Shown here piece by piece: positions 1 through 64,000 of a stretch of DNA of 64,000 nt. Origin of the DNA: Psychroflexus salarius (lineage in GTDB: Bacteria; Bacteroidota; Bacteroidia; Flavobacteriales; Flavobacteriaceae); the NCBI RefSeq assembly GCF_900129035.1, contig NZ_FQTW01000006.1, positions 1-64,000 on the forward strand, written 5' to 3'. The position numbers were made by a program, and so were the translations under genes. How positions within the stretch are numbered: position 1 is the first letter of the stretch; every line of letters starts with the position of its first letter. The notes beneath the pieces are model-generated. The model saw only the letters and a program-made list of their open reading frames with translations. It did no database searches and had not been told where the DNA came from.

Positions 1-3000
1 CTTATCTCATTATTAGAAGCGTCTAAATAACGTACTGCATGTGTCGTTTCATCTTGATCTTCACCGAATGCTAAATCTGTATTTTGGGTTAAATCGAATT
101 CAGCTACGCCAGTAACTGGATCTATGCAAGATTCTAAATCTTGAACTGATGAGACTTCGACATTATATAAGTCAATTTCAAAACTTCCAGCACTAAAACA
201 TTCTGTGAAACCAGAATTTTCAATTCTTACAAATATGGTTTGCGATTCATTAATGGGTGCATAATTGTTAATATCTTCACCTTGACTAGTTAGTGAGTTA
301 GTACCTGAATTAGCTTCAGCCTCTGTCAAGTAATAGCTTACATTATAATTCCCATTTTGATTGCCAATTGCTAAATTAGTATTTTGAGTTAGATCAAAAG
401 TTTGGGTTAAAGTAAAATCACCACAAGCTTCAAAATTTTGCAATTGTTCTATAAGAGGTGTTTCAAAAGCTTCAATAATAAAATTTGAGACTTCAAAACA
501 GTTAGGATTTTCATTATTAGTTACAGTTACGTAAATCACTTTTTGTCCCAAAGAGTTTAAGGTATACTCAGATGGGTTTTCAATGGCATTATCAAGATTA
601 TTCTGAAGTGCATCTTGTTCATTTTCAAAATAATTTACTGTAAAATCTGACGAATCTTGACCGTCTAATGCTACATCTGTCTTAGGTGTAAGATCAAAAA
701 TAGTTTGTTGTGTATCAACATTCTGGCACTCTGAAATATTTTCTGTTGATGTTAAATCACCAATTCTAACATTATCAATTATTAAAATGAAACTTCCTAT
801 GGCAAAACAACCCGTTGTACTTGGGTTATCGGCACGGACAAAAATTTCTGTACCTGATGAAGCTAGATAATTCTCAACTTCTGACTGAGGGATTTCATTA
901 ACTGAATTATTAGCATGATCTTCGGTTAAATAATAACTAAAATTAAAATTATTAGGATCTTGACCATTTAAAGCTTCAGATTCAACTTGAGTTAAATCAA
1001 AATTTATTTCATTAGACGAATAATCGCTACACTGTCTTAGTGTAGATAAATCTTGAGAAATTTCAACATCCTGATAGGTGATTTGAAATTCAGTAACTTC
1101 AGAACAGCCGGTTAATTGATTATTCGCAAAACCTTCAATTCTTGCATATATTGTCTCTGTGGTACCATCAAACGAATAAGTGGTTGGGTTAACTATTCTA
1201 TCAATATCATTTTCTGCATTTTCTAAACTTCTAAAATAAGAAATCTGAAAATCACTTAAAACTTGAGAGTCATCAATTAAGTTATCATCATTCAAACGAA
1301 GGTTAAAAGTACTACCTTCACAAGCAAATAAAGGATCTGGCAGAAGGCTTTCGCTTATAGGCGTTGGTAAAAACTCAACTACAATAGTATCTTCGGTTGT
1401 ACAACCTGTAGAATAAGTGTAAACCACTGTATAAACTCCTTCATCATCTACATCAAGAGTGATATCTGTCTCGCCAGGTATTAAAACACCATCTTTAAAC
1501 CATTCTACTGTCGCGCCTTGAAAAAGTTCTAAACCTGTATTTAATGTAATTTCACCACCGACACAAAGCGTATTGTCATTTTCTACTAAAATATCATTAC
1601 CTAAATCTACAGTCCCAAAATCAAATGAACCAGCCGAAAGAAAAATAGCAGAATCATAAGCACTATCACCACGATCGGCAATAATCATTTTAATGTTATA
1701 AACTTCACCTGGATTAATGTTGGTAGAGGCTGTTAAAACAACGGTACGGCCTTGATATTCGATAGGCGCAACTGGTTCGACATCACCAAAATATTCTTCT
1801 CCAAAAAAATCAGCATTAACAGGACTGCAACCTGTTTGTGTACCTGGTGACACCGTAGTTACAGAAATTGGGTCTGTGGTACCTGGTACCAAGGCCAAAT
1901 TTTCTTGGTTTCCATTTTGGTCGGTTAATATAAACACAAAAGCATCAGCAAAAGTATCATTACACTGATAGTTTTCATATTCTTCAGAGGCAAAAATAAA
2001 GTCAAAACTCAAAGTTTCAGATACCGCTTCAAAATCGAAAGTAAGTACAGATTCGTCATTTGACGAACCAGAAATAGAAGGTATAAAGGCACTTAACTCG
2101 GGCTCTGAATTAACTGTATTATTCCAACCACCGTCACTTTGTATGCCCTGATTGGGACCTTCAACATTATTAATATTACCATTATTAAACACAATTCCAC
2201 TTTCTATCGGGAATTCTGAATTATTGTTATCAAAAAAACCAATACTAGGCGCATTTGGATTTCCTGTAAAATTTATGTTAGACACATTAGCACAATCGTT
2301 ATCGACTAGTACGTCAATTACTAAATCATTAACGTTGTTAATAGTTATGGTTTCAGGATTTCCGTCTTCATCTTCGCGGTTAATATTGTAAGGTGTATTA
2401 GCTTCAACCTCAATAAATCTAACAATAGGTGTAATTTCTATGGCGAAAGAAGCACTACAACCGTATTGGTCTGTCACAGTTAATGTAACAAGATTTGTTG
2501 CACTATTTTGAAACGCATGTTCTACCGTTTGTCCTGTATCTGAGTCGCCATCACCAAAACTCCAAAAATATTCTAAATCTGAATAAACACCTGAAGATGG
2601 TATTACATCAGCTGAAAAAGTAACAACTTGACCATAACCAATTTCATTAATCGGTATATCGGTTTCTATACCTGTGCCTGTAGTAGAATAAGTTTGGCAT
2701 GGCTCTCGAACACTAATAGCCGCATTCCAACCTGTAAAAGCATTATTAGGAACACCACCTGAAAACCTAAAGGTCAAACATCCTGAATTATTGCTATCTG
2801 AAGCGGTTATTAATTGACCAGTCTCTGGGCCATCATTACCGTCAATTGCTCCAGAAAAAGTAAACAATAAGTCAGCAGACGTATCTGCTCCATCATAAAT
2901 TTCTAATTCACCAGGACCTGTTAAAAATTCTAAAAATTCAACTACAAGTAAAAGGTCAGTGGTCTGAGGACAAATAGTGTATACAAATTCACCAGAACTT

Positions 3001-3143
3001 GTAGGACTATTTGGGCCATCTGGATCATAAAAATTTCCGGTATCTGTATTTACGGTTTGCCCATCAGTCATGTTAAAATCTTGACCAAACGTAAAACTTA
3101 CAGATATTATGGAAAATAATAGTAAAGTGTAAAAACGTTTCAT
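1..3143 (-). CDS. Large secreted multidomain surface protein (probable T9SS cargo), C-terminus cut by window edge
   Basis: The first ~1047 residues are in the window; the reading frame runs open off base 1. It starts with a signal peptide (MKRFYTLLLF..., cleavage near TFG-Q at 20-21). Visible domains in order: a CUB-like region (~55-145), a PKD domain (~165-240, with the WSFGDGD motif), a choice-of-anchor-L-like domain (~265-500, with FIFASEEYE), an Ig-like stretch (~510-590), then successive ~100-residue units from ~597 onward. Each unit carries C-x-n-FDLT and a YYLTE/SYF segment. Flavobacterial proteins of this design usually end in a type-B T9SS sorting domain; that end is outside the window, so secretion by T9SS is inferred. 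Probably a cell-surface adhesin or gliding-associated protein. Confidence 0.85.
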   Translation of the reverse strand, partial: MKRFYTLLLFSIISVSFTFGQDFNMTDGQTVNTDTGNFYDPDGPNSPTSSGEFVYTICPQTTDLLLVVEFLEFLTGPGELEIYDGADTSADLLFTFSGAIDGNDGPETGQLITASDSNNSGCLTFRFSGGVPNNAFTGWNAAISVREPCQTYSTTGTGIETDIPINEIGYGQVVTFSADVIPSSGVYSDLEYFWSFGDGDSDTGQTVEHAFQNSATNLVTLTVTDQYGCSASFAIEITPIVRFIEVEANTPYNINREDEDGNPETITINNVNDLVIDVLVDNDCANVSNINFTGNPNAPSIGFFDNNNSEFPIESGIVFNNGNINNVEGPNQGIQSDGGWNNTVNSEPELSAFIPSISGSSNDESVLTFDFEAVSETLSFDFIFASEEYENYQCNDTFADAFVFILTDQNGNQENLALVPGTTDPISVTTVSPGTQTGCSPVNADFFGEEYFGDVEPVAPIEYQGRTVVLTASTNINPGEVYNIKMIIADRGDSAYDSAIFLSAGSFDFGTVDLGNDILVENDNTLCVGGEITLNTGLELFQGATVEWFKDGVLIPGETDITLDVDDEGVYTVVYTYSTGCTTEDTIVVEFLPTPISESLLPDPLFACEGSTFNLRLNDDNLIDDSQVLSDFQISYFRSLENAENDIDRIVNPTTYSFDGTTETIYARIEGFANNQLTGCSEVTEFQITYQDVEISQDLSTLRQCSDYSSNEINFDLTQVESEALNGQDPNNFNFSYYLTEDHANNSVNEIPQSEVENYLASSGTEIFVRADNPSTTGCFAIGSFILIIDNVRIGDLTSTENISECQNVDTQQTIFDLTPKTDVALDGQDSSDFTVNYFENEQDALQNNLDNAIENPSEYTLNSLGQKVIYVTVTNNENPNCFEVSNFIIEAFETPLIEQLQNFEACGDFTLTQTFDLTQNTNLAIGNQNGNYNVSYYLTEAEANSGTNSLTSQGEDINNYAPINESQTIFVRIENSGFTECFSAGSFEIDLYNVEVSSVQDLESCIDPVTGVAEFDLTQNTDLAFGEDQDETTHAVRYLDASNNEI

Positions 3144-3179
3144 TATAATAAAATTACACTGTAAAGACCTTATTTTTTG

Positions 3180-3187
3180 TAATTTTG
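3180..3187 (+). promoter_or_regulatory. Bacteroidota -7 element for the Nfu gene
   Basis: TAATTTTG matches the Bacteroidota -7 consensus TAnnTTTG and lies 21 bp before the ATG at 3209. An in-frame TTG at 3185 falls inside this element, which argues against it as the start codon. Confidence 0.55.
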
Positions 3188-3208
3188 CAATTAAAATCAC
3201 TAATAGAT

Positions 3209-4138
3209 ATGCAATCTTTCACAGTTGACGTCAAACCTACAAATAAACCATCAATTATCAAATTAGAAGTTAACGATTTTTTAACCAAATCGAAAAGTTA
3301 TGAGTTCAATAATATTGAAGATGCTCAAAATTCTCCTTTAGCTTCTAAGCTTTTTCACTTACCTTTTGTCAAAACCGTTTTTATTAGCCAGAATTTTGTG
3401 GCGGTAGAAAAATACAACATTGTAGAATGGAGCGATGTACAAGACGACTTAGCCAAGCAAGTTGAAAACGACTTAAATGAAGGTGTTCAAGTCATTAAAA
3501 AAGAAGCTGAAGATGCTAAGAAAAAGGTTCCTGTAACGGTTTATGCTGAAAGTACACCAAACCCTTCAGTAATGAAGTTTGTTGCCAATAAAAAATTGGT
3601 TTTAGCTGCGGCTGAATTTAAAAGTATTGATGAGACATCTCATGCACCAATGATTGAAAAGTTATTTCATTTTCCATTTGTAAAGGAAGTTTTTATAGAT
3701 GAGAACTATATCTCAATTAATAAATACGATATGGCAGAATGGGATATGATTACCCTTGAACTTCGCGAATTTATTAGAACTTACATTGAAGGTGGTGGTA
3801 CTATTGTTAAAACAGGTAGCGTAAGCAAAGAAGAAAACGCTCAAACTGAGGAGACTTCAAAACAAACCCAAAACGGCGTTAACCGCGAGCAATTAGATGA
3901 TACCTCAAATGAAATTATCAACATCCTAGACGAATACATTAAACCAGCAGTTGCTAGCGATGGCGGTAATATTGCATTTAAATCATACAACCCAGAAAGC
4001 AAACAGGTTGAAGTTATTCTGCAAGGCGCTTGTAGCGGTTGCCCTTCTTCAACAATGACATTAAAAAATGGCATAGAAACGATGCTTAAAGAAATGCTTA
4101 ATAACAAGGTAGAAACTGTCGTAGCATTTAATGGCTAA
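3209..4138 (+). CDS. NifU family Fe-S scaffold protein with two Nfu N-terminal domains
   Basis: A 309-residue protein likely to carry and deliver iron-sulfur clusters in the cytoplasm. Two Nfu N-terminal domains lie in tandem (~1-95 and ~110-205; both contain an NPS/KPS-x-(I/V)-(I/M)-K motif and an FxFVKxVFI segment). A charged linker (~210-230) is followed by a NifU C-terminal domain with the cluster-binding C-S-G-C motif at about residues 275-278. This triple layout is usual in Bacteroidota. The ATG at 3209 is preferred because the upstream TTG lies in the promoter. The gene converges on the phosphate transporter, overlapping it by 4 bp. A shorter NifU-C protein is encoded at 32340-32582. 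Confidence 0.92.
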   Translation: MQSFTVDVKPTNKPSIIKLEVNDFLTKSKSYEFNNIEDAQNSPLASKLFHLPFVKTVFISQNFVAVEKYNIVEWSDVQDDLAKQVENDLNEGVQVIKKEAEDAKKKVPVTVYAESTPNPSVMKFVANKKLVLAAAEFKSIDETSHAPMIEKLFHFPFVKEVFIDENYISINKYDMAEWDMITLELREFIRTYIEGGGTIVKTGSVSKEENAQTEETSKQTQNGVNREQLDDTSNEIINILDEYIKPAVASDGGNIAFKSYNPESKQVEVILQGACSGCPSSTMTLKNGIETMLKEMLNNKVETVVAFNG

Positions 4139-6402
4139 AATTCTTTTTTAGCTTCGTTATAGTATTCTTGAAACAGGTGCATCATTTGTAAAGTTGAATT
4201 AACTAAATCTTTTAACTCTAATAATAGTCCGAAATACAATTTAGTATTTTTCGGACTATTATCATCAACTTTTAGACGCTCGATTTGTTTTTGAATTAAA
4301 TCAGATATAAATTGAACTAAAGCTTCATATTTAGCAACTAATAATTTTATTTCTGTAAAGTCTTGATTTTCAAATACAAAAATCATTTTTTCATTAACTT
4401 CATTCAATTCTGCATCGATACGTTTTAAATCACGGATTTGATTGAATTTTAAATTCTTGTGGTTGTTATTAACATGCTTATGACTACTTCTTGTGATATA
4501 AGCCATTGATTGAACAATTTCTTGCAAATAATCTAAGGTCAAAATGTAAAACTTACTCGCTTCAACCGTGTTTTCTTCGAGTGATTTAATGTAGTAAAAC
4601 ACGTTATCTTTAAGTTCATCTATTTCATTTTCTTGTTGCTCAAGCTGGGACAAACTCTTCTTAAATCTACTTGAATCATGATAACCTAAATTGTTTATTA
4701 CATCACGAAGCAATCTATTATTTCCTTTAATAACACTGGTCATATTTTTAGATGACTCAATGGTAATTTCATTAATTGTAATAATATCAGTTCTGTTAAA
4801 CCGCTTTTGTTGCTGTTCTATTTTTGTTTTTTTGGAGTGTTTAACAGCATTACGAACAACCGACAAGCCTGCTAAAATCACTAAAACTATAATAGCATAA
4901 TTACCGCCATACCAAATCACCAAAGCAACAATAGCCGAAGCTGAAAAAGCTAACAAGGCAGTACCAAACCAACTTGCTATAACATTAAAAACACCTGCGA
5001 CACGATAGACTGCCGAGTCGCGATCCCATGCACGATCACCAAATGAAGTTCCCATAGCTACCATAAACGTAACATAGGTGGTTGATAATGGCAATGTGAA
5101 ATTTGTACCTATCGAAATTAAAACACTAGCTAAAACCAAGTTTATTGAAGCACGAAGCAAATCAAATGCCGGTTTAGTTGGTGAAGATGTATAATTTAAA
5201 GCTTGCTCTGGTTTATTAAATCGATTGCTTATTTTAATTTGAAGTTTTTCATCGAGTAATTGCGAAAATGTTTGACCAGTAAACATGGCATAACGTACAA
5301 TTGTTCTAGATAAGTTATTAGCTTTAAAGCGTTCATCGCCTTCGCCTTGACGACCTAAGTTTACGCCCGTTTGAACCACATATTGTGCTTTGCTAGAAAA
5401 CCATAAAGTTAAAACCATCACAAACCCAGCTATCACTAAAATATATTCTGGTGTTTGTACTTCGCCATCTAAACCACTCATTAAAAATTCTGACGGCAAA
5501 ACACCATTTGCTAAAAAAGCATCTTGCCATAGCATAAAAGACTGATAAGAAGCAATACTTACCCCAATGAAGTTAACTAAATCATTCCCTGCAAAAGCTA
5601 ATGCTAAGGCAAATGTTCCTACTATAACAATTAGTTTTAAAATATTTATTTTAAAAACAGACATTAATAATTGTGCTAAAACTATCCAAATCACAAGACT
5701 AATCCCAACGACAAACAATCTGTTATTTTGGACTAATACAGCAAAATCAGGATCAATAAAATCTATTGTGTTGACGCCTTTGATTAAAATAAAATAGGTA
5801 ATAGCCGAAAGCGAAATACCACCAAATAATGCACCAATATATTTTAACTTTTTTTGATAGTTGAATGAAAAAATTAAACGAGATATAAACTGAACAATAG
5901 CACCTACAAAAAAGGCAATAAAAATAGATAAAATAATGCCTAAGCTAATTTCAGTTGCCTTTGTTAAGTTTATAAACTCACCTAAATCTCGGCTTAAATC
6001 TGGATCGTAATACATTTTTAAAAGACTCACACTAACAGCAGCACCAAGCAATTCAAATACAATTGAAACGGTTGTTGACGTAGGAATACCTATGGTATTA
6101 AAGAAGTCTAAAATTAAAATGTCAGTGATTAAAACGGCTAAAAAAATGATGATAATCTCATCAAAATAAAAAACATTGGGATTAAAAATTCCGTTCCTTG
6201 CTACTTCCATTAGTCCGCTAGAAAACACTGCTCCCACAAGTACACCAAGTCCTGCAACTATCAAAATTGTTTTCATAGGAATAGCTTTCGAACCTATAGC
6301 CGAGTTTAAGAAGTTCACCGCATCATTACTCACACCAACAATCAAGTCAGCAACTGCAAGTAAAAACAGTAAAACAACTAATATGATATACAGACTTTCC
6401 AT
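4135..6402 (-). CDS. Inorganic phosphate transporter (PiT family) with C-terminal PhoU-like domain
   Basis: A 755-residue inner-membrane cation-phosphate symporter. Both halves of the PiT signature are visible: SNDAVNF near residue 25 and GNDLVNF near 272. Roughly a dozen hydrophobic segments span residues 1-540. The C-terminal ~200 residues (from about 560) are soluble, helical and charged, and resemble PhoU-like domains, which is common in Bacteroidota PiT proteins. Start chosen at MESLYII (6402); ten upstream codons without transporter character are omitted. A Pho-box-like direct repeat lies 56-73 bp upstream, suggesting phosphate control together with the PhoB-like regulator at 37.6-38.3 kb (inference). 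Confidence 0.93.
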   Translation of the reverse strand: MESLYIILVVLLFLLAVADLIVGVSNDAVNFLNSAIGSKAIPMKTILIVAGLGVLVGAVFSSGLMEVARNGIFNPNVFYFDEIIIIFLAVLITDILILDFFNTIGIPTSTTVSIVFELLGAAVSVSLLKMYYDPDLSRDLGEFINLTKATEISLGIILSIFIAFFVGAIVQFISRLIFSFNYQKKLKYIGALFGGISLSAITYFILIKGVNTIDFIDPDFAVLVQNNRLFVVGISLVIWIVLAQLLMSVFKINILKLIVIVGTFALALAFAGNDLVNFIGVSIASYQSFMLWQDAFLANGVLPSEFLMSGLDGEVQTPEYILVIAGFVMVLTLWFSSKAQYVVQTGVNLGRQGEGDERFKANNLSRTIVRYAMFTGQTFSQLLDEKLQIKISNRFNKPEQALNYTSSPTKPAFDLLRASINLVLASVLISIGTNFTLPLSTTYVTFMVAMGTSFGDRAWDRDSAVYRVAGVFNVIASWFGTALLAFSASAIVALVIWYGGNYAIIVLVILAGLSVVRNAVKHSKKTKIEQQQKRFNRTDIITINEITIESSKNMTSVIKGNNRLLRDVINNLGYHDSSRFKKSLSQLEQQENEIDELKDNVFYYIKSLEENTVEASKFYILTLDYLQEIVQSMAYITRSSHKHVNNNHKNLKFNQIRDLKRIDAELNEVNEKMIFVFENQDFTEIKLLVAKYEALVQFISDLIQKQIERLKVDDNSPKNTKLYFGLLLELKDLVNSTLQMMHLFQEYYNEAKKEF

Positions 6403-6457
6403 ACAAAAAATGAACCTGCAAAAATGCACCAAACCAACAACTCCGTAAACTTCAAAT

Positions 6458-6475
6458 TGTTACTAAATTATTAAG
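6458..6475 (-). promoter_or_regulatory. Pho-box-like direct repeat upstream of the PiT gene (weak)
   Basis: Two 7-bp half-sites with a 4-bp spacer (plus strand TGTTACT-AAAT-TATTAAG) give the 11-bp period typical of PhoB/PhoP boxes. An imperfect -7 element (CATTTTTG on the minus strand, 6426-6419) lies 31 bp downstream, one helical turn further than at the two better sites in this window. The weakest of the three candidates. Confidence 0.3.
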
Positions 6476-6477
6476 AA

Positions 6478-7293
6478 TTATAACGCCTGAAATTGATGCT
6501 TATTAAGAAGTTGTGCTGTTAATTGACTTGAAATCAATTTACCGGTAGAAACCGAATCTTCATCAAAACTTGGCACCTCTAATTGAAGTTTTTTTGCTTT
6601 ATTTCTATAATAGGAGCGCCGATTAGGGTGCTGAGTGCTAACGCCATGAAAATAGACTTGCTCTAATTGATTAAAATTAACCAATAAAGCATCAATAAGA
6701 CTTACACAATCGGATTGTTGTATCAAATTAATCGGTGCTTCTGGCGATTTAATATTAGATTTTCCTGCTAAAAAATAAATTGGGTGTCGGTCATCCCCAA
6801 TTAAACCACCAAAGCGTATAACCTTTACAAATGGCAATTCTGCTCGTAAAATAAATTCGCTTTTTAAAACCGGATTCTGTTCTATTTCAATTGACGAAAA
6901 TTTATAATCTTCATGATAAACCGGTACCGACTCCAGATTGCTAAATACCGATGTTGAGCTAACATATACTACTTTTTTAATACTAGGATATTTTGAAATT
7001 TCTTCAGCTAAAACACAAATTGAAGCTAAAAATTCGGCTCTAGATTGTTGTTGCAATTTCGGAGGAATTGAAATTACCAGTGTTTCAAGTTGAGAGAAAA
7101 AAGACTCAACATCACCTAACATTTCAACAGGCGTAACTTGTACCCGATAAGCTGAAACACCAAGTTTCTTTAATTCGTCTAACTTAGCTGAAGTTGTTGT
7201 GCTAGCATTTACCTGAACGCCTTTGTTTATAAAATGTTTAGCTAAAGCTTTTCCTAACCAACCACAACCTAATATACCTATTTTATAGCTCAT
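6478..7293 (-). CDS. NAD(P)-binding Rossmann-fold oxidoreductase/epimerase-like protein (YeeZ-like)
   Basis: A 271-residue protein with an N-terminal dinucleotide-binding motif GILGCGWLGKAL (residues 6-17) and a VYVSSTSVF segment near 110, as in extended SDR proteins. No complete YxxxK catalytic motif is obvious, so catalysis is uncertain. The first codons overlap the 3' end of the upstream M28 peptidase gene by 11 bp, so the two are co-transcribed and possibly translationally coupled. Substrate unknown. Confidence 0.75.
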   Translation of the reverse strand: MSYKIGILGCGWLGKALAKHFINKGVQVNASTTTSAKLDELKKLGVSAYRVQVTPVEMLGDVESFFSQLETLVISIPPKLQQQSRAEFLASICVLAEEISKYPSIKKVVYVSSTSVFSNLESVPVYHEDYKFSSIEIEQNPVLKSEFILRAELPFVKVIRFGGLIGDDRHPIYFLAGKSNIKSPEAPINLIQQSDCVSLIDALLVNFNQLEQVYFHGVSTQHPNRRSYYRNKAKKLQLEVPSFDEDSVSTGKLISSQLTAQLLNKHQFQAL

Positions 7294-9601
7294 TTACCGT
7301 AAAATTTTGAGTGCTAATAATGGCATCATTAACAATAAAGGGTTTTGGAATTTGGTTCTTCTGTCTTGTTTTTACATTTAAACGCAATTCATTTAAGAGC
7401 TCATAATTAATTTGGTGTAATACAAAATTTAATTCTTGCAATCGACCGATAGTAAACTTGATATTAATTGGTTCTTGATTGACCACGTAATAATCAAATA
7501 ATCGATTGCTGAAACGCTTTTTAAAAATGTGGTAAGCCTTCTTATCAAAATAAATACTGTCTGCCGATAATTGATTGATGCTAAAATCTATAAAATTGAT
7601 GTTTTTTTCTGTATTTAGTGTCAGCCGTTTAGTTTTAGGACTAGGTAAAATTTTAAGTTGATAACTTATCGTTTTACTTGAAATTTCTAATGTATCTAAT
7701 TTAATTTTAGCTTTTGGCATATCAAAATAAGGTGCTTCAGACATAAAAGTTGCCTTAGAATTGTATTTACTACTAAAATGAGACTCATAAAGCAGCGTAT
7801 CTTCAGCTGAGAAATAGGTTGAAGTATAGTTGTCTAATTCAGTATCATACGATAACCAGTATGCCTGTTTCTGGTCAAGATCAACATGATAATTTAAACT
7901 ATTAGGCAAAGGTCTGTCAGTAGTAAATTCCGCAGAAAAATGTGCTTTTACAAAAAAAACAATGGCTAAAATAAGCAAGGCATAGCTGCTTAATCTTGAT
8001 GCAAAATTTGAGCATATAGCAACTTGAATAAACCCAAAACTAAGTCCTATAAATAAAGCACTTAAACCTAGCATAGATAAGCCAAGTCCAACTGGAAAAA
8101 ATTGAATAAAAGGTGTAAATAACACTAAAGCTGGACAACCTAAAATTAAGGCGATGAAGCGCTTATATTTCAGCTTTGTATTGAAAACAAACATACCTAA
8201 AAAGCCAAAAAACAGCGGTAAGATAAAATAATTTGCACCTGGTAAAGCTAAGTTAAACCCTAGACATGCACACCACGCTAACAAACCAAAACTACTGTAC
8301 ATCGCTGCTGTGCCAAATTTGTTTTGATAGTGTCTTGTAATACCAATTAATGCAGCCAAAATTACAAAAACAACAAACCAAATATAGTCATGGCCATTAT
8401 AAGTAAAACCTTGTAAAATAGATTGATATTGAGGATAAATTGCTCTAATTAAATAATAAATTCCTGTAACCATCAGCGGTAGACCAATTAAAAGCAAAAA
8501 CCATAAAATTAAACTTTTGCCAAGATGTTTTAATTGAAATCTTTGTTTTTGGAGACCTAAATAGATAACGAGTAGCCATAAAACTAATCCGACAATAAGT
8601 AATGGCCAAGACCAAGAATAACTGTAACTTAATAGTTTTAAATTAGCAAAATTGACATAAACTTGATCTTGCGATGTATTAAGTAAACTCAGATTTGCTG
8701 AAGCAAATTCAGGTAATAAATGCATAAGGTAATCAGCTTGATGAAGTAGACTACTATCATCTAAACGCTTTGGTGTGTCTAAAGCTGTGTGATAATCAAA
8801 ATGGTCGTCAATAAAAGCAAAAAATAAGCTAGGAATGTCGGCTTTTTCTCTAAATACAGTTGAGTCTGTATCATTTGGAAGCAGCTTATAAACGCTGTAC
8901 ATAAGTGAGTTTGCCATTGGATAATTGACACCTGCGTTTTGAACATGTTTTATTAGCTGAGCATTGCCGTAATTAGTTTCAACAATCATATTACTTGGGC
9001 CGCCACTTCCTCGTGCTTCAAAATTTAAAACGACGCCAACATCTTTTACCCAAGGATGTTGACGTACAAATAATTCTGCACCATTTAAACCGAGTTCTTC
9101 TGCATCTGTAAAGCAAATAATAATATCATTATTAAATTTTGGATTTGTTGCTAAAAAGGCTCTCAAACTTTCAATTATTACAGCCACACCAGAAGCTGCA
9201 TCACTTGCACCATAAGAAGAATGTGGAGCAGAATCATAATGACTTAGCAGCAATACTGCTCCAGAATTATGTTTGGGATTAGGTGCTTTTATTCTACCAA
9301 CAATATTCTCAGGTATTGTTAAATTACCATCATCAGTTAAGCTAAACCCTTGTTGTGTATGAACATCCTCGATACCGATATCAGATAGCTGCTGACTGAT
9401 ATAGTTACGAACTTTGGCATGTGCCGCAGAACCAACATAATGGGGTTCTTTTGCAATATTAGCCACATGTGATTTTGCATTATCTAAAGAAAAACCAAAC
9501 TTGTTTAAACTATCTTCAGATTGTGGAGAAAAACTTTGATAAACAGCTACAATAACTGTTACAATTAAAGCTGTATAAAAGACTTGTTTGATAAACTTCA
9601 T
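7283..9601 (-). CDS. Membrane-bound M28 family zinc metallopeptidase
   Basis: 772 residues. An N-terminal membrane anchor (~5-22) is followed by an M28 aminopeptidase domain (~40-300). The metal and catalytic residues are all recognisable: H121 (HYDS), D134 (ASDAASG), E168/E169 (DAEELG), E195 (NFEARG) and H271 (DYHTALD). Residues ~325-560 contain about eight or nine hydrophobic segments, followed by a ~210-residue C-terminal domain without transmembrane helices. The architecture resembles ER-type Fxna/ERMP1-like M28 proteins and occurs in Bacteroidota. It probably removes amino acids from peptides on the periplasmic side. It is encoded 3 bp after a zinc-ribbon gene. Confidence 0.9.
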   Translation of the reverse strand: MKFIKQVFYTALIVTVIVAVYQSFSPQSEDSLNKFGFSLDNAKSHVANIAKEPHYVGSAAHAKVRNYISQQLSDIGIEDVHTQQGFSLTDDGNLTIPENIVGRIKAPNPKHNSGAVLLLSHYDSAPHSSYGASDAASGVAVIIESLRAFLATNPKFNNDIIICFTDAEELGLNGAELFVRQHPWVKDVGVVLNFEARGSGGPSNMIVETNYGNAQLIKHVQNAGVNYPMANSLMYSVYKLLPNDTDSTVFREKADIPSLFFAFIDDHFDYHTALDTPKRLDDSSLLHQADYLMHLLPEFASANLSLLNTSQDQVYVNFANLKLLSYSYSWSWPLLIVGLVLWLLVIYLGLQKQRFQLKHLGKSLILWFLLLIGLPLMVTGIYYLIRAIYPQYQSILQGFTYNGHDYIWFVVFVILAALIGITRHYQNKFGTAAMYSSFGLLAWCACLGFNLALPGANYFILPLFFGFLGMFVFNTKLKYKRFIALILGCPALVLFTPFIQFFPVGLGLSMLGLSALFIGLSFGFIQVAICSNFASRLSSYALLILAIVFFVKAHFSAEFTTDRPLPNSLNYHVDLDQKQAYWLSYDTELDNYTSTYFSAEDTLLYESHFSSKYNSKATFMSEAPYFDMPKAKIKLDTLEISSKTISYQLKILPSPKTKRLTLNTEKNINFIDFSINQLSADSIYFDKKAYHIFKKRFSNRLFDYYVVNQEPINIKFTIGRLQELNFVLHQINYELLNELRLNVKTRQKNQIPKPFIVNDAIISTQNFTVNEL

Positions 9602-9604
9602 CGC

Positions 9605-9952
9605 TTAATCACGTTTAACTATGGCAAAATAGTCATTTCCGATGTCTAAATAACCTTGATTATAAACAAAGTAATAAACACTGCCTTTTTTGGTTTTATA
9701 AATGCTGGTAAATAATTTAAAATTAAAACCTTTAGCAATTAGAGTTTGACGATTGACTTTGGTTTTGTCTACTGGGTTAAGTTCATTTAAAATGCGGTAG
9801 TTCTTTCGTAACTGATTATTAGTGTTACGCACCACTTTAGTTTGGTCTCTATTACGCTTATTATTAAATGCATTGCGGCAATAATCAGAGCAAAAACGCT
9901 TATCGCTTCTGCCCGAAAATGGCTCCTGACATTCTTCACAGAGTCGTTTCAT
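9605..9952 (-). CDS. Small zinc-ribbon protein of unknown function
   Basis: 115 residues. The N-terminus has a C5-x2-C8 pair and a C21-x3-C25 pair (KRLCEEC and FCSDYCRNAF), which looks like a treble-clef or zinc-ribbon fold. The rest is basic and carries no motif I recognise (C-terminal part aromatic: YYFVYNQGY). It has no signal peptide, so it is cytoplasmic. It lies directly upstream of the M28 peptidase gene with a 3-bp gap, so they share a transcript. Similar conserved hypothetical proteins occur in Flavobacteriaceae; nucleic-acid binding is possible but unproven. Confidence 0.75.
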   Translation of the reverse strand: MKRLCEECQEPFSGRSDKRFCSDYCRNAFNNKRNRDQTKVVRNTNNQLRKNYRILNELNPVDKTKVNRQTLIAKGFNFKLFTSIYKTKKGSVYYFVYNQGYLDIGNDYFAIVKRD

Positions 9953-10026
9953 AATAGCAATATTTAAAAGAGTTTTTGGTTAGTTTAGACTAATATACAC
10001 ATTTATGATGAACTCTATAAATCAAA

Positions 10027-10054
10027 AAAGCCGCTAAATTAATTTAGCGGCTTT
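10027..10054 (-). terminator. Intrinsic terminator after the OmpA-family gene
   Basis: A perfect inverted repeat (AAGCCGCTAAATT and its complement, 13-bp arms) is followed on the minus strand by a T-run (plus-strand A-run 10024-10029). It lies 20 bp past the stop of the gene ending at 10075. Confidence 0.85.
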
Positions 10055-10074
10055 ACTTAATTATAAAATTTAAT

Positions 10075-11964
10075 TTATTCTACGATAATAAATTCAGATC
10101 GTCTGTTCTCTTCATGCTCTTCTTCTGTACAACCATTTGCACAGTCATTAATAGGTTCTTCTTCACCTTTACCTACACCAGAAACACGTGAAGCATCAAT
10201 ACCTTGAGAAATAATATAATCTACTGTGCTTTGTGCTCTTTTTTCTGACAAACGTTTATTGTAAGCAGCTGGACCACGTCTATCAGTATGACTTTCAATT
10301 CTAATCACAACATCAGAGTATTCTTTTAGAACTTCAACAATACGGTCTAAGCCAAGCGCTGCTTCAGGTCTAATAGTTGCTTTATCAAATTCGAAAAAGA
10401 TGTTCTTAAGTGTCACAGAACGATCTTCAATAAGATCTTTGACTGGAACCATCGGAATAGTAACTACCATCTGTTCACCTTCAGCAGTAATGCGTTTTGA
10501 AGCACTCTCAAATTTATCTTTATTAGCTTGGAAATCATATTCTAAATCCATTAATAAAATCGTACTAGCCTTACCAGCTTTATCGGTTTTAAGCTTTGTA
10601 ATTTCATCACCGTTATCCTCGTAAACAATAACTTCTGCAGCTTCGATAGGCTCTTGTGTTTCAGAATTGACAAGGTTTACAATAACCATGGTTTGATCTA
10701 GTGGCTCTATTAAATTTGCTTGGTATATATCATCATCTAATGAATTTTTTCCGCGATTAGATGAGACATAACCTGACTTCATGGCAACCATATAAGTAAA
10801 TGAAAAATCATCTGCAGATGAGTTCACAGGTTTACCTATATTTCTTGGTTTTACATAATTACCACTATCATTTAAATTAGCATAAAATACGTCTAAACCG
10901 CCTAAACCTAAATGGCCATCACTAGAAAAATACAAGCGTTGGTCTTGATCTACAAATGGGAAACTTTCACGTCCAGGTGTATTAATCTCTTCACCTAGAT
11001 TTTCTGGCTCTCCAAAACTACCATCATTATTTATAGCGACTTTATAGATGTCAGACTCACCAAAGCCGCCAGGTCTATCACTTGAAAAATATAGCGTTTT
11101 ATTATCAGGACTTAGCGCTGGTGAACCGGTTGAATAATTTGAACTATTGATTGGTAATTCTTGAATATCAGCCCATTGTCCATCACGTAAAGACGCTTTA
11201 TAAATTTTGAGGCGACCAATACCAGTCGAATCTTTTTCGTAATTGCCATCTGTGTAATCATTACGTGTAAAATATAAGGTTTGTGCATCATTTGTAATGG
11301 CAACAGTTCCTTCATGAAATTTAGAGTTAACTTCACCTTCTAACTCAACTTCATTTTTAAATGTTCCGCCAACATTACTAGCAACAAATATGTCAAGTGT
11401 TGGTTGGTCGTTCCAACCGTAAGTTCGTCTCGATTTATTTCTAGCGGAAACAAAAAATAACTTGCCGTCATATTCATAAGCCCCAAAATCTTGAAATTCT
11501 GAGTTCAACTCTAAACGCTTAACATCAAATTTAGGTTCTGCAAATAAAAGTTTTGAGACATAATTTGGATTTTTCTTAAAAGCAACTGCACGAGCATCTT
11601 GTGGTGCTAATTCAGAAAAATTTCTCATAGCTTCTTTAAACTTATCTAAGCGTTTATTAGCAATAAGCGTTTGTGCATAACCAAGATAATCTTCAGCGCT
11701 TGGCGATTCTGTCATGCCTAAGTAAGTTTTATAATTACGTTCGGCTTCTTCAGTTTTATAAATTTTATAGTTTGAAATAGCTAACTGTTTATAAACATAT
11801 GCATTGGCTTTACCATCTCTAATAAGTTCTTTATAATCTTCAATCGCATCTACATACTCTAGACGATCAAAATGCTTGTCGGCTTTTTTAGTAGATGAAT
11901 TTTGGGCCTGAAGTGTCAATGAACTAATCATGACACTGAGTAAAAATGTATATAATGTTTTCAT
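10075..11964 (-). CDS. OmpA-family protein with TPR and PD40 repeats (PorE/SprE-neighbourhood type)
   Basis: 629 residues. Signal peptide (MKTLYTFLLSVMISSLTLQA), TPR-like helices (~25-140), a WD40-like/PD40 beta-propeller (~165-410; repeats such as LSPDNKTLYFSSDRPGG), a carboxypeptidase-regulatory-like domain (~430-505), then an OmpA peptidoglycan-binding domain (~515-629; FFEFDKATIRPEA and ESHTDRRG). Such proteins are periplasmic and tether T9SS or adhesin complexes to peptidoglycan. The start at 11964 gives a clean signal peptide; a longer reading from 12051 would overlap the PorP/SprF gene and destroy it. It follows the PorP/SprF gene by 19 bp. Confidence 0.92.
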   Translation of the reverse strand: MKTLYTFLLSVMISSLTLQAQNSSTKKADKHFDRLEYVDAIEDYKELIRDGKANAYVYKQLAISNYKIYKTEEAERNYKTYLGMTESPSAEDYLGYAQTLIANKRLDKFKEAMRNFSELAPQDARAVAFKKNPNYVSKLLFAEPKFDVKRLELNSEFQDFGAYEYDGKLFFVSARNKSRRTYGWNDQPTLDIFVASNVGGTFKNEVELEGEVNSKFHEGTVAITNDAQTLYFTRNDYTDGNYEKDSTGIGRLKIYKASLRDGQWADIQELPINSSNYSTGSPALSPDNKTLYFSSDRPGGFGESDIYKVAINNDGSFGEPENLGEEINTPGRESFPFVDQDQRLYFSSDGHLGLGGLDVFYANLNDSGNYVKPRNIGKPVNSSADDFSFTYMVAMKSGYVSSNRGKNSLDDDIYQANLIEPLDQTMVIVNLVNSETQEPIEAAEVIVYEDNGDEITKLKTDKAGKASTILLMDLEYDFQANKDKFESASKRITAEGEQMVVTIPMVPVKDLIEDRSVTLKNIFFEFDKATIRPEAALGLDRIVEVLKEYSDVVIRIESHTDRRGPAAYNKRLSEKRAQSTVDYIISQGIDASRVSGVGKGEEEPINDCANGCTEEEHEENRRSEFIIVE

Positions 11965-11983
11965 GGTTGAAATATCTTGATGA

Positions 11984-12886
11984 TTAGAAATAACGTGGTG
12001 AAATAAATGTTTTTTTCTTGAAGAAAATATCGAAAATAACAAAAGCTTCATATGATGGTTCGTTTAAGTCGTTTGTTGAACTATCATAGGCAAATCCAAG
12101 CTGAAGCCAATCAGTTGCGCGAACGCTCATCAAACCACTTACAGCATCTTCGTAACGGTAAGAAGCACCTATTTCGAATCGATCATAAAATAAGAAGTTG
12201 GCATTAGCATCAAAAGATACAAATGAGCTGAATTCAGATTTTATTAAAGTTGAAGGTTTAAACTTCAAATAGTCGGTAAGTTGGAATACATAACCAGCGG
12301 TTAAAAAATAATGCTGTTCTTGAGTTCCAAAGCCTCTACCGTTTTTATCAAGGTAAGTTTCACTTAAAAAATTCGGTACGGATAAGCCAACGTAATAATT
12401 ATCTGAATATAAAAATAAACCTGCACCTAAATTAACGAAAGACTCTGAAACATTTGGTGAAAAAGCTGAGTCATTTTGTTGTGCTAAGTCTATAAAACCG
12501 ATATCTTGAAAAGTTGCACCTGCTTTTATACCAAAAGCTAATTTGTGCTTCGCATCTAGATTAATAGTGTAAGATATGTCAGTATAGATATTTGTTTCTT
12601 CTACAGGTCCGATTTGGTCTTGAATGCCTGATAAACCAATACCTAAACCGTTATTAAGTGGTGTGTGTGCAGCAAAGGTAAAAGTTTGAGGAGCACCTTC
12701 AATTCCTGACCATTGGTCTCTAAATAATAATCCTAAAGATAAATTTTCTTTAGAACCTGCATAGGCAGGATTCACCACATTCATGTTGTACATGTATTGG
12801 GTGTATTGCGGATCTTGTTGAGCCTTTGAATGATGACTAATCAGCAAAAATGAAATACAAGCTGATAGTATATAAAACTTTTTCAT
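11984..12886 (-). CDS. PorP/SprF family type IX secretion outer-membrane protein
   Basis: 300 residues. A signal peptide ends near SKA-Q (residues 20-23), followed by the PorP/SprF signature DPQYTQYMYN and NPAYAGS, then alternating amphipathic beta strands typical of an outer-membrane barrel. SprF-like proteins are required for secretion or anchoring of type-B-CTD cargo, notably SprB in Flavobacterium johnsoniae. Here it lies between a giant type-B cargo gene and an OmpA-family gene, the standard cargo-SprF-OmpA layout, so it most likely serves the cargo encoded at 12955-16950. Confidence 0.93.
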   Translation of the reverse strand: MKKFYILSACISFLLISHHSKAQQDPQYTQYMYNMNVVNPAYAGSKENLSLGLLFRDQWSGIEGAPQTFTFAAHTPLNNGLGIGLSGIQDQIGPVEETNIYTDISYTINLDAKHKLAFGIKAGATFQDIGFIDLAQQNDSAFSPNVSESFVNLGAGLFLYSDNYYVGLSVPNFLSETYLDKNGRGFGTQEQHYFLTAGYVFQLTDYLKFKPSTLIKSEFSSFVSFDANANFLFYDRFEIGASYRYEDAVSGLMSVRATDWLQLGFAYDSSTNDLNEPSYEAFVIFDIFFKKKTFISPRYF

Positions 12887-12918
12887 GTGAGTGTAATTTA
12901 TGATATGTTAAACTTAAA

Positions 12919-12941
12919 ACCAACCTGCATTGCAGGTTGGT
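12919..12941 (-). terminator. Hairpin between the adhesin and PorP/SprF genes (terminator or attenuator)
   Basis: Inverted repeat ACCAACCTGCA / TGCAGGTTGGT followed on the minus strand by TTTTAAG. It lies 14 bp past the adhesin stop and 33 bp before the SprF-like start. The short U-run suggests partial termination, giving more adhesin than SprF/OmpA mRNA, or 3'-end protection. Confidence 0.6.
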
Positions 12942-12954
12942 ATTTAGTTATTTA

Positions 12955-15900
12955 TTAGTTGCGTTTGATGTATATCCAACCTGTTTTTTGACGACCAAAT
13001 ACAGGATCTTCATTTCTAAGTTTTATAACATAGAAGTAAGTTCCATTAATTAACTTGTCCCCTTCATCAGATTGCCCGTTAAACTCATTAACGTAATCTT
13101 TTAAGAAAAATACAGAACGTCCATTTCTATCAAAGATTTCAACACTTTCAATTCCTGATCTATCATTTAAGAAAGCTAGATCTAATACATCATTTTCACC
13201 TGGAGTTTCATCTGGAGATAAGCCTTGAGTGATCTTACAACCTGCATTTTCATAAGGTGCAATTTCAATATCTGTAACTAACAAGTTGCTTGTGGCTGTA
13301 CAATTGTCAATGTTAATTACGCAATAATATTCATCATTAAAAACACCTTGTTCGTCATAAACTACGGTTATGCTTGATGTTGTCTCAGGAAGCTGAACAT
13401 CATTTTTATACCATGTAAATTCAACTTCGTCTGCTGTAGCGTTTGTTAAGCTTGTTTCAAGTACCACTTCGTAAACTGGAATGTCAGGAGTTCCTGTACC
13501 ATCTTCACAATAATTTAAAACAGTGTCTATTGAAGCAGAAGGCACAACATCAACTAAAATATCATCACGTTCTTCGATTGTGACACTACCTGTTGATGAA
13601 CAGCTTGTACCATTTGGTGTTACAGTGACTTCATAAGTACCATAATCTGTTGGTGTTAACGTTGAAGTAGTTGCACCATTAATTACAGCGCCATCTAGAG
13701 TCCATTCATAAGTAACCTCAGCGTCAGTGTAATTTGAAGCAGTAGCATCAAGAACTTCTGAAGCTAAGTCACACGAAATAAGTGTTTCCGCTCCAAGGTC
13801 AATTTCAGGCGATACATTAAATGTATAATCTACTGAGTTGGTTACTGGACAACCGTCGATGGTTACTGTTACTTCATATGTTCCTGTTGTATTCACTTCA
13901 ATAGAAGACGTAGTTTCACCAGTTGACCAAGCGTATGTTGCATTGGCAGCATCTCCATCAATTATGTTTGCTGTAATAGTTTGAGGATCTGCATCACAAA
14001 GCACTTGATCTTGACCTAAGTCAACTTCAAAAGCACCACCTTGGACTGGGAATATAAATTCAGTTTCACAAACCTGAGGCTCTCCAGTTGCTGAACCGTT
14101 AGAGGTTGTTACAATAACCGAATATTCACCGCCTTGAGTTACACTATGAGTTGGGTCTGTTGCGCCTGAAATTTCATTACCATCTAAAAACCACTGATGA
14201 TCAACTGAACCATAACTATCACTATTGGCTGGTGTAGCATCTAGGTTAATTGTTTGTCCTTCACAAACCACAAGATCTTGAGGTACTGTAATTTCTGGTT
14301 CTTCTTCAATAACAACAGTAAAGAATTCACGCTCTTCTAAAAATGTTCCTGTTTCAAAAGTTTGAACAAAATACTGTCCAGAAACATCTGTTGTATAATC
14401 TTCATTAAAGGCGTCTTGTTCATTTATGGCTACATAGTCATCTAATGCTTCATCAAAAGCATACCATTGATATGCTGCTATATCAGCTGGATCAAATTCA
14501 GAAATCATAGTCACTTCTTCTCCTGCACAAGCTCTGATGGTGTTTTCAAAGACTAAATCACAATTGGTAGAACCAGCATCAGGCTCACCGAAGTTAGTTT
14601 GACCTAAACTAATATAACCTGGCTGTTGATTAAAATTTGTAATCACAACCGCATAATATTCACCCGCTTGTGCATTAGGAATTGTAAACTCTTCTACTGC
14701 TTGAGCTGAGTAACTACAATCAACCGTATTAGCAGCTGTTAAATCTCCACAATTACTTTCTGCTTCTGTAAAAGGACCATAAGCAATAAAGTCTACATCT
14801 AAGCCGTCACCTATTGGGTTACCATTTTCGTCATAAGCCGTATTTTGAGTAATAGTGAAGCCTAGGTCACCTGTTTCCTGCACTTGCATGAAAAACCAAG
14901 CCGGGTTAGGTTCAGAACCTAAACACCCATAATCAGGACCAGTTTCAGCAACAGACTCAGTTAAGTAGAAATACCCATTAGGAAAAATGAGTGGTTGTGG
15001 GTTCCCTTGATCATCAAATGGCGCACAAAATGGCGCTGACACATCACAAGTAGAATTATCTTCTCCAAATTGTGGTGTCGTTAAACATAATTCGAATTCT
15101 TCATCAGACTGTGTGTCTGAAAAAACACGAATTTTATAGGTTTCACCAATAATCAAGTCTTGAGCTACAATAGCATCACTATCACCAAAATTATCGAATT
15201 CTTCACTACAATATAATTCAGTTAAGTTACCGCAATCATCTGCGTAAATCGCCTGAGATGGTCCGCCAAAACCATCAGTGATAATAGTTGAAGTAATTGT
15301 TGTGGCAGTTGCTGTAAACTCAAACCAAACGTCTTGAGCGGCAGGACCCGCGCAAGACACCGGCACTGAACTTCCTGAAGATTGCTCTAAAGTTCCAAAA
15401 TTTAAAGTTTCACAAAAATTATCTGGGTTTATGACAGCTACTGAAGCACTGTCACAAGTATTGTTAGGTGGCGGACAATTATCTCTAATTACACCACTTG
15501 TAATGGTACAGTTAGCATCATCTTCATTAATCGTTGTAAAACTAACGCCTGTACCAATAGGGTAAGGCCCAAACTGCTCTGTTTGACCGTTAGCTGATAC
15601 ACCTGAAACTGAGTTCCCTTGATCATCTTCAATAGTAATTGAAGTTGCAGTACCTAAATCATCCATCACAACATCTACAAAAAATTGATCGTTAGTACAA
15701 TCATCAACAACATTGTAAGATACATCTTGAAAAACACAAGTTGCACAAGCTACTGTATAATCTATAGGTGTGTATCCTTGTGACGGACAATCAAAAATAC
15801 CATCAGCATCAACTTGAATGTAAATCACACTTCCTGAGGATTGGAAAAACATACCACCGACATTACCATCATCATTTGGTCCATATTCTTCGTCTGGGTT

Positions 15901-16950
15901 TAAGACTGTTGTTCCGTCTGAGTCTAGTATAATAAGTTCGTCAAAGTTATTTTCAACTTGACCTTCATTAATGATTAAATTTAAAGGGGTTCCGTCGTTA
16001 CTAGTGTAAGAAAATTCAGTAATACCACCATTCGTGTAACAAAATGAATTATTAATAGACCCAACACTACAATCAACTATTTCGTGCGGATTAGTTTCTG
16101 TTGTAAAACTAAATTCTTGACAACCTGTTGCGTTACCAACGCTATTGTAAGGCACTATGGTTACGTAAAACGTAGCATCATATTGATCTAAAGCGCCTGG
16201 CAACACATTGTTAATTTGTGTAGAAGAACCCACATCTTCGTTATCTAAAATATCTGTACCTCCAGGTGTTGTTCCAACACTAACTAAATAGCCACTTGGC
16301 AAACCTGTAGCAGGCGACCATTCTAATGGTGTAGCGATATTAACATCAGTTGCGCCATCAGCTGGAGTTGTCATTACCACGTCACAATTTGGTGGTGCAT
16401 TGAGCACTTGCGTACCACTAATATTATCTAACACAAACCTAAAACCTTGAACATTTCTGTTAACAACATAGCGTAATTTAAAATCCGCACCATTAGGTAA
16501 ATCGGCAGCGGCAACTGTAAAAGTTGGTGCTGCAACACAATCTGCACTAGAGGTGTAGTTAGTATCATCAATTGTTCCGAAAGTCGTCCAAGAGCCGCCA
16601 TTATCGGTTGAATATTGAACTTCAGCGGTTCCCCAACCCGATGGAAATGCAGAGCCATCAGCAGCATCGACCACTTTATAGTCAAAGTCTAAGGTGAAGT
16701 CAGTTCCGTTAGATTGACCTGCGATATTCGCAGAAGTTAATTGTGCTGAAAATGAAAAGAATCCCGTAAATGCTGCGTTAGCACTAAGACCTTCACATGC
16801 CGATTCGTCATTAAACTCAAATGGCACAGCTGATGCATTACCAACCCAACCAGTTGGCTGTCCTTGATTGAAGTTTTCGAAAATACCAATTTGACTAAAG
16901 CCAAAATAAGGTATACAAAAAACTAATGTTAATAGTAAAATTTTTTTCAT
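12955..16950 (-). CDS. Giant T9SS type-B sorting-domain surface protein (adhesin-like)
   Basis: 1331 residues. Signal peptide (MKKILLLTLVFCIPYFGFSQ), a choice-of-anchor-J-like N-terminal domain (~22-180), a fibronectin-III-like domain (~188-285), several cysteine-containing beta domains (~290-780), then Ig/PKD-like repeats (~800-1240) with recurring Ile-Asp-Leu/Val-Asp-Leu-Gly and TYEVTVT motifs. The end (~1250-1331; VEIFDRNGRSVF and NGTYFYVIKL) is a type-B T9SS sorting domain of the gliding-motility-associated kind. It is exported by T9SS and probably stays on the surface. First gene of the module with the PorP/SprF and OmpA-family genes. Ligand unknown. Confidence 0.92.
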   Translation of the reverse strand: MKKILLLTLVFCIPYFGFSQIGIFENFNQGQPTGWVGNASAVPFEFNDESACEGLSANAAFTGFFSFSAQLTSANIAGQSNGTDFTLDFDYKVVDAADGSAFPSGWGTAEVQYSTDNGGSWTTFGTIDDTNYTSSADCVAAPTFTVAAADLPNGADFKLRYVVNRNVQGFRFVLDNISGTQVLNAPPNCDVVMTTPADGATDVNIATPLEWSPATGLPSGYLVSVGTTPGGTDILDNEDVGSSTQINNVLPGALDQYDATFYVTIVPYNSVGNATGCQEFSFTTETNPHEIVDCSVGSINNSFCYTNGGITEFSYTSNDGTPLNLIINEGQVENNFDELIILDSDGTTVLNPDEEYGPNDDGNVGGMFFQSSGSVIYIQVDADGIFDCPSQGYTPIDYTVACATCVFQDVSYNVVDDCTNDQFFVDVVMDDLGTATSITIEDDQGNSVSGVSANGQTEQFGPYPIGTGVSFTTINEDDANCTITSGVIRDNCPPPNNTCDSASVAVINPDNFCETLNFGTLEQSSGSSVPVSCAGPAAQDVWFEFTATATTITSTIITDGFGGPSQAIYADDCGNLTELYCSEEFDNFGDSDAIVAQDLIIGETYKIRVFSDTQSDEEFELCLTTPQFGEDNSTCDVSAPFCAPFDDQGNPQPLIFPNGYFYLTESVAETGPDYGCLGSEPNPAWFFMQVQETGDLGFTITQNTAYDENGNPIGDGLDVDFIAYGPFTEAESNCGDLTAANTVDCSYSAQAVEEFTIPNAQAGEYYAVVITNFNQQPGYISLGQTNFGEPDAGSTNCDLVFENTIRACAGEEVTMISEFDPADIAAYQWYAFDEALDDYVAINEQDAFNEDYTTDVSGQYFVQTFETGTFLEEREFFTVVIEEEPEITVPQDLVVCEGQTINLDATPANSDSYGSVDHQWFLDGNEISGATDPTHSVTQGGEYSVIVTTSNGSATGEPQVCETEFIFPVQGGAFEVDLGQDQVLCDADPQTITANIIDGDAANATYAWSTGETTSSIEVNTTGTYEVTVTIDGCPVTNSVDYTFNVSPEIDLGAETLISCDLASEVLDATASNYTDAEVTYEWTLDGAVINGATTSTLTPTDYGTYEVTVTPNGTSCSSTGSVTIEERDDILVDVVPSASIDTVLNYCEDGTGTPDIPVYEVVLETSLTNATADEVEFTWYKNDVQLPETTSSITVVYDEQGVFNDEYYCVINIDNCTATSNLLVTDIEIAPYENAGCKITQGLSPDETPGENDVLDLAFLNDRSGIESVEIFDRNGRSVFFLKDYVNEFNGQSDEGDKLINGTYFYVIKLRNEDPVFGRQKTGWIYIKRN

Positions 16951-17091
16951 GAGGTAAACATTTATTTAGGGCGTGAATATAAAAAAAATGTTAGGAGTAA
17001 GTTAAGGTTTTAATCTGGAAATGAACATCTACTTAAAAAATTAACAAAAAAAGGACTCTAAGCTTCAAAAGAGTATCTAGTATTTTCTTAG

Positions 17092-17099
17092 TATTTTTG
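17092..17099 (+). promoter_or_regulatory. -7 promoter element of hflX
   Basis: TATTTTTG fits TAnnTTTG and lies 18 bp before the chosen ATG at 17118, giving a very short leader. It also overlaps the in-frame TTG at 17097, which is therefore rejected as the start. Confidence 0.5.
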
Positions 17100-17117
17100 T
17101 TTTTTCAAAATAATTTT

Positions 17118-18338
17118 ATGTTAGAGACGCAATCTATTGAATACGAAAAAGCCGTTTTAATCGGTATTATTAATCATCAGCAAAATGAAGAGAAGTCAAA
17201 AGAATATCTTGATGAACTTGAATTTTTAACTTTTACTGCTGGTGGTCAAGTTGTAAAGCGTTTTCAACAAAAACTTGATGTCCCTAACCCCAAAACATTT
17301 ATCGGTACAGGAAAAATTGAAGAAATACGCGAATTTATCAAAGTACATGAAATTGGATCTGCTATTTTTGATGACGAACTTTCTCCAGCTCAACAAAAAA
17401 ACATTGAAAAAATTTTAAAATGCAAAGTTGTAGATCGTACCTATTTAATTCTTGATATTTTTGCTCAGCGCGCTAAAACAAGTTATGCTAGAACACAAGT
17501 TGAACTGGCGCAATATGAGTATTTGCTTCCTAGATTAACAGGACTTTGGACACACCTTGAACGCCAACGCGGTGGTATTGGAATGCGCGGTCCTGGTGAA
17601 ACAGAGATTGAAACTGATAGACGAATTGTTCGAGATAAAATAAGCCTTCTAAAGAAAAAACTTAAAACCATTGACAAGCAAATGGCGGTTCAGCGAGGTA
17701 ATCGCGGCAGTTTAATTCGTGTTTCCTTAATCGGTTATACCAATGTTGGCAAATCAACCTTAATGAATGTGATTAGCAAAAGTAAAGTCTTTGCTGAAAA
17801 CAAACTCTTTGCAACGCTTGACACTACTGTAAGAAAAGTAGTGATTAGGAATTTACCGTTCTTATTAACTGATACCGTTGGTTTTATCAGGAAACTTCCT
17901 ACGCAATTGGTGGAATCTTTCAAATCTACACTTGACGAAGTTAGAGAGGCTGATTTGCTTTTACACGTTGTTGACATTTCACATAAAAATTTTGAAGAAC
18001 ACATTAGCTCTGTTAATGGCATTTTAGAAGACATCAAAGCTCAGGACAAACCTACTATTATGGTGTTTAACAAAATTGACTCCTACCAAGCCGAACCGCT
18101 TGACGAAGATGATTTGAGTACTGAAAAAACAAGCGCTCATTTTAGCTTAGAGGAATGGAAAAACACTTGGATGAACAAATTAGGCGATAATGTATTGTTC
18201 ATTTCAGCAACAGAAAAAGAAAATATGGAAGATTTTAAACGAAAAGTCTATGAAGCTGTTAGAAAAATTCATATTACTCGATTTCCATACAACAATTTCT
18301 TGTATCCTGAATATGACCAAAATTTTGAAGAATTATAA
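17118..18338 (+). CDS. hflX: GTPase HflX
   Basis: 406 residues, of usual length. The N-terminal HflX domain (~1-195, with the RGGIGMRGPGETEIETDRR segment near 155-175) precedes a TRAFAC G domain: G1 GYTNVGKST, G3 DTVGF and G4 NKID. HflX binds the 50S subunit and splits stalled or hibernating ribosomes, hydrolysing GTP. Single-gene unit between a strong plus-strand -7 element and the convergent HTTM gene (44-bp gap). Start at MLETQS because the upstream TTG falls in the promoter. Confidence 0.96.
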   Translation: MLETQSIEYEKAVLIGIINHQQNEEKSKEYLDELEFLTFTAGGQVVKRFQQKLDVPNPKTFIGTGKIEEIREFIKVHEIGSAIFDDELSPAQQKNIEKILKCKVVDRTYLILDIFAQRAKTSYARTQVELAQYEYLLPRLTGLWTHLERQRGGIGMRGPGETEIETDRRIVRDKISLLKKKLKTIDKQMAVQRGNRGSLIRVSLIGYTNVGKSTLMNVISKSKVFAENKLFATLDTTVRKVVIRNLPFLLTDTVGFIRKLPTQLVESFKSTLDEVREADLLLHVVDISHKNFEEHISSVNGILEDIKAQDKPTIMVFNKIDSYQAEPLDEDDLSTEKTSAHFSLEEWKNTWMNKLGDNVLFISATEKENMEDFKRKVYEAVRKIHITRFPYNNFLYPEYDQNFEEL

Positions 18339-18382
18339 TTTTTACTTATTTGAATTTAACAGATTTTATATACCAAACATAA

Positions 18383-19687
18383 TTAATCTTTCAGCAACAA
18401 CCAATCATTAGTCTTAAAAGGCTGCCACTTGATGCTTGTAAGATCTAAATCTGGTGAAACTAGATACCGGCGAGCATGATGATTTAATTTTACCCAAGCG
18501 GTAGCGTAAATCGCTATATTTTGCTCCGCAAAATTATGTTTCAAATGTTGCACAAATTGCCAAAATACATCAGGTTTACCAAGTGACCGCTGTTGCTTTT
18601 TTGTTAGATAGTCATCTAAATTGACGTAACGCTGTTCTTGTGTGTCTAAATCTTTGATTTTAAAACGAACAAAACTAGACTTTGCCCTAAGCATCATTCG
18701 CCAACTCATACGATGACCTTCTTCACTCCAAAACACATCACTGTTTATAAAATGATGTCTTACAGGTAAGATCACTTGAACCAAAGTCCACAGCGCTAAG
18801 CCGACAACTAAAAAAGGCTTAACAGGAAAAACTTTGGTTGGTTTTACTTGTCTTAAACTTGGCTTCCGTGGCAAAAATCGTGTACGTATAACTTCAACTG
18901 GAAAGAAAAAGACTGTAAAGGCTAATGACATATAAGGAAAGATGCCTATTTGAAAAACTATACTATTAAACAAATGAAAAAACAAACTGATTCCAAAGGC
19001 AAACTTTCGTGTTTTAGACCATAACAACAGTGGAACAATTAACAAATCGAAAAAAATTCCGAAGTAAGCCATCCCATAATGCACCCATTTTTGCTGAAGC
19101 AACTCACCTATCAAAAAATAATTTGCTTTAGACTGCATAAAAATTGCAATCACTTCAGCATTAAGCCAGTCTGGATAAAGCTTAGCTAGTGCCGCATAAG
19201 TGTACACAATCGCTAATTGAGTAATAATTAAAATATTTACCCAATTAGGCATAACCAGAGACTTTAGAGACTGGTTTTGTTTAACATCTAAAGATTTATA
19301 TTTGTGTGCTGGCATAATGCACATCATGAGGTTGAGCAGAACTAATAAATAGTAGTGATTGTTATAAGCCGACTTCTGCATAAGATAAGCCACTAGCCAA
19401 AATAAGGTGAAGCCAATGATGCTAAAACGGTATTTATAGCCAAGCATAACGCCAATGCCAAAAATCCCCATAACTACAAACCACGCATACATGAGCGGAC
19501 CTTGCAAGTACTGCAATACATCTAAACCTATAAAATTGAATGTAAATTCAGGCTCAACTAATACACGTTTTACCCAACCTGTAGCAATAGCTCCCCAAGA
19601 TTCTAATGTAATTAATAGACCAAAACAAATTCTAAATACAATTAAGGCTGAATTGTCAACTGGTTTAAATAATAACCTACTAAGCAT
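18383..19687 (-). CDS. HTTM (horizontally transferred transmembrane) domain protein, vitamin K-dependent gamma-carboxylase-like
   Basis: 434 residues with about six to eight membrane segments in the first ~310 and a C-terminal soluble part (~315-434). The N-terminal pattern (SALIVFRICFGLLITLESW, then FWLVAYLMQKSAYNNHYYL and later ALAKLYPDWLNAEV) matches HTTM proteins related to vitamin K-dependent gamma-glutamyl carboxylase. Whether bacterial homologues carboxylate anything is not established. Its first 8 bp overlap the end of ribF, so it is co-transcribed with it; the link to flavin synthesis may be only positional. Confidence 0.85.
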   Translation of the reverse strand: MLSRLLFKPVDNSALIVFRICFGLLITLESWGAIATGWVKRVLVEPEFTFNFIGLDVLQYLQGPLMYAWFVVMGIFGIGVMLGYKYRFSIIGFTLFWLVAYLMQKSAYNNHYYLLVLLNLMMCIMPAHKYKSLDVKQNQSLKSLVMPNWVNILIITQLAIVYTYAALAKLYPDWLNAEVIAIFMQSKANYFLIGELLQQKWVHYGMAYFGIFFDLLIVPLLLWSKTRKFAFGISLFFHLFNSIVFQIGIFPYMSLAFTVFFFPVEVIRTRFLPRKPSLRQVKPTKVFPVKPFLVVGLALWTLVQVILPVRHHFINSDVFWSEEGHRMSWRMMLRAKSSFVRFKIKDLDTQEQRYVNLDDYLTKKQQRSLGKPDVFWQFVQHLKHNFAEQNIAIYATAWVKLNHHARRYLVSPDLDLTSIKWQPFKTNDWLLLKD

Positions 19688-20618
19688 CTGGAAATTTTGA
19701 GATATAATCTAAAGCCATGACCTGATCGTTTTGCATTGCTGAAATTAAATCCCTTACATCATTGAATTTTTCTTCACTTCGTAAACGCTTTAATAACATA
19801 ATCGTTAAATTCTGGCCATATAAATCCTGATTAAAATCGAAAAAATGAGCTTCAATACTTTGTTTAGCTTCATTGAATGTAGGATTGGTACCGATGTTCA
19901 TCATCCCATAAACAATTTGCTCACCAATGATGGTTTTTACGACATAAACTCCTGATTTAGGAATTAATTTATAGTTTTCTTGTATTTTCAAGTTAGCTGT
20001 TGCAAAGCCCAAATTTTTACCAATTCCTTTACCTCTTACTACTTTACCAGATAGCATAAATGGCTGTGTGAGATACTTATTTGCACGTTCTAAATCACCT
20101 TCAGTCAAAGCTGTTCTTATTTTAGTTGAACTAACCGCAACCTTTTCAATATCCTGTTTTGAGATTTCTTCTACTGTAAATTCAAAATCCTTTCCAAAAG
20201 CCTTAAGGTCGTTTATATCTGCGGTTCGATTACGGCCAAATCGATGATCGTAACCGATAATAATATGTTTAGCGTTTAGTTGTTTTACCAAAATATCTTC
20301 AACGTAACTTTGAGCTGATAATCTTGAAAACTCTAAGGTAAATGGGTGAATTATTAAATGGTCGAGACCTGTTTCTTTTAAAATTGATATTTTCTCGTCT
20401 AAAGTATTAATCAGTTTTAACTCGGCATTGTGTTGAAGTACCATTCTTGGATGTGGAAAAAAGGTTAGTAAAACTGATTGTAAGCCTTCTTTTTTAGCAG
20501 AATTAACTAGGCGTTTTAGTATTTTTCGATGCCCTACATGAACACCATCAAACGTACCAATTGTTATGGCTGTTTTATCTTTACAGTTGAAGTCTTTAAT
20601 GTTATGATAAATATTCAA
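19680..20618 (-). CDS. ribF: Bifunctional riboflavin kinase/FMN adenylyltransferase
   Basis: 312 residues, the usual length. It converts riboflavin to FMN and FMN to FAD in the cytoplasm. The N-terminal adenylyltransferase domain has GTFDGVHVGHRKIL (~22-35) and a later GYDHRFGRNR; the C-terminal riboflavin kinase domain has GKVVRGKGIGKNLGFATANL (~193-212) and GVYVV. It follows pth by 16 bp in the same direction and overlaps the HTTM gene by 8 bp. Confidence 0.97.
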   Translation of the reverse strand: MNIYHNIKDFNCKDKTAITIGTFDGVHVGHRKILKRLVNSAKKEGLQSVLLTFFPHPRMVLQHNAELKLINTLDEKISILKETGLDHLIIHPFTLEFSRLSAQSYVEDILVKQLNAKHIIIGYDHRFGRNRTADINDLKAFGKDFEFTVEEISKQDIEKVAVSSTKIRTALTEGDLERANKYLTQPFMLSGKVVRGKGIGKNLGFATANLKIQENYKLIPKSGVYVVKTIIGEQIVYGMMNIGTNPTFNEAKQSIEAHFFDFNQDLYGQNLTIMLLKRLRSEEKFNDVRDLISAMQNDQVMALDYISKFPDA

Positions 20619-20634
20619 TTTGCTTATCGTTTAA

Positions 20635-21201
20635 TTACTTTCCGTTAAATTGATTCATCGTTAAGGCCAAACCAGCTGTTCCAAACGATTTAATTATTTC
20701 GACGCATTTTTCTAATCGCTCATTAAGGTTTTTCTGTTCATCTTCAGACCATTTTCCTAATACATAATTGACTTGTTGCCCTTTTGAAAACTCATCTCCA
20801 ACACCAAATCTAAGTCTTGCGTATTTTTGAGTATTTAAGCTTAACTGAATATTTTTTAAACCGTTATGGCCGCCATCGCTACCTTTTCCTTTCAAGCGTA
20901 ATGTGCCAAAATTAAGATTTAAATCATCTGTAATAACCAATAAATTTTCAATAGGAATATTTTCTTTAGTTAGCCAATATTTTATTGCTTTACCACTTAA
21001 ATTCATATAAGTATTAGGTTTCAGTAAAATAAATTGTCGCCCTTTAAATTTATAAACAGCAACATCACCTAGTCGTTTAGTTTCATACTGTAACTCATAT
21101 TGATGAGCTAATAGATTTAACACCTCAAAACCAACATTATGCCGTGTAAATTCATATTCAGCACCAATATTTCCAAGACCGGCGATTAAAAACTTTTTCA
21201 T
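20635..21201 (-). CDS. pth: Peptidyl-tRNA hydrolase
   Basis: 188 residues, typical length. It cleaves peptidyl-tRNA released from stalled ribosomes. Family motifs are visible: AGLGNIGAEYEFTRHNVGF (residues 7-25, containing the catalytic His in TRHNVG), KPNTYMNLSG and DDLNLNFGTLRLKGKGSDGGHNG (read as two adjacent motifs). It lies just downstream of rplY, as in many bacteria, but a terminator hairpin separates the two. Confidence 0.97.
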   Translation of the reverse strand: MKKFLIAGLGNIGAEYEFTRHNVGFEVLNLLAHQYELQYETKRLGDVAVYKFKGRQFILLKPNTYMNLSGKAIKYWLTKENIPIENLLVITDDLNLNFGTLRLKGKGSDGGHNGLKNIQLSLNTQKYARLRFGVGDEFSKGQQVNYVLGKWSEDEQKNLNERLEKCVEIIKSFGTAGLALTMNQFNGK

Positions 21202-21240
21202 AATAAAGTAAACGTCAAACTAATTTTCAGTAAAAATAAA

Positions 21241-21266
21241 AAAGCATCTCGATATCGAGATGCTTT
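21241..21266 (-). terminator. Intrinsic terminator after rplY
   Basis: Perfect 13-bp inverted repeat (AAAGCATCTCGAT and its complement) followed on the minus strand by TTTATTTTTA. It lies 25 bp past the rplY stop, so pth is transcribed either by read-through or from its own promoter. Confidence 0.85.
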
Positions 21267-21291
21267 TAAAGTTTAAATATGACTTAAAAAC

Positions 21292-21927
21292 TTATGCGTC
21301 AGCTTGAGCTTCTTTGTCATCGCCTCCTTCATCAGTTTCATCATCATCTTCATCATCGTCATCATCTGTGATAGCAGAAATATTACGAGATGTTTTAACC
21401 ATACAAATCACTGTATTATCTGGATGCATAATTTTGTAATCATCGCTAGCAACGGCAGTTACATATAATTTCTTACCGATTTTAAGCGGAGTAACATTAG
21501 CTACGATATAATCTGGCAAATTACTTGCAAGACCTCTTACCATCATACGGCGCATGTTAAATCTTAACACACCACCATTTTTTACACCTTTAGGAATACC
21601 TTCAGCATGAACTGGGATTTCCATTGTGATTTCTTGGTCATCATCAAACTCATAAAAATCCATGTGTAAAATTTCATCAGTAACAGGATGAAATTGGATA
21701 TCTTGTACAACTGCATTAGCTTTAGTACCGTCATTCAACACTAACTTTACGGTGTGAACGTCAGCCGTATAAACTAAGTTTTTAAAAGCTGGCGCTGGTG
21801 CATGAAAGTGCACGGCTTGGTTTCCTCCGTAAAGTACGCAAGGAATCTCTCCAGCATTACGTAAGGCTTTAGTTGATTTCTTGCCTACGCTTTCTCTTTT
21901 AGATCCTTCAATCTTGATTGACTTCAT
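21292..21927 (-). CDS. rplY: 50S ribosomal protein L25 (TL5/CTC family)
   Basis: 211 residues, the long CTC form. The N-terminal L25 domain (~1-95; [20 protein letters not shown] and PCVLYGG) binds 5S rRNA; the C-terminal TL5 beta domain (~96-185) is followed by a strongly acidic tail of about 25 residues rich in Asp/Glu. It lies 13 bp downstream of prs, in the same direction. The prs-ctc-pth order is common in bacteria. Confidence 0.96.
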
Positions 21928-21940
21928 AATATATATTAAA

Positions 21941-22882
21941 TTACATTAAAAATTTAGAACTTATTGATTTGTTGTTATGAACTGCTTGCATAACTTCAGC
22001 AAACAATTTAGCACAACTCACCACTTTTATTTTTTTACTTTCTTGTTTAAGAGGAATACTATCGGTGACTATTAACTCCTCTAAAGCAGATTTTTCAATC
22101 TTTTCATAAGCATTACCTGATAAAACGGGATGCGTACAAACAGCTCTAACTGATTTTGCACCGCGCTCCATCATTAAGTTAGCGGCATGTGTTAATGTCC
22201 CTGCTGTATCAACCATGTCATCAACTAAAACTACATTTTTACCTTTTACATCACCAATGAGCGCCATGTGTGAAATTACATTAGCTTTAGCGCGCTGTTT
22301 ATAGCAAATCACAACATCACTCTCTAAAAATTTAGAATAAGCATAAGCACGTTTAGAACCACCCATATCAGGTGAAGCAACTGTTAAATCTTCTAAATTA
22401 AGTGATCTTAAATATGGCAAGAATATCGTTGACGCATACAAATGGTCAACTGGTTTTTCGAAAAAACCTTGAATTTGATCAGCGTGCAAATCCATTGTTA
22501 TAATTCGGGTTGCTCCAGCTGTTTCAAGCATTTTAGCAACTAGTTTTGCTGCTATAGGCACACGTGGCTTATCTTTACGGTCTTGTCTAGCCCAGCCAAA
22601 ATAAGGCATCACAGCAGTAATATGCCTTGCTGATGATCGTTTAGCGGCATCAAGCATTAATAGCATCTCCATCAAGTTTTTTGAACTTGGATGAGTTGAT
22701 CCTACAATAAAAACACGTGAACCACGAACCGAATCTTCAAATGAAGGTTGAAATTCACCATCACTAAAATTAAGCGTGATTACTTTACCTAAAGGAATAC
22801 CATAAGCATCTGCAATAGACTTTGCGAGGGTTTCGGATTGCGAGCAGGCAAATATTTGAGCCATCTTAAACGATTCAGCCAT
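21941..22882 (-). CDS. prs: Ribose-phosphate pyrophosphokinase
   Basis: 313 residues, standard size. It makes PRPP from ribose 5-phosphate and ATP for nucleotide, histidine and tryptophan synthesis. Visible motifs: N-terminal [14 protein letters not shown], the flexible-loop and ATP-binding region [14 protein letters not shown], and the PRPP-binding loop [14 protein letters not shown]. The start at 22882 fits the extended N-terminus usual in Bacteroidota; the Met at residue 7 is a possible alternative. Its promoter is 23 bp upstream. Confidence 0.97.
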
Positions 22883-22904
22883 AACATATTACATTTATGG
22901 TTTG

Positions 22905-22912
22905 CAAAAATA
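22905..22912 (-). promoter_or_regulatory. -7 promoter element of prs
   Basis: TATTTTTG on the minus strand fits TAnnTTTG, 23 bp before the prs ATG. It is divergent from the tRNA-Leu promoter. Confidence 0.55.
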
Positions 22913-22976
22913 GATAATTTAACTGAAGTGCCTATTTATTTCATCACTAATTTTTCAGTTTTTCAGAAAATAATTC

Positions 22977-22984
22977 TACTTTTG
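22977..22984 (+). promoter_or_regulatory. -7 promoter element of the tRNA-Leu gene
   Basis: TACTTTTG fits TAnnTTTG exactly and lies 10 bp before the first base of the tRNA, so transcription would start within a few bases of the mature 5' end. Confidence 0.6.
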
Positions 22985-22994
22985 CAATTATTAT

Positions 22995-23076
22995 GCCTTG
23001 GTGGCGGAACTGGTAGACGCGCTGGATTCAAAATCCAGTTTCTTCGGAAGTGCGGGTTCGATTCCCGCCCAAGGTA
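22995..23076 (+). tRNA. tRNA-Leu (anticodon CAA)
   Basis: An 82-nt class II tRNA. The acceptor stem pairs GCCTTGG with CCAAGGT, including a terminal G-U pair. The anticodon stem CTGGA/TCCAG encloses the loop TTCAAAA, so the anticodon is CAA. A long variable arm (TTTCTTCGGAAGT region) and the T-loop GGTTCGATTCC are visible. CCA is not encoded. Recognises UUG codons. Confidence 0.96.
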
Positions 23077-23082
23077 CAAAAG

Positions 23083-23109
23083 CCTTCAACTTATATTGAA
23101 GGTTTTTTT
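23083..23109 (+). terminator. Intrinsic terminator of the tRNA-Leu gene
   Basis: Stem CCTTCAA/TTGAAGG with a six-base loop followed by seven T residues, starting 6 bp after the tRNA. Confidence 0.85.
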
Positions 23110-23219
23110 GTACTCATAAATTCACTTTTTCAAATATTAAAACCCATTAATGGTTTTCTTTAATCCAGTTTTAGAGGACATTTAGCATCTATTTTCAACT
23201 TCATCTCATTTTTGAAGTC

Positions 23220-23227
23220 TAACTTTG
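23220..23227 (+). promoter_or_regulatory. -7 promoter element of asd
   Basis: TAACTTTG fits TAnnTTTG and lies 17 bp before the ATG at 23245, leaving an A-rich leader of about 10 nt. Confidence 0.55.
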
Positions 23228-23244
23228 CAAAAAAAACAAAATTT

Positions 23245-24234
23245 ATGAAAGTAGCTGTGGTTGGTGCCACCGGAATGGTTGGTCAAGTCATGCTCGATGT
23301 ATTAAGCGAGCGAAATTTTAAAATTGATGAATTAATTCTAGTCGCTTCAGAGCGTTCTGTAGGAAAACAAATCAAACTTCAAGATAAAACACACACTATT
23401 AAAAGTTTAGCTGAAGCTGTTGAAGCAAAACCTGACATCGCATTATTTTCGGCTGGCGGCAATACATCATTAGAATGGGCACCTAAATTTGCAGCTGTTG
23501 GTACTAAAGTTATCGATAATTCTTCAGCTTGGCGAATGCATAAAGACTATAAGTTAATTATTCCTGAAATTAATGCTGGTGAATTAACCTCAAAAGACTT
23601 CATCATAGCAAATCCTAATTGCTCTACTATTCAATTATTGATGGTGCTTAAACCTTTGCATGACAAATTCAACATTAAACGTGTCGTAGTTTCAACCTAT
23701 CAATCAATTACAGGAACCGGATTAAAAGCCGTTAAACAACTTGAAGCTGAAGCCAAAAATCAATCGGTCGAAATGGCTTATCCTTACCAAATTCATAAAA
23801 ATGCGCTCCCGCATTGCGACGTATTTTTAGAAAATGACTATACCAAAGAAGAAATGAAGCTTACTAACGAAACTAAGAAAATTCTTGGTGATCAAAATGT
23901 AAATTTAGTGGCAACAGCTGTTAGAATTCCTGTGGTTGGTGGGCATTCAGAAAGTGTTAATATCGAGTTTGAAGATGCGTTTGATATTGCCACAGTCAAA
24001 CAAATCTTAAACCAAATGCCTGGCGTTACTTTACAAGACAATCCAGACGTTAACACCTATCCGATGCCTATTTATGCTGAAGGAAAAGATGATGTTTTTG
24101 TTGGCAGAATTAGACGTGATTTTACACTTGAAAACGGACTCAATTTATGGATTGTTGCAGACAATCTAAGAAAAGGCGCAGCTACAAATGCTGTACAAAT
24201 TGCTGAATATTTAATTGAACACAAACTAGTTTAA
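23245..24234 (+). CDS. asd: Aspartate-semialdehyde dehydrogenase
   Basis: 329 residues, usual length. It reduces aspartyl phosphate to aspartate semialdehyde with NADPH, on the route to lysine, threonine, methionine and diaminopimelate. Visible motifs: GATGMVGQ at residues 7-14, the active-site NPNCSTIQL near 125-133, and PVVGGHSES containing the catalytic His near 230. The start at MKVAVVG places the Rossmann motif correctly; upstream codons fall in the promoter. Its 3' end overlaps the convergent small ORF by 9 bp. Confidence 0.97.
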   Translation: MKVAVVGATGMVGQVMLDVLSERNFKIDELILVASERSVGKQIKLQDKTHTIKSLAEAVEAKPDIALFSAGGNTSLEWAPKFAAVGTKVIDNSSAWRMHKDYKLIIPEINAGELTSKDFIIANPNCSTIQLLMVLKPLHDKFNIKRVVVSTYQSITGTGLKAVKQLEAEAKNQSVEMAYPYQIHKNALPHCDVFLENDYTKEEMKLTNETKKILGDQNVNLVATAVRIPVVGGHSESVNIEFEDAFDIATVKQILNQMPGVTLQDNPDVNTYPMPIYAEGKDDVFVGRIRRDFTLENGLNLWIVADNLRKGAATNAVQIAEYLIEHKLV

Positions 24235-24366
24235 TTGGTCTTTAGAATCTGGCTTATCGGTAGATTTAGGACGTGTCATTTTATAAATCAAGTAAGCAAA
24301 ACCAGCTACAAAATGCAAAATAATCACTCCAGCAATTACATAGATAAAAGTATTAGAATCTCGCAT
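24226..24366 (-). CDS. Small membrane protein, 46 residues, unknown function
   Basis: The reading frame begins MRDSNTFIYV and ends at a TAG at 24226. Residues 7-28 form one transmembrane helix (FIYVIAGVIILHFVAGFAYL), followed by a positively charged K-M-T-R-P-K segment and a short polar tail; a single-pass, C-in topology fits the positive-inside rule. It fills the 249-bp asd/peptidase gap and overlaps the end of asd by 9 bp in convergent orientation. I recall similar short conserved hypotheticals in Flavobacteriaceae, but no function. Confidence 0.65.
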   Translation of the reverse strand: MRDSNTFIYVIAGVIILHFVAGFAYLIYKMTRPKSTDKPDSKDQLN

Positions 24367-24483
24367 AAAAATTTTCAATAAACTTAAGAGTTCTATAGTT
24401 ATGTAATTATGATATAGATCAGCTTATTGCAAAAACACTAAATGTGATTTGAAATCTTTATATTTACAAAAAACAATTTAAAA

Positions 24484-26610
24484 ATGAGAACATTACTTCT
24501 AGCTGGCATTGCACTAAGCTTAGTGGCTTGTCAAAACAATAACAAAAAAAATACAAAGTTGAAGTATCCAGAAACCAAAACCGTTGATACGGTCACTAAT
24601 TATTTTGGCACCAATGTTAAAGATCCTTACCGTTGGTTAGAAGACGATCGAAGCGCAGAAACCGAGTCTTGGGTTGAAGCTCAAAATGAAGTTACTTTCG
24701 GCTATTTAGACCAAATTCCTTATCGTGACAGTCTTAAGCAACAGCTTACAGAAGTATGGAATTACGAAAAAATAGGAGCGCCTTTTAAACGTGGTGATTA
24801 CACCTATTTTTACAAAAATGACGGTTTGCAAGATCAGTCGGTCTTATACCGCTACAAAACTGGCAATTCTCCAGAACAAGCTGAAGTTTTTCTTGACCCA
24901 AATACATTTAGTAAAGATGGAACAACTTCTTTAGGAAGTCTAAGTTTTTCTGAAGATGGCAAAACCTTGGCTTATTCTATTTCTGAAGGCGGAAGCGATT
25001 GGCGAAAGATTATTGTAATTGATGCTTTTACCAAAACACAAACTGAAGACACTTTAGTTGATGTGAAATTTAGTGGCATTTCATGGAAGGCTAACGACGG
25101 CTTTTTCTACTCTAGTTATGATAAACCAAAAGGGAGTGAGCTTTCAGCTAAAACCGATCAGCATAAACTCTATTACCATCAACTTAACACAGCACAAGCT
25201 ACTGACGAAGTGATTTATGGTGGCAATGAAACGCAAAAGCACCGCTATGTTTCAGGCTCTGTTACTGATGATAATCGATATTTAGTGGTTTCAGCTTCAA
25301 AATCAACTTCTGGCAACCGATTAATGATTAAAGATTTAACACAAAAAGATGCACCATTTATAGATGTGGTTTCAAGTTATGAACAAGATGCTTATGTTAT
25401 TGATAATGAAGATGACAAACTTTTTATAGTGACTAATCTTGACGCACCAAACAAACGTATTGTTAGCACTAATGCCGCTGACCCTAGTCCAAAAAACTGG
25501 GTTGATGTCATCCCAGAAACCGAGCATGTTCTGTCAGCTTCAACTGGTGGTGGTTACTTATTTGCAGAATATATGGTCGATGCCGTTTCTACCGTTAAAC
25601 AATTTACCTACGAAGGTGAAATAGTAAGAGATGTTAAACTTCCAGGCGTTGGTAGTATCGGTGGTTTTGGGACAAAGAAAGAGGAAAAAGAACTCTATTA
25701 TTCATTTACCAATTACACCACACCTGGCAGTATTTATAAATATGAAATTGAAAGTGGTGAATCTGAATTGTACCAAAAACCCAATATCGATTTTAATTCA
25801 GACAATTTTGTAAGCAAACAAGTCTTTTACAAATCGAAAGATGGAACTAAAATTCCTATGATTATTACGCATAAAAAAGGACTTCAATTAGATGGTACTA
25901 ATCCGACTATGTTATATGGTTACGGTGGATTCAATATTTCATTAACGCCTTCATTTAGTACAGCTAACACGGTTTGGTTGGAAAATGGCGGCATTTATGC
26001 GGTGGCTAACTTGCGTGGCGGTGGTGAGTATGGCAAAGAATGGCATGATGCTGGCACTAAGCTTAACAAACAAAATGTATTTGATGATTTTATTGCAGCA
26101 GCTGAATATCTGATTGATGAAAAATACACTTCAACTCATAAATTAGCTATACGTGGTGGCTCAAATGGCGGGCTTTTAGTTGGGGCAACGATGACGCAGC
26201 GTCCAGATTTAGTACAAGTTGCATTACCAGCTGTTGGCGTGCTTGATATGCTGAGATACCACACCTTTACATCTGGTGCTGGTTGGGCTTATGATTATGG
26301 AACTTCTGAAGATAGTCAAGAAATGTTTCAATATTTGTATAATTACTCACCGGTTCATAATGTTAAAACAGGGACTGAATACCCAGCCACTTTAGTAACA
26401 ACTGGTGATCATGACGATCGTGTAGTGCCGGCACATAGTTTTAAGTTTGCAGCCGAATTACAGGCTAAGCAAGCAGGCAACAATCCTGTTTTAATTAGAG
26501 TTGAAACCAACGCAGGTCATGGTGCCGGCAAACCTACTGCTATGATTATTCAAGAATACGCTGATATTTTTGCTTTTACATTTTACAATATGGGCATTGA
26601 AGAGTTGTAA
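24484..26610 (+). CDS. Prolyl oligopeptidase family serine peptidase, lipoprotein (S9A)
   Basis: 708 residues. A lipoprotein signal ([12 protein letters not shown], lipidated Cys16) predicts membrane anchoring in the periplasm or outer membrane. The seven-bladed propeller spans roughly 85-430, followed by an alpha/beta-hydrolase domain with the catalytic triad: S560 in GGSNGGLL, the Asp of DDRVVP (~645) and H679 in AGHGAG. It cleaves short peptides after proline. Single-gene unit closed by a strong terminator. Confidence 0.95.
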
Positions 26611-26630
26611 ATACATCTTTAACTTATACC

Positions 26631-26661
26631 AAACCACCTTTAAAATGAAGGTGGTTTTTTT
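26631..26661 (+). terminator. Intrinsic terminator after the prolyl oligopeptidase gene
   Basis: Stem AAACCACCTT/AAGGTGGTTT with a seven-base loop and a T7 run, 20 bp past the stop codon. The following ~130 bp to 26794 is AT-rich with no recognisable feature. Confidence 0.88.
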
Positions 26662-26794
26662 GTTTTATAGAAACTTAAATTTACATAATTAGTATTTTAG
26701 AATAGTGACTTTATTTTTAAATTTAAATAAGCACAAGCTTAAGGATTTACTTCAAAAAAACATAAAGAATTAAATACTGAAAATTTATAATTTA

Positions 26795-27439
26795 TTATTT
26801 ATCGTTCAAATACTTTAAAAAAGTTTCTCGTGGGATTTCCTCAGCGCCTAGTGAGGCTAAATGAGCAGTATGCATTTGGCAATCGATTAACTTCACACCT
26901 TCTTTAGCAAGTTGTTGCACTAACTTAATAAAGCCATATTTAGAAGCATTACTCTGGCGCGTAAACATACTTTCGCCACAAAAGATTCTCTTTTCTTTTA
27001 AGTAAATTCCATATAAACCGCCTACCAAACTATGTTCACTGTAAACTTCAACTGAAATAGCGTGACCTAAATCGTGTAAATTCAAATAAGCATCAATCAT
27101 ATCAGAAGTGATCCAGGTGCCTTCTTGTCCACGCCTAGGCTGTTCAGCACAAGCTGAAATTACAGACTTAAAATCTTGATTGTAGGTAACCCTAAACTTA
27201 TTCTGTTTCAACAATTGTTTCATTGATTTTGAAATGTGTAAGTTTTCAGGAAATAAGACCATACGTAAATCAGGACTCCACCACAAAAGTGGCTCACCTT
27301 CAGAAAACCACGGAAAGATACCGTTTTGATATGCTAACAATAAACGCCCAGCAGTTAAATCACCACCGACTGCTAGCAAGCCATCTTCATTAGCTAATTT
27401 AGGATTTGGAAACCATAAATGCTCATCGAGTAGATACAT
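26795..27439 (-). CDS. aat: Leucyl/phenylalanyl-tRNA--protein transferase
   Basis: 214 residues, usual length. It attaches Leu or Phe to proteins with N-terminal Arg or Lys, marking them for ClpS/ClpAP degradation. The N-terminus FPNPKLANEDGLLAVGGDL and GIFPWF, WWSPDLRMVL, and the later CGESMFTRQSNASK are family signatures. Its start overlaps the stop of the AtoE-like gene by 1 bp (TAATG), so translation is likely coupled. Confidence 0.96.
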   Translation of the reverse strand: MYLLDEHLWFPNPKLANEDGLLAVGGDLTAGRLLLAYQNGIFPWFSEGEPLLWWSPDLRMVLFPENLHISKSMKQLLKQNKFRVTYNQDFKSVISACAEQPRRGQEGTWITSDMIDAYLNLHDLGHAISVEVYSEHSLVGGLYGIYLKEKRIFCGESMFTRQSNASKYGFIKLVQQLAKEGVKLIDCQMHTAHLASLGAEEIPRETFLKYLNDK

Positions 27440-28806
27440 TAATATAAAATTAAAAGTCCGCTAATAAATATAAGACTTGCCACAAACATCATTATCAGGG
27501 TGTAACTTAATAAATGTTGGGCTTTAACTTTGGTAATTGCCAATAAAGGAAGCGCCCAAAACGGTTGTAACATATTAGTAACCTGATCACCATAAGCCAA
27601 ACTCATGATCAATGTACGCAAATCAACATTTAAGGCTTGCGCAGAGTTAATGATAATAGGACCTTGAATTGCCCATTGCCCACCACCACTTGGTACGAAC
27701 ACATTTACAATTGCTGCACTAATAAAGGTAAAAACGGGCAAAATTTCGGCTGATGCAAATTGAGCAATAGTTGCGCTTAAACTTGCAATCAAGCCAGAAT
27801 CTCGCATGACTCCCATAATTCCGAAATATAGTGGAAACTGAATTAAAATTCCTGCTGCACCTAGAATTGCTTGTTGCAAGGCTTTTGAATAAGCATTTAA
27901 GTTTTTATGCAAGAGTAAACCTAAACCTAACATGCTAAAATTTAAAAAATTAGGTGTCAATTGAAATTGTAATATCTGTTCGCTGTAATTAGCAAAAACC
28001 GCAATAATAATCAGCAAGGCAATTCCTTTAGACAGCCAATAAGATTGGTCTAAATAATGTGAATCTGCTATGCTTGAGTCTGATGTGAATTTTTGAGATA
28101 AGACAGATGTATATTCAGGGAAAGTTTTAGTGGATTTAGAACTAGTGGTTATAAAAATAATCGGAATTAACAGTAAAAGTAGTATAAATAAAGTTAAGTT
28201 TTGCCAACTAAATGTTGTTTCGGCAGTTGAAATCAACTCTGGTAAAATTTTAGAAAATTCCGGTACTAAAGAAGCTAAATGGCCATTTTCGGCTACTTTT
28301 ATAGTGGCCGATCCGCTTACACCACCATGCCAAATTAACATACCACTATAGCCTAAAGCGCAAATTAATGGGTAATTAATTTTAATATTGTTACTATAGG
28401 CATGTTCACCAATTTTACGAGCTAAAATTGCACCAAAAACTAAACCTAAGCCCCAATTTACAAATCCTGCTAACATTGTAAATACACTAGTGACAATAAT
28501 TGCTGAGTTTTGGTGCTTTACTAATTTGAGTAAATGTTTAAATACTTTTTGCATTGGTTCACTCAAAACTAAGACGTGGCCTAATACTAAAATGAGCATC
28601 ATTTGGTAGGCAAACTCAATTAAACTTGAATCAAACATACCATTATGCCAAAATTGAAGCAATTGAGTTAAATGCAGGCCTTTATTTGGCGATGGCGTAA
28701 AAAGAAAAGCAAGCACAAAACTCAAAAAAGTTAATATAACAGCAATTGCCAATGGTGAAGGTAAAAACTGCCTCAAAAACCTATTTAGTGTGTATTGTAA
28801 GTTCAT
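27439..28806 (-). CDS. AtoE-like short-chain fatty acid transporter family membrane protein
   Basis: 455 residues with about a dozen transmembrane segments. PSPLAIAVILTFLSF near the start, and FVPSGGGQWAIQGPII (~315-335), match the short-chain fatty acid transporter (AtoE/TIGR00366) family. It probably imports short-chain fatty acids or related carboxylates across the inner membrane; the substrate is not determined. Its ATG directly follows the T-run of an upstream terminator. It is coupled to aat by a 1-bp overlap. Confidence 0.85.
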   Translation of the reverse strand: MNLQYTLNRFLRQFLPSPLAIAVILTFLSFVLAFLFTPSPNKGLHLTQLLQFWHNGMFDSSLIEFAYQMMLILVLGHVLVLSEPMQKVFKHLLKLVKHQNSAIIVTSVFTMLAGFVNWGLGLVFGAILARKIGEHAYSNNIKINYPLICALGYSGMLIWHGGVSGSATIKVAENGHLASLVPEFSKILPELISTAETTFSWQNLTLFILLLLLIPIIFITTSSKSTKTFPEYTSVLSQKFTSDSSIADSHYLDQSYWLSKGIALLIIIAVFANYSEQILQFQLTPNFLNFSMLGLGLLLHKNLNAYSKALQQAILGAAGILIQFPLYFGIMGVMRDSGLIASLSATIAQFASAEILPVFTFISAAIVNVFVPSGGGQWAIQGPIIINSAQALNVDLRTLIMSLAYGDQVTNMLQPFWALPLLAITKVKAQHLLSYTLIMMFVASLIFISGLLILY

Positions 28807-28831
28807 AAAAAAAGCCCCAAAATTGAGGCTT
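28807..28831 (-). terminator. Intrinsic terminator directly abutting the AtoE-like start codon
   Basis: On the minus strand the stem AAGCCTC/GGGGCTT (one G-U pair, loop AATTTT) is followed by a T7 run whose last base touches the ATG at 28806. It terminates the flavin reductase-DUF3127 transcript and also forms the leader of the next gene. Confidence 0.8.
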
Positions 28832-28868
28832 AAATATAATAAAACTGAATCTATTAAAACTTATTTAC

Positions 28869-29240
28869 TTAAAACGGTAAATCATCTTCGTCTTCTTCAT
28901 TTAAATCAGTAACCGGTTCAAACTGGTCTTCAGGCGCAACAGGTGCTTGACCACCAGAGTTTTGTTGTACCGCTTCAATTCGCCAGCCTTGAATAGAATT
29001 GAAATATTTGGTTTCACCTTGTGGGCTCACCCATTCACGACCACGTAAATTAATTCCTATTTTGACTTGTTGACCTACTGAATATTTATCGAGAATATCG
29101 GTTTTATCCTGAACAAATTCAACTAATATATGTTGTGGGTATTGCTCTTCGGTAGTGACAACAAGTTCACGTTTTCTAAAACCATTTTTACCATATTCTT
29201 TTGTTTCGCCTAAAACTTTAATCTTTCCTTGAACTTCCAT
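28869..29240 (-). CDS. DUF3127 (OB-fold-like) protein with an SSB-like acidic C-terminal tip
   Basis: 123 residues. Residues 1-90 match DUF3127 (EVQGKIKVLGETKEYGKNGF at 2-21, later FNSIQGWRIE), a beta-rich fold related to OB folds. A disordered Gly/Pro/Asp/Glu linker follows, and the protein ends EEDEDDLPF, very like the SSB acidic tip that recruits DNA-repair partners. A role at single-stranded DNA is inferred from this only. The start at MEVQG is preferred to an upstream ATG inside the preceding gene. It follows the flavin reductase gene by 5 bp. Confidence 0.88.
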   Translation of the reverse strand: MEVQGKIKVLGETKEYGKNGFRKRELVVTTEEQYPQHILVEFVQDKTDILDKYSVGQQVKIGINLRGREWVSPQGETKYFNSIQGWRIEAVQQNSGGQAPVAPEDQFEPVTDLNEEDEDDLPF

Positions 29241-29245
29241 AATTG

Positions 29246-30118
29246 TTATTTTGCTAATAATACTTTCCAAGCATCTATGACTTGATTTTCATTTAAATAT
29301 TCTTGAGCCACTAAATGGCGTTTTTTATCATCGGTTGTTTCTGCAAAAACTGCTAAATCTTTTTCCTCAATAAATTTTTTAGTTTCTTCTTGAGTTGGTA
29401 AGGCTTCAACATTCCCTAATTTGCCCAGATCGTTTCCTGTTAAAATCTCGCTCAATCTAATGTTTTTAGGAATTTGGTCTACGCCAATTCCTAATTTTTT
29501 TAATGGTTTTTCGACTTCAAACATGCCTTTATTTGCACGTGAATACCAATTGCCACCCATTCGAGCGACTAAGTCTATTTGGTGCTGATCTATTTTTAAA
29601 TCGTTTGTTAGCAGTGATTCGTCTATATGAACTTTTAAAACTTCACAAATCACTAAATTACCTGCACCACCTTCTTCGCCTAAAGCAACAATTTCATTAA
29701 CTTTACACTCATACTGCACTGGCGATTCAGCTACGCGAGCTGGTTTTACAAGGTCTGAATCTAACATCGTCAACCCGCTTTTTTCAAATTCATTAACACC
29801 TTCTGGGTATTCAGTGCTTGACAGCGACATTTGTTGCACAATAGCATAATTAACCACATTAATTACCACTTCTTTAGTTTTTTGGCAATTTTCAAGTGTG
29901 TGTTTAGTCGTATTATTTCTTACACGTCGTGCTGGTGAAAAAACCATAATTGGCGGATTTGCACTAAAAACATTAAAAAAACTGTAAGGCGATAAATTGT
30001 GTTCATCAGTTTCGTTTACAGTACTTGCAAAAGCAATAGGCCTTGGTCCAATTGACCCTAGTAAAATACCATGTAATTCTGGCGTTGTAATGTCTTGTGG
30101 AATAAAACTCTTCATCAT
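29246..30118 (-). CDS. Flavin reductase family protein
   Basis: 290 residues. The N-terminal ~200 residues form the flavin-reductase-like split-barrel FMN-binding domain: GSIGPRPIAFASTVNE (~22-37), NLSPYSFFNVFSANPP and the PARR segment. The C-terminal ~85 residues are mostly helical and of unknown role. Usual for flavobacterial proteins of this family, which bind FMN and supply reduced flavin or act as oxidoreductases. The start could be either of two adjacent Met codons. Confidence 0.9.
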   Translation of the reverse strand: MMKSFIPQDITTPELHGILLGSIGPRPIAFASTVNETDEHNLSPYSFFNVFSANPPIMVFSPARRVRNNTTKHTLENCQKTKEVVINVVNYAIVQQMSLSSTEYPEGVNEFEKSGLTMLDSDLVKPARVAESPVQYECKVNEIVALGEEGGAGNLVICEVLKVHIDESLLTNDLKIDQHQIDLVARMGGNWYSRANKGMFEVEKPLKKLGIGVDQIPKNIRLSEILTGNDLGKLGNVEALPTQEETKKFIEEKDLAVFAETTDDKKRHLVAQEYLNENQVIDAWKVLLAK

Positions 30119-30153
30119 TGCTCAATTAATCTAATAGCATATAAAATTTAGTC

Positions 30154-30194
30154 AACTTCAACCTTTGTGCTTGGTTTTTAGAATAGTTGAAGTT
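30154..30194. repeat. 9-bp inverted repeat in the flavin reductase leader
   Basis: AACTTCAAC (30154-30162) and GTTGAAGTT (30186-30194), separated by 23 bp and 36 bp before the flavin reductase ATG. There is no U-run, so it is more like an operator or leader hairpin than a terminator. Confidence 0.35.
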
Positions 30195-30252
30195 ACTCTA
30201 CTTAGCATCATGTTTATGACAAAGTTAGGAAATCAGAATCAAAGCAGACTAA

Positions 30253-30789
30253 TTAATCTTCAACTAATTCTGGATAAAACCCTGGATATTTTTTTAACGC
30301 TGCACTTATTAACTCATCAAATAATAGTAATCGTTCTTCTTGGTTATTCATTTTAGATTGTGATGTTTCTACAACAGCTTGCCAAAATAGGCTTTTGGTA
30401 AGACCATCTACAAACTCGATTGTCAACGAAAACTTATTTTTTACAGCAGTTGCTGGAATACTTGCCCCTAAACCTGCAAAACCGCTAAACATACCAACTT
30501 GAACACCTGTATAATTAGATGACACGGTTTGATATTGGTCTGCATAAACATTAACCCTGAAGTCTGGAATTAGTTTTTCTTTAAGTCCGTAAGATTGTAG
30601 AGAATCGTTTAAAGTTTCAACAATTGCTTTTTGATCTGATGCAGTTAGTAAGCTGTCTTGAATGGGATAAATATTGTAAGTTTTATACGACTGAAAATTT
30701 ACAGTAGAATCATAATCATACAACACAGTTGGCGATGAGCATGAAGCGAGTATTAGTGCAAAGACAGCTATAATCCCAAATTTCATCAT
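30253..30789 (-). CDS. DUF4136 lipoprotein
   Basis: 178 residues with a lipoprotein signal (MMKFGIIAVFALILASC). The remainder (YDSTVNFQSYKTYNI at the start, later a Gly/Ala-rich stretch, SLTIEFVDG, then LLFDELISAALKKYPGF near the end) matches DUF4136, a lipoprotein family of unknown function. Start is at the double Met; the second Met (30786) is equally possible. Single gene between two same-strand units. Confidence 0.88.
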   Translation of the reverse strand: MMKFGIIAVFALILASCSSPTVLYDYDSTVNFQSYKTYNIYPIQDSLLTASDQKAIVETLNDSLQSYGLKEKLIPDFRVNVYADQYQTVSSNYTGVQVGMFSGFAGLGASIPATAVKNKFSLTIEFVDGLTKSLFWQAVVETSQSKMNNQEERLLLFDELISAALKKYPGFYPELVED

Positions 30790-30870
30790 ATTATATTTTA
30801 TGTACAATATAACAAAAATTACGCCATATCGAATTTAAAATCAACTGATTCTAAAAGTAAGCTTAAAAAA

Positions 30871-31203
30871 CTATTCTTCTGGAGCTAATTCAACTTTTAA
30901 TCCTTCTAAATCTTCTGAAATTGGGATTTGACAACCTAACCGACTATTATCTTTAACATGAAAAGCTTCAGCTAGCATGGCTTCTTCATCTGGTGCCATT
31001 TCTGGTAATTTTGTATCAGATTCAATATAACATTGGCAAGAGGCACACATGGCCATTCCGCCACAAATTCCGATAGTCCCTTCTGGCGCTAATTCATATG
31101 AGCGAACAACTTCCATTAAATTCATGGCCATATCTGTTGGTGCTTCAACAATATGGGTTTGACCATCACGGTCTGTAATACTTAAAGTAACATCCTTTGT
31201 CAT
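30871..31203 (-). CDS. Adrenodoxin-type [2Fe-2S] ferredoxin
   Basis: 110 residues. Cluster ligands C47, C53, C56 and C91 form the C-x5-C-x2-C-xn-C pattern of adrenodoxin/Isc-type ferredoxins. Its ATG directly follows the stop of the ferredoxin-NADP reductase gene (TAAATG), so the two are co-translated and very likely redox partners. Downstream of the Mrp and NifU genes in the same direction, it may supply electrons for Fe-S assembly or other reductive reactions. Confidence 0.93.
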   Translation of the reverse strand: MTKDVTLSITDRDGQTHIVEAPTDMAMNLMEVVRSYELAPEGTIGICGGMAMCASCQCYIESDTKLPEMAPDEEAMLAEAFHVKDNSRLGCQIPISEDLEGLKVELAPEE

Positions 31204-32265
31204 TTAATCGATTGATTTAACCACAGCTTTCGGCGCTTCTTTTTTACTACCATCAAAACCAGTGACACCTCCAACAGTTGTGTATTTCATAACGTATCTT
31301 TTATCAGGATGAATTTTCTGGTAAGCACTCTGACACATTAGTGTTGCTTCGTGAAAACCACACAAAATAAGTTTTAACTTACCGGGATAAATATTAACAT
31401 CACCTATGGCATAAATACCAGGAATGTTTGTTTGATAGTCTAAAGTATTATCTACTTTAATGGCATTTTTTTCTATCTCTAAACCCCAATCGGCTATAGG
31501 TCCCAATTTTGGTGACAACCCAAACAATGGTATAAAGTAATCAGTTTCTAATTTAAAGTCTTCTTCAGGATTATTGTTTTTACGAACTGTAATAGAATCT
31601 AACTTAGTTTCTCCACCTAAACCAACAACTTCAGCAGGAGTAATAAGCTTGATTTTACCCATGTCTTTCAGTTCTTTAACGCGGTCTACAGATTCTAAAG
31701 CACCTCTAAACTCATTTCTACGATGAATTAAGGTAACTTCAGAAGCCACATCAGCTAGAAAGATGCTCCAATCCAATGCAGAGTCGCCACCACCAGCAAT
31801 AACCACAGATTTATCTCTAAACTTTTCAGGGTCTTTAACCATATATTCAACCCCGTTTTTTTCGAAATTTGCGATGTTATCAATAGGTGGTTTTCGAGGT
31901 TCAAAGCTACCTAAGCCACCTGCAATTGCTATAATTTTTGTGTGATGTTTAGTGCCTTCGTCTGTAGTGACAATAAATGAGCCATCATCTTGCTTTTCAA
32001 TGTCTTTAGCTTTTTCACCTAAAGTAAATCCAGGCTCAAAAGGTTTTATTTGCTCCATCAAGTTATCAACTAAATCCCCAGCTAAAACTTCGGGATAACC
32101 TGGAATATCATAGATTGGCTTTTTAGGATAAAGCTCAGCTAATTGTCCGCCTGGTTGTGGCAGAGCGTCGATGATATGACATTTCAACTTAAGCAAACCT
32201 GCTTCAAAAACAGCAAATAAGCCTGTTGGTCCAGCACCAATAATTAATATATCTGTAGAAATCAT
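31204..32265 (-). CDS. Ferredoxin--NADP(+) reductase, thioredoxin-reductase-like type
   Basis: 353 residues. FAD-binding GAGPTGLFA (~10-18), LPQPGGQL, an NADPH-binding GGGDSALDW (~160) and GDVNIYPGKLK near the C-terminus. It lacks the CxxC redox pair of true thioredoxin reductases, which defines the TrxR-like ferredoxin-NADP reductases. It transfers electrons between NADPH and the adjacent ferredoxin. Members of this family are dimeric. It abuts the ferredoxin gene with no spacer. Confidence 0.93.
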   Translation of the reverse strand: MISTDILIIGAGPTGLFAVFEAGLLKLKCHIIDALPQPGGQLAELYPKKPIYDIPGYPEVLAGDLVDNLMEQIKPFEPGFTLGEKAKDIEKQDDGSFIVTTDEGTKHHTKIIAIAGGLGSFEPRKPPIDNIANFEKNGVEYMVKDPEKFRDKSVVIAGGGDSALDWSIFLADVASEVTLIHRRNEFRGALESVDRVKELKDMGKIKLITPAEVVGLGGETKLDSITVRKNNNPEEDFKLETDYFIPLFGLSPKLGPIADWGLEIEKNAIKVDNTLDYQTNIPGIYAIGDVNIYPGKLKLILCGFHEATLMCQSAYQKIHPDKRYVMKYTTVGGVTGFDGSKKEAPKAVVKSID

Positions 32266-32339
32266 AGATTAAAATTTGAAAAACAAAATTCTGAAAGACT
32301 TCATTTATAAATTATGACTAAAGTCAATTATTTGTATTA

Positions 32340-32582
32340 TTAAGCTCTGATATTAACAACTTGCTCAATTTGAGGAGCATGTTTTTTTATGGTCATCTCA
32401 ACGCCAGATTTGAGTGTCATTTGGTTGACGGTGCAATCAATACAAGTTCCTAATAATTTCACTTTTACAAGTTTTTGGTTTTCTATTGAAACTAATTCGA
32501 TATCACCGCCATCATTTTTCAAAAACGGTCGAATTTCTTCGAGTGCAATTTCAACTGTTTTATATAATTCTTTATCTGTCAT
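32340..32582 (-). CDS. NifU C-terminal domain protein (Nfu-type Fe-S carrier)
   Basis: 80 residues, consisting only of the NifU C-terminal domain with C47-I-D-C50 and the DGGDIELV motif (~24-31). It binds a [4Fe-4S] cluster between two monomers in characterised relatives. Located 1 bp after the Mrp gene, so the pair probably acts together in cluster delivery. It is distinct from the larger three-domain protein at 3209-4138. Confidence 0.93.
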   Translation of the reverse strand: MTDKELYKTVEIALEEIRPFLKNDGGDIELVSIENQKLVKVKLLGTCIDCTVNQMTLKSGVEMTIKKHAPQIEQVVNIRA

Positions 32583-32583
32583 T

Positions 32584-33723
32584 TTATTTCTTATTTACAG
32601 CGCTACATCCTGCCATTGTGGTTATTTTAATTGCCTCGGTGGGCGGAATATTTTCATTCCTGTTGACCACTTGTTGCACGACATTCCGTGTTAATTCAGT
32701 AAATGCTTCGGCTAATGGTGTGTTTTCTTGTAAAGCTGCTGGTCGACCAACATCACCAGCTTCTCGAATGCTTTGAACCAAAGGAATTTCGCCTAGAAAT
32801 GGAATTTTTAGATCTTTTGCTAGGTATTCTGCGCCACGCTCTCCAAAAATGTAGTATTTATTATCTGGCAATTCTTCTGGCGTAAAATAAGCCATATTTT
32901 CAACCATTCCTAAAACAGGAACGTTGATGCTTTCTTGTTGAAACATAGCAACACCTTTTTTTGCGTCGGCAAGGGCAACATTTTGAGGCGTACTCACAAT
33001 TACAGAACCTGTAATAGGCATTGATTGCATAATTGACAAGTGAATATCACCTGTTCCAGGCGGTAGATCTACCAATAAAAAGTCAAGTTCACCCCAATCA
33101 GCATCAAAAATCATTTGATTTAAAGCTTTAGAAGCCATTGGACCTCGCCATATCACGGCTTGATCAGGTTTAGTAAAAAAACCTATAGAGAGAATTTTTA
33201 CACCGTAGCTTTCAATTGGTTTCATTTTAGACTTGCCGTCTACGGTAACCGAAAGTGGTTTTTCATTAGCAACATCAAACATAATGGGTCCTGATGGGCC
33301 ATAAATATCGGCATCTAACAAACCTACTTTAAATCCAAGCTTTGAAAGACTTACGGCTAAATTAGCTGTGACAGTAGATTTACCAACACCACCTTTTCCT
33401 GATGCTACGGCAACAATATTTTGAATACCTGGAATTGGTTTTCCTTTTATTTCATTGACCTGCTTTTTCTTAGGCGCTTCAACAGAAACTTTAACCTCAA
33501 CTTTTGCCTTTTCATAAACATGTTGATGAATGGCCTTCATCACATCGACTTCAGCACGCTTTTTAATATGTAAAGCTGGTGTTGCTAATTTTAAATCAAC
33601 AATGACCTCATCTCCAAAAGTCACAATATTTTGAACTGCACCACTTTCAAGCATATTTTGACCTTCACCAGCAACGCTTATTGTTGATAATGCTTTTTTA
33701 ATTTCGTTTTTATCAAGCTTCAT
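32584..33723 (-). CDS. Mrp/ApbC-type Fe-S cluster carrier ATPase
   Basis: 379 residues. An N-terminal MIP18/DUF59 domain (~1-80) precedes a ParA-like P-loop ATPase with the deviant Walker A motif SGKGGVGKST (108-117) and DLPPGTGD. In E. coli Mrp a CxxC pair lies in the MSVHIC... region; here the equivalent segment reads MVENMAYFTPEELPDNKYYI without the pair, though a lone Cys lies in AGCSAV at the C-terminus. I believe this is common in Flavobacteriaceae. Role: cytosolic Fe-S cluster transfer. Operon with nifU-C. Confidence 0.94.
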   Translation of the reverse strand: MKLDKNEIKKALSTISVAGEGQNMLESGAVQNIVTFGDEVIVDLKLATPALHIKKRAEVDVMKAIHQHVYEKAKVEVKVSVEAPKKKQVNEIKGKPIPGIQNIVAVASGKGGVGKSTVTANLAVSLSKLGFKVGLLDADIYGPSGPIMFDVANEKPLSVTVDGKSKMKPIESYGVKILSIGFFTKPDQAVIWRGPMASKALNQMIFDADWGELDFLLVDLPPGTGDIHLSIMQSMPITGSVIVSTPQNVALADAKKGVAMFQQESINVPVLGMVENMAYFTPEELPDNKYYIFGERGAEYLAKDLKIPFLGEIPLVQSIREAGDVGRPAALQENTPLAEAFTELTRNVVQQVVNRNENIPPTEAIKITTMAGCSAVNKK

Positions 33724-33800
33724 AAATGCTATCTATTCAGATTAAATCTAAATGCAAATATAGGGTTTAAAGACTTAAAAGTAATGGAATTGTATCTATT

Positions 33801-34133
33801 TTAATACTCGTGAAATGGATCCCAAAAGACATCTTTAAAGTTGATAATTACATCATCTTTTATCAAATGACCTTCAGCTTCTAAACGTTCTTGCATGGCT
33901 GTTAAACTAGGAAAGTGATGTTTACCAGTTAAGACGCCGTTTCGATTAACAACACGATGTGCTGGGATTGAATGATCTGTCTTTAAACAAGCATTCATAG
34001 CATAACCAACCGTTCGTGAACTTTTAGCCGATCCGATTGCTCTAGCTATAGCGCCATAAGAAGTGACTTTACCCTTAGGTATTTGTCTCACAACTTGATA
34101 TACTTTTTCATAAAAATCTAGCTTATCTGGCAT
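33801..34133 (-). CDS. Alkyltransferase-like (ATL) protein of the MGMT family, active-site Cys replaced
   Basis: 110 residues, the short form lacking the Ada/MGMT N-terminal domain. The DNA-binding part GKVTSYGAIARAIG (21-34) and the active-site region IPAHRVV are visible: residue 58 is Ala where MGMT has the alkyl-accepting Cys (PCHRV). ATL proteins bind O6-alkylguanine without repairing it and recruit nucleotide excision repair. This is the likely role here. Last gene of the trmB-LysE-ATL unit. Confidence 0.92.
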   Translation of the reverse strand: MPDKLDFYEKVYQVVRQIPKGKVTSYGAIARAIGSAKSSRTVGYAMNACLKTDHSIPAHRVVNRNGVLTGKHHFPSLTAMQERLEAEGHLIKDDVIINFKDVFWDPFHEY

Positions 34134-34136
34134 AAA

Positions 34137-34769
34137 TCATGTTTTGTAATAAATCCGCCATAAAGTTACACAAGCTAAGACCAGCATTAAGGCTGCCATA
34201 AAGTAATTAGAATATTGTTTAAAAGTCTTGACTTTATGTTCTATTCTTAAAAAGAATACAACATATAGATACAAGCTAACAAATGTACCTAAAGCTGCGC
34301 AAAGGCTGAATAAGAAAATACTTAAAGCCGTAAACTTAAATTGAAACTCCGAACCAAACACTGTTGAAAGTACCACAAAATAAGGAATTGGAAATATATT
34401 TAAAACAGCAATGCCTATCCCATTTAAAAAGCTTGTGAAAGATTTTGAATTACTTTTCACCTCAACCTTATCAGCTTTTTTAAACTTAGCTGTGAAGAAG
34501 AAATAAAGCATTAGTATGAACAAAATTACCAGACCGGTTCTCATCAACATGCTTTTAACATAAGGATGATTAAAAATATAAGACGATAATAACACTGCAA
34601 CTATAGCTTGCAATAACACAACTATTGATGCACCTAAAGCCATAAAAACACCTTGCTGCTTTCCTTTTTTGAGACAAGTTTTAGCTACCGACATATTAAT
34701 TAAACCAGGTGGTATTACACCAAGTAATGCAGCAAAAAAAGTTGCGATATAAACTTGCGCTTGAATCAA
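34137..34769 (-). CDS. LysE family amino acid exporter-like membrane protein
   Basis: 210 residues with six predicted transmembrane segments. The N-terminal AALLGVIPPGLINMSVAKT corresponds to the LysE/RhtB signature. Such proteins export amino acids or related metabolites through the inner membrane; the substrate is unknown. It lies 1 bp from the end of trmB and 3 bp before the ATL gene, so it is part of one transcript. Confidence 0.82.
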   Translation of the reverse strand: MIQAQVYIATFFAALLGVIPPGLINMSVAKTCLKKGKQQGVFMALGASIVVLLQAIVAVLLSSYIFNHPYVKSMLMRTGLVILFILMLYFFFTAKFKKADKVEVKSNSKSFTSFLNGIGIAVLNIFPIPYFVVLSTVFGSEFQFKFTALSIFLFSLCAALGTFVSLYLYVVFFLRIEHKVKTFKQYSNYFMAALMLVLACVTLWRIYYKT

Positions 34770-34770
34770 A

Positions 34771-35448
34771 TTAAGACTGAAAATTAAATTTGAGGTAAGT
34801 TATAGGTTTATTTTGTTTCAAATACTGCGATTCGTAAAAAGTTTGAATACCAACAACATTTTTAGGCGCTTCATGATTCACATAAATATCATGATGTGCA
34901 TACATGATATTATAACCTAAGCCTTCTAAAATCCCTAAAGTATAGCCATGCATAAACTCTGAGTCTGTTTTAAGATGCATAATGCCATTAGGTTGTAATA
35001 TTTTTTTGTATTTATTTAAAAAAGAAGGGTTAGTCATACGATGTTTAGTACGTTTCCACTTTATTTGTGGGTCTGGAAAGGTAATCCAAACTTCATCAAT
35101 TTCATTTTCGACAAAAATCAAATCAACCAATTCAATTTGTGTGCGAATAAACAACACATTAGGAAGGTTTTCTTCAAGAGCTGTTTTTGCTCCTCGCCAG
35201 AATCGCGCACCTTTAATGTCTATCCCTATAAAATTTCGATCTGGATTTTGCCTTGCTAATTCAACTGTATACTCACCTTTCCCACAGCCCAACTCTAAAC
35301 TTATGGGGTTGTTATTTTTAAAAAATTCATTTGCCCATTTACCGTAATAAGGTAAAGATTTAGTGATGATTTGTTCACGTGTTGGTTGAACAACATTTGT
35401 AAAAGTTTCGTTTTCTTTGAAACGTTTGAGTTTATTTTTACTCCCCAC
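34771..35448 (-). CDS. trmB: tRNA (guanine-N7)-methyltransferase
   Basis: 225 residues. It methylates G46 in the tRNA variable loop using S-adenosylmethionine. SAM-binding LELGCGKGEYTVELA (~50-64), FIGIDIKGARFWRGAK (~74-89), the catalytic-region ITFPDPQIKWKRTKHRM and FLNKYKKIL are family signatures. First gene of a three-gene unit; divergent from the glycosyltransferase gene over a 48-bp spacer. Confidence 0.96.
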   Translation of the reverse strand: MGSKNKLKRFKENETFTNVVQPTREQIITKSLPYYGKWANEFFKNNNPISLELGCGKGEYTVELARQNPDRNFIGIDIKGARFWRGAKTALEENLPNVLFIRTQIELVDLIFVENEIDEVWITFPDPQIKWKRTKHRMTNPSFLNKYKKILQPNGIMHLKTDSEFMHGYTLGILEGLGYNIMYAHHDIYVNHEAPKNVVGIQTFYESQYLKQNKPITYLKFNFQS

Positions 35449-35496
35449 AATTTATTTTTTTGTAAAATTAAACATTAAAACAGGTATCGCAAATTT

Positions 35497-36558
35497 ATGG
35501 CAACAAAGCCGCAATTAAGAATATTAGTAGCGCCTTTAAATTGGGGTTTAGGCCATGCTGTGCGTTGCATTCCTATCATAAAACACCTCTTAGCCCAAGG
35601 ACATCATGTCTGCATAGCAAGTGATGGTGCAGCCTTTAATTTGTTACAACAAGAATTTCCAAAACTAAAATCTTACTTGTTAACTTGTTCTAAAGCCACT
35701 TACGCCCGTTCTAAATTTAGCATGAAATACAAATTGGGTTTACAGGCTTTTAAGCTTATAAAAAAAATCAAAAAAGAGCAGAGACTCTTAGCTGAAATCA
35801 GACAAAAAGAAGGCTTAGATCTCATCATTTCTGATAATCGCATAGGCTTAAGGTTAGCTGATACACCTTCAGTAATAATTACACATCAGCTCACAGTTTT
35901 ATCAGGAAAAAGTTCTTGGCTAACAACAGCTATTCATGCTTATTATTTAAAAAAATTCGATTCTATTTGGATTCCAGACCGAAGCGATTCACCACAATTA
36001 AGCGGTATATTGAGCAAAAACAAGCACTTAGACGCAAAGGCGAAATATATTGGAATTCCTTCTCGAATGACATCCATTCATACAGAAAAAATTTATAAAT
36101 ATGCCATGATTCTTTCTGGGCCTGAACCCTTGCGAACTGAGTTTGAACAACGATTAATTGCTATGTTTAAAACTGAAGATTACCCGACAATTCTAATTCA
36201 AGGAAAGGTTGAAGCCAACAAAACAAAACATTACATTGGTAGTATTGAAGTCTATAATTACCTAACTTCAAACGAATTAAATCTAATCATCAATCAAGCA
36301 GAATGTATCATTTGCCGTTCAGGATATACCTCAGTTTTAGATTTAGCAAAACTAGGTGCTAAAGGATTTTTAGTGCCAACGCCTGGACAATATGAGCAAG
36401 AATATTTAGCCCAACACTTGAAGCAAAACGGTTTAGCTGATTTCTGCTTACAAAATAACTTAAGTTTAAAACGTATTAAAAATGCACAATCAATCGGGTT
36501 CAGTGACTACAAAGTTAGTCCACTTCAGATTGATCTAGATTTGAAAGTGGAAGCGTGA
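35497..36558 (+). CDS. Glycosyltransferase-like protein (GT-B, MurG-like C-terminus)
   Basis: 353 residues. The N-terminus APLNWGLGHAVRCIPIIKHL (12-31) matches the Rossmann-like, GH-containing opening of GT-B glycosyltransferases. The C-terminal half has the IICRSGYTSVLDLAKLG motif (~268-284) and a VPTPGQYEQEYLA donor-binding segment, as in GT28/MurG-like proteins. Acceptor and donor unknown. Its last 44 bp overlap the convergent histidine kinase gene, an unusually long 3' overlap. Confidence 0.88.
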   Translation: MATKPQLRILVAPLNWGLGHAVRCIPIIKHLLAQGHHVCIASDGAAFNLLQQEFPKLKSYLLTCSKATYARSKFSMKYKLGLQAFKLIKKIKKEQRLLAEIRQKEGLDLIISDNRIGLRLADTPSVIITHQLTVLSGKSSWLTTAIHAYYLKKFDSIWIPDRSDSPQLSGILSKNKHLDAKAKYIGIPSRMTSIHTEKIYKYAMILSGPEPLRTEFEQRLIAMFKTEDYPTILIQGKVEANKTKHYIGSIEVYNYLTSNELNLIINQAECIICRSGYTSVLDLAKLGAKGFLVPTPGQYEQEYLAQHLKQNGLADFCLQNNLSLKRIKNAQSIGFSDYKVSPLQIDLDLKVEA

Positions 36559-37576
36559 ATGAAAATTCGCTACCAATCCCGTATTCAGAATCAACAAAAA
36601 CCTGCTCTTGATGTGCTTCGATAATATGTTTTACTATCGACAAGCCCAACCCTGAGCCACCTTCTTTACGGGAGCCACTTTTATCTACTCTAAAAAAACG
36701 TTCAAATAATCTAGAAATATGTTGCTTTTCAATGCCTTCACCATTATCAGTAATGCGAATAAGAAGTTTATTGCTTTTTAAGAATTCGAGGCTAATTTCA
36801 GTTGTACCGTCTTTTTTACCATACTTAATTGAATTAACAATTAAGTTTGTTAAAACTTGTTGAATACGCTCCATATCTGCATTAACATGAATAGGTTCGT
36901 ACTCAGCATCAAAAGTTAATGAAATATCTTTTTTAGCAGCCTTCATTTCAAGTAGCTCAAAAACACTTTGAATCAGTTCTACGACATCAAAGTCTTCTTT
37001 AAACAAGTGTAGGTCTCCTGTTTCAAGCTTTGTAATCATGTCTAAATCTTTAACGATATAAATGAGCCGATCAACACCTTTACTAGCGCGAGCAAGGTAT
37101 TTTTTTCTTACTTTTTTATCTTTGATTGCGCCATCTAACAAAGTAAGTATATAACCTTGTACTGTAAATAATGGCGTTTTAAGTTCATGTGAAATGTTAC
37201 CTATAAATTCTTTACGGTAGTTTTCTCTAACTTTAAGCGTTTCGATTTCAAGTTTTTTGTCTCTTGCAAATTTTTCGACTTCAGCAGTTAAGGTTTTCAT
37301 GTCTGAAGTGACCCGTTTTGTACCAATAGTTTCGGCATCTAAAAGTGATACACTATCATAGACTGCTTTTACACGCTTGTAGATAAAGTATTCAATACGT
37401 AATTGAATTATAAAAAATGAAAACACAAATGAAGATAAAGCAAAGACACCTATTGAACCCCAATTAATGCTTAAAACAGTATATTCATAAATAAGTATAA
37501 GCAGGCTTAAAAATAGCGTGATGTAGGTTGAAGTATAAAATGCAAACCGATATGAGCGTTTAAACTTTTGCGCCAT
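36515..37576 (-). CDS. PhoR-like sensor histidine kinase
   Basis: 353 residues. Two N-terminal transmembrane helices (~10-33 and ~38-60) with almost no periplasmic loop, a short linker (no PAS domain is evident), the HisKA domain with H130 in GNISHELKTPLFTVQG, and HATPase_c with N box NLIVNSIKYG, DNGEGI and GSGLGLSIV. The lack of a periplasmic sensor loop fits PhoR proteins, which sense via the PiT/Pst-PhoU system. It overlaps the response regulator gene by 1 bp (TAATG). PhoR identity is inferred from architecture and neighbours, not proven. Confidence 0.9.
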   Translation of the reverse strand: MAQKFKRSYRFAFYTSTYITLFLSLLILIYEYTVLSINWGSIGVFALSSFVFSFFIIQLRIEYFIYKRVKAVYDSVSLLDAETIGTKRVTSDMKTLTAEVEKFARDKKLEIETLKVRENYRKEFIGNISHELKTPLFTVQGYILTLLDGAIKDKKVRKKYLARASKGVDRLIYIVKDLDMITKLETGDLHLFKEDFDVVELIQSVFELLEMKAAKKDISLTFDAEYEPIHVNADMERIQQVLTNLIVNSIKYGKKDGTTEISLEFLKSNKLLIRITDNGEGIEKQHISRLFERFFRVDKSGSRKEGGSGLGLSIVKHIIEAHQEQVFVDSEYGIGSEFSFTLPLSNLDQSEVD

Positions 37577-38259
37577 TAAATTACGAACTTATAGCCAACG
37601 CCTTTTACGGTTTTAAAGCGATTATCCCCAATTTTTTCACGCAATTTTCTGATATGAACGTCTATTGTTCTACCACCAACAACAACTTCATTACCCCAAA
37701 CAGTATTTAAAATATCTTCTCGTTTAAACACTTTTCCAGGCTCTGAAGTCAACAGTGATAAAAGTTCAAATTCTTTTCTTGGTAAAGATAATTCAGCACC
37801 GTTATTTATAACTTTATATTCATCTTTATTGATGGTGATATCGCCAACTTTGTAGATGTTTTTTTCTTTTTTATCAGACTTGAATCGTCTTAACAAAGCA
37901 CCAACTTTACTGATTAAGACTTTAGGTTTAACAGGTTTAGTGATATAATCATCAGCACCGGCATCAAAACCAGCCACTTGTGAATAATCTTCTCCTCTAG
38001 CAGTTAAAAAGGTAATAACAGTATCTTCTAAACCTTTCATTTTTCGAATTTGCTCACAGGCTTCAATACCATCCATTTCTGGCATCATGACATCTAAAAT
38101 GATTAAATGAGGCCGTTTTTTCTTTGCCTTTTTAACAGCTTCTAAACCATTTTCAGCCGTATATACTTTATATTTTTCTTGCGATAAGTTGTAGCTTAAA
38201 ATCTCGAGGATATCTGGGTCGTCGTCTACAATTAAAATACTAATGTCTGATTTTTTCAT
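37576..38259 (-). CDS. PhoB-like OmpR-family response regulator
   Basis: 227 residues. A receiver domain with acidic pocket D12/D13, phospho-acceptor D56 (IILDVMMPEMDG) and K108, then an OmpR/PhoB winged-helix DNA-binding domain (~130-227; LPRKEFELL and RTIDVHIRKLREKIG). The gene's own promoter carries a Pho-box-like direct repeat 21 bp upstream of a perfect -7 element, consistent with autoregulation. Next genes upstream are a TonB-dependent receptor and lipoprotein with a matching site. Alternative: an unrelated OmpR-family regulator. Confidence 0.93.
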   Translation of the reverse strand: MKKSDISILIVDDDPDILEILSYNLSQEKYKVYTAENGLEAVKKAKKKRPHLIILDVMMPEMDGIEACEQIRKMKGLEDTVITFLTARGEDYSQVAGFDAGADDYITKPVKPKVLISKVGALLRRFKSDKKEKNIYKVGDITINKDEYKVINNGAELSLPRKEFELLSLLTSEPGKVFKREDILNTVWGNEVVVGGRTIDVHIRKLREKIGDNRFKTVKGVGYKFVI

Positions 38260-38281
38260 GATTACATTATTATGACTGAGA

Positions 38282-38289
38282 CAAATTTA
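38282..38289 (-). promoter_or_regulatory. -7 promoter element of the PhoB/PhoR-like pair
   Basis: TAAATTTG on the minus strand fits TAnnTTTG exactly, 22 bp before the response-regulator ATG. No -33 TTTG lies at the normal spacing; the direct repeat at 38311-38328 occupies that place. Confidence 0.6.
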
Positions 38290-38310
38290 CTTAAAGAAAT
38301 TGATGTTTAA

Positions 38311-38328
38311 AGTTAACAAATAATTACC
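38311..38328 (-). promoter_or_regulatory. Pho-box-like direct repeat of the PhoB-like gene
   Basis: Plus strand AGTTAAC-AAAT-AATTACC: two 7-bp half-sites 11 bp apart, with the downstream edge 21 bp upstream of the -7 element, where a -33 element is expected. In transcription orientation, GTAATT-N5-TTAACT resembles Bacillus PhoP repeats (TTAACA-like, 11-bp period). Confidence 0.45.
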
Positions 38329-38356
38329 AATTAAACTTAACCTGAATTATAAACGC

Positions 38357-38386
38357 AAAAACCACTCGTAATGGAGTGGTTTTTTG
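38357..38386 (-). terminator. Terminator hairpin after the TonB-dependent receptor gene
   Basis: Stem AAAACCACTC/GAGTGGTTTT with a six-base loop, about 25 bp past the receptor stop. The plus strand also has a T-run after it, so it can act in both directions. Confidence 0.75.
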
Positions 38387-38411
38387 CGCCTTAAATAATT
38401 ATGGTTCTTAT

Positions 38412-41219
38412 TTAAAATTTTAGACTATAGCTTAAAGAGAAATTCATTCCAGGGCTAAATTTGTTGTAAATTCTATCTTCTGCTCCGAATGATTCGTAAA
38501 AACTTTCTCTGTCATCGTTTAACAAATTGCTAGCTCTAAATGTTATGCTCGAGTTGTTATCTTCACCAAACGATTTTGTAAAGTTAAATTTTAAGTTATG
38601 AAATGGCTCTGTGTAAACATCTGGAACTGCTCCAATACCTACAACTTGAAGTGTTTTTCCTTGAACATTGTAATATAAACCAGTTCTGATACCTTTATCA
38701 TCGCTATCATAAGTTAAACCAGTGTTGATTAAAAATGGTGACTGACCTTGAAGTTCTCTTTCGTTATCAATTGATTCGCCATCTCTAGCTGCAGATAATC
38801 TTCCTTGAAATTCTGCTTCGTTCATCGTTTGCTGAGATTCAATAATGGAAACATTAGCATTAATGCTAAGGTCTTTTAAAGACTCCGCTATAAAGCCAAA
38901 ATTCTTTCTCACTTCAAATTCAGCTCCAAATACCTGAGCTTGACCAAGGTTTCTAGGCTGAATATCATTAATCGCTTCAATACCAAATACGGTTAATTCA
39001 ATTGGATCTGTAAAATCTTTATAAAATCCACTAACCGCTATTAATTGAGCATCATCTCCAAAAATTTCGTAGCGAACATCAAGGTTATTCACATAAGTTG
39101 GTCTTAGTTCTAAATTACCGTTGAAGGTTATGTTAGTAATTGGGTCGAATATTTGAGCAACAGAAGCTTCTTTAAACGACGGTCTTGCGGTAGATCTTGA
39201 ATAAGTTAACCGCAAGTTTTGATCATCATTTAGGCTATAGATAAAGTTAGCCGAAGGAAAAAGATCTGCTTCACTAATAATATTTTCGTCGACTAACTCG
39301 ACACTGCCTTGCGTGTCTTGACCTGTGTAATAAATATCGAATTTCTCGAATCTAAGCCCTAAAATAGCTTTCAGTTTATCGGTAACATTAAACTCTTCTG
39401 ACACATAGCCTGCAAAAGTAGTAGAGTAAGAGTCGTAATTGTTAGCAGGCTCAAATTGATTAACAATATAAGAACCTCCTGAATTATTAACTCTCCAAAT
39501 ATTCACATCCTTTAACAACTGATTCGGGTCTCCATTTAAAGGCTCGGCTGGCGCTCCATCAAATCTAATGACGTACTGATTAATGTTAAACTCACGTTGT
39601 TTATAGTCGGTTAGTGCACCAAACTTCAGCTTAGCCTCATTATCAAACAATTGGTGTTTATTTTGTAAGTCAGTTTTAGCTGATAAGTTAATTTCATCTA
39701 GATCTCTCCAGATTCGTCTTGGATCACCTATACTTGGTCTAATAATTAAGCGGTCGTCTTCAAGCTCGAATAAAGTAGAGCGTACATCTTTATCAGCTAC
39801 TACAGCGTAGGCTGCAGATGTGCTCCAGTCAAGGTTCCAGTTTTCGTTAGACTCAAACGCGTGTTCACCAGAAAGCTGAAGGTTTGAGACTGAACGTTGT
39901 GTATATTCTAGGTTATCACTAAAAAATTCAGCTCCATTAGAAATGAATGTTTGCTGAAAAAACTCACCAGTTCTTGCTTCACCACTTTGTAAATGAAGCA
40001 TGTTTAATTTATATTTTGCGTAGTCTCTTTTATAAGTTAGGCCAGCCATAGCACTTACTAAAACACTTTCTTTAGATAAGCGACCTTGCTGCAAGCGGTT
40101 AGGAATCATTTCAAACTCATTGAGTTGTTCTGGCTTTAACAAAAAGTTTTGTGTGTAATCCTCGTAATAGGTTTGTTCCGTTCGGTAAGAAATAGAGCCA
40201 ATGTAACCAAGTCTATCTTCACCAACATCAAATTGATTAGAAGTACTAAACCCAAAATTGTAATTCATATTACTGTTTGAAGTTTTAGCCGCCATTTCAG
40301 GATTAAAAGCCTGTGTAAAGCTTGTTAATTGTGGATCATCATTAAAAGGTAAAGGGATATCAGTTCCAGGCGCAATAGGATCATCTCTAAGACCATCATC
40401 AAAACCTAAAAAATCTGTATTGCTACCCGATTGTGTTAAAAAATCACCATTAAAATGCATATCAGGATTATAACTAAGGCCAACGTTAAAATTGTACTCT
40501 TCTCGTGAAGAAAAATCTTTCGTCACAATATCAACCGCACCACCAGTAAAATCAGCTGGTAAGTCGGCTGTAAGTGTTTTATAAACAATGATATTTTCTA
40601 ATAAATTTGTAGGGAATATATCTAATTGAATTGTGTTACGATCGGGATCTAAACCTGGTAAACTCATCCCGTTTAAAATAGATTTTGTGTAACGATCTCC
40701 AAGACCACGTACGTAAACATACTTACCACCTTCAACAGAAACGCCAGGTATATTTTTAACAGCTGATGCAACGTCGTTTGCGCCTACTTTTTTAACACTT
40801 TCAATCGATAAACCATCAAAAACATTGACTGATTTTTTTTGTAAGTTAAGTACAGAGGCTTCTGTATTTTCTCTAGCAGTAGTTGTGATTATAACTTCAT
40901 CTAAAGAAGCGGCTGAAGCAGCTAACGAAATATTGACAACCACATCTTTACCATCTTCAACAACAACTTCTGTTACTTCTTTTGTTTGATAACCCACAAA
41001 TGAAAAAACAACCGTGTAAGTTCCAGGTTCCACATTAAGCGCATAATTTCCATCAAAATCTGTGGTTGAACCAATCGTTGTTCCTTTTAGAGTAACATTT
41101 GCAAAAGGTAGTACATCATTTACCTCTTCGTCATAAACCTTACCTTTTATTGTTCCTTCTTGAGCATTAGCTAAGACGCCTACAAAAAGGCCTAGTATTA
41201 ATAAAAATCGATTAATCAT
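38412..41219 (-). CDS. TonB-dependent outer-membrane receptor
   Basis: 935 residues. Signal peptide (MINRFLLILGLFVGVLANA), an N-terminal carboxypeptidase-regulatory-like domain (~22-105; GTIKGKVYDEE and FDGNYALNVEPGTYTV), a plug domain (~120-240; VKNIPGVSVEGGKYVYVRG), then a 22-strand-type barrel ending in an aromatic residue (SLSYSLKF). It is not a SusC homologue with a SusD partner; instead it lies next to the duplicated lipoprotein. It imports a substrate with TonB-ExbBD energy; the substrate is unknown, but the PhoB-like context suggests a phosphorus source (inference). Start at MINRF gives a good signal peptide. Confidence 0.95.
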   Translation of the reverse strand: MINRFLLILGLFVGVLANAQEGTIKGKVYDEEVNDVLPFANVTLKGTTIGSTTDFDGNYALNVEPGTYTVVFSFVGYQTKEVTEVVVEDGKDVVVNISLAASAASLDEVIITTTARENTEASVLNLQKKSVNVFDGLSIESVKKVGANDVASAVKNIPGVSVEGGKYVYVRGLGDRYTKSILNGMSLPGLDPDRNTIQLDIFPTNLLENIIVYKTLTADLPADFTGGAVDIVTKDFSSREEYNFNVGLSYNPDMHFNGDFLTQSGSNTDFLGFDDGLRDDPIAPGTDIPLPFNDDPQLTSFTQAFNPEMAAKTSNSNMNYNFGFSTSNQFDVGEDRLGYIGSISYRTEQTYYEDYTQNFLLKPEQLNEFEMIPNRLQQGRLSKESVLVSAMAGLTYKRDYAKYKLNMLHLQSGEARTGEFFQQTFISNGAEFFSDNLEYTQRSVSNLQLSGEHAFESNENWNLDWSTSAAYAVVADKDVRSTLFELEDDRLIIRPSIGDPRRIWRDLDEINLSAKTDLQNKHQLFDNEAKLKFGALTDYKQREFNINQYVIRFDGAPAEPLNGDPNQLLKDVNIWRVNNSGGSYIVNQFEPANNYDSYSTTFAGYVSEEFNVTDKLKAILGLRFEKFDIYYTGQDTQGSVELVDENIISEADLFPSANFIYSLNDDQNLRLTYSRSTARPSFKEASVAQIFDPITNITFNGNLELRPTYVNNLDVRYEIFGDDAQLIAVSGFYKDFTDPIELTVFGIEAINDIQPRNLGQAQVFGAEFEVRKNFGFIAESLKDLSINANVSIIESQQTMNEAEFQGRLSAARDGESIDNERELQGQSPFLINTGLTYDSDDKGIRTGLYYNVQGKTLQVVGIGAVPDVYTEPFHNLKFNFTKSFGEDNNSSITFRASNLLNDDRESFYESFGAEDRIYNKFSPGMNFSLSYSLKF

Positions 41220-41242
41220 ATCAATGTATTTATAAAATGTAT

Positions 41243-41273
41243 AAAAACTCACCCCTTAAAAAGGAGTGAGTTT
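41243..41273 (-). terminator. Hairpin between lipoprotein and receptor genes
   Basis: Stem AAACTCACCCCTT/AAGGAGTGAGTTT with one mismatch, followed on the minus strand by a T-run. It lies 23 bp past the lipoprotein stop and 24 bp before the receptor ATG, so it probably gives more lipoprotein mRNA than receptor mRNA. Confidence 0.7.
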
Positions 41274-41295
41274 GAGTAATTTAATGTTATGCTAA

Positions 41296-43599
41296 TTAAA
41301 ATGCAGATTGTAAAGATGACATTGTCCAAGTAAATACAGAAGCATCAGCACCAGTAGTTTGGTTGCCTTCAGTTACACTTGAAGCCCAGTCTGAAGCATC
41401 AGTCGTAAATGATGATGGCATACCAGCTGTATCTTTCCAAATTGCCGTTACATCATTTACGCCAGAAGGTAATACCATTTCCCAATTTGTATAACTTAAG
41501 TTACCAGCTACATAATTATCAGAAGTCGCTTGATCATCAAGTTCTAAATCTGCGCCTGATAAAAATCCAACTGTATAAACGTTGTTAACTGAACCTTGTG
41601 CATTATCTCTAAAATCTGCATATTCACGATTACCACTTACACCATCAACAGTGGCTGAATCATCACCATACATTGTTAGATTGTTAATAGTAAACGCAGC
41701 TTCGAATGAACCTTCAGGGCCATCAATTTCTAAACCATGATCTGATACATTTTCTTGAATAGTGATAGCGTTAGTAATAGTTCCTGAGTAAGCTTGATCA
41801 ATATCAATTGCATCATCACCAACACCCCAAACAATTAAGTTAGATGCATCGACAGATCCACCAAAAAATTCGATGCCGTCATCAACGTTAGCAACAACTT
41901 CGATGTGGTCTATAGTGGTTCCATTACCAACACCACCAAGTGTTAAACCGTTAATTTCATTATCAGAACCAATTACAGCTCCACCATGTCTTATTGAGAT
42001 ATAACGTAACACGCCTGAACTATCACCATCATCATTACCACCGTAAGTTCCTGGTTCAGTTGCAGGTAAACCTTCAATTTGAACAGAAGTTGCATCTCCA
42101 GAGAATGAGCCTTTAGCTTTACCTAAAACTAAAACACCACCCCAAAGGCCACGGTCACCAACATCTAAGTTAGTCCCAGCTGTTTCACCCAAAGCAATAT
42201 TATCAGCCTCAGATGTAAATATGATTGGCGTTGATGGATCTTGACCATCAGCAATTAAAGTACCACCTTGCGCTACGATTAAAGCAGAGGCATTAGAACC
42301 TGTAGACTGAGCACCTTTAACGATTGTACCAGGCTCGATAGTAAGAGTAACACCATCTTCAACATAAACCTTACCTTCCATTAACCAGAAACGGTCGTTA
42401 GTCCATGTAGTATCTTCAGTAATGTTACCAGAAACGGTTTGTGTTCCAGCTTCAACTTCACCTGCATCAATTGCACCTTCAGAGTTTGCCATTGTCCAAG
42501 CAAACACATCTAAGTTAGCACCTGTTGTTTCTTCACCAGCTACAATACCATCAGTCCAATCTGAAGAATCATCTGCAAAAGTCGATTCTGAATCTGCTGT
42601 ATCTTTAAAGGTTGTAAAGAAACCTGCACCTTGAGGAAATACAATTTCCCAATTTGTAAAACTTAAGTTACCAGCTGCATAGTTATCTGAAGTTGCTTGA
42701 TCGTCTAATTCTACGTCAGCACCAGAAGCAAAACCAACAGCATATACATTGTTAACTGAACCTTGTGCATTATCTCTAAAATCTGCATATTCTCGGTTAC
42801 CACTAACGCCATCAATTGTTTCAGAGTTGTCACCGAACATGGTTAAGTTATTGATAGTAAATGCATCTTCAAAAGAACCTTCAGGACCATCAATTTCTAG
42901 TGCATGATCTGAAATATTTTCTTGAATCGTTACCACATTAGTGATAGTTCCAGAATACGCCTGATCAATATCAATAGCATCATCACCAACACCCCAAACT
43001 AACAAGTTAGAAGCATCTACAGTACCACCAAAAAACTCGATACCATCATCAACATTAGCAATAACTTCAATATGATCTACGATTGTACCGTTACCAACAC
43101 CACCAAGTGTTAAACCGTTAATTTCGTTATCAGAACCAATAATTGCTCCACCATGTCTTATAGACACGTGTCTTAATATCCCTGAACTATCTGATGGTGT
43201 TGATCCACCATAATCACCTGGCTCAGTTGCTGGAAGACCTTCAATTTGAACAGATTCAGCATCGCCTGAAAATGAGCCTGGCGCATTACCTAAAACTAAA
43301 ACGCCACCCCATAAACCGCGGTCATTAACATCTAAGTTGGTTCCTGAAGTTTGACCAACTTCAATATTGTCAGCTGAAGATGTAAAAATAATCGGCTCAC
43401 TTGGAGAACCATCTGCAATTAATGTTGCGTCTTGCGCTACAATTAAAGCCGAGGCATTAGAACCTGTAGATTGTTGACCTTTAATAATAGTTCCTGGATT
43501 GATTGTTAAGGTTACGCCTTCGGTAACGTAAACTTTACCGTCTAGTTCCCAAATTCTGTCGTTAGTCCAAGTGGTATTTTCTGTAATGTTACCAGAAAC
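41296..43599 (-). repeat. Internal tandem duplication, two ~1.15-kb units
   Basis: Unit 1 occupies 43599-42436 and unit 2 42435-41296. Long near-identical blocks are visible in DNA and protein, for instance the segments encoding VDDGIEFFGG and VWGVGDDAIDIDQAYSGTIT in both copies. Synonymous third-position differences between copies argue that the duplication is not recent. Confidence 0.92.
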
Positions 43600-43707
43600 C
43601 ACTTCGTTGTCTGGTTGTGGATTAGTATTAGTAACCGTATCATCATCACTACAAGAAGCAACCAACAAAACGCTCATCAATACTACCGAGTAAAATAATT
43701 TTTTCAT
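41296..43707 (-). CDS. Surface lipoprotein made of two tandem ~380-residue beta-helix-like units
   Basis: 803 residues. Lipoprotein signal (SVVLMSVLLVASC, Cys19) followed by an acidic linker. Unit 1 covers ~37-424 and unit 2 ~425-803. Each begins VSGNITE-x-TTWTNDR, contains GVTLTI-x-PGTI and GSNASALIVAQ, then GGV-x-VLG, and ends with SDW and TGA. Repeating short strands suggest a right-handed parallel beta-helix. Such proteins occur next to TonB-dependent receptors; some databases misname them as transporters. Likely an outer-membrane partner that captures the receptor's substrate. Upstream lies a -7 element with a Pho-box-like repeat. Confidence 0.9.
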   Translation of the reverse strand: MKKLFYSVVLMSVLLVASCSDDDTVTNTNPQPDNEVVSGNITENTTWTNDRIWELDGKVYVTEGVTLTINPGTIIKGQQSTGSNASALIVAQDATLIADGSPSEPIIFTSSADNIEVGQTSGTNLDVNDRGLWGGVLVLGNAPGSFSGDAESVQIEGLPATEPGDYGGSTPSDSSGILRHVSIRHGGAIIGSDNEINGLTLGGVGNGTIVDHIEVIANVDDGIEFFGGTVDASNLLVWGVGDDAIDIDQAYSGTITNVVTIQENISDHALEIDGPEGSFEDAFTINNLTMFGDNSETIDGVSGNREYADFRDNAQGSVNNVYAVGFASGADVELDDQATSDNYAAGNLSFTNWEIVFPQGAGFFTTFKDTADSESTFADDSSDWTDGIVAGEETTGANLDVFAWTMANSEGAIDAGEVEAGTQTVSGNITEDTTWTNDRFWLMEGKVYVEDGVTLTIEPGTIVKGAQSTGSNASALIVAQGGTLIADGQDPSTPIIFTSEADNIALGETAGTNLDVGDRGLWGGVLVLGKAKGSFSGDATSVQIEGLPATEPGTYGGNDDGDSSGVLRYISIRHGGAVIGSDNEINGLTLGGVGNGTTIDHIEVVANVDDGIEFFGGSVDASNLIVWGVGDDAIDIDQAYSGTITNAITIQENVSDHGLEIDGPEGSFEAAFTINNLTMYGDDSATVDGVSGNREYADFRDNAQGSVNNVYTVGFLSGADLELDDQATSDNYVAGNLSYTNWEMVLPSGVNDVTAIWKDTAGMPSSFTTDASDWASSVTEGNQTTGADASVFTWTMSSLQSAF

Positions 43708-43735
43708 TGTGTTATGTTTATTAATATTTTGATGG

Positions 43736-43743
43736 CAAAACTA
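43736..43743 (-). promoter_or_regulatory. -7 promoter element of the lipoprotein/receptor pair
   Basis: TAGTTTTG on the minus strand fits TAnnTTTG, 28 bp before the lipoprotein ATG. No -33 TTTG lies at the proper distance; the Pho-box-like repeat begins 20 bp further upstream. Confidence 0.55.
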
Positions 43744-43763
43744 CCCGAGAAGTCTTTTACCCT

Positions 43764-43781
43764 TGTTAATCTAATGTTACC
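43764..43781 (-). promoter_or_regulatory. Pho-box-like direct repeat of the lipoprotein/receptor promoter
   Basis: Plus strand TGTTAAT-CTAA-TGTTACC: two 7-bp half-sites 11 bp apart. On the minus (transcribed) strand this reads GTAACA-N5-TTAACA, close to Bacillus PhoP direct repeats and with the same geometry as the E. coli Pho box. It sits 20 bp upstream of the -7 element. Best of the three candidates in the window. Confidence 0.5.
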
Positions 43782-43833
43782 AAATATTGAAACCTAGATT
43801 ATGAAATTAAAATCTTCATAAGATTAGATTAAC
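43765..43833. repeat. 10-bp inverted repeat in the divergent promoter region
   Basis: GTTAATCTAA (43765-43774) and TTAGATTAAC (43824-43833), 49 bp apart, with an inner hairpin AATCTT-CAT-AAGATT (43811-43825). One arm overlaps the Pho-box-like repeat, so the other could be a second regulator site facing the plus-strand gene. Confidence 0.4.
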
Positions 43834-43921
43834 TTTAGACCATTTAATTTCAAAGAATGAAGTGTTTGTTTATAGAACTGTTAATAATTTGATTTAAAAC
43901 TTTTTAAACAATAAAGATGAT

Positions 43922-43929
43922 TATATTTG
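43922..43929 (+). promoter_or_regulatory. -7 promoter element of the lamin-tail-like gene
   Basis: TATATTTG fits TAnnTTTG, 26 bp before the ATG at 43956. Confidence 0.5.
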
Positions 43930-43955
43930 AAATTGTACATTTTAAAAATTGAATT

Positions 43956-45695
43956 ATGAAAAAAATTACATTGTTATTTTTATTCTTTTCGTTCATTGGC
44001 TTTAGCCAAGTCATTAATGAAGTAGATGCTGACCAGTCTGGAAATGATTCAGCTGAGTTTGTAGAAATTTCTTGGACAGCAAACACAGCTTTAGATGGAC
44101 TTGTCTTGGTGATGTTTAATGGTAGTGATGACCAAAGCTATGCTGCTTACGATCTAGATGGCTTTAGCACCGATGCCAATGGCCTATTTGTTCTAGGTAA
44201 CACAGGTGTGAACAATGCTCAAATTACTCTACCAAGCAATGGTTTGCAAAATGGCCCAGATGCTGTGGCTTTGTATACTGCTAATGATTCTGACTTTCCT
44301 AACGACACACCATTAACAACAACCAATCTTTTATCTGCCTTAGTTTACGGTACTAATGATAGTGATGATACAGAACTTTTAACTGGTCTTAATGAAACTA
44401 TACAATATAATGATACTGAAAGTGAATCTATTCAAAGACAAACTGACGGTAGTTATTTGATTGCCGTTCCAACACCTGGCGCTCCTAACACCTCTCAAAG
44501 TTGTGATTTTACAATTGAAAACGTAGAAACAACCTGTGACAATATTACTTCTGGGCAAGACACTTACACGACAAGCATTCAATATTCTGGAGGTGGTAAC
44601 GACACTTTTACTGTCACCTCAACTGAAGGAAGTATTGATCTTAGTGCTGGCGACCCAACAACAGACGCTACGGGTACAATAAGCATTACAAGTGTAACAG
44701 AAAATGTGAACTTTACTGTTAATATTTCAAATACTGGTGTTTGTGATGAAAATATCGATATTTTTAGTCCTGACTGCGAACCTACAACAGACTTACCAAT
44801 TTATGAAGCTTTCGATTATGCCACCAACCCTGACGTTACAAGTGTATCTGATTGGGAAAACTTTAGCGGATCTGGAAACACAGTAGAAGTTATACAAGAT
44901 AATTTAACCTATTCCGGCATTAGTGCTTCAACTGGAAACGCTATAAACATTGAAGGTGGCGGCGACGATGTAGAACGAGAATTTACAACAGTTTCTACTG
45001 GAGAAGTTTTTGCTTCTTTCATGATTAAGGTTAATGACTTATCAAATTTAACCAATAACACACAAGGTGGCTATTTTGCTTTATTCGGAAACTTTGATAC
45101 CCGTTTATGGATACGCCCTGTAACAAGCACCACTTATGATATAGCCTACACAAACGCTAGTAGCGCCTCAGTCTTTACGACAACCCAATTCAATACAGGT
45201 GATGTGGTATTTATTGTCATGAATTATAATACAGATAACGGCGAACTTAAAGCTTGGATCAACCCTGCTGAAACCGATTTGGGCGGAACTGCACCTACAG
45301 CCACACTTACAGATACCGACAGTAGTCCTGGAGGCATCGGTAGATTTGGATTACGTCAAGACTCAACCGGCGAAACACCTCTATTAACATTTGATGAATT
45401 AAGAATAGGTACAACTTGGGATGAAGTTACTCCTACAACTTTATCTAATACAAGCTTTGCAGAAAATAACTTCAAGCTATATCCAAACCCATCAAAAAGT
45501 GAAGCAATTAATATCTCTTCAAATAATAATTCTAATTTTGAAGTGAGCATTTTTAATATGCTAGGAAAAGAAGTTTTAACTAAAAATGTAAAAGCTTCAA
45601 CAAAGTTAAACATCTCCAATTTACAATCAGGTGTTTATTTGGTAAGGATGACACAAGGAAATCAGAGTTCGACAAAAAAATTAATTATACAATAG
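43956..45695 (+). CDS. Secreted protein with lamin-tail-like domain and T9SS type-A sorting domain
   Basis: 579 residues. Signal peptide (MKKITLLFLFFSFIGFSQ), a lamin-tail-domain-like region (~19-170; VINEVDAD and FVEISW), a Cys-containing beta domain (~175-275), a concanavalin/laminin-G-like beta domain (~280-500; LPIYEAFDY), and a C-terminal T9SS type-A sorting domain (~505-579; LYPNPSKSE and GVYLVRM). Exported across the outer membrane and probably anchored or released after CTD cleavage. No catalytic motif is visible. Lamin-tail domains accompany extracellular nucleases in Bacteroidota, but the nuclease domain is absent here. Divergent from the Pho-box-like lipoprotein gene. Confidence 0.85.
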   Translation: MKKITLLFLFFSFIGFSQVINEVDADQSGNDSAEFVEISWTANTALDGLVLVMFNGSDDQSYAAYDLDGFSTDANGLFVLGNTGVNNAQITLPSNGLQNGPDAVALYTANDSDFPNDTPLTTTNLLSALVYGTNDSDDTELLTGLNETIQYNDTESESIQRQTDGSYLIAVPTPGAPNTSQSCDFTIENVETTCDNITSGQDTYTTSIQYSGGGNDTFTVTSTEGSIDLSAGDPTTDATGTISITSVTENVNFTVNISNTGVCDENIDIFSPDCEPTTDLPIYEAFDYATNPDVTSVSDWENFSGSGNTVEVIQDNLTYSGISASTGNAINIEGGGDDVEREFTTVSTGEVFASFMIKVNDLSNLTNNTQGGYFALFGNFDTRLWIRPVTSTTYDIAYTNASSASVFTTTQFNTGDVVFIVMNYNTDNGELKAWINPAETDLGGTAPTATLTDTDSSPGGIGRFGLRQDSTGETPLLTFDELRIGTTWDEVTPTTLSNTSFAENNFKLYPNPSKSEAINISSNNNSNFEVSIFNMLGKEVLTKNVKASTKLNISNLQSGVYLVRMTQGNQSSTKKLIIQ

Positions 45696-45717
45696 ACTAA
45701 TTTTAAAGTTATCTTAC

Positions 45718-45750
45718 AAAAAGCGCTACTTATTTAAGTGGCGCTTTTTT
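45718..45750 (+). terminator. Intrinsic terminator after the lamin-tail-like gene
   Basis: Stem AGCGCTACTT/AAGTGGCGCT (one G-U pair) with a T6 run, about 25 bp past the stop. Confidence 0.85.
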
Positions 45751-45814
45751 ATTCCTCTAATATTAAATTAAAGTAAAGTATGACGGTTGTCAGTTCTTAG
45801 CAAAATGAAATTCA

Positions 45815-45822
45815 TATTTTTG
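45815..45822 (+). promoter_or_regulatory. -7 promoter element of the DUF5689-like gene
   Basis: TATTTTTG fits TAnnTTTG, 23 bp before the ATG at 45846. Confidence 0.5.
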
Positions 45823-45845
45823 TAAAAACTTTAAAAAATTTTATA

Positions 45846-47558
45846 ATGAAAAAAATTACTCTATTAGTAGCGTTTTTATTTAGCGCTATAAGTTTTTCAC
45901 AGTCACCAATCATAACAATGATATCAGACGGTGATTGTTCAGGAGGAAATCCAAAAGTTGTAGAAATTTATGCTGATGGTACAGTTGATTTTTCTAATTA
46001 TTCTCTAGAAATCCAGACTAATGCCAATACAACTTGGGGAAACACACTAAATTTAGGTGGTTTAGGTGTTATTACAGACGACTTTGTTTACATACATAAA
46101 GACGATGCTTCATTTGCAACAGAATATCCATCAGCTACCAATGTTTTAGCCACAACATCAAGTGCCGTAAACTTTAATGGCGATGATAGAATTAGAATTA
46201 TAGAGGATGCTTCATCAAATGTCATTGACCAATACGGAGCTGAAGCTACTGATGGATCAGGAGAAGCATGGGAATATAAGGATGGCTATGCTAAACGTTC
46301 AAATGGAACTGGACCAGATGCAGGCTTTTTTGCTGGTAACTGGACTTTTTTCAATGAAGCATTAGATGGCGAAGGTACTTGCCAAGGAGGCACTGCTTTT
46401 GAAACGATTATTGGATTAGGAACTTTTACATCTTCTGGTGGATCTAATAATCCGGTGGTTGCGATAAGTTCTCCAGCAGATACAAGCATCCTAGCGCCAG
46501 GAACATCTTCTGTTGATATTGAATTTGCAGGCCAAAACTTACCAAATGATGCAACTTTTAGTGTAACTGTTAACGGTAATACTACAACAAATGCTACAAG
46601 CCCTTTTACGATTAATACAACCAACGGAACGACATACAATGTTACGGTTGATGCTGTTTCAGGTGGTGGCAGCGTTGCTAATGATCAAATTTCGTTTAGT
46701 GTTGGTGATGCTACTCAGGTAGCTGATATTGCAGCTTTAAGAGCTGGCGCTGAAGATGGTACATTTTACCAAGTTACTGGTGAAGCTGTCATTACTTATC
46801 AACAAGGATTTAGAAACCAAAAATACGTTCAAGATGCTTCAGGTGCTATTTTAATTGATGATACGGCTGGTAACATCTCTACGTCATACAATGTTGGTGA
46901 TGGTTTAACTGGTTTAGTAGGTACATTATCTTCATTTAACGGAATGCTCCAATTTGTACCAGCTGGTGACCCTGGTGCTGCAACTTCAACTGGTAATACG
47001 GTAACTCCTCAAATTTTAACTATTTCAGAATTCAATACTAATTTTGAAAACTATGAGGCTGAGTTAGTGGCATTTGAAGATGTAACGTTTACAACTGCTG
47101 ATGGTGTAATTACATTCGATAATGGTGATTCTTACCCTATTGAAGATGCTGGTCAAAATACAACCTTAGTTGAAGCCTTATTCAACCTTGAGTATACTGG
47201 CGATATTGTCCCAACAAATGCTGTAAATGTTGTTGGTTTAGCTGGTGAAGAAAACAACGGTGAATACAGAATTTACCCAAGAGATAACGATATCGATGTT
47301 ACATTAAGCAACACATCATTCACAAATTCAGATGTCGTGATGTATCCTAATCCAGTTAAAGGAAATTTAGTAAGCATTTCAATTAACAATGCAGATACAT
47401 TTACTGTTGAAGTTTATAACGTCTTAGGTAAGCAAGTTTTAAAACAAACCGCTAATAAGTCAACTCAACTTAATACTGCTGAATTAAATTCTGGTGTATA
47501 TTTAGTTAAAATTACTGAAGGCAACCAGAGCTTAACAAAAAAGCTGATTGTGCAGTAA
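45846..47558 (+). CDS. Secreted protein with lamin-tail-like and DUF5689-like domains, T9SS type-A sorting domain
   Basis: 570 residues. Signal peptide (MKKITLLVAFLFSAISFSQ), a lamin-tail-like domain (~20-190; VVEIYADGTVDFSNYSL), an Ig-like domain (~200-280), an OB-like DUF5689-type domain (~285-480; QVTGEAVITYQQGF and YVQDASGAILIDD), and a T9SS type-A CTD (~490-570; MYPNPVKGN and GVYLVKI). The LTD plus OB domain order is that of extracellular nuclease/phosphoesterase proteins, but no exonuclease-endonuclease-phosphatase domain follows. Its C-terminus is very close to that of the preceding secreted protein, so the two may be related paralogues. Confidence 0.87.
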   Translation: MKKITLLVAFLFSAISFSQSPIITMISDGDCSGGNPKVVEIYADGTVDFSNYSLEIQTNANTTWGNTLNLGGLGVITDDFVYIHKDDASFATEYPSATNVLATTSSAVNFNGDDRIRIIEDASSNVIDQYGAEATDGSGEAWEYKDGYAKRSNGTGPDAGFFAGNWTFFNEALDGEGTCQGGTAFETIIGLGTFTSSGGSNNPVVAISSPADTSILAPGTSSVDIEFAGQNLPNDATFSVTVNGNTTTNATSPFTINTTNGTTYNVTVDAVSGGGSVANDQISFSVGDATQVADIAALRAGAEDGTFYQVTGEAVITYQQGFRNQKYVQDASGAILIDDTAGNISTSYNVGDGLTGLVGTLSSFNGMLQFVPAGDPGAATSTGNTVTPQILTISEFNTNFENYEAELVAFEDVTFTTADGVITFDNGDSYPIEDAGQNTTLVEALFNLEYTGDIVPTNAVNVVGLAGEENNGEYRIYPRDNDIDVTLSNTSFTNSDVVMYPNPVKGNLVSISINNADTFTVEVYNVLGKQVLKQTANKSTQLNTAELNSGVYLVKITEGNQSLTKKLIVQ

Positions 47559-47573
47559 GCAAATTAAAATATC

Positions 47574-47581
47574 TATCTTTG
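47574..47581 (+). promoter_or_regulatory. -7 promoter element of the LuxE/PaaK-like gene
   Basis: TATCTTTG fits TAnnTTTG. Transcription would start near 47588, inside the stem of the terminator of the preceding gene. Confidence 0.45.
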
Positions 47582-47582
47582 T

Positions 47583-47611
47583 AAAAGCACCTCATTAGAG
47601 GTGCTTTTTTT
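47583..47611 (+). terminator. Intrinsic terminator abutting the next start codon
   Basis: Stem AAAAGCACCTC/GAGGTGCTTTT with loop ATTA and a T7 run, 25 bp past the DUF5689-like stop. The T-run ends one base before the ATG at 47613. Confidence 0.88.
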
Positions 47612-47612
47612 A

Positions 47613-48599
47613 ATGATGAAAAGCCTAGAAGATCACATATTCGCTATTAATTCAACTGAAGATTTTGTTGAAGTAAGTCTTGAAGTTTTTCGATTTCAGT
47701 ATTATCATTGTAAAGTATATCAACGATTTTGTGATTTTTTTATTAATACTCCAACTGAAGTCACTAGTTTAAAACAAATTCCTTTCTTACCCATTGAATT
47801 TTTCAAAAAACAACGAGTTATAGCATCCAACATAGTAGAAAAAACATTTTTGAGTAGCGGCACAACAGGCCAGAAACCTAGCCAACATTTTGTAAGTGAC
47901 TTAGCGCTATATGAAAAAAACTTTTTAAGTACTTTCGAGCAATTTTATGGCGACCCAAAAGATTATGTTATTCTAGCCTTATTACCATCTTATCTAGAAC
48001 GCGAGGGTTCATCACTCATCTACATGGTCAATGACTTGATTAAAAAAAGTCGAAACAAGGAAAGCGGCTTTTATCTTCACAACCTCAATGAATTAGTCCA
48101 ACAACTCGACCATCTTAAAAAGAAAAATAAAAAAGTTTTGCTGATTGGTGTTAGCTTTGCTCTACTTGATTTAGCTGAAGCATTCCCAAACTTGGATTTG
48201 AGTCATTGTTTGATTATGGAGACTGGCGGAATGAAAGGTAGACGAAAAGAAATTACACGTCAAGAATTACATACTATCTTGACAGACGCTTTTAATGTAA
48301 AAAACATACATAGTGAATACGGCATGACAGAATTACTTTCACAAGCTTACAGTCAAGGTAATGGAATTTTTAAATGTCCTAAACATCTAAGGTTTTTAAT
48401 TCGAGATCCTGAAGATGCATTGAATTATCAACAAAACAATAAAACCGGCGGTATTAATGTGATAGATTTAGCCAACTTGTATTCGTGTAGTTTTATTGCA
48501 ACGCAAGATTTGGGAAAAAATTTGGGTAACAATTCCTATGAAATTTTAGGTCGGTTTGATCAAAGTGACGTACGTGGATGCAATCTAATGGCCTTATAA
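47613..48599 (+). CDS. LuxE/PaaK-like acyl-protein synthetase/adenylating enzyme
   Basis: 328 residues. Motifs of the LuxE family and adenylate-forming enzymes: FLPIEFFKKQRV (~51-62), FLSSGTTGQKPSQH (~75-88, the P-loop-like AMP-binding motif), METGGMKGRRKE (~208-219) and HSEYGMTELLSQAY (~235-248). It would activate a carboxylic acid as an acyl-adenylate. No luciferase or reductase partner is nearby. Such stand-alone genes are common in Bacteroidota, where they may serve O-antigen or lipid modification. Start at the double Met after the terminator; the second ATG is 47616. Confidence 0.85.
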   Translation: MMKSLEDHIFAINSTEDFVEVSLEVFRFQYYHCKVYQRFCDFFINTPTEVTSLKQIPFLPIEFFKKQRVIASNIVEKTFLSSGTTGQKPSQHFVSDLALYEKNFLSTFEQFYGDPKDYVILALLPSYLEREGSSLIYMVNDLIKKSRNKESGFYLHNLNELVQQLDHLKKKNKKVLLIGVSFALLDLAEAFPNLDLSHCLIMETGGMKGRRKEITRQELHTILTDAFNVKNIHSEYGMTELLSQAYSQGNGIFKCPKHLRFLIRDPEDALNYQQNNKTGGINVIDLANLYSCSFIATQDLGKNLGNNSYEILGRFDQSDVRGCNLMAL

Positions 48600-48653
48600 G
48601 AAGCAAAAAATAAAAAGTTTTGCCAATTTATGTTATTTTTTTTTAAAAAATAG

Positions 48654-48683
48654 TTGGTCAACTCAACTTAAGTTTTATATTTG
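48654..48683 (+). promoter_or_regulatory. Promoter in front of an apparent non-coding stretch
   Basis: GTTG-type -33 element (TTG 48654-48656), 19-bp spacer and perfect -7 element TATATTTG (48676-48683). This is the best full Bacteroidota promoter match I noted, yet no plus-strand reading frame follows before the terminator at 48725. Confidence 0.5.
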
Positions 48684-48689
48684 CATCAG

Positions 48690-48756
48690 GATGAAGTTTT
48701 TTCATAATAGATTGGTTAGTTAGATAAAGCCCCATTAATTTGGGGCTTTATTGTTT
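48690..48756 (+). ncRNA. Candidate small RNA (~65 nt)
   Basis: Bounded by a good promoter (48654-48683) and a strong terminator (48725-48757). The transcript would be about 65 nt including the terminator stem, with no plausible ORF. It is not a recognised RNA family. It lies between the ends of the LuxE-like gene and tyrS, on the strand opposite to tyrS. Confidence 0.35.
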
Positions 48757-48757
48757 T
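48725..48757 (+). terminator. Terminator of the candidate small RNA
   Basis: Stem TAAAGCCCCA/TGGGGCTTTA with loop TTAATT, followed on the plus strand by TTGTTTTTA. The minus-strand tail is poor in T, so it mainly serves the plus strand, though it may also end tyrS transcripts. Confidence 0.75.
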
Positions 48758-50052
48758 TATACTGCAATTAATATATAGTTTTGTTTCTTTCCTTTACTTA
48801 ATAAAACATATTTATTACTTAATAAATATTGCGTTTCAATTTTAAAATCTACACTAACCTTTTCCTTATTGACAGCGATAGCGTTTTGTTTTAAAGCACG
48901 CCTTGCTTCGCCTTTAGATGCTAGGAAATTAGAATGCGTAGTTAAAGCTTCAACAATATCTAGACCTTCATCAACCATCTCTTTTTCAACCTCAGCAGTT
49001 GGCACACCTTCAAATACATCTAAGAAAGTTTGCTCCTCTATAGAGTTTAAGTCTTCAAAGGTTGATTTTCCGAACAAAATATTACTAGCCTTTTGTGCAT
49101 TCTCAAGTTCATCTTTGCCGTGAACTGCAATGGTAATATCAGTTGCTAAAGCCTTTTGCAAAACTCTCAAATGCGGCGCATTCTTATGGGAATTTATAAG
49201 TTCTTCAATTTCATCTTTAGGTTTAAATGTAAAGATCTTGATAAACTTTTCAGCATCGTCATCACTTGTGTTAAGCCAAAATTGATAAAACTTAAATGGA
49301 GATGTTTTTTTAGGATCAAGCCAGATATTTCCTGATGCGGTTTTACCAAATTTAGTGCCATCGGCTTTCGTAATTAAAGGACATGTTAAAGCAAAACCTT
49401 TGCCTTGCTCTATACGTCTAATGAGTTCGGTACCAGTGGTTATGTTTCCCCATTGATCGCTACCACCCATTTGAAGGCTGCATTTTAAGCTTCTATATAA
49501 GTGTAGGAAATCATAACCTTGAACCAATTGGTATGTAAATTCAGTAAAACTCATGCCTTCTTTAGACTCTGCCGACAAGCGTTTTTTTACCGAATCTTTT
49601 GCCATCATATAATTTACCGTAATGTGTTTACCAACATCGCGTATAAAGTCTATAAAACTAAATGACTTCATCCAGTCGTAATTGTTGACAAGCACAGCGG
49701 CATTTTCATCTTGACTGTTGAAGTCTAAAAATTTTTCAAGTTGAAATTTAATTGAATTTTGATTGTGCTTCAAGGTAGCTTCATCTAATAAGTTTCGTTC
49801 TTCAGACTTTCCTGAAGGATCACCAATCATACCTGTAGCTCCACCAATTAAAGCAACAGGTTTATGACCAGCTAATTGAAAATGCTTCAATAACATCACG
49901 CCAACCAAGTGACCAACATGAAGCGAATCTGCCGTTGGGTCAATTCCTACATAAGCTGCACGCATACTTTCATTTAAGTGCTCTTGAGTACCAGGCATAA
50001 CATCGTGGACCATTCCACGCCAAGACACTTCTTCTATAAAATCATTTTTCAT
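48757..50052 (-). CDS. tyrS: Tyrosyl-tRNA synthetase
   Basis: 431 residues, standard size. It charges tRNA-Tyr. Class I motifs: HVGH in [12 protein letters not shown] (~42-53) and the KMSKS-like KFGKTASG (~233-240). Tyrosine-binding [10 protein letters not shown] is present, and an S4-like RNA-binding domain ends the protein. A -7 element lies 18-25 bp upstream. No long leader or T-box is seen, in keeping with Bacteroidota. Confidence 0.97.
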
Positions 50053-50069
50053 CTCCTAAAATTTTGTCA

Positions 50070-50077
50070 CAAAGATA
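50070..50077 (-). promoter_or_regulatory. -7 promoter element of tyrS
   Basis: TATCTTTG on the minus strand fits TAnnTTTG, 17 bp before the tyrS ATG. The leader would be about 10 nt. Confidence 0.55.
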
Positions 50078-50120
50078 CCATTATGAAGCTTTTTTCCTAC
50101 AAGCTAAGTATATTTACCAA

Positions 50121-51128
50121 ATGAATTTAATTACAGGCGCAACAGGTTTTTTAGGAACGCATTTAACTGCACACTTAGTAGGTTTAGGTGAAAATTGTAT
50201 TTGTTTTTATAGAACTGAAACAAAGCGAGACTATGCGCTTAAAATTATTAAAACCTATTCTGAAATAACCGATTTACTTATAGAACAAAATATTAAATGG
50301 GTTAAGGCTGATCTTTTAGACATACCAAAGTTGAATCATGTCTTTTCTACTTATGAAGTTACTCAAGTATATCATTGTGCCGGAATGATTAGTAATGCCC
50401 CAAGTGATTATAAAAAGTTACGGAAAGTAAATATTGAAGGCACTGCTAATATTATCAATTTTAGTCTAAAATATCATGTACAGAAATTTTGCCATGTTAG
50501 TAGTATTGCTACGCTAAGTAAAAACCCAGAATTAAGCCTTATCGATGAACAAATTACAATTTCAGAACATGACAAAACTAACGCTTATGCCATTGCAAAA
50601 TATGGTGCTGAGCGAGAAGCATGGCGTGGATCACAAGAAGGCTTAAATCTTATAATCGTTAACCCTGGCGTAATATTAGGACATGGATTTTATAATCAAG
50701 GTAGTGGTGAAATTATAAACAAATACGCAAAGGGTTTTCAATTTTATTTTAATAAAACAACTGGTTTTGTGGGAGTTTATGATTGCTGCAAGGCTATGCA
50801 TTTACTCATGCAGTCTTCATTAAAAAATGAACGCTATATTTTAGTTGCTGAAAACTTGAATTTTAAAATCTTAGCAGCAAAAATCGCTACTTTATTTAGT
50901 GCAAAACCACCTCGAATTAAAATAAAGAAATGGATGTTATTTATCTTTTGGCTTTTTAGTTTACTTACCACATTATTAGGAAAAAAACGACAAATGACTA
51001 AAGACTTGATTACTTCACTTTTTGAAAGTGATGCGTATAGTAATGATAAAATAAAAACAGCAATTCAATTTGAGTTTCAAACAATTGATGTTGTTTTAAA
51101 ACAAATTAAAGAAAACTCTAATTTTTAA
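50121..51128 (+). CDS. NAD-dependent epimerase/dehydratase family protein (extended SDR)
   Basis: 335 residues. Dinucleotide-binding GATGFLGTHL at residues 5-14, the V-x-S-S-I-A segment, and the catalytic Tyr-Lys pair in NAYAIAKYGAE. A C-terminal hydrophobic helix (WMLFIFWLFSLLTTLLG) suggests membrane association. Substrate could be a nucleotide sugar, dihydroflavonol-like compound or sterol/terpenoid; not resolvable here. The start at MNLITGATG sets the Rossmann motif at the N-terminus. It converges on the DUF4296 gene with an 11-bp overlap. Confidence 0.9.
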   Translation: MNLITGATGFLGTHLTAHLVGLGENCICFYRTETKRDYALKIIKTYSEITDLLIEQNIKWVKADLLDIPKLNHVFSTYEVTQVYHCAGMISNAPSDYKKLRKVNIEGTANIINFSLKYHVQKFCHVSSIATLSKNPELSLIDEQITISEHDKTNAYAIAKYGAEREAWRGSQEGLNLIIVNPGVILGHGFYNQGSGEIINKYAKGFQFYFNKTTGFVGVYDCCKAMHLLMQSSLKNERYILVAENLNFKILAAKIATLFSAKPPRIKIKKWMLFIFWLFSLLTTLLGKKRQMTKDLITSLFESDAYSNDKIKTAIQFEFQTIDVVLKQIKENSNF

Positions 51129-51582
51129 TTGAGACTTTAGCATTTTTTATCGAGTCTTGTCGCTTTTTGTTTTGATCAATATTGAACATTTTAATGCTAT
51201 CTTTCACTTTAGCTATGGAGTCTACATTAGTTTTCTTTCTTTGCAGGCGTGCTTTAACTGAGTCATAAATAACAATATTAACTTCAAATTGCTGGTTATA
51301 GTATTCTAAATTTTGGCGCAGACGTGTACTATCAATATCATATTTAGTTTTGATAACATCATATAATCTAATATCATTAACTCTAAATTGGCGCTTAGAA
51401 ATATTTTTTGCAGCATCCATTAACATCATATCTTCTATAATGTCAATCATTTTTTGTTGAGAAATGAGTTCGTCAGGTTCTTTTACTTCATAGGTATCCT
51501 GGCAAGCCAAGAGATTAAAAAGCAAGATACCAAAAAAGGCAATTTTAACGCTCAAATGTAATTTGAATTCCCGGTTTATCAT
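51118..51582 (-). CDS. DUF4296 lipoprotein
   Basis: 154 residues. Lipoprotein signal (FFGILLFNLLAC) preceded by a polar, unusually long N-region because the start lies within the dihydroorotase gene (38-bp overlap). The mature part is charged and helical (ISQQKMIDIIEDMMLMDAAK is the DUF4296 signature) and ends in a Lys/Asp/Ser-rich tail. It belongs to a lineage-specific family of unknown role. Its position after dihydroorotase and before GT2 genes is conserved in flavobacteria as far as I recall. The Met one codon upstream (51585) is also possible. Confidence 0.85.
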   Translation of the reverse strand: MINREFKLHLSVKIAFFGILLFNLLACQDTYEVKEPDELISQQKMIDIIEDMMLMDAAKNISKRQFRVNDIRLYDVIKTKYDIDSTRLRQNLEYYNQQFEVNIVIYDSVKARLQRKKTNVDSIAKVKDSIKMFNIDQNKKRQDSIKNAKVSIKN

Positions 51583-52882
51583 CACTGAATTTAAAATTTT
51601 TATAAACTAAATTACCATTGACAAAGGTATGTGTAATTCTAGATCTAAATGAGTTGCCATAAAAAGGAGACCAACCACATTTGTAGAAAATATTATCTTG
51701 GTTAACTGACCATGGCTCATTAGGGTTTACTAAAACTAAATCTGCAAAATAGCCTTCCTTTATAAAGCCACGTTTTTCAACGTCGAATAATTGCGCTGGA
51801 TTATGCGCTGTTTTTTGAACAATTTTTTCAACTGTAATTTTACCCTGATGATAGGCTTCAAAAAGCGCTGGCAAGGCATGTTGCACTAATGGACCACCAC
51901 TTGGTGCTTTTGTATATGTCTGTTGCTTTTCTTCTTTAGTGTGTGGCGCATGATCAGTAGCTATAACATCTATTTTATCACTATTTAAAGCCTTCCATAA
52001 TGCATCTTGGTCTTTTTTAGTTTTAACAGCAGGATTCCATTTAATAAATGTTCCTTTTTCTTTATAATCTTGATCAGAAAACCATAAATGATGAATACAA
52101 ACTTCAGCAGTTATTTGCTTCTTGTTCAGCGATTTTTTATTACCAAACAATCCCATTTCTTTAGCCGTTGATAAATGAAACACATGTAACCGTGCTCCAG
52201 TTTTTTCAGCTAATTTTATAGCTTTTGAAGATGATAAATAACAAGCTTCTTCACTCCTAATATTAGGATGTTCGCTGATTGGAATATCTTCGCCGTAAGT
52301 TGAAATGGCTTGCTGTAAATTATGCTTTATAGTAGCTTCATCTTCGCAATGAGCAGCTATAATTAATGGCGAATGTTTAAAAATTTGCTCTAACACATTT
52401 TCATCATCAACCAACATATTTCCTGTTGATGACCCTAAAAATAACTTTAAAGCTGGCGTAATTTTAGGGTTAATTTTTTTGATCTCTTCAAGATTATCAT
52501 TGGTACCGCCAAACATGAAAGCAAAATTTGCAAAACTATTATTGTTGGCTATTTGGCGCTTTTCTTCAAATAAAGTTTGCGTTGTGGTTTGCGGATTGGT
52601 GTTTGGCATCTCGAAGTAAGAGGTAATTCCACCAGCAACTGCTGCTTTAGAACCTGTTAAAATGGTTTCTTTATGTGTTAAGCCAGGTTCTCTAAAGTGA
52701 ACTTGATCATCAATCATTCCAGGAATCAAAAAATTTCCTTCAGCGTCAATAACTTGAGTTGTATTTGATTTTACACTGATAGAGCTATCAATTTCAGCAA
52801 TGATTTTATCTTTTACCAAAACATCACCTTCAATAATTTTGCCTTCATTGACAATCTTTGCATTCTTAATTAAATATTCCAT
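51545..52882 (-). CDS. pyrC: Dihydroorotase
   Basis: 445 residues. It cyclises carbamoyl aspartate to dihydroorotate in pyrimidine synthesis. Family motifs: DDQVHFREPGLTHKE (~58-72), GTNDNLEEI, AHCEDEATI, HLSTAKEMG and ATDHAPHT. The first His of the usual D-x-H-x-H metal motif is Gln (Q60), with only H62 retained; I recall the same in other Bacteroidota dihydroorotases, so it probably remains active. The symbol pyrC is by family. It overlaps the GT2 gene by 1 bp and DUF4296 by 38 bp. Confidence 0.9.
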   Translation of the reverse strand: MEYLIKNAKIVNEGKIIEGDVLVKDKIIAEIDSSISVKSNTTQVIDAEGNFLIPGMIDDQVHFREPGLTHKETILTGSKAAVAGGITSYFEMPNTNPQTTTQTLFEEKRQIANNNSFANFAFMFGGTNDNLEEIKKINPKITPALKLFLGSSTGNMLVDDENVLEQIFKHSPLIIAAHCEDEATIKHNLQQAISTYGEDIPISEHPNIRSEEACYLSSSKAIKLAEKTGARLHVFHLSTAKEMGLFGNKKSLNKKQITAEVCIHHLWFSDQDYKEKGTFIKWNPAVKTKKDQDALWKALNSDKIDVIATDHAPHTKEEKQQTYTKAPSGGPLVQHALPALFEAYHQGKITVEKIVQKTAHNPAQLFDVEKRGFIKEGYFADLVLVNPNEPWSVNQDNIFYKCGWSPFYGNSFRSRITHTFVNGNLVYKNFKFSDDKPGIQITFER

Positions 52883-53604
52883 TATAATTTTCCAAAAAGT
52901 TTAGTTAGTCTCATTCTTATAATTCCAAACACTGCTTCTGTGATAATTTTACTACTCATCTTTGAAGTTCCTTTGGTTCTATCCGTAAAAATAATTGGGA
53001 TTTCTTCAACTGAAAAGCCTTTGTGGTAAGCTTTGTATTTCATTTCAATTTGAAATGCGTATCCAATAAATTTAATTTTATCAAGATTTATTTCTTTTAA
53101 AACTTTCGATTTAAAACAGGCAAATCCGGCAGTTGTGTCTTCAATAGGTAAGCCTGTCATGACTTTTACATATTTAGAGGCTAACCAAGACATTAAGACA
53201 CGTTTCATAGGCCAATTTACAACATTTACGCCGGTTAAATAACGCGAACCAATCGCGAGGTCTACATTATTTTGCTCACAGGCTTTATTCAATAAAATTA
53301 AATCTTTAGGGTTATGAGAAAAATCGGCATCCATCTGAAAAATTAAATCATAAGCTTGATCTAATGCCCATTTAAAGCCATGAATATAAGCTTTACCTAA
53401 ACCATTTTTAGCATTGCGAACTTCTAAAAACACCTGATTAAAATTAGCTTGTAATTCTTTTACTTTTTTTGCTGTTCCGTCTGGTGAATTATCATCAACT
53501 ACCAAAATATCTAACTGTAATGGTAACGAAATTATTGCTGAAATTATATCAGATATATTTTCAATTTCGTTATAGGTTGGTATAATGACGAGTCTTTTAA
53601 GCAT
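52882..53604 (-). CDS. Polyprenol monophosphomannose synthase-like glycosyltransferase (GT2)
   Basis: 240 residues, compact and soluble except for a short hydrophobic helix. It has LVIIPTYNEIENI (4-16), VVDDNSPDGT (33-42), QMDADFSHNP and IGSRYL, the pattern of dolichol/polyprenol-phosphate mannose synthases. It would transfer mannose from GDP-mannose to polyprenyl phosphate at the inner membrane. Its stop overlaps the dihydroorotase ATG. Start at MLKRLV places the GT2 motif at the N-terminus. Confidence 0.9.
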   Translation of the reverse strand: MLKRLVIIPTYNEIENISDIISAIISLPLQLDILVVDDNSPDGTAKKVKELQANFNQVFLEVRNAKNGLGKAYIHGFKWALDQAYDLIFQMDADFSHNPKDLILLNKACEQNNVDLAIGSRYLTGVNVVNWPMKRVLMSWLASKYVKVMTGLPIEDTTAGFACFKSKVLKEINLDKIKFIGYAFQIEMKYKAYHKGFSVEEIPIIFTDRTKGTSKMSSKIITEAVFGIIRMRLTKLFGKL

Positions 53605-53671
53605 GAAATTTATAAAATACAAATGTAATTAATTTGAATGCATAGATAACATGCATCAAAAGTAATTAGTG

Positions 53672-53679
53672 TAATTTTG
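53672..53679 (+). promoter_or_regulatory. -7 promoter element of the DUF4271-hemD pair
   Basis: TAATTTTG fits TAnnTTTG and ends 8 bp before the ATG at 53688, so the mRNA would be nearly leaderless. Confidence 0.45.
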
Positions 53680-53687
53680 CGAGACTT

Positions 53688-54326
53688 ATGGAAGTAATAC
53701 TTCGAAACATAGCAACTAACAACTGGCTTTTTTTAAGTTTACTTGGTATTGGCTTTTGTATGGTCATTGCTAAACGCTTAAATGAAGCTACATTTAATTT
53801 ATTTTTTAAATCTGATTTATTAAAATCTTACTTAGCAGAAAAAGAACGCTTAAAATTTAATTTTAACACCGCTGACATATTTCTGGTAACTTCAGCACTT
53901 CTGATTATTTATAATATCTTTAAAATATATCAGCCTAGATTAAACATCAATTTATCGCCTTTAGAGTTAACTTTGTTAAGTACTGGTGTATTAATTTCAA
54001 AAATGGTATTTGAAGTTTTCATAGGTTACCTATCAAATTCAATTAAGCAATTAAAGTTATATGCTGTTACTAAAGCAGGCGCATTGGTGTTTTCAACACT
54101 TATTTGTTTTCCTTTTTTTATAGTTTATCACTTAAATGATGACCTAAGTCAAAATTTTATCTCTGTTGTTTTAATCCTATTTGTTATGATTAACCTTGCT
54201 ATCATTGGCTTTCAAGTGTATAAAGAACGAAATACACTATTACCACATTGGTTTTATTTTATTTTGTACATTTGCAGCCTTGAAATAGCGCCTATAATTA
54301 TCGGCCTGTATTGGTATAAATTTTAG
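53688..54326 (+). CDS. DUF4271 membrane protein
   Basis: 212 residues with six or seven predicted transmembrane helices; matches DUF4271 (Bacteroidota-specific, e.g. NSIKQLKLYAVTKA and the final LEIAPIIIGLYWY). Encoded 19 bp before hemD in the same direction, an arrangement that recurs in Flavobacteriaceae. Possibly linked to heme/tetrapyrrole synthesis or to membrane function; not known. Confidence 0.87.
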   Translation: MEVILRNIATNNWLFLSLLGIGFCMVIAKRLNEATFNLFFKSDLLKSYLAEKERLKFNFNTADIFLVTSALLIIYNIFKIYQPRLNINLSPLELTLLSTGVLISKMVFEVFIGYLSNSIKQLKLYAVTKAGALVFSTLICFPFFIVYHLNDDLSQNFISVVLILFVMINLAIIGFQVYKERNTLLPHWFYFILYICSLEIAPIIIGLYWYKF

Positions 54327-54345
54327 GTGTTTCAAATCGAAACCT

Positions 54346-55098
54346 ATGAAAGTTAAGACTATCCTAATCTCTCAACCTGAACCTAAAGTAGATAATTCAC
54401 CTTATGCAGAATTAGAATCTAAATTGAAGGTAAAGATAGACTTTATACCTTTTATTCATGTTGAAGGCGTTGATTCTAAAGAGGTTAGGCAACAAAAAAT
54501 AGATTTACACAATTATACAGCAATTATTCTTACAAGTAGAAATGCTGTTGATAATTATTTTAGAATTGCAGAAGAAATGCGTTTTAAAATTCCAGATACG
54601 ATGAAGTATTTTTGCCAAAGTGAAGCTGTTGCTTACTATTTGCAAAAGTATGTGGTTTACAGAAAACGCAAGATTTATGTTGGTAAGCGTAATTTTCAAG
54701 ACCTTGTGGCTTATATTAAAAAGCATAAAGATGAGAAGTTTTTATTACCATCTTCTGATACGCTAAAACCGGTTATACCTCAACAATTAGATAAATTAGG
54801 CATTGATTGGACACGTGGGATTTTTTACAAAACAGTAGTTAGTGATTTATCACACTTGAAAGAAGTTTTTTATGATGTTGTTGTCTTTTTTAGCCCAAGT
54901 GGAATTAAATCGCTTTTTGAAAATTTCCCAGATTTTGAACAGAAAAACACAAGGATTGCCGCTTTCGGTAAAACAACTTTAAAAGCTGCTAAAGAAAAAG
55001 GCTTAAAAGTTCAAATTAAAGCGCCGACTCCAGAAGCACCTTCTATGACTATGGCCATAGAAAATTATGTTATAAATGCAAACAAAAAAGCCAATTAA
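54346..55098 (+). CDS. hemD: Uroporphyrinogen-III synthase
   Basis: 250 residues, the usual length. It closes and flips ring D of hydroxymethylbilane. The HemD fold is recognisable from ILISQPEP at the start, ILTSRNAVDNYF (~61-72), and VVFFSPSGIKSLFENFP (~187-203). The sequence is diverged as usual for this family. The stop codon lies inside its terminator stem. Confidence 0.88.
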   Translation: MKVKTILISQPEPKVDNSPYAELESKLKVKIDFIPFIHVEGVDSKEVRQQKIDLHNYTAIILTSRNAVDNYFRIAEEMRFKIPDTMKYFCQSEAVAYYLQKYVVYRKRKIYVGKRNFQDLVAYIKKHKDEKFLLPSSDTLKPVIPQQLDKLGIDWTRGIFYKTVVSDLSHLKEVFYDVVVFFSPSGIKSLFENFPDFEQKNTRIAAFGKTTLKAAKEKGLKVQIKAPTPEAPSMTMAIENYVINANKKAN

Positions 55099-55115
55099 AT
55101 AATTGGCTTTTTTTT
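55084..55115. terminator. Bidirectional terminator between hemD and pckA
   Basis: Stem AAAAAAGCCAATT/AATTGGCTTTTTT with loop AAAT. It overlaps the hemD stop codon. A-runs and T-runs on both sides let it end both convergent genes. Confidence 0.85.
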
Positions 55116-55138
55116 CAGTTTTAAAATAGTGACCACTT

Positions 55139-56734
55139 CTATTTTAAAGGCCCACCATTAATTATTTCTTCATTTGCATAGTCTTCAAACTGCTTGAAGT
55201 TATCTTTAAATGATTTGGCTAGAGTCATTGCTTTTTTATCGTAAGCTTCTTGATCTGCCCAAGTTTGTTTTGGGTTTAAAACTTCATTAGGCACGTTAGG
55301 ACATTCTTTAGGCATGTGTAAACCAAAAATTTCATGTTGCTCAAACTCAACTTGGTCTAACAGACCTTCTAGGGCTGATGAAATCATTTCTCGGGTGTAT
55401 TTTAACTTCATTCTACTTCCTGTACCGTAAGGACCACCTGTCCAACCTGTATTAACTAACCAGACATTAACACCAGCTTCCTGCATCTTTTTACTTAGCA
55501 TTTCAGCGTATCTTGTTGGATGTAATGGCATAAATGGCGCTCCAAAACATGCTGAAAAACTTGGTAAGGGTTCATCAATTCCAGCCTCGGTTCCTGCAAC
55601 TTTTGCTGTATAGCCACTAATAAAGTGATACGCCGCTTGACCAGGAGTTAACTTACTGATTGGAGGTAACACCCCAAAAGCATCTGCTGTTAAAAAGAAA
55701 ATATTTTTTGGATTTTCGCCAACAGAAGGTTGCTTAATGTTATTTATATGATGAATTGGATAACTTACTCTTGTATTTTGGGTTATTGTTGCATCTTTAA
55801 AATCTACTTCACCATTATTAATCACAACATTTTCTAATATTGCGCCAGGTTTAATTGCTCTATAGATATCAGGCTCTTTTTCTTCGGTTAAGTCAATAAC
55901 TTTTGCATAACAACCACCTTCAAAATTAAAAACTGTATTTTCATTAGTCCATCCATGTTCATCATCTCCAATTAAATAACGTTCTGGGTCAGCTGAGAGT
56001 GTTGTTTTCCCTGTTCCAGACAAACCAAAGAAAATAGCGGTATCTCCATCTTCACCAACATTTGCAGAGCAATGCATTGGTAAAGTATTCTTCATCACTG
56101 GTAGTATAAAATTCAAGGCTGAGAAAATACCTTTTTTAATTTCGCCTGTATAACCAGTACCACCAACAAGTGCAATTTTTTTTGTGAAATTAAGAATGGC
56201 AAAATTGTGGGCTCTCGTTCCGTCAACTTCAGGGTCAGCTTTAAATCCCGGTGCATTAACAACCGTCCATTCTGGCGTAAAGTTTTCTAGTTCGGCTTCA
56301 TCAGGTCTTAAAAACATATTGTAAGTAAACATATTACTCCATGGATACTCATTAATATGTCTAATCTTAACCTTATAGTTTTCATCTGCACAAGCAAAAT
56401 TATCACGAACAAAAAGTTCTTTATCTGAAAGGTAGTTAACAACCTTATCATAGAGTTTATCAAACTTATCAGATTCAAAAGGAATGTTAATATCACCCCA
56501 CCAAATTTCGTCTTTTGTAATTGCATCTTCAACAATAAATCGATCTTTTGGAGAGCGACCCGTAAATTCACCTGTATTAACAGCCAATGCGCCTGAATTT
56601 ACTGTGACACCTTGATTTTTTTCGACTGTTATTTTATGAAGTTCTTCAGATGAGAGTTGGTAATGAACCTTAGATGATTGAATACCGTAAGATGTTAACG
56701 AAATCGTTTTCGTAACTTTTTCATTTTTTTGCAT
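55139..56734 (-). CDS. pckA: Phosphoenolpyruvate carboxykinase (ATP)
   Basis: 531 residues, typical size. It converts oxaloacetate and ATP to phosphoenolpyruvate in gluconeogenesis. Kinase-1a motif GLSGTGKTTLSADPE (~242-256), GDDEHGW, FEGGCYAK and the adenine-binding region TGWTGGPYGTG. It has its own promoter 31 bp upstream and an FNR/CRP-like palindrome near -40, implying regulation by oxygen or carbon state (inference). Single-gene unit ending at the shared hemD terminator. Confidence 0.97.
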   Translation of the reverse strand: MQKNEKVTKTISLTSYGIQSSKVHYQLSSEELHKITVEKNQGVTVNSGALAVNTGEFTGRSPKDRFIVEDAITKDEIWWGDINIPFESDKFDKLYDKVVNYLSDKELFVRDNFACADENYKVKIRHINEYPWSNMFTYNMFLRPDEAELENFTPEWTVVNAPGFKADPEVDGTRAHNFAILNFTKKIALVGGTGYTGEIKKGIFSALNFILPVMKNTLPMHCSANVGEDGDTAIFFGLSGTGKTTLSADPERYLIGDDEHGWTNENTVFNFEGGCYAKVIDLTEEKEPDIYRAIKPGAILENVVINNGEVDFKDATITQNTRVSYPIHHINNIKQPSVGENPKNIFFLTADAFGVLPPISKLTPGQAAYHFISGYTAKVAGTEAGIDEPLPSFSACFGAPFMPLHPTRYAEMLSKKMQEAGVNVWLVNTGWTGGPYGTGSRMKLKYTREMISSALEGLLDQVEFEQHEIFGLHMPKECPNVPNEVLNPKQTWADQEAYDKKAMTLAKSFKDNFKQFEDYANEEIINGGPLK

Positions 56735-56764
56735 AATAATGGTGTTGAATTATCATTAGGCAAA

Positions 56765-56772
56765 CAAATTTA
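56765..56772 (-). promoter_or_regulatory. -7 promoter element of pckA
   Basis: TAAATTTG on the minus strand fits TAnnTTTG, 30 bp before the ATG, with a GTTG -33-like element (plus strand CAAC 56791-56794) 18 bp further upstream. Confidence 0.55.
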
Positions 56773-56793
56773 AAGACTTATTTCGAAAATCAA

Positions 56794-56807
56794 CTGATTT
56801 AAATCAA
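56794..56807 (-). promoter_or_regulatory. FNR/CRP-family operator-like palindrome at the pckA promoter
   Basis: Minus strand TTGAT-TTAA-ATCAG, a 9-of-10 match to the FNR consensus TTGAT-N4-ATCAA and containing a perfect 12-bp palindrome TGATTTAAATCA. It is centred about 40 bp upstream of the inferred start of transcription, the classic class II activator position. Confidence 0.45.
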
Positions 56808-56809
56808 CT

Positions 56810-57196
56810 TTATTTACTTTTTTTATACACTAAATAAGCACAATAAAACCAAACCATAATTAGCATTAAACCACCTAAAGGCGTAACCAAAGCAATGGTT
56901 TTAAAATCAAAACTTGACAATTCATTAGTCGCCAAGCCATAAATTGAACCAGAAAAACATATAATCCCAATTAAATTCAACCAAAAAATTAACCTAATTT
57001 GTTGGCTTACAAGTGATTTATAAAAGCTGACACCTATTAAAAATAAGGCTTGGTACATTTGGTAACGTACACCAGTTTCAAAAGTTTCAATAGCGTCTTT
57101 TGAAATTAAATTTTCTAAACCATGACTGGCAAAAGCACCTAACACAATTGAAATTCCGCCTAGAATTAGTCCAAGACCTAAAAGCTTTTTATGCAT
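56810..57196 (-). CDS. DUF423 small membrane protein
   Basis: 128 residues with four transmembrane helices. GGISIVLGAFASHGLENL near the start, RYQMYQALFLIGV in the second helix and TPLGGLMLIMVWF near the end match DUF423 (YwdK/YgdD family), inner-membrane proteins of unknown function. Monocistronic, placed upstream of pckA with its 3' end in the pckA promoter region, and divergent from the saccharopine dehydrogenase-like gene. Confidence 0.9.
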   Translation of the reverse strand: MHKKLLGLGLILGGISIVLGAFASHGLENLISKDAIETFETGVRYQMYQALFLIGVSFYKSLVSQQIRLIFWLNLIGIICFSGSIYGLATNELSSFDFKTIALVTPLGGLMLIMVWFYCAYLVYKKSK

Positions 57197-57269
57197 TTTT
57201 GTTTAATTTATTTGAATTTATTTACATTCGTGGCTTCGCAAAATTAAGAATTACTAAATAATTAATACT

Positions 57270-58631
57270 ATGACTAACATATTAATAATTGGCGCAGGAA
57301 AATCTACTTCAGCATTAGTAAGATATTTACATGAAAAATCAACAGAATTAAATTTTGAAATCACTATTGCTGATAAAGACCTAAAAGTTGCTAAAAAAGC
57401 CGCTAATTACAGTTCAACTTCAGCTATAGAATTAGATATTTTTAAAACTGAAGAGCGACAAGCTGCCATCAAAAAAGCAGATTTAGTTGTTTCAATGCTA
57501 CCAGCGCGTTTTCATATTGAAGTTGCCAAAGATTGCATTGCTTTCGAGAAAAACTTAGCAACAGCTTCTTACGTTTCAGATGAAATGGCAGCTCTAGACC
57601 AAGAAGTTAAAGCCAAAGGATTAACTTTTATGAATGAAATTGGTGTAGATCCTGGCATTGACCACATGAGCGCCATGCAAGTAATTGACCGAATTAGAGA
57701 TGAAGGCGGAAAAATGCTATTATTCGAATCGTTTACTGGCGGTTTGGTCGCTCCCGAGAGTGATGATAACTTATGGCATTACAAATTTACATGGAATCCT
57801 AGAAATGTGGTTGTTGCTGGTCAAGGTGGCGCTGCAAAATTCATTCAAGAAGGCCAGTATAAATACATTCCTTACCAACGTTTGTTTAGACGCACCGAAT
57901 TTTTAGAAGTTCCTGGCTATGGACGTTTTGAAGGACTTGCCAACCGAAACTCACTAGCTTATCGTGACGTTTATAACATCAAAGACATCCCAACACTTTA
58001 CAGAGGTACATTGCGTAGAGTTGGTTTTAGCAAGGCTTGGAATGTGTTTGTGCAATTAGGGATGACTGATGATTCTTACACCATAGAGAATTCTGAGAAC
58101 ATGACCTACCGTGAATTTGTAAATTCTTTTTTACCCTATTCTCCAACAGACTCTGTTGAACTCAAATTAAGACATAACCTTAAAATAGATCAAGACGATT
58201 TAATTTGGGATAAACTTTTAGAACTCGAAATCTTCAATAACAACAAAGTAATTGGACTCAAAAATGCGACGCCGGCACAAGCATTACAAAAAATTTTAGA
58301 AGACAAATGGACGCTCAACGCAGATGATAAAGATATGATTGTAATGTACCATAAATTTGGGTATGAACTCGATGGTAAAAAACAACAAATCGACTCTACA
58401 ATGGTTAGTATCGGGGAAGACCAAACCTTTACCGCTATGGCGAGAACAGTTGGTTTACCACTAGGAATTGCTGTGGTAAAAATGATTTCTGGTGAAATCT
58501 CTAAACCTGGTGTTTTAAGACCAATTCACCCTGAAATTTATAACCCTATATTGAAGGAATTAGAAACTTACAATATTAAATTCTCAGAAACAGAACGTGA
58601 TTACTTAGGCTATAACCCAGACCAATTATAA
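57270..58631 (+). CDS. Saccharopine dehydrogenase family protein (lysine metabolism-like)
   Basis: 453 residues. Rossmann motif ILIIGAGKSTSALVRYL (4-20), ASYVSDEM and NEIGVDPGIDHM (~125-136), the saccharopine reductase signature, and a C-terminal domain (~135-430). In Bacteroidota such enzymes are annotated as saccharopine dehydrogenase, converting saccharopine to glutamate and aminoadipate semialdehyde in lysine degradation, or as a related opine dehydrogenase; substrate not proven here. Monocistronic, with promoter region shared with DUF423. Confidence 0.9.
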   Translation: MTNILIIGAGKSTSALVRYLHEKSTELNFEITIADKDLKVAKKAANYSSTSAIELDIFKTEERQAAIKKADLVVSMLPARFHIEVAKDCIAFEKNLATASYVSDEMAALDQEVKAKGLTFMNEIGVDPGIDHMSAMQVIDRIRDEGGKMLLFESFTGGLVAPESDDNLWHYKFTWNPRNVVVAGQGGAAKFIQEGQYKYIPYQRLFRRTEFLEVPGYGRFEGLANRNSLAYRDVYNIKDIPTLYRGTLRRVGFSKAWNVFVQLGMTDDSYTIENSENMTYREFVNSFLPYSPTDSVELKLRHNLKIDQDDLIWDKLLELEIFNNNKVIGLKNATPAQALQKILEDKWTLNADDKDMIVMYHKFGYELDGKKQQIDSTMVSIGEDQTFTAMARTVGLPLGIAVVKMISGEISKPGVLRPIHPEIYNPILKELETYNIKFSETERDYLGYNPDQL

Positions 58632-58706
58632 AAGTCTCTAAACAGATTTAACAATTATTCAATCTAAAAATACTACTTTTTTAGGTATCATTACAAAAAG
58701 CCATAA

Positions 58707-61295
58707 ATGAAATACACTTACATTGTTTTCTTACTGTTAACGGTCGTTACTTTTGGACAAACACCTGAACAGCAAATTGATAGTTTTCTTGAGCTTGAGG
58801 TGAAAACTGAAAAATTTTCTAAAGCAGATGTCGCCAATCTAAAAGTAGATAGCCATCATTTTTCTAAAAGTTTAGAGGCTCATATTTATTATATGCAGCA
58901 AATGTATAATAGCACACCTATTTACAATGCCATTGGGAATTTTGTCATTAAAGATGGTAAAGTTGTATCATTTACACATAGTTTTAAGGCAGAGATTACT
59001 GATAACATCAATCAAACAAATGCAACCTTATCGCCTATTGAAGCTGTGAACAGCTTAATTGAAAGCTTAGAAATTGGTACTAAAGGCGAGACAACTCGTG
59101 TTATTTCAGCTGAAGACACTAAACACTATGTTTTAGAAAACCAAGGTGCTTCTTCTGAAGCTATTCAAGTTAAACTAATGTACGTCGAAGACCAAAACCA
59201 ACTTAAGCTCAGTTGGGATATCTCACTTTATGAAAAATCAACATTACATTGGTGGAGTGCCCAAATTGATGCAAGTTCAGGTGAATTAATTAATTTAAAC
59301 GACTGGATGTTGAGCTGTAATTTTGACAATCATTCGCATAATAAGCATAAAGCGCAATTACAATATAAAACTGAAGTCACTAATGTTTTAACAGCAACTT
59401 CTACAAATATTGGCACTTACAATGCTTTTCCTATGCCAGTTGAGTCTCCAAATCATGGATCAAGAACACTAATTAGCAACCCATCTAATCCAGCTTCGCC
59501 AAATGGATGGCATGACACTGACGGTATTAGTGGCGCAGAATACACAATAACACGAGGAAATAATGTTTATGCTCAAGAAGATCGAAACGGAAATGATGGT
59601 AATGGTTATTCTCCTGATGGTGGTCCTGATTTAAATTTTGATTTCCCATTAGATTTCAACTCTACACCTGCGTCTTATCAAGATGCATCGATTACTAATT
59701 TATTTGTGTGGAATAACTTAATGCATGACGTTTGGTTTAATTATGGTTTTGATGAAGAAGCTGGTAATTTTCAAGAATATAACTACGAGACACTTTCGTT
59801 CTTTGAAAACGATCCTGTTTTAGCTGATGCTCAAGATGGCAGCGGCTTAAACAATGCTAACTTTGGCACACCACCAGATGGTTTTAGCCCACGTATGCAA
59901 ATGTTTTTATGGTCACCAGCTGGACAACCTGACCCACCTTTAAGCATTAATAGTCCTTCAATTTTAGCTGGAGATTACAATGGTATTCCTGCGGCATTTG
60001 GTGGTGAGATTCCTGTTGACCCTATTACTGCTAATTTAGCCTTAGCTTTAGATAACACAAGCTCTTCAGATGTTTTAGATGCTTGTGAGCCATTAACTAA
60101 TACTGGCGCTTTAAGTAATAAAATAGTCGTCATTAGACGTGGAACTTGTCCGTTTGTTGATAAAATTGAACAAGCTCAAAATGCAGGTGCCTTAGCTGTT
60201 ATTATGGTTAATAATGTTCCTGACAATCCTATTGTTATGGGAGGCGAGAGTTTTTCTATCACAATACCATCCATAATGGTTTCTCAAAGTGACGGAGAAG
60301 CAATTATTAGTACTTTACAAGCTAACACAACTGTTAATGCAACTTTAGTTAATAATGGTCCTTACGAGAAAGATGGTGATTTTGATAATGGTATTATAAG
60401 TCATGAATATGGTCACGGCATCTCTACGCGCTTGACTGGTGGTAAATCGCAGTCAAATTGTTTGTTTAACGAAGAGCAAATGGGCGAAGGCTGGAGCGAT
60501 TGGATTGCTTTAATGATGACTTTAGAACCTGGAGACTTAGGGACTGATGGCCGAGGCATTGGAACTTTTGCCGTAAGCCAACCAATTGATGGTAACGGCA
60601 TTAGACCGTTTAAATATTCAACTAACACAACTACAAATCCTTCGAGTTACAACTTAACAAATAATCCAGGATTATCAGTACCACATGGTGTGGGCTTTGT
60701 TTGGTCTACCATGCTATGGGATTTAACTTGGGCTTTTATTGATGAATACGGTTATGATAACGACATTTATAATGGTAATGGTGGTAATAACAAAGTTATG
60801 CAATTGGTTATTGATGGGTTAAAGTTACAAGCATGTGAACCTGGATTTATTGACGGCCGAGATGCTATTTTGCAAGCAGATTTAATAGCAAATAATGGTG
60901 AAAACCAATGTTTAATTTGGGATGTTTTTGCTTCTAGAGGTCTTGGATATAGTGCAACTCAAGGTGATTCAACTAATAGATTTGATCAAAGTGAGGCTTT
61001 TGACTTACCACCAACTTCTGAGCTTAATTGTACTTTAGCTTCAAATGCATTTGAAAATAATGAATTGATTATATATCCAAACCCAACTACAAATCAGTTT
61101 AAATTAAATTTTAAAAACAATATTGATGTTAATCAAATTCAAATAAAAATTTACAATGTTAACGGACAATTGGTTCAACAAACACAACTTACAAAAAACA
61201 AAACTGTTAATACAAATAGTTTAAAAAGCGGAATTTACATTGTGAAAGTTAGCAACGATAACATAAGTTTTACTGAAAAATTAATCATTCGGTAA
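58707..61295 (+). CDS. Secreted M36 (fungalysin) metallopeptidase with PA domain and T9SS sorting domain
   Basis: 862 residues. Signal peptide (YIVFLLLTVVTFGQ), an N-terminal fungalysin/thermolysin propeptide (~20-210), the M36 catalytic region with zinc-binding H566-E-Y-G-H570 followed by EGWSDW, a PA domain inserted (~440-560; VVIRRGTCPFVDKIEQAQNA), and a C-terminal T9SS type-A CTD (~790-862; IYPNPTTNQ and GIYIVKV). It degrades extracellular protein. Activity probably requires removal of the propeptide. Single gene; a plus-strand -7 element follows for the ABC gene. Confidence 0.95.
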   Translation: MKYTYIVFLLLTVVTFGQTPEQQIDSFLELEVKTEKFSKADVANLKVDSHHFSKSLEAHIYYMQQMYNSTPIYNAIGNFVIKDGKVVSFTHSFKAEITDNINQTNATLSPIEAVNSLIESLEIGTKGETTRVISAEDTKHYVLENQGASSEAIQVKLMYVEDQNQLKLSWDISLYEKSTLHWWSAQIDASSGELINLNDWMLSCNFDNHSHNKHKAQLQYKTEVTNVLTATSTNIGTYNAFPMPVESPNHGSRTLISNPSNPASPNGWHDTDGISGAEYTITRGNNVYAQEDRNGNDGNGYSPDGGPDLNFDFPLDFNSTPASYQDASITNLFVWNNLMHDVWFNYGFDEEAGNFQEYNYETLSFFENDPVLADAQDGSGLNNANFGTPPDGFSPRMQMFLWSPAGQPDPPLSINSPSILAGDYNGIPAAFGGEIPVDPITANLALALDNTSSSDVLDACEPLTNTGALSNKIVVIRRGTCPFVDKIEQAQNAGALAVIMVNNVPDNPIVMGGESFSITIPSIMVSQSDGEAIISTLQANTTVNATLVNNGPYEKDGDFDNGIISHEYGHGISTRLTGGKSQSNCLFNEEQMGEGWSDWIALMMTLEPGDLGTDGRGIGTFAVSQPIDGNGIRPFKYSTNTTTNPSSYNLTNNPGLSVPHGVGFVWSTMLWDLTWAFIDEYGYDNDIYNGNGGNNKVMQLVIDGLKLQACEPGFIDGRDAILQADLIANNGENQCLIWDVFASRGLGYSATQGDSTNRFDQSEAFDLPPTSELNCTLASNAFENNELIIYPNPTTNQFKLNFKNNIDVNQIQIKIYNVNGQLVQQTQLTKNKTVNTNSLKSGIYIVKVSNDNISFTEKLIIR

Positions 61296-61306
61296 ACCTA
61301 TAATTT

Positions 61307-61314
61307 TAACTTTG
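61307..61314 (+). promoter_or_regulatory. -7 promoter element of the ABC ATPase gene
   Basis: TAACTTTG fits TAnnTTTG. It precedes the ATG at 61354 by 39 bp and follows the peptidase stop by 11 bp. Confidence 0.5.
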
Positions 61315-61353
61315 CAAACCTTGGTTAACCATCAGTTAGCCAAGATTTTATTT

Positions 61354-62325
61354 ATGCTAAAACTCAATTACATCAGCGTATTTTTTGATGGCCAACCTGC
61401 CTTTCAAAATATAAACTTAACACTCAACCAAGGGAAAAACCTTGCAGTTATCGGCGAAAGCGGTTGTGGAAAAAGCACACTTTTAAAGTCAATATATGGG
61501 TTGATTGATCTGAATGAAGGCGAAATCACTTGGAAAAATAAACCTATAAAAGGCCCTAAATTTAACCTGATACCAGGTTTTAAAGACTTTAAATTTTTAG
61601 AACAAGAATTCAACTTAATGCCATACACAAGTGTTAGCGAAAATATTGCAAAACACTTATCGCGTCAAACGCCAACCGAAACTAAAGAAAAAGTAAGGTT
61701 CTTTTTAAAACTTTTAGACTTAGAACATCTCGAAAACAAAAAAGTCAAAAACCTTAGCGGTGGCGAGAAGCAACGCGTTGCCTTAGGTCGCGCTTTGGCT
61801 AAAAAGCCAGAATTGATAATACTTGACGAACCATTTAGCCATATAGATCACTTTAAAAAACACAAACTTAGACATGCGTTATTTTCATATTTCAAACGTG
61901 AAAATATCAGCTGTATTATCGCCACTCACGACACTGAAGATGTTTTAGGTTTTAGCGATAAAACTTTAATTTTAAAAGATGCCCAACAAATTGATTTCAG
62001 GGAAACAGAAACGATTTATAATCAACCTAAAAACAAGTATTGCGCATCACTTTTTGGTGAGGTAAATACAATAATTCCAGAGGCATTTCAACTTAAGCAC
62101 GAGTTTAAAACTGATGAGCTAATTATATATCCTAACGAAATTATTATTTCGCCTAAAACAAATTTTACTGCTGAAGTGACCGATTGCTTATTTAAAGGAA
62201 ATCACTATAAGATTTACATCAAACACAAACAATTCAACTTAGTAATGCAACATCATTGCAAAGTTGAAGCAAAGACGATTAATTTCAGTATAGATGTAAA
62301 AGCCATCAAAAAACGTTTAAACTAA
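61354..62325 (+). CDS. ABC transporter ATP-binding protein
   Basis: 323 residues. Walker A GESGCGKST (~36-44), a Q-loop, signature LSGGEKQRVALGRAL (~132-146), Walker B LIILDEPF and the switch His in ATHD. The C-terminal ~85 residues look like a TOBE-type regulatory domain, as in PotA/CysA/MalK-type importers. No permease or binding protein gene is adjacent, so its partner is elsewhere or it works as a soluble ABC ATPase. It overlaps the end of the following lipoprotein gene by 4 bp, convergently. Start at MLKLN; longer readings would run into the promoter. Confidence 0.9.
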   Translation: MLKLNYISVFFDGQPAFQNINLTLNQGKNLAVIGESGCGKSTLLKSIYGLIDLNEGEITWKNKPIKGPKFNLIPGFKDFKFLEQEFNLMPYTSVSENIAKHLSRQTPTETKEKVRFFLKLLDLEHLENKKVKNLSGGEKQRVALGRALAKKPELIILDEPFSHIDHFKKHKLRHALFSYFKRENISCIIATHDTEDVLGFSDKTLILKDAQQIDFRETETIYNQPKNKYCASLFGEVNTIIPEAFQLKHEFKTDELIIYPNEIIISPKTNFTAEVTDCLFKGNHYKIYIKHKQFNLVMQHHCKVEAKTINFSIDVKAIKKRLN

Positions 62326-62753
62326 TTAAAAATATTTAAAACATCGCCACCTTGATTAATCCGATAAGCATATAATGGATACTTCAAATTTTCACCGCTA
62401 AGCGGCTGACCTGTAACTAAACTATAAACATTCTGCGAACTACAATTAGATTCAGCTTCTAAACCATTAATCTCTAGGCGAGAGCAATCTTGCGGTAAAA
62501 TGTTAGGGTCGGCAGCATCCCAAGCTAAAAATCCGCTTCCTGTATTAACAACTATTACGCCTAAATTACCTTGGTTAGAAACATACATGGCATTTCCCGG
62601 AAAATTAAGTTGATTAAATTGTGGTAAATTTAAACTTACCTGGATATTAACATTAATTTCAAGTAAATTGGGATTACGGTTTTGTCTTTCTTCACTTTCA
62701 CAAGCTGTAAGTAAAACAAAACTAAATAGAAAAAGCAAAAACGACTTGACCAT
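62322..62753 (-). CDS. Rieske-like lipoprotein lacking the His cluster ligands
   Basis: 143 residues (start at MVKSFLL; an upstream Met at 62762 is possible). Lipoprotein signal FVLLTAC. The domain order resembles Rieske [2Fe-2S] proteins: a small beta domain (~30-85), then C-S-R (C90, R92) and C-S-S-Q (C104, Q107), where Rieske proteins have C-x-H and C-x2-H, followed by PLSGENLKYPLYAYRI, the typical downstream segment. With both His ligands replaced a standard cluster cannot be bound, so this is a pseudo-Rieske or a differently liganded site. Unknown function. Confidence 0.75.
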   Translation of the reverse strand: MVKSFLLFLFSFVLLTACESEERQNRNPNLLEINVNIQVSLNLPQFNQLNFPGNAMYVSNQGNLGVIVVNTGSGFLAWDAADPNILPQDCSRLEINGLEAESNCSSQNVYSLVTGQPLSGENLKYPLYAYRINQGGDVLNIFN

Positions 62754-62855
62754 AATATTCAAACATTAATTGATTTGAAACTGTAAATTTATTACATTTG
62801 TAAGATAGAATCTCATTTATTGGGGTTCTTTTTTTGTTATATAAACCTAATAGTT

Positions 62856-63332
62856 ATGAGTAAAGTATCATATTATACTGAAGAAGGACTTAAAAAGTTA
62901 AAAGCAGAATTAGACCAACTAAGAGATGTTGAACGACCTAAAGCTTCACAAGCTATTGCTGACGCGAGAGATAAAGGTGATTTAAGTGAAAATGCCGAGT
63001 ATGATGCTGCAAAAGAAGCTCAAGGAATGCTAGAAATGCGCATCTCTAAACTTGAAGAAGTTGTTGCTAATGCACGTGTGATAGACGAGTCTCAATTAGA
63101 CACTTCAAAAGTACTTATTCACAGTTCGGTAGAGCTTAAAAACATGAAAACGGGGCAAAAAATGGCCTATAAATTGGTAGCACAAAGTGAAGCTGATTTA
63201 AAATCAGGTAAAATTTCAGTTGACTCACCTATCGGCAAAGGGCTTTTAGGCAAAAAAGCGGGTGATAAAGCCGATATTGAAGTTCCAAATGGCCATATTA
63301 CCTTTGAAATCTTAGACGTTAGTCGGGATTAA
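62856..63332 (+). CDS. greA: Transcription elongation factor GreA
   Basis: 158 residues, standard. The N-terminal coiled coil (~1-75; LKKLKAELDQLRD and ARDKGDLSENAEY, with the acidic tip residues D-L-S-E-N) and the C-terminal FKBP-like domain (~80-158; SPIGKGLLGKKAGD) are clear. It stimulates RNA polymerase to cleave its backtracked transcript. The start at MSKVSYY is the family start. It overlaps the convergent DUF2807 gene by 4 bp. Confidence 0.97.
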   Translation: MSKVSYYTEEGLKKLKAELDQLRDVERPKASQAIADARDKGDLSENAEYDAAKEAQGMLEMRISKLEEVVANARVIDESQLDTSKVLIHSSVELKNMKTGQKMAYKLVAQSEADLKSGKISVDSPIGKGLLGKKAGDKADIEVPNGHITFEILDVSRD

Positions 63333-64000
63333 TCATTAATTATAAGTTCACCTGTGTAGAAGCTTTCTACCTCAGCAAAATCAGGAACTTGATTAAGTAT
63401 AATATTTCCACTGGAGCGAATTTCACCACTTATTGAATTTGTTGTTCCCAAATATGAGTGATTACTTGATCTGTAAAATAAGTTTATTGACTCTGAGGTT
63501 AGTTCTTTTGCATTAACAGCACTTATCCCACTATAAATTTGTAAATTAAGTTGCTCTACTTCACCGCTTAAATTAAACTGGCTTACCCCAGTTGAAATAA
63601 TGGTAGTTGAGTGGTTATTTATAAGCAAATCAAAACTACCTAAGCCAAAGTTGCTAAGTTCTTGGTTAGTGTCTGAAATTAGTTTTAAACTATTTAGATT
63701 TAAGGTGTCCCTAGAATACACAGTGTAAGCACTATTATTGTAAATAGTCGTTAATTGTTTAAGATATAATTTAAGACGAACTTTGGGCGCTTGGCTTGTT
63801 GAAATGCATGAATTCTGAAGTGAAATCTCGAGCTTAGTGTTATCTTGATTAACGTGAAATGTGCCATTTTTAGCACTAAAAGCTTCAGTTATAATAAGGT
63901 TTTCAGTTGAAGGAATAAGTTCTACCTCTAAAAACTCACCCACCACTAAAGTATCAAAATCTGATATAACATAGTTTTTTGATTCAGTAGTATTTGTTTC
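63329..64000 (-). CDS. DUF2807 (GIN domain) protein, 5' end cut by the window edge
   Basis: 223 codons are in the window; the frame is open off base 64000, so the signal sequence and start are missing. The beta-helix-like GIN/DUF2807 fold is recognisable from FDTLVVGEFLEVELIP near the visible start and from later repeats such as SFDLLINNHSTTIISTGVSQ and LSGEVEQLNLQIYSGI. Such proteins are putative head domains of auto-transporter-like adhesins or secreted envelope proteins; the function in Bacteroidota is unknown. An internal GTG at 63946 is not the start because the coding frame continues upstream of it. Confidence 0.85.
   Translation of the reverse strand, partial: ETNTTESKNYVISDFDTLVVGEFLEVELIPSTENLIITEAFSAKNGTFHVNQDNTKLEISLQNSCISTSQAPKVRLKLYLKQLTTIYNNSAYTVYSRDTLNLNSLKLISDTNQELSNFGLGSFDLLINNHSTTIISTGVSQFNLSGEVEQLNLQIYSGISAVNAKELTSESINLFYRSSNHSYLGTTNSISGEIRSSGNIILNQVPDFAEVESFYTGELIIND

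Follow-up and report, generated by a model that had tools for sequence, protein, structure and literature searches.

Pho-box-like direct repeats at the phoB-like and TonB receptor/lipoprotein promoters of Psychroflexus salarius

Genes and repeats of the locus

The window, that is, the whole stretch of 64 kb that we have analysed, contains five adjacent genes of a phoBR-type cluster, four of them on the minus strand. An FII-type lipoprotein gene (41296-43707) codes for 803 amino acids in two tandem halves which are 76.6% identical; the protein has no Pfam match, and its gene is the positional counterpart of Fjoh_0546. The others on this strand code for a TonB-dependent receptor (38412-41219, 935 amino acids; PF00593, PF07715 and PF13715), a PhoB-like response regulator (37576-38259; PF00072 and PF00486), which is the proposed binder of the boxes described below, and a PhoR-like histidine kinase (36515-37576; PF00512 and PF02518). 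A glycosyltransferase gene on the plus strand (35497-36558; PF04101) is the counterpart of Fjoh_0541. This is the phoBR/FII type of cluster found in F. johnsoniae, which likewise has a glycosyltransferase, PhoR, PhoB, a TonB receptor and an FII lipoprotein together (Fjoh_0541-0546; PMC8115612). In the window, no OprP gene separates the glycosyltransferase from PhoR. F. panici (L095), where we have checked the cluster order including OprP, differs in that its receptor operon runs divergently to phoB and is of another type (27% identity). Two hairpins are found, both of them missed by a simple terminator scan. One, with a U-run, lies between the lipoprotein and receptor genes (41244-41273, minus strand; fold -16.9 kcal/mol, z -6.1) and may be an attenuator; the other is terminator-like and lies between the receptor and phoB genes (38354-38388; -22.1 kcal/mol, z -6.95).

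The receiver and Trans_reg_C domains place the regulator in the OmpR/PhoB family. Its two best NCBIfam models are the PhoB models TIGR02154 (213.7 bits, below the equivalog cut-off of 296.2) and NF053854 (209.7 bits, below the cut-off of 270). The best models for the kinase are those of PnpS and PhoR, both below cut-off. The regulator helix RTIDVHIRKLREK[IL]G is identical among the 39 relatives displayed.

The earlier note had claimed two repeats with 7-bp half-sites, a 4-bp spacer and an 11-bp period, and we find exactly these letters. Read on the forward strand, they are AGTTAAC-AAAT-AATTACC (38311-38328), 5' of the phoB-like gene, and TGTTAAT-CTAA-TGTTACC (43764-43781), 5' of the lipoprotein/receptor operon. 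Along transcription, which runs on the minus strand here, they become GGTAATT-ATTT-GTTAACT and GGTAACA-TTAG-ATTAACA. Both take the form TAAY-N7-TAAC, and each stands 5' of a perfect TAnnTTTG, the sigma-A -7 box of flavobacteria (PMC9723704). Relative to the first base of this element, the operon box has TAAC at -36 and -25, followed by TAGTTTTG (43736-43743, minus strand); the phoB box has TAAT at -37 and TAAC at -26, followed by TAAATTTG (38282-38289, minus strand), and congeners have similar elements. The gaps are 21 bp for phoB and 20 bp for the operon, as had been proposed.

Two direct half-sites with such a period and spacer are typical of Pho boxes, and our boxes would add a member to a known kind of OmpR/PhoB-family direct-repeat site. 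E. coli promoters use a -10 element where flavobacteria have the -7 element, and M. tuberculosis PhoP differs from the case described here in half-site sequence and target genes. The E. coli Pho box, as described in PMC4832192, shares the 7-bp half-sites, the 4-bp spacer and the direct orientation, but its half-site is CTGTCAT, which differs from both GGTAACA/ATTAACA and GGTAATT/GTTAACT; here it is KTAAC. According to the same source, M. tuberculosis PhoP binds as a tandem dimer to 7-bp motifs with a strict 4-bp spacer, as in our boxes, and it can occupy three and four motifs as well.

Frequency and conservation of the boxes

Three sites with this geometry are present in the window, where 0.23 are expected. 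The pattern TAAY-N7-TAAY-N21-TNNNTTTG has two matches (0.14 expected in shuffles), at the lipoprotein promoter and at TAATAATTTAGTAAC (6459-6473, minus strand), upstream of a PiT phosphate transporter gene (4135-6402, minus strand; PF01384). The N22 form has one match (0.09 expected), at the phoB promoter. All three precede a phosphate-linked gene.

We have compared these results with 415 control promoters drawn from 80 related loci. The form with N20-22 is found in 32 of 54 lipoprotein promoters (a set without the window and L045, which retains L048) and in only 2 of the 415 controls. It is also found in 17 of 27 promoters of a type-2 receptor operon, distantly related to the first and mostly located beside phoB. 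With the 7-base spacer changed to 5, 6, 8 or 9 bases, no set contains more than one matching promoter. Pairs at 11 bp are somewhat too frequent in the controls as well: 12 of 415 have one, versus 3 at each adjacent spacing. The earlier note had held that AT-richness alone could hardly account for the boxes; they are far more frequent than in either shuffles or control promoters.

The lipoprotein promoters of other genera give the clearest picture. Of these promoters, 49 were drawn from as many of the 180 further genomes in which a match was found, for the most part those with the highest scores, and therefore weak homologues are not represented. For pair counts and positions, 54 of 56 loci were used, L045 being dropped for its cut-off upstream region and L048 for a misplaced start. 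These 54 promoters, nearly all from different genera, contain 53 TAAC pairs at 11 bp, compared with 0.8 in shuffles. The strongest peak among the distances between half-sites is 11, accompanied by its sums 33 and 44. When the 47 promoters with a -7 element by the chosen pattern are aligned on that element alone, a half-site stands at -36 in 34 and at -25 in 37. The resulting grid, mostly from one promoter per genus, is -69/-58/-36/-25; many relatives have a second pair of half-sites 33 bp farther upstream. The type-2 operon has this grid too, also in two congeneric species (L168 and L169) in which it occupies the place of the first one.

Within the genus, we have studied 27 genomes. The operon locus is readable in 19 of 21 cases (L166 and L181 are not); its promoter has the exact form in 10 of these 19, and 7 of the other 9 show a degenerate form, by a pattern chosen afterwards. 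The moxR promoter could be read in 26 genomes (one is cut off): All 26 have boxes at exactly -36/-25, the most constant that we have detected, in most congeners with the form TTTAAC-N7-TAACA. Among the 19 PiT loci found within the E-value limits, 16 present a TAAY pair, in 15 of them followed by a TTTGC element at a distance of 36-37 bp. The pafA promoter contains a looser box: TTTAAC is found in all 21 congeners obtained within the same limits, and 19 have a TAA partner 11 bp on. The lipoprotein counts, moxR and the congener operons agree in a fixed placement relative to the promoter core. From these promoter sequences, PiT, pafA and moxR probably belong to the regulon in this genus too.

The phoB promoter is less regular. 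The geometry of the window is kept in 7 of the 27 genomes, the window included, and 9 have no TAAY pair. It might be that this repeat is an AT-rich chance match, with a true box only at the lipoprotein operon, a reading compatible with our explanation of the operon itself. The low number of genomes which keep the geometry and the chance level of the N22 pattern per window speak for it, but we consider it quite unlikely: In a further 11 congeners the TAAC half-site is retained and its partner lies on the opposite side, the form of the window returns in species whose regulators are 71-74% identical, and Riemerella PhoP binds its own promoter (PMC9603813). The conservation across orthologous promoters on which the earlier note had made its proposal depend is strong for the receptor/lipoprotein operon between genera, limited to 10 of 19 exact forms within the genus and partial for phoB. 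The two sites in the window occupy positions suited to a phosphate-sensing regulator that would activate its own gene and the uptake operon next to it; they are very probably real, because matching sites recur across related bacteria.

The regulator and its signal

The positions, spacing, conservation and neighbours of the boxes can be read directly in the genomes. In our opinion, with a probability of about 0.8, the repeats are flavobacterial-type Pho boxes to which the PhoB-like regulator binds; we infer this binding, together with phosphorylation, activation and the phosphate signal. The conservation at the receptor/lipoprotein promoters, the frequency relative to shuffles and controls and the phosphate response of syntenic genes in F. 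johnsoniae support this reading, which was that of the earlier note. The regulator score below the curated PhoB cut-offs, the congener operon and phoB promoters that lack the form, and the genome-wide searches described below speak against it. Under phosphate limitation, the kinase would phosphorylate the regulator, as expected from their families, and the latter would bind the two half-sites as a head-to-tail dimer, with a consensus of about KTAAC-N6-KTAAC. The 11-bp period places both half-sites on the same face of the helix. The flavobacterial -7 element spans -12 to -5 from the transcription start (PMC9723704); this would put the starts of the half-sites near -48 and -37. An activator bound there could touch RNA polymerase and take the place of a -33 element. 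The second pair present in many relatives would allow a tetramer. Binding would raise the expression of the lipoprotein/receptor operon and, less certainly, that of phoB itself.

Most F. johnsoniae genes syntenic with this locus are induced on phosphate depletion, according to Table 1 of PMC8115612. The log2 fold changes in low phosphate are 9.91 for the lipoprotein, 8.02 for the receptor and 3.06 for PhoB; PhoR (0.76) and OprP (-1.3) show no induction, and the glycosyltransferase Fjoh_0541 is induced. The terms "Pho box" and "promoter" are absent from the main text of that article.

The closest published motif is that of Riemerella anatipestifer PhoP, obtained by DAP-seq, with a TTTAACA core which was likened to ArcA (PMC9603813). 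This regulator also binds the moxR promoter; the motif and the probable moxR target of our case agree with this, the regulators being compared by motif and target. The cited parts of that account differ from our description in giving neither an 11-bp pair rule nor a -36/-25 placement.

The boxes might also be genuine sites of this regulator with a signal other than mainly phosphate: It would control envelope or stress functions broadly, a role which has been proposed for Riemerella PhoP, and the phosphate genes would make up only a part of what it regulates. This overlaps with our explanation in both the site and the protein. The 583 DAP-seq peaks, with moxR/bat among the targets and pstS up in the phoPR mutant (PMC9603813), point in this direction, as do the constancy of the moxR boxes and the site at pafA, whose product is described as phosphate-independent in F. 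johnsoniae (PMC8115612). Nevertheless, we regard a broad signal as somewhat unlikely: Phosphate depletion acts on the syntenic lipoprotein and receptor of F. johnsoniae, and limitation for nitrogen and iron keeps loci of this kind tightly repressed, as stated in PMC8115612. PiT and pafA belong to phosphate gene families.

Alternatively, the boxes might serve another member of the OmpR family which recognises sites of this kind. At least two other complete regulators of the OmpR type are encoded in the genome, with about 35% identity, and the excess of 11-bp pairs in control promoters would fit them. On the other hand, the operon adjoining phoB has the box even where it is of the other type, and the motif and the probable moxR target agree with Riemerella PhoP (PMC9603813); we regard a different regulator as very unlikely.

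Returning to the PhoB-like regulator, it may be suggested, tentatively and at somewhat less than even odds, that a single regulator with one strict code governs phosphate scavenging in Flavobacteriaceae: KTAAC pairs at 11 bp and -36/-25, often doubled 33 bp upstream. The code would stay while the receptor-lipoprotein pair is exchanged, and in this genus it would also take in pafA and moxR/bat. The inclusion of pafA, thought to be phosphate-insensitive, and of moxR/bat would tie phosphate supply to the control of envelope or oxidative stress.

Significance and genome-wide searches

Flavobacteria play an important part in recycling phosphorus, both in the sea and in soil. In the open literature that we searched, we have found no flavobacterial Pho box defined by sequence and position; a motif of Riemerella PhoP has been published. 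In Bacteroides fragilis, also a member of Bacteroidota, PhoB binds the phosphate promoter pstC by EMSA; unlike our case, the cited part of that report gives no defined site sequence (PMC3547664). Pho boxes near plcP have been predicted bioinformatically in marine bacteria, a flavobacterium being among the strains studied; the cited part of the article gives no sequence or position for them, nor does it state whether any is flavobacterial (PMC4796936). With a fixed grid tied to the -7 element, phosphate regulons could be predicted from sequence, PiT, pafA and moxR being direct predictions.

Genome-wide counts give no statistical proof of a regulon. A loose pattern gives 37 matches versus 25 in the reversed control, which is not significant. 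Matches upstream of genes are 8 (9 with pafA, which the sorting rule had wrongly placed within an open reading frame), against 0 or 5 in the controls depending on direction, and are not clearly separated; 2 of the 25 controls were not found again when positions were sorted. We have therefore dropped this pattern as proof of a regulon and kept it solely as a source of candidates to be tested in congeners.

A profile model built from other genera (R1) was also rejected as a detector here. Its top match in the genome (3240-3286 of the window) lies inside an opposite open reading frame, and the two sites of the window are not listed up to E 10, with 150 of 4087 first-look candidates scored. The scores are 13.3 bits for the pafA site (E 0.37) and 12.4 bits for the L190 site (E 0.76). 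Promoters of the PhoX family (PF05787; 24 promoters from 29 loci, the other 5 having their start outside the flank) were not used as independent support from phosphate genes: The matches are heterogeneous and the signal is weak, with 5 TAAC pairs at 11 bp. The genome itself has no PF05787 match.

A pattern of four half-sites has 14 matches in eight genomes, versus 11 in the control. Six different genomes account for six of these matches, each at the receptor promoter linked to phoB. Another match, L254, precedes a gene which by eye resembles a SusC-type receptor.

Two box-like repeats and their chance expectation

The earlier note described two direct repeats, each followed by a -7 element, as Pho-box-like promoters of a lipoprotein/receptor operon and of a phoB-like gene. 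Both are present in the sequence, at 43764-43781 and 38311-38328 respectively. The genes are all on the minus strand: an FII-type lipoprotein (41296-43707), a TonB receptor (38412-41219), a PhoB-like regulator (37576-38259) and a PhoR-like kinase (36515-37576). In the sense of transcription, the operon box reads GGTAACA-TTAG-ATTAACA and the phoB box GGTAATT-ATTT-GTTAACT. Counted from the first base of its -7 element (TAGTTTTG), the former has TAAC at -36 and -25; the latter, with TAAATTTG as its -7 element, has TAAT at -37 and TAAC at -26. The flavobacterial TAnnTTTG has been placed at -12 to -5 (PMC9723704). On this basis the half-sites begin at about -48 and -37, around the -33 region, which is where an activator would sit. 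A phosphorylated regulator would bind as a dimer on the two half-sites and touch the polymerase, with phosphate as the probable signal. The 7+4 bp rule is that described for tandem dimers (PMC4832192).

TAAY-N7-TAAY-N21-TNNNTTTG has two matches in the 64-kb window, with 0.14 expected, at the promoters of the lipoprotein and of the phosphate transporter PiT (4135-6402, minus strand). The N22 form has one, with 0.09 expected, at the phoB promoter. The N20-22 form is present in 32/54 lipoprotein promoters (window excluded) and in 17/27 promoters of a second, distantly related receptor type (type 2), against only 2/415 control promoters, those of other genes at 80 named related loci. Half-site spacings of 5, 6, 8 or 9 in place of 7 give at most one match in any promoter set. 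Of the 415 controls, 12 contain TAAC-N7-TAAC, whereas the spacings on either side occur in 3 each; this set may therefore include additional targets of OmpR-type regulators.

Distribution of the box in family and genus

The lipoprotein search covered 199 family genomes, 181 of which have a match, own genome included. Promoters were taken from 49 other genomes, mostly the best-scoring, six named loci and the window; two were dropped, which leaves 54, a set covering the better-scoring homologues and leaving out weak ones. In these promoters, 53 TAAC-to-TAAC distances are of 11 bp (0.8 in shuffles, largest 4), 39 of 33 bp and 35 of 44 bp; the reverse strand has two pairs at 11 bp. When the 47 promoters with a -7 element by the pattern used are aligned on that element alone, TAAY appears at -69 in 30, -58 in 31, -36 in 34 and -25 in 37. 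This grid corresponds to a common promoter with two boxes 33 bp apart, of which the window keeps the near one. Between box and -7 element, at -16 to -10, many genera also have a CTTTACA-like stretch, which does not appear in the window. This stretch could be either part of the core promoter or a weak third half-site that continues the 11-bp period.

Conservation at orthologous promoters, which the earlier note proposed as a check, is found for the operon box in other genera, but within the genus, whose sequences are not independent, the exact form is limited to 10/19 readable promoters (8/12 type 1, the window's own pair, window uncounted; 2/7 type 2). Seven of the other nine have a degenerate pair at the same position, by a looser pattern selected post hoc.

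Conservation of the phoB box is partial. A PhoB-like regulator is found in 27/27 genus genomes, and 18 of their phoB promoters have a TAAY pair: Seven, window included, keep the window geometry (start at -36 or -37), while 11 have the same TAAC with a downstream partner (start at -26). The remaining nine have no pair by the pattern used. The window's form is found again in species with 71-74% identical regulators. The phoB box is supported, less firmly than the operon box.

The window's regulator shares 84% identity with the Psychroflexus longus protein and scores below the curated PhoB cut-offs. Its helix RTIDVHIRKLREK[IL]G is identical in the 39 relatives displayed, which were picked by an expression of its general form, so that divergent helices would not appear. 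An unchanging helix fits an unchanging site.

Maribacter, Mesonia, Kordia, Flavobacterium and others have the type-2 receptor/lipoprotein beside phoB and divergent from it; in a few of the 27 loci the receptor is some kilobases away. Over matched N-terminal stretches, these receptors share 24-56% identity with that of the window, in most cases about 28%. The 27 promoters show the same grid: 29 TAAC pairs at 11 bp, 25 at 33 and 23 at 44. The two receptor/lipoprotein pairs, related only distantly, alternate near phoBR within the genus: Type 1 is found in loci L046, L165-L167, L170-L174, L176, L179, L183 and L184, type 2 in L168, L169, L175, L177, L178, L180 and L182. In L168 and L169, type 2 replaces type 1 and has TAAC-N7-TAAC at -36/-25.

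Published systems and other candidate targets

In the syntenic cluster of F. johnsoniae, phosphate depletion induces the lipoprotein (log2FC 9.91), the receptor (8.02), PhoB (3.06) and a glycosyltransferase (5.42); PhoR (0.76) and OprP (-1.3) do not respond (PMC8115612). F. panici has these genes in the order lipoprotein, receptor, PhoB, PhoR, OprP, glycosyltransferase, and its receptor promoter contains all four half-sites. Riemerella PhoP, a regulator reportedly 70% identical to those of other Flavobacteriaceae (PMC5399024), is described with 583 DAP-seq peaks and a TTTAACA motif core; it binds its own promoter and that of moxR, which is down in the mutant (log2FC -2.03) (PMC9603813). Pho boxes near plcP have been predicted in marine bacteria (PMC4796936). 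One open literature library yielded no defined flavobacterial Pho box.

A loose scan of the 2.53 Mb genome gave 37 matches against 25 in the control, not significant alone. Genes downstream of matches include PafA (PF01663), PiT (PF01384), MoxR (AAA_3) and two TonB receptors. Congener promoters confirm moxR, PiT and pafA as predicted targets. All 26 readable moxR promoters have a TAAY pair (TAAC-TAAC in 25), in every case with a TTTGC element resembling the -7 at a distance of 25 bp. For PiT, the pair is found in 16/19 loci, the promoter of the other three being possibly cut off or misread. It lies 36 or 37 bp from TTTGC in 15 and 52 in one, which puts the box a full helical turn upstream of the position implied by the window's own pattern match. 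In pafA, TTTAAC is found in 21/21 congeners, followed 11 bp on by TAAA (14), TAAT (5) or TTAT (2). The F. johnsoniae PafA, outside the cluster, does not respond to phosphate depletion (log2FC 0.26; PMC8115612); the pafA box points either to a change specific to this genus or to a wider signal.

Two TonB receptor genes of the genome (L190 and L191, about 157600 and 160400 on contig C4) are same-strand neighbours, each with TAAC-N7-TAAT at -36/-25 from a TTTG element which ends 29-30 bp ahead of the start codon. Another locus (L263, contig C33, about 166050) has a TAAC-N7-TAAC pair and TATATTTG upstream of a gene for a small YtxH-like protein.

The FII-type lipoprotein is itself a tandem duplication, with halves 76.6% identical over 381 amino acids; better matches in relatives mostly span one half only. 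A strong hairpin with a U-run (41244-41273) separates it from the receptor gene, and several congeners seem, by eye, to have another one at the same position. Such hairpins perhaps maintain a high lipoprotein-to-receptor ratio.
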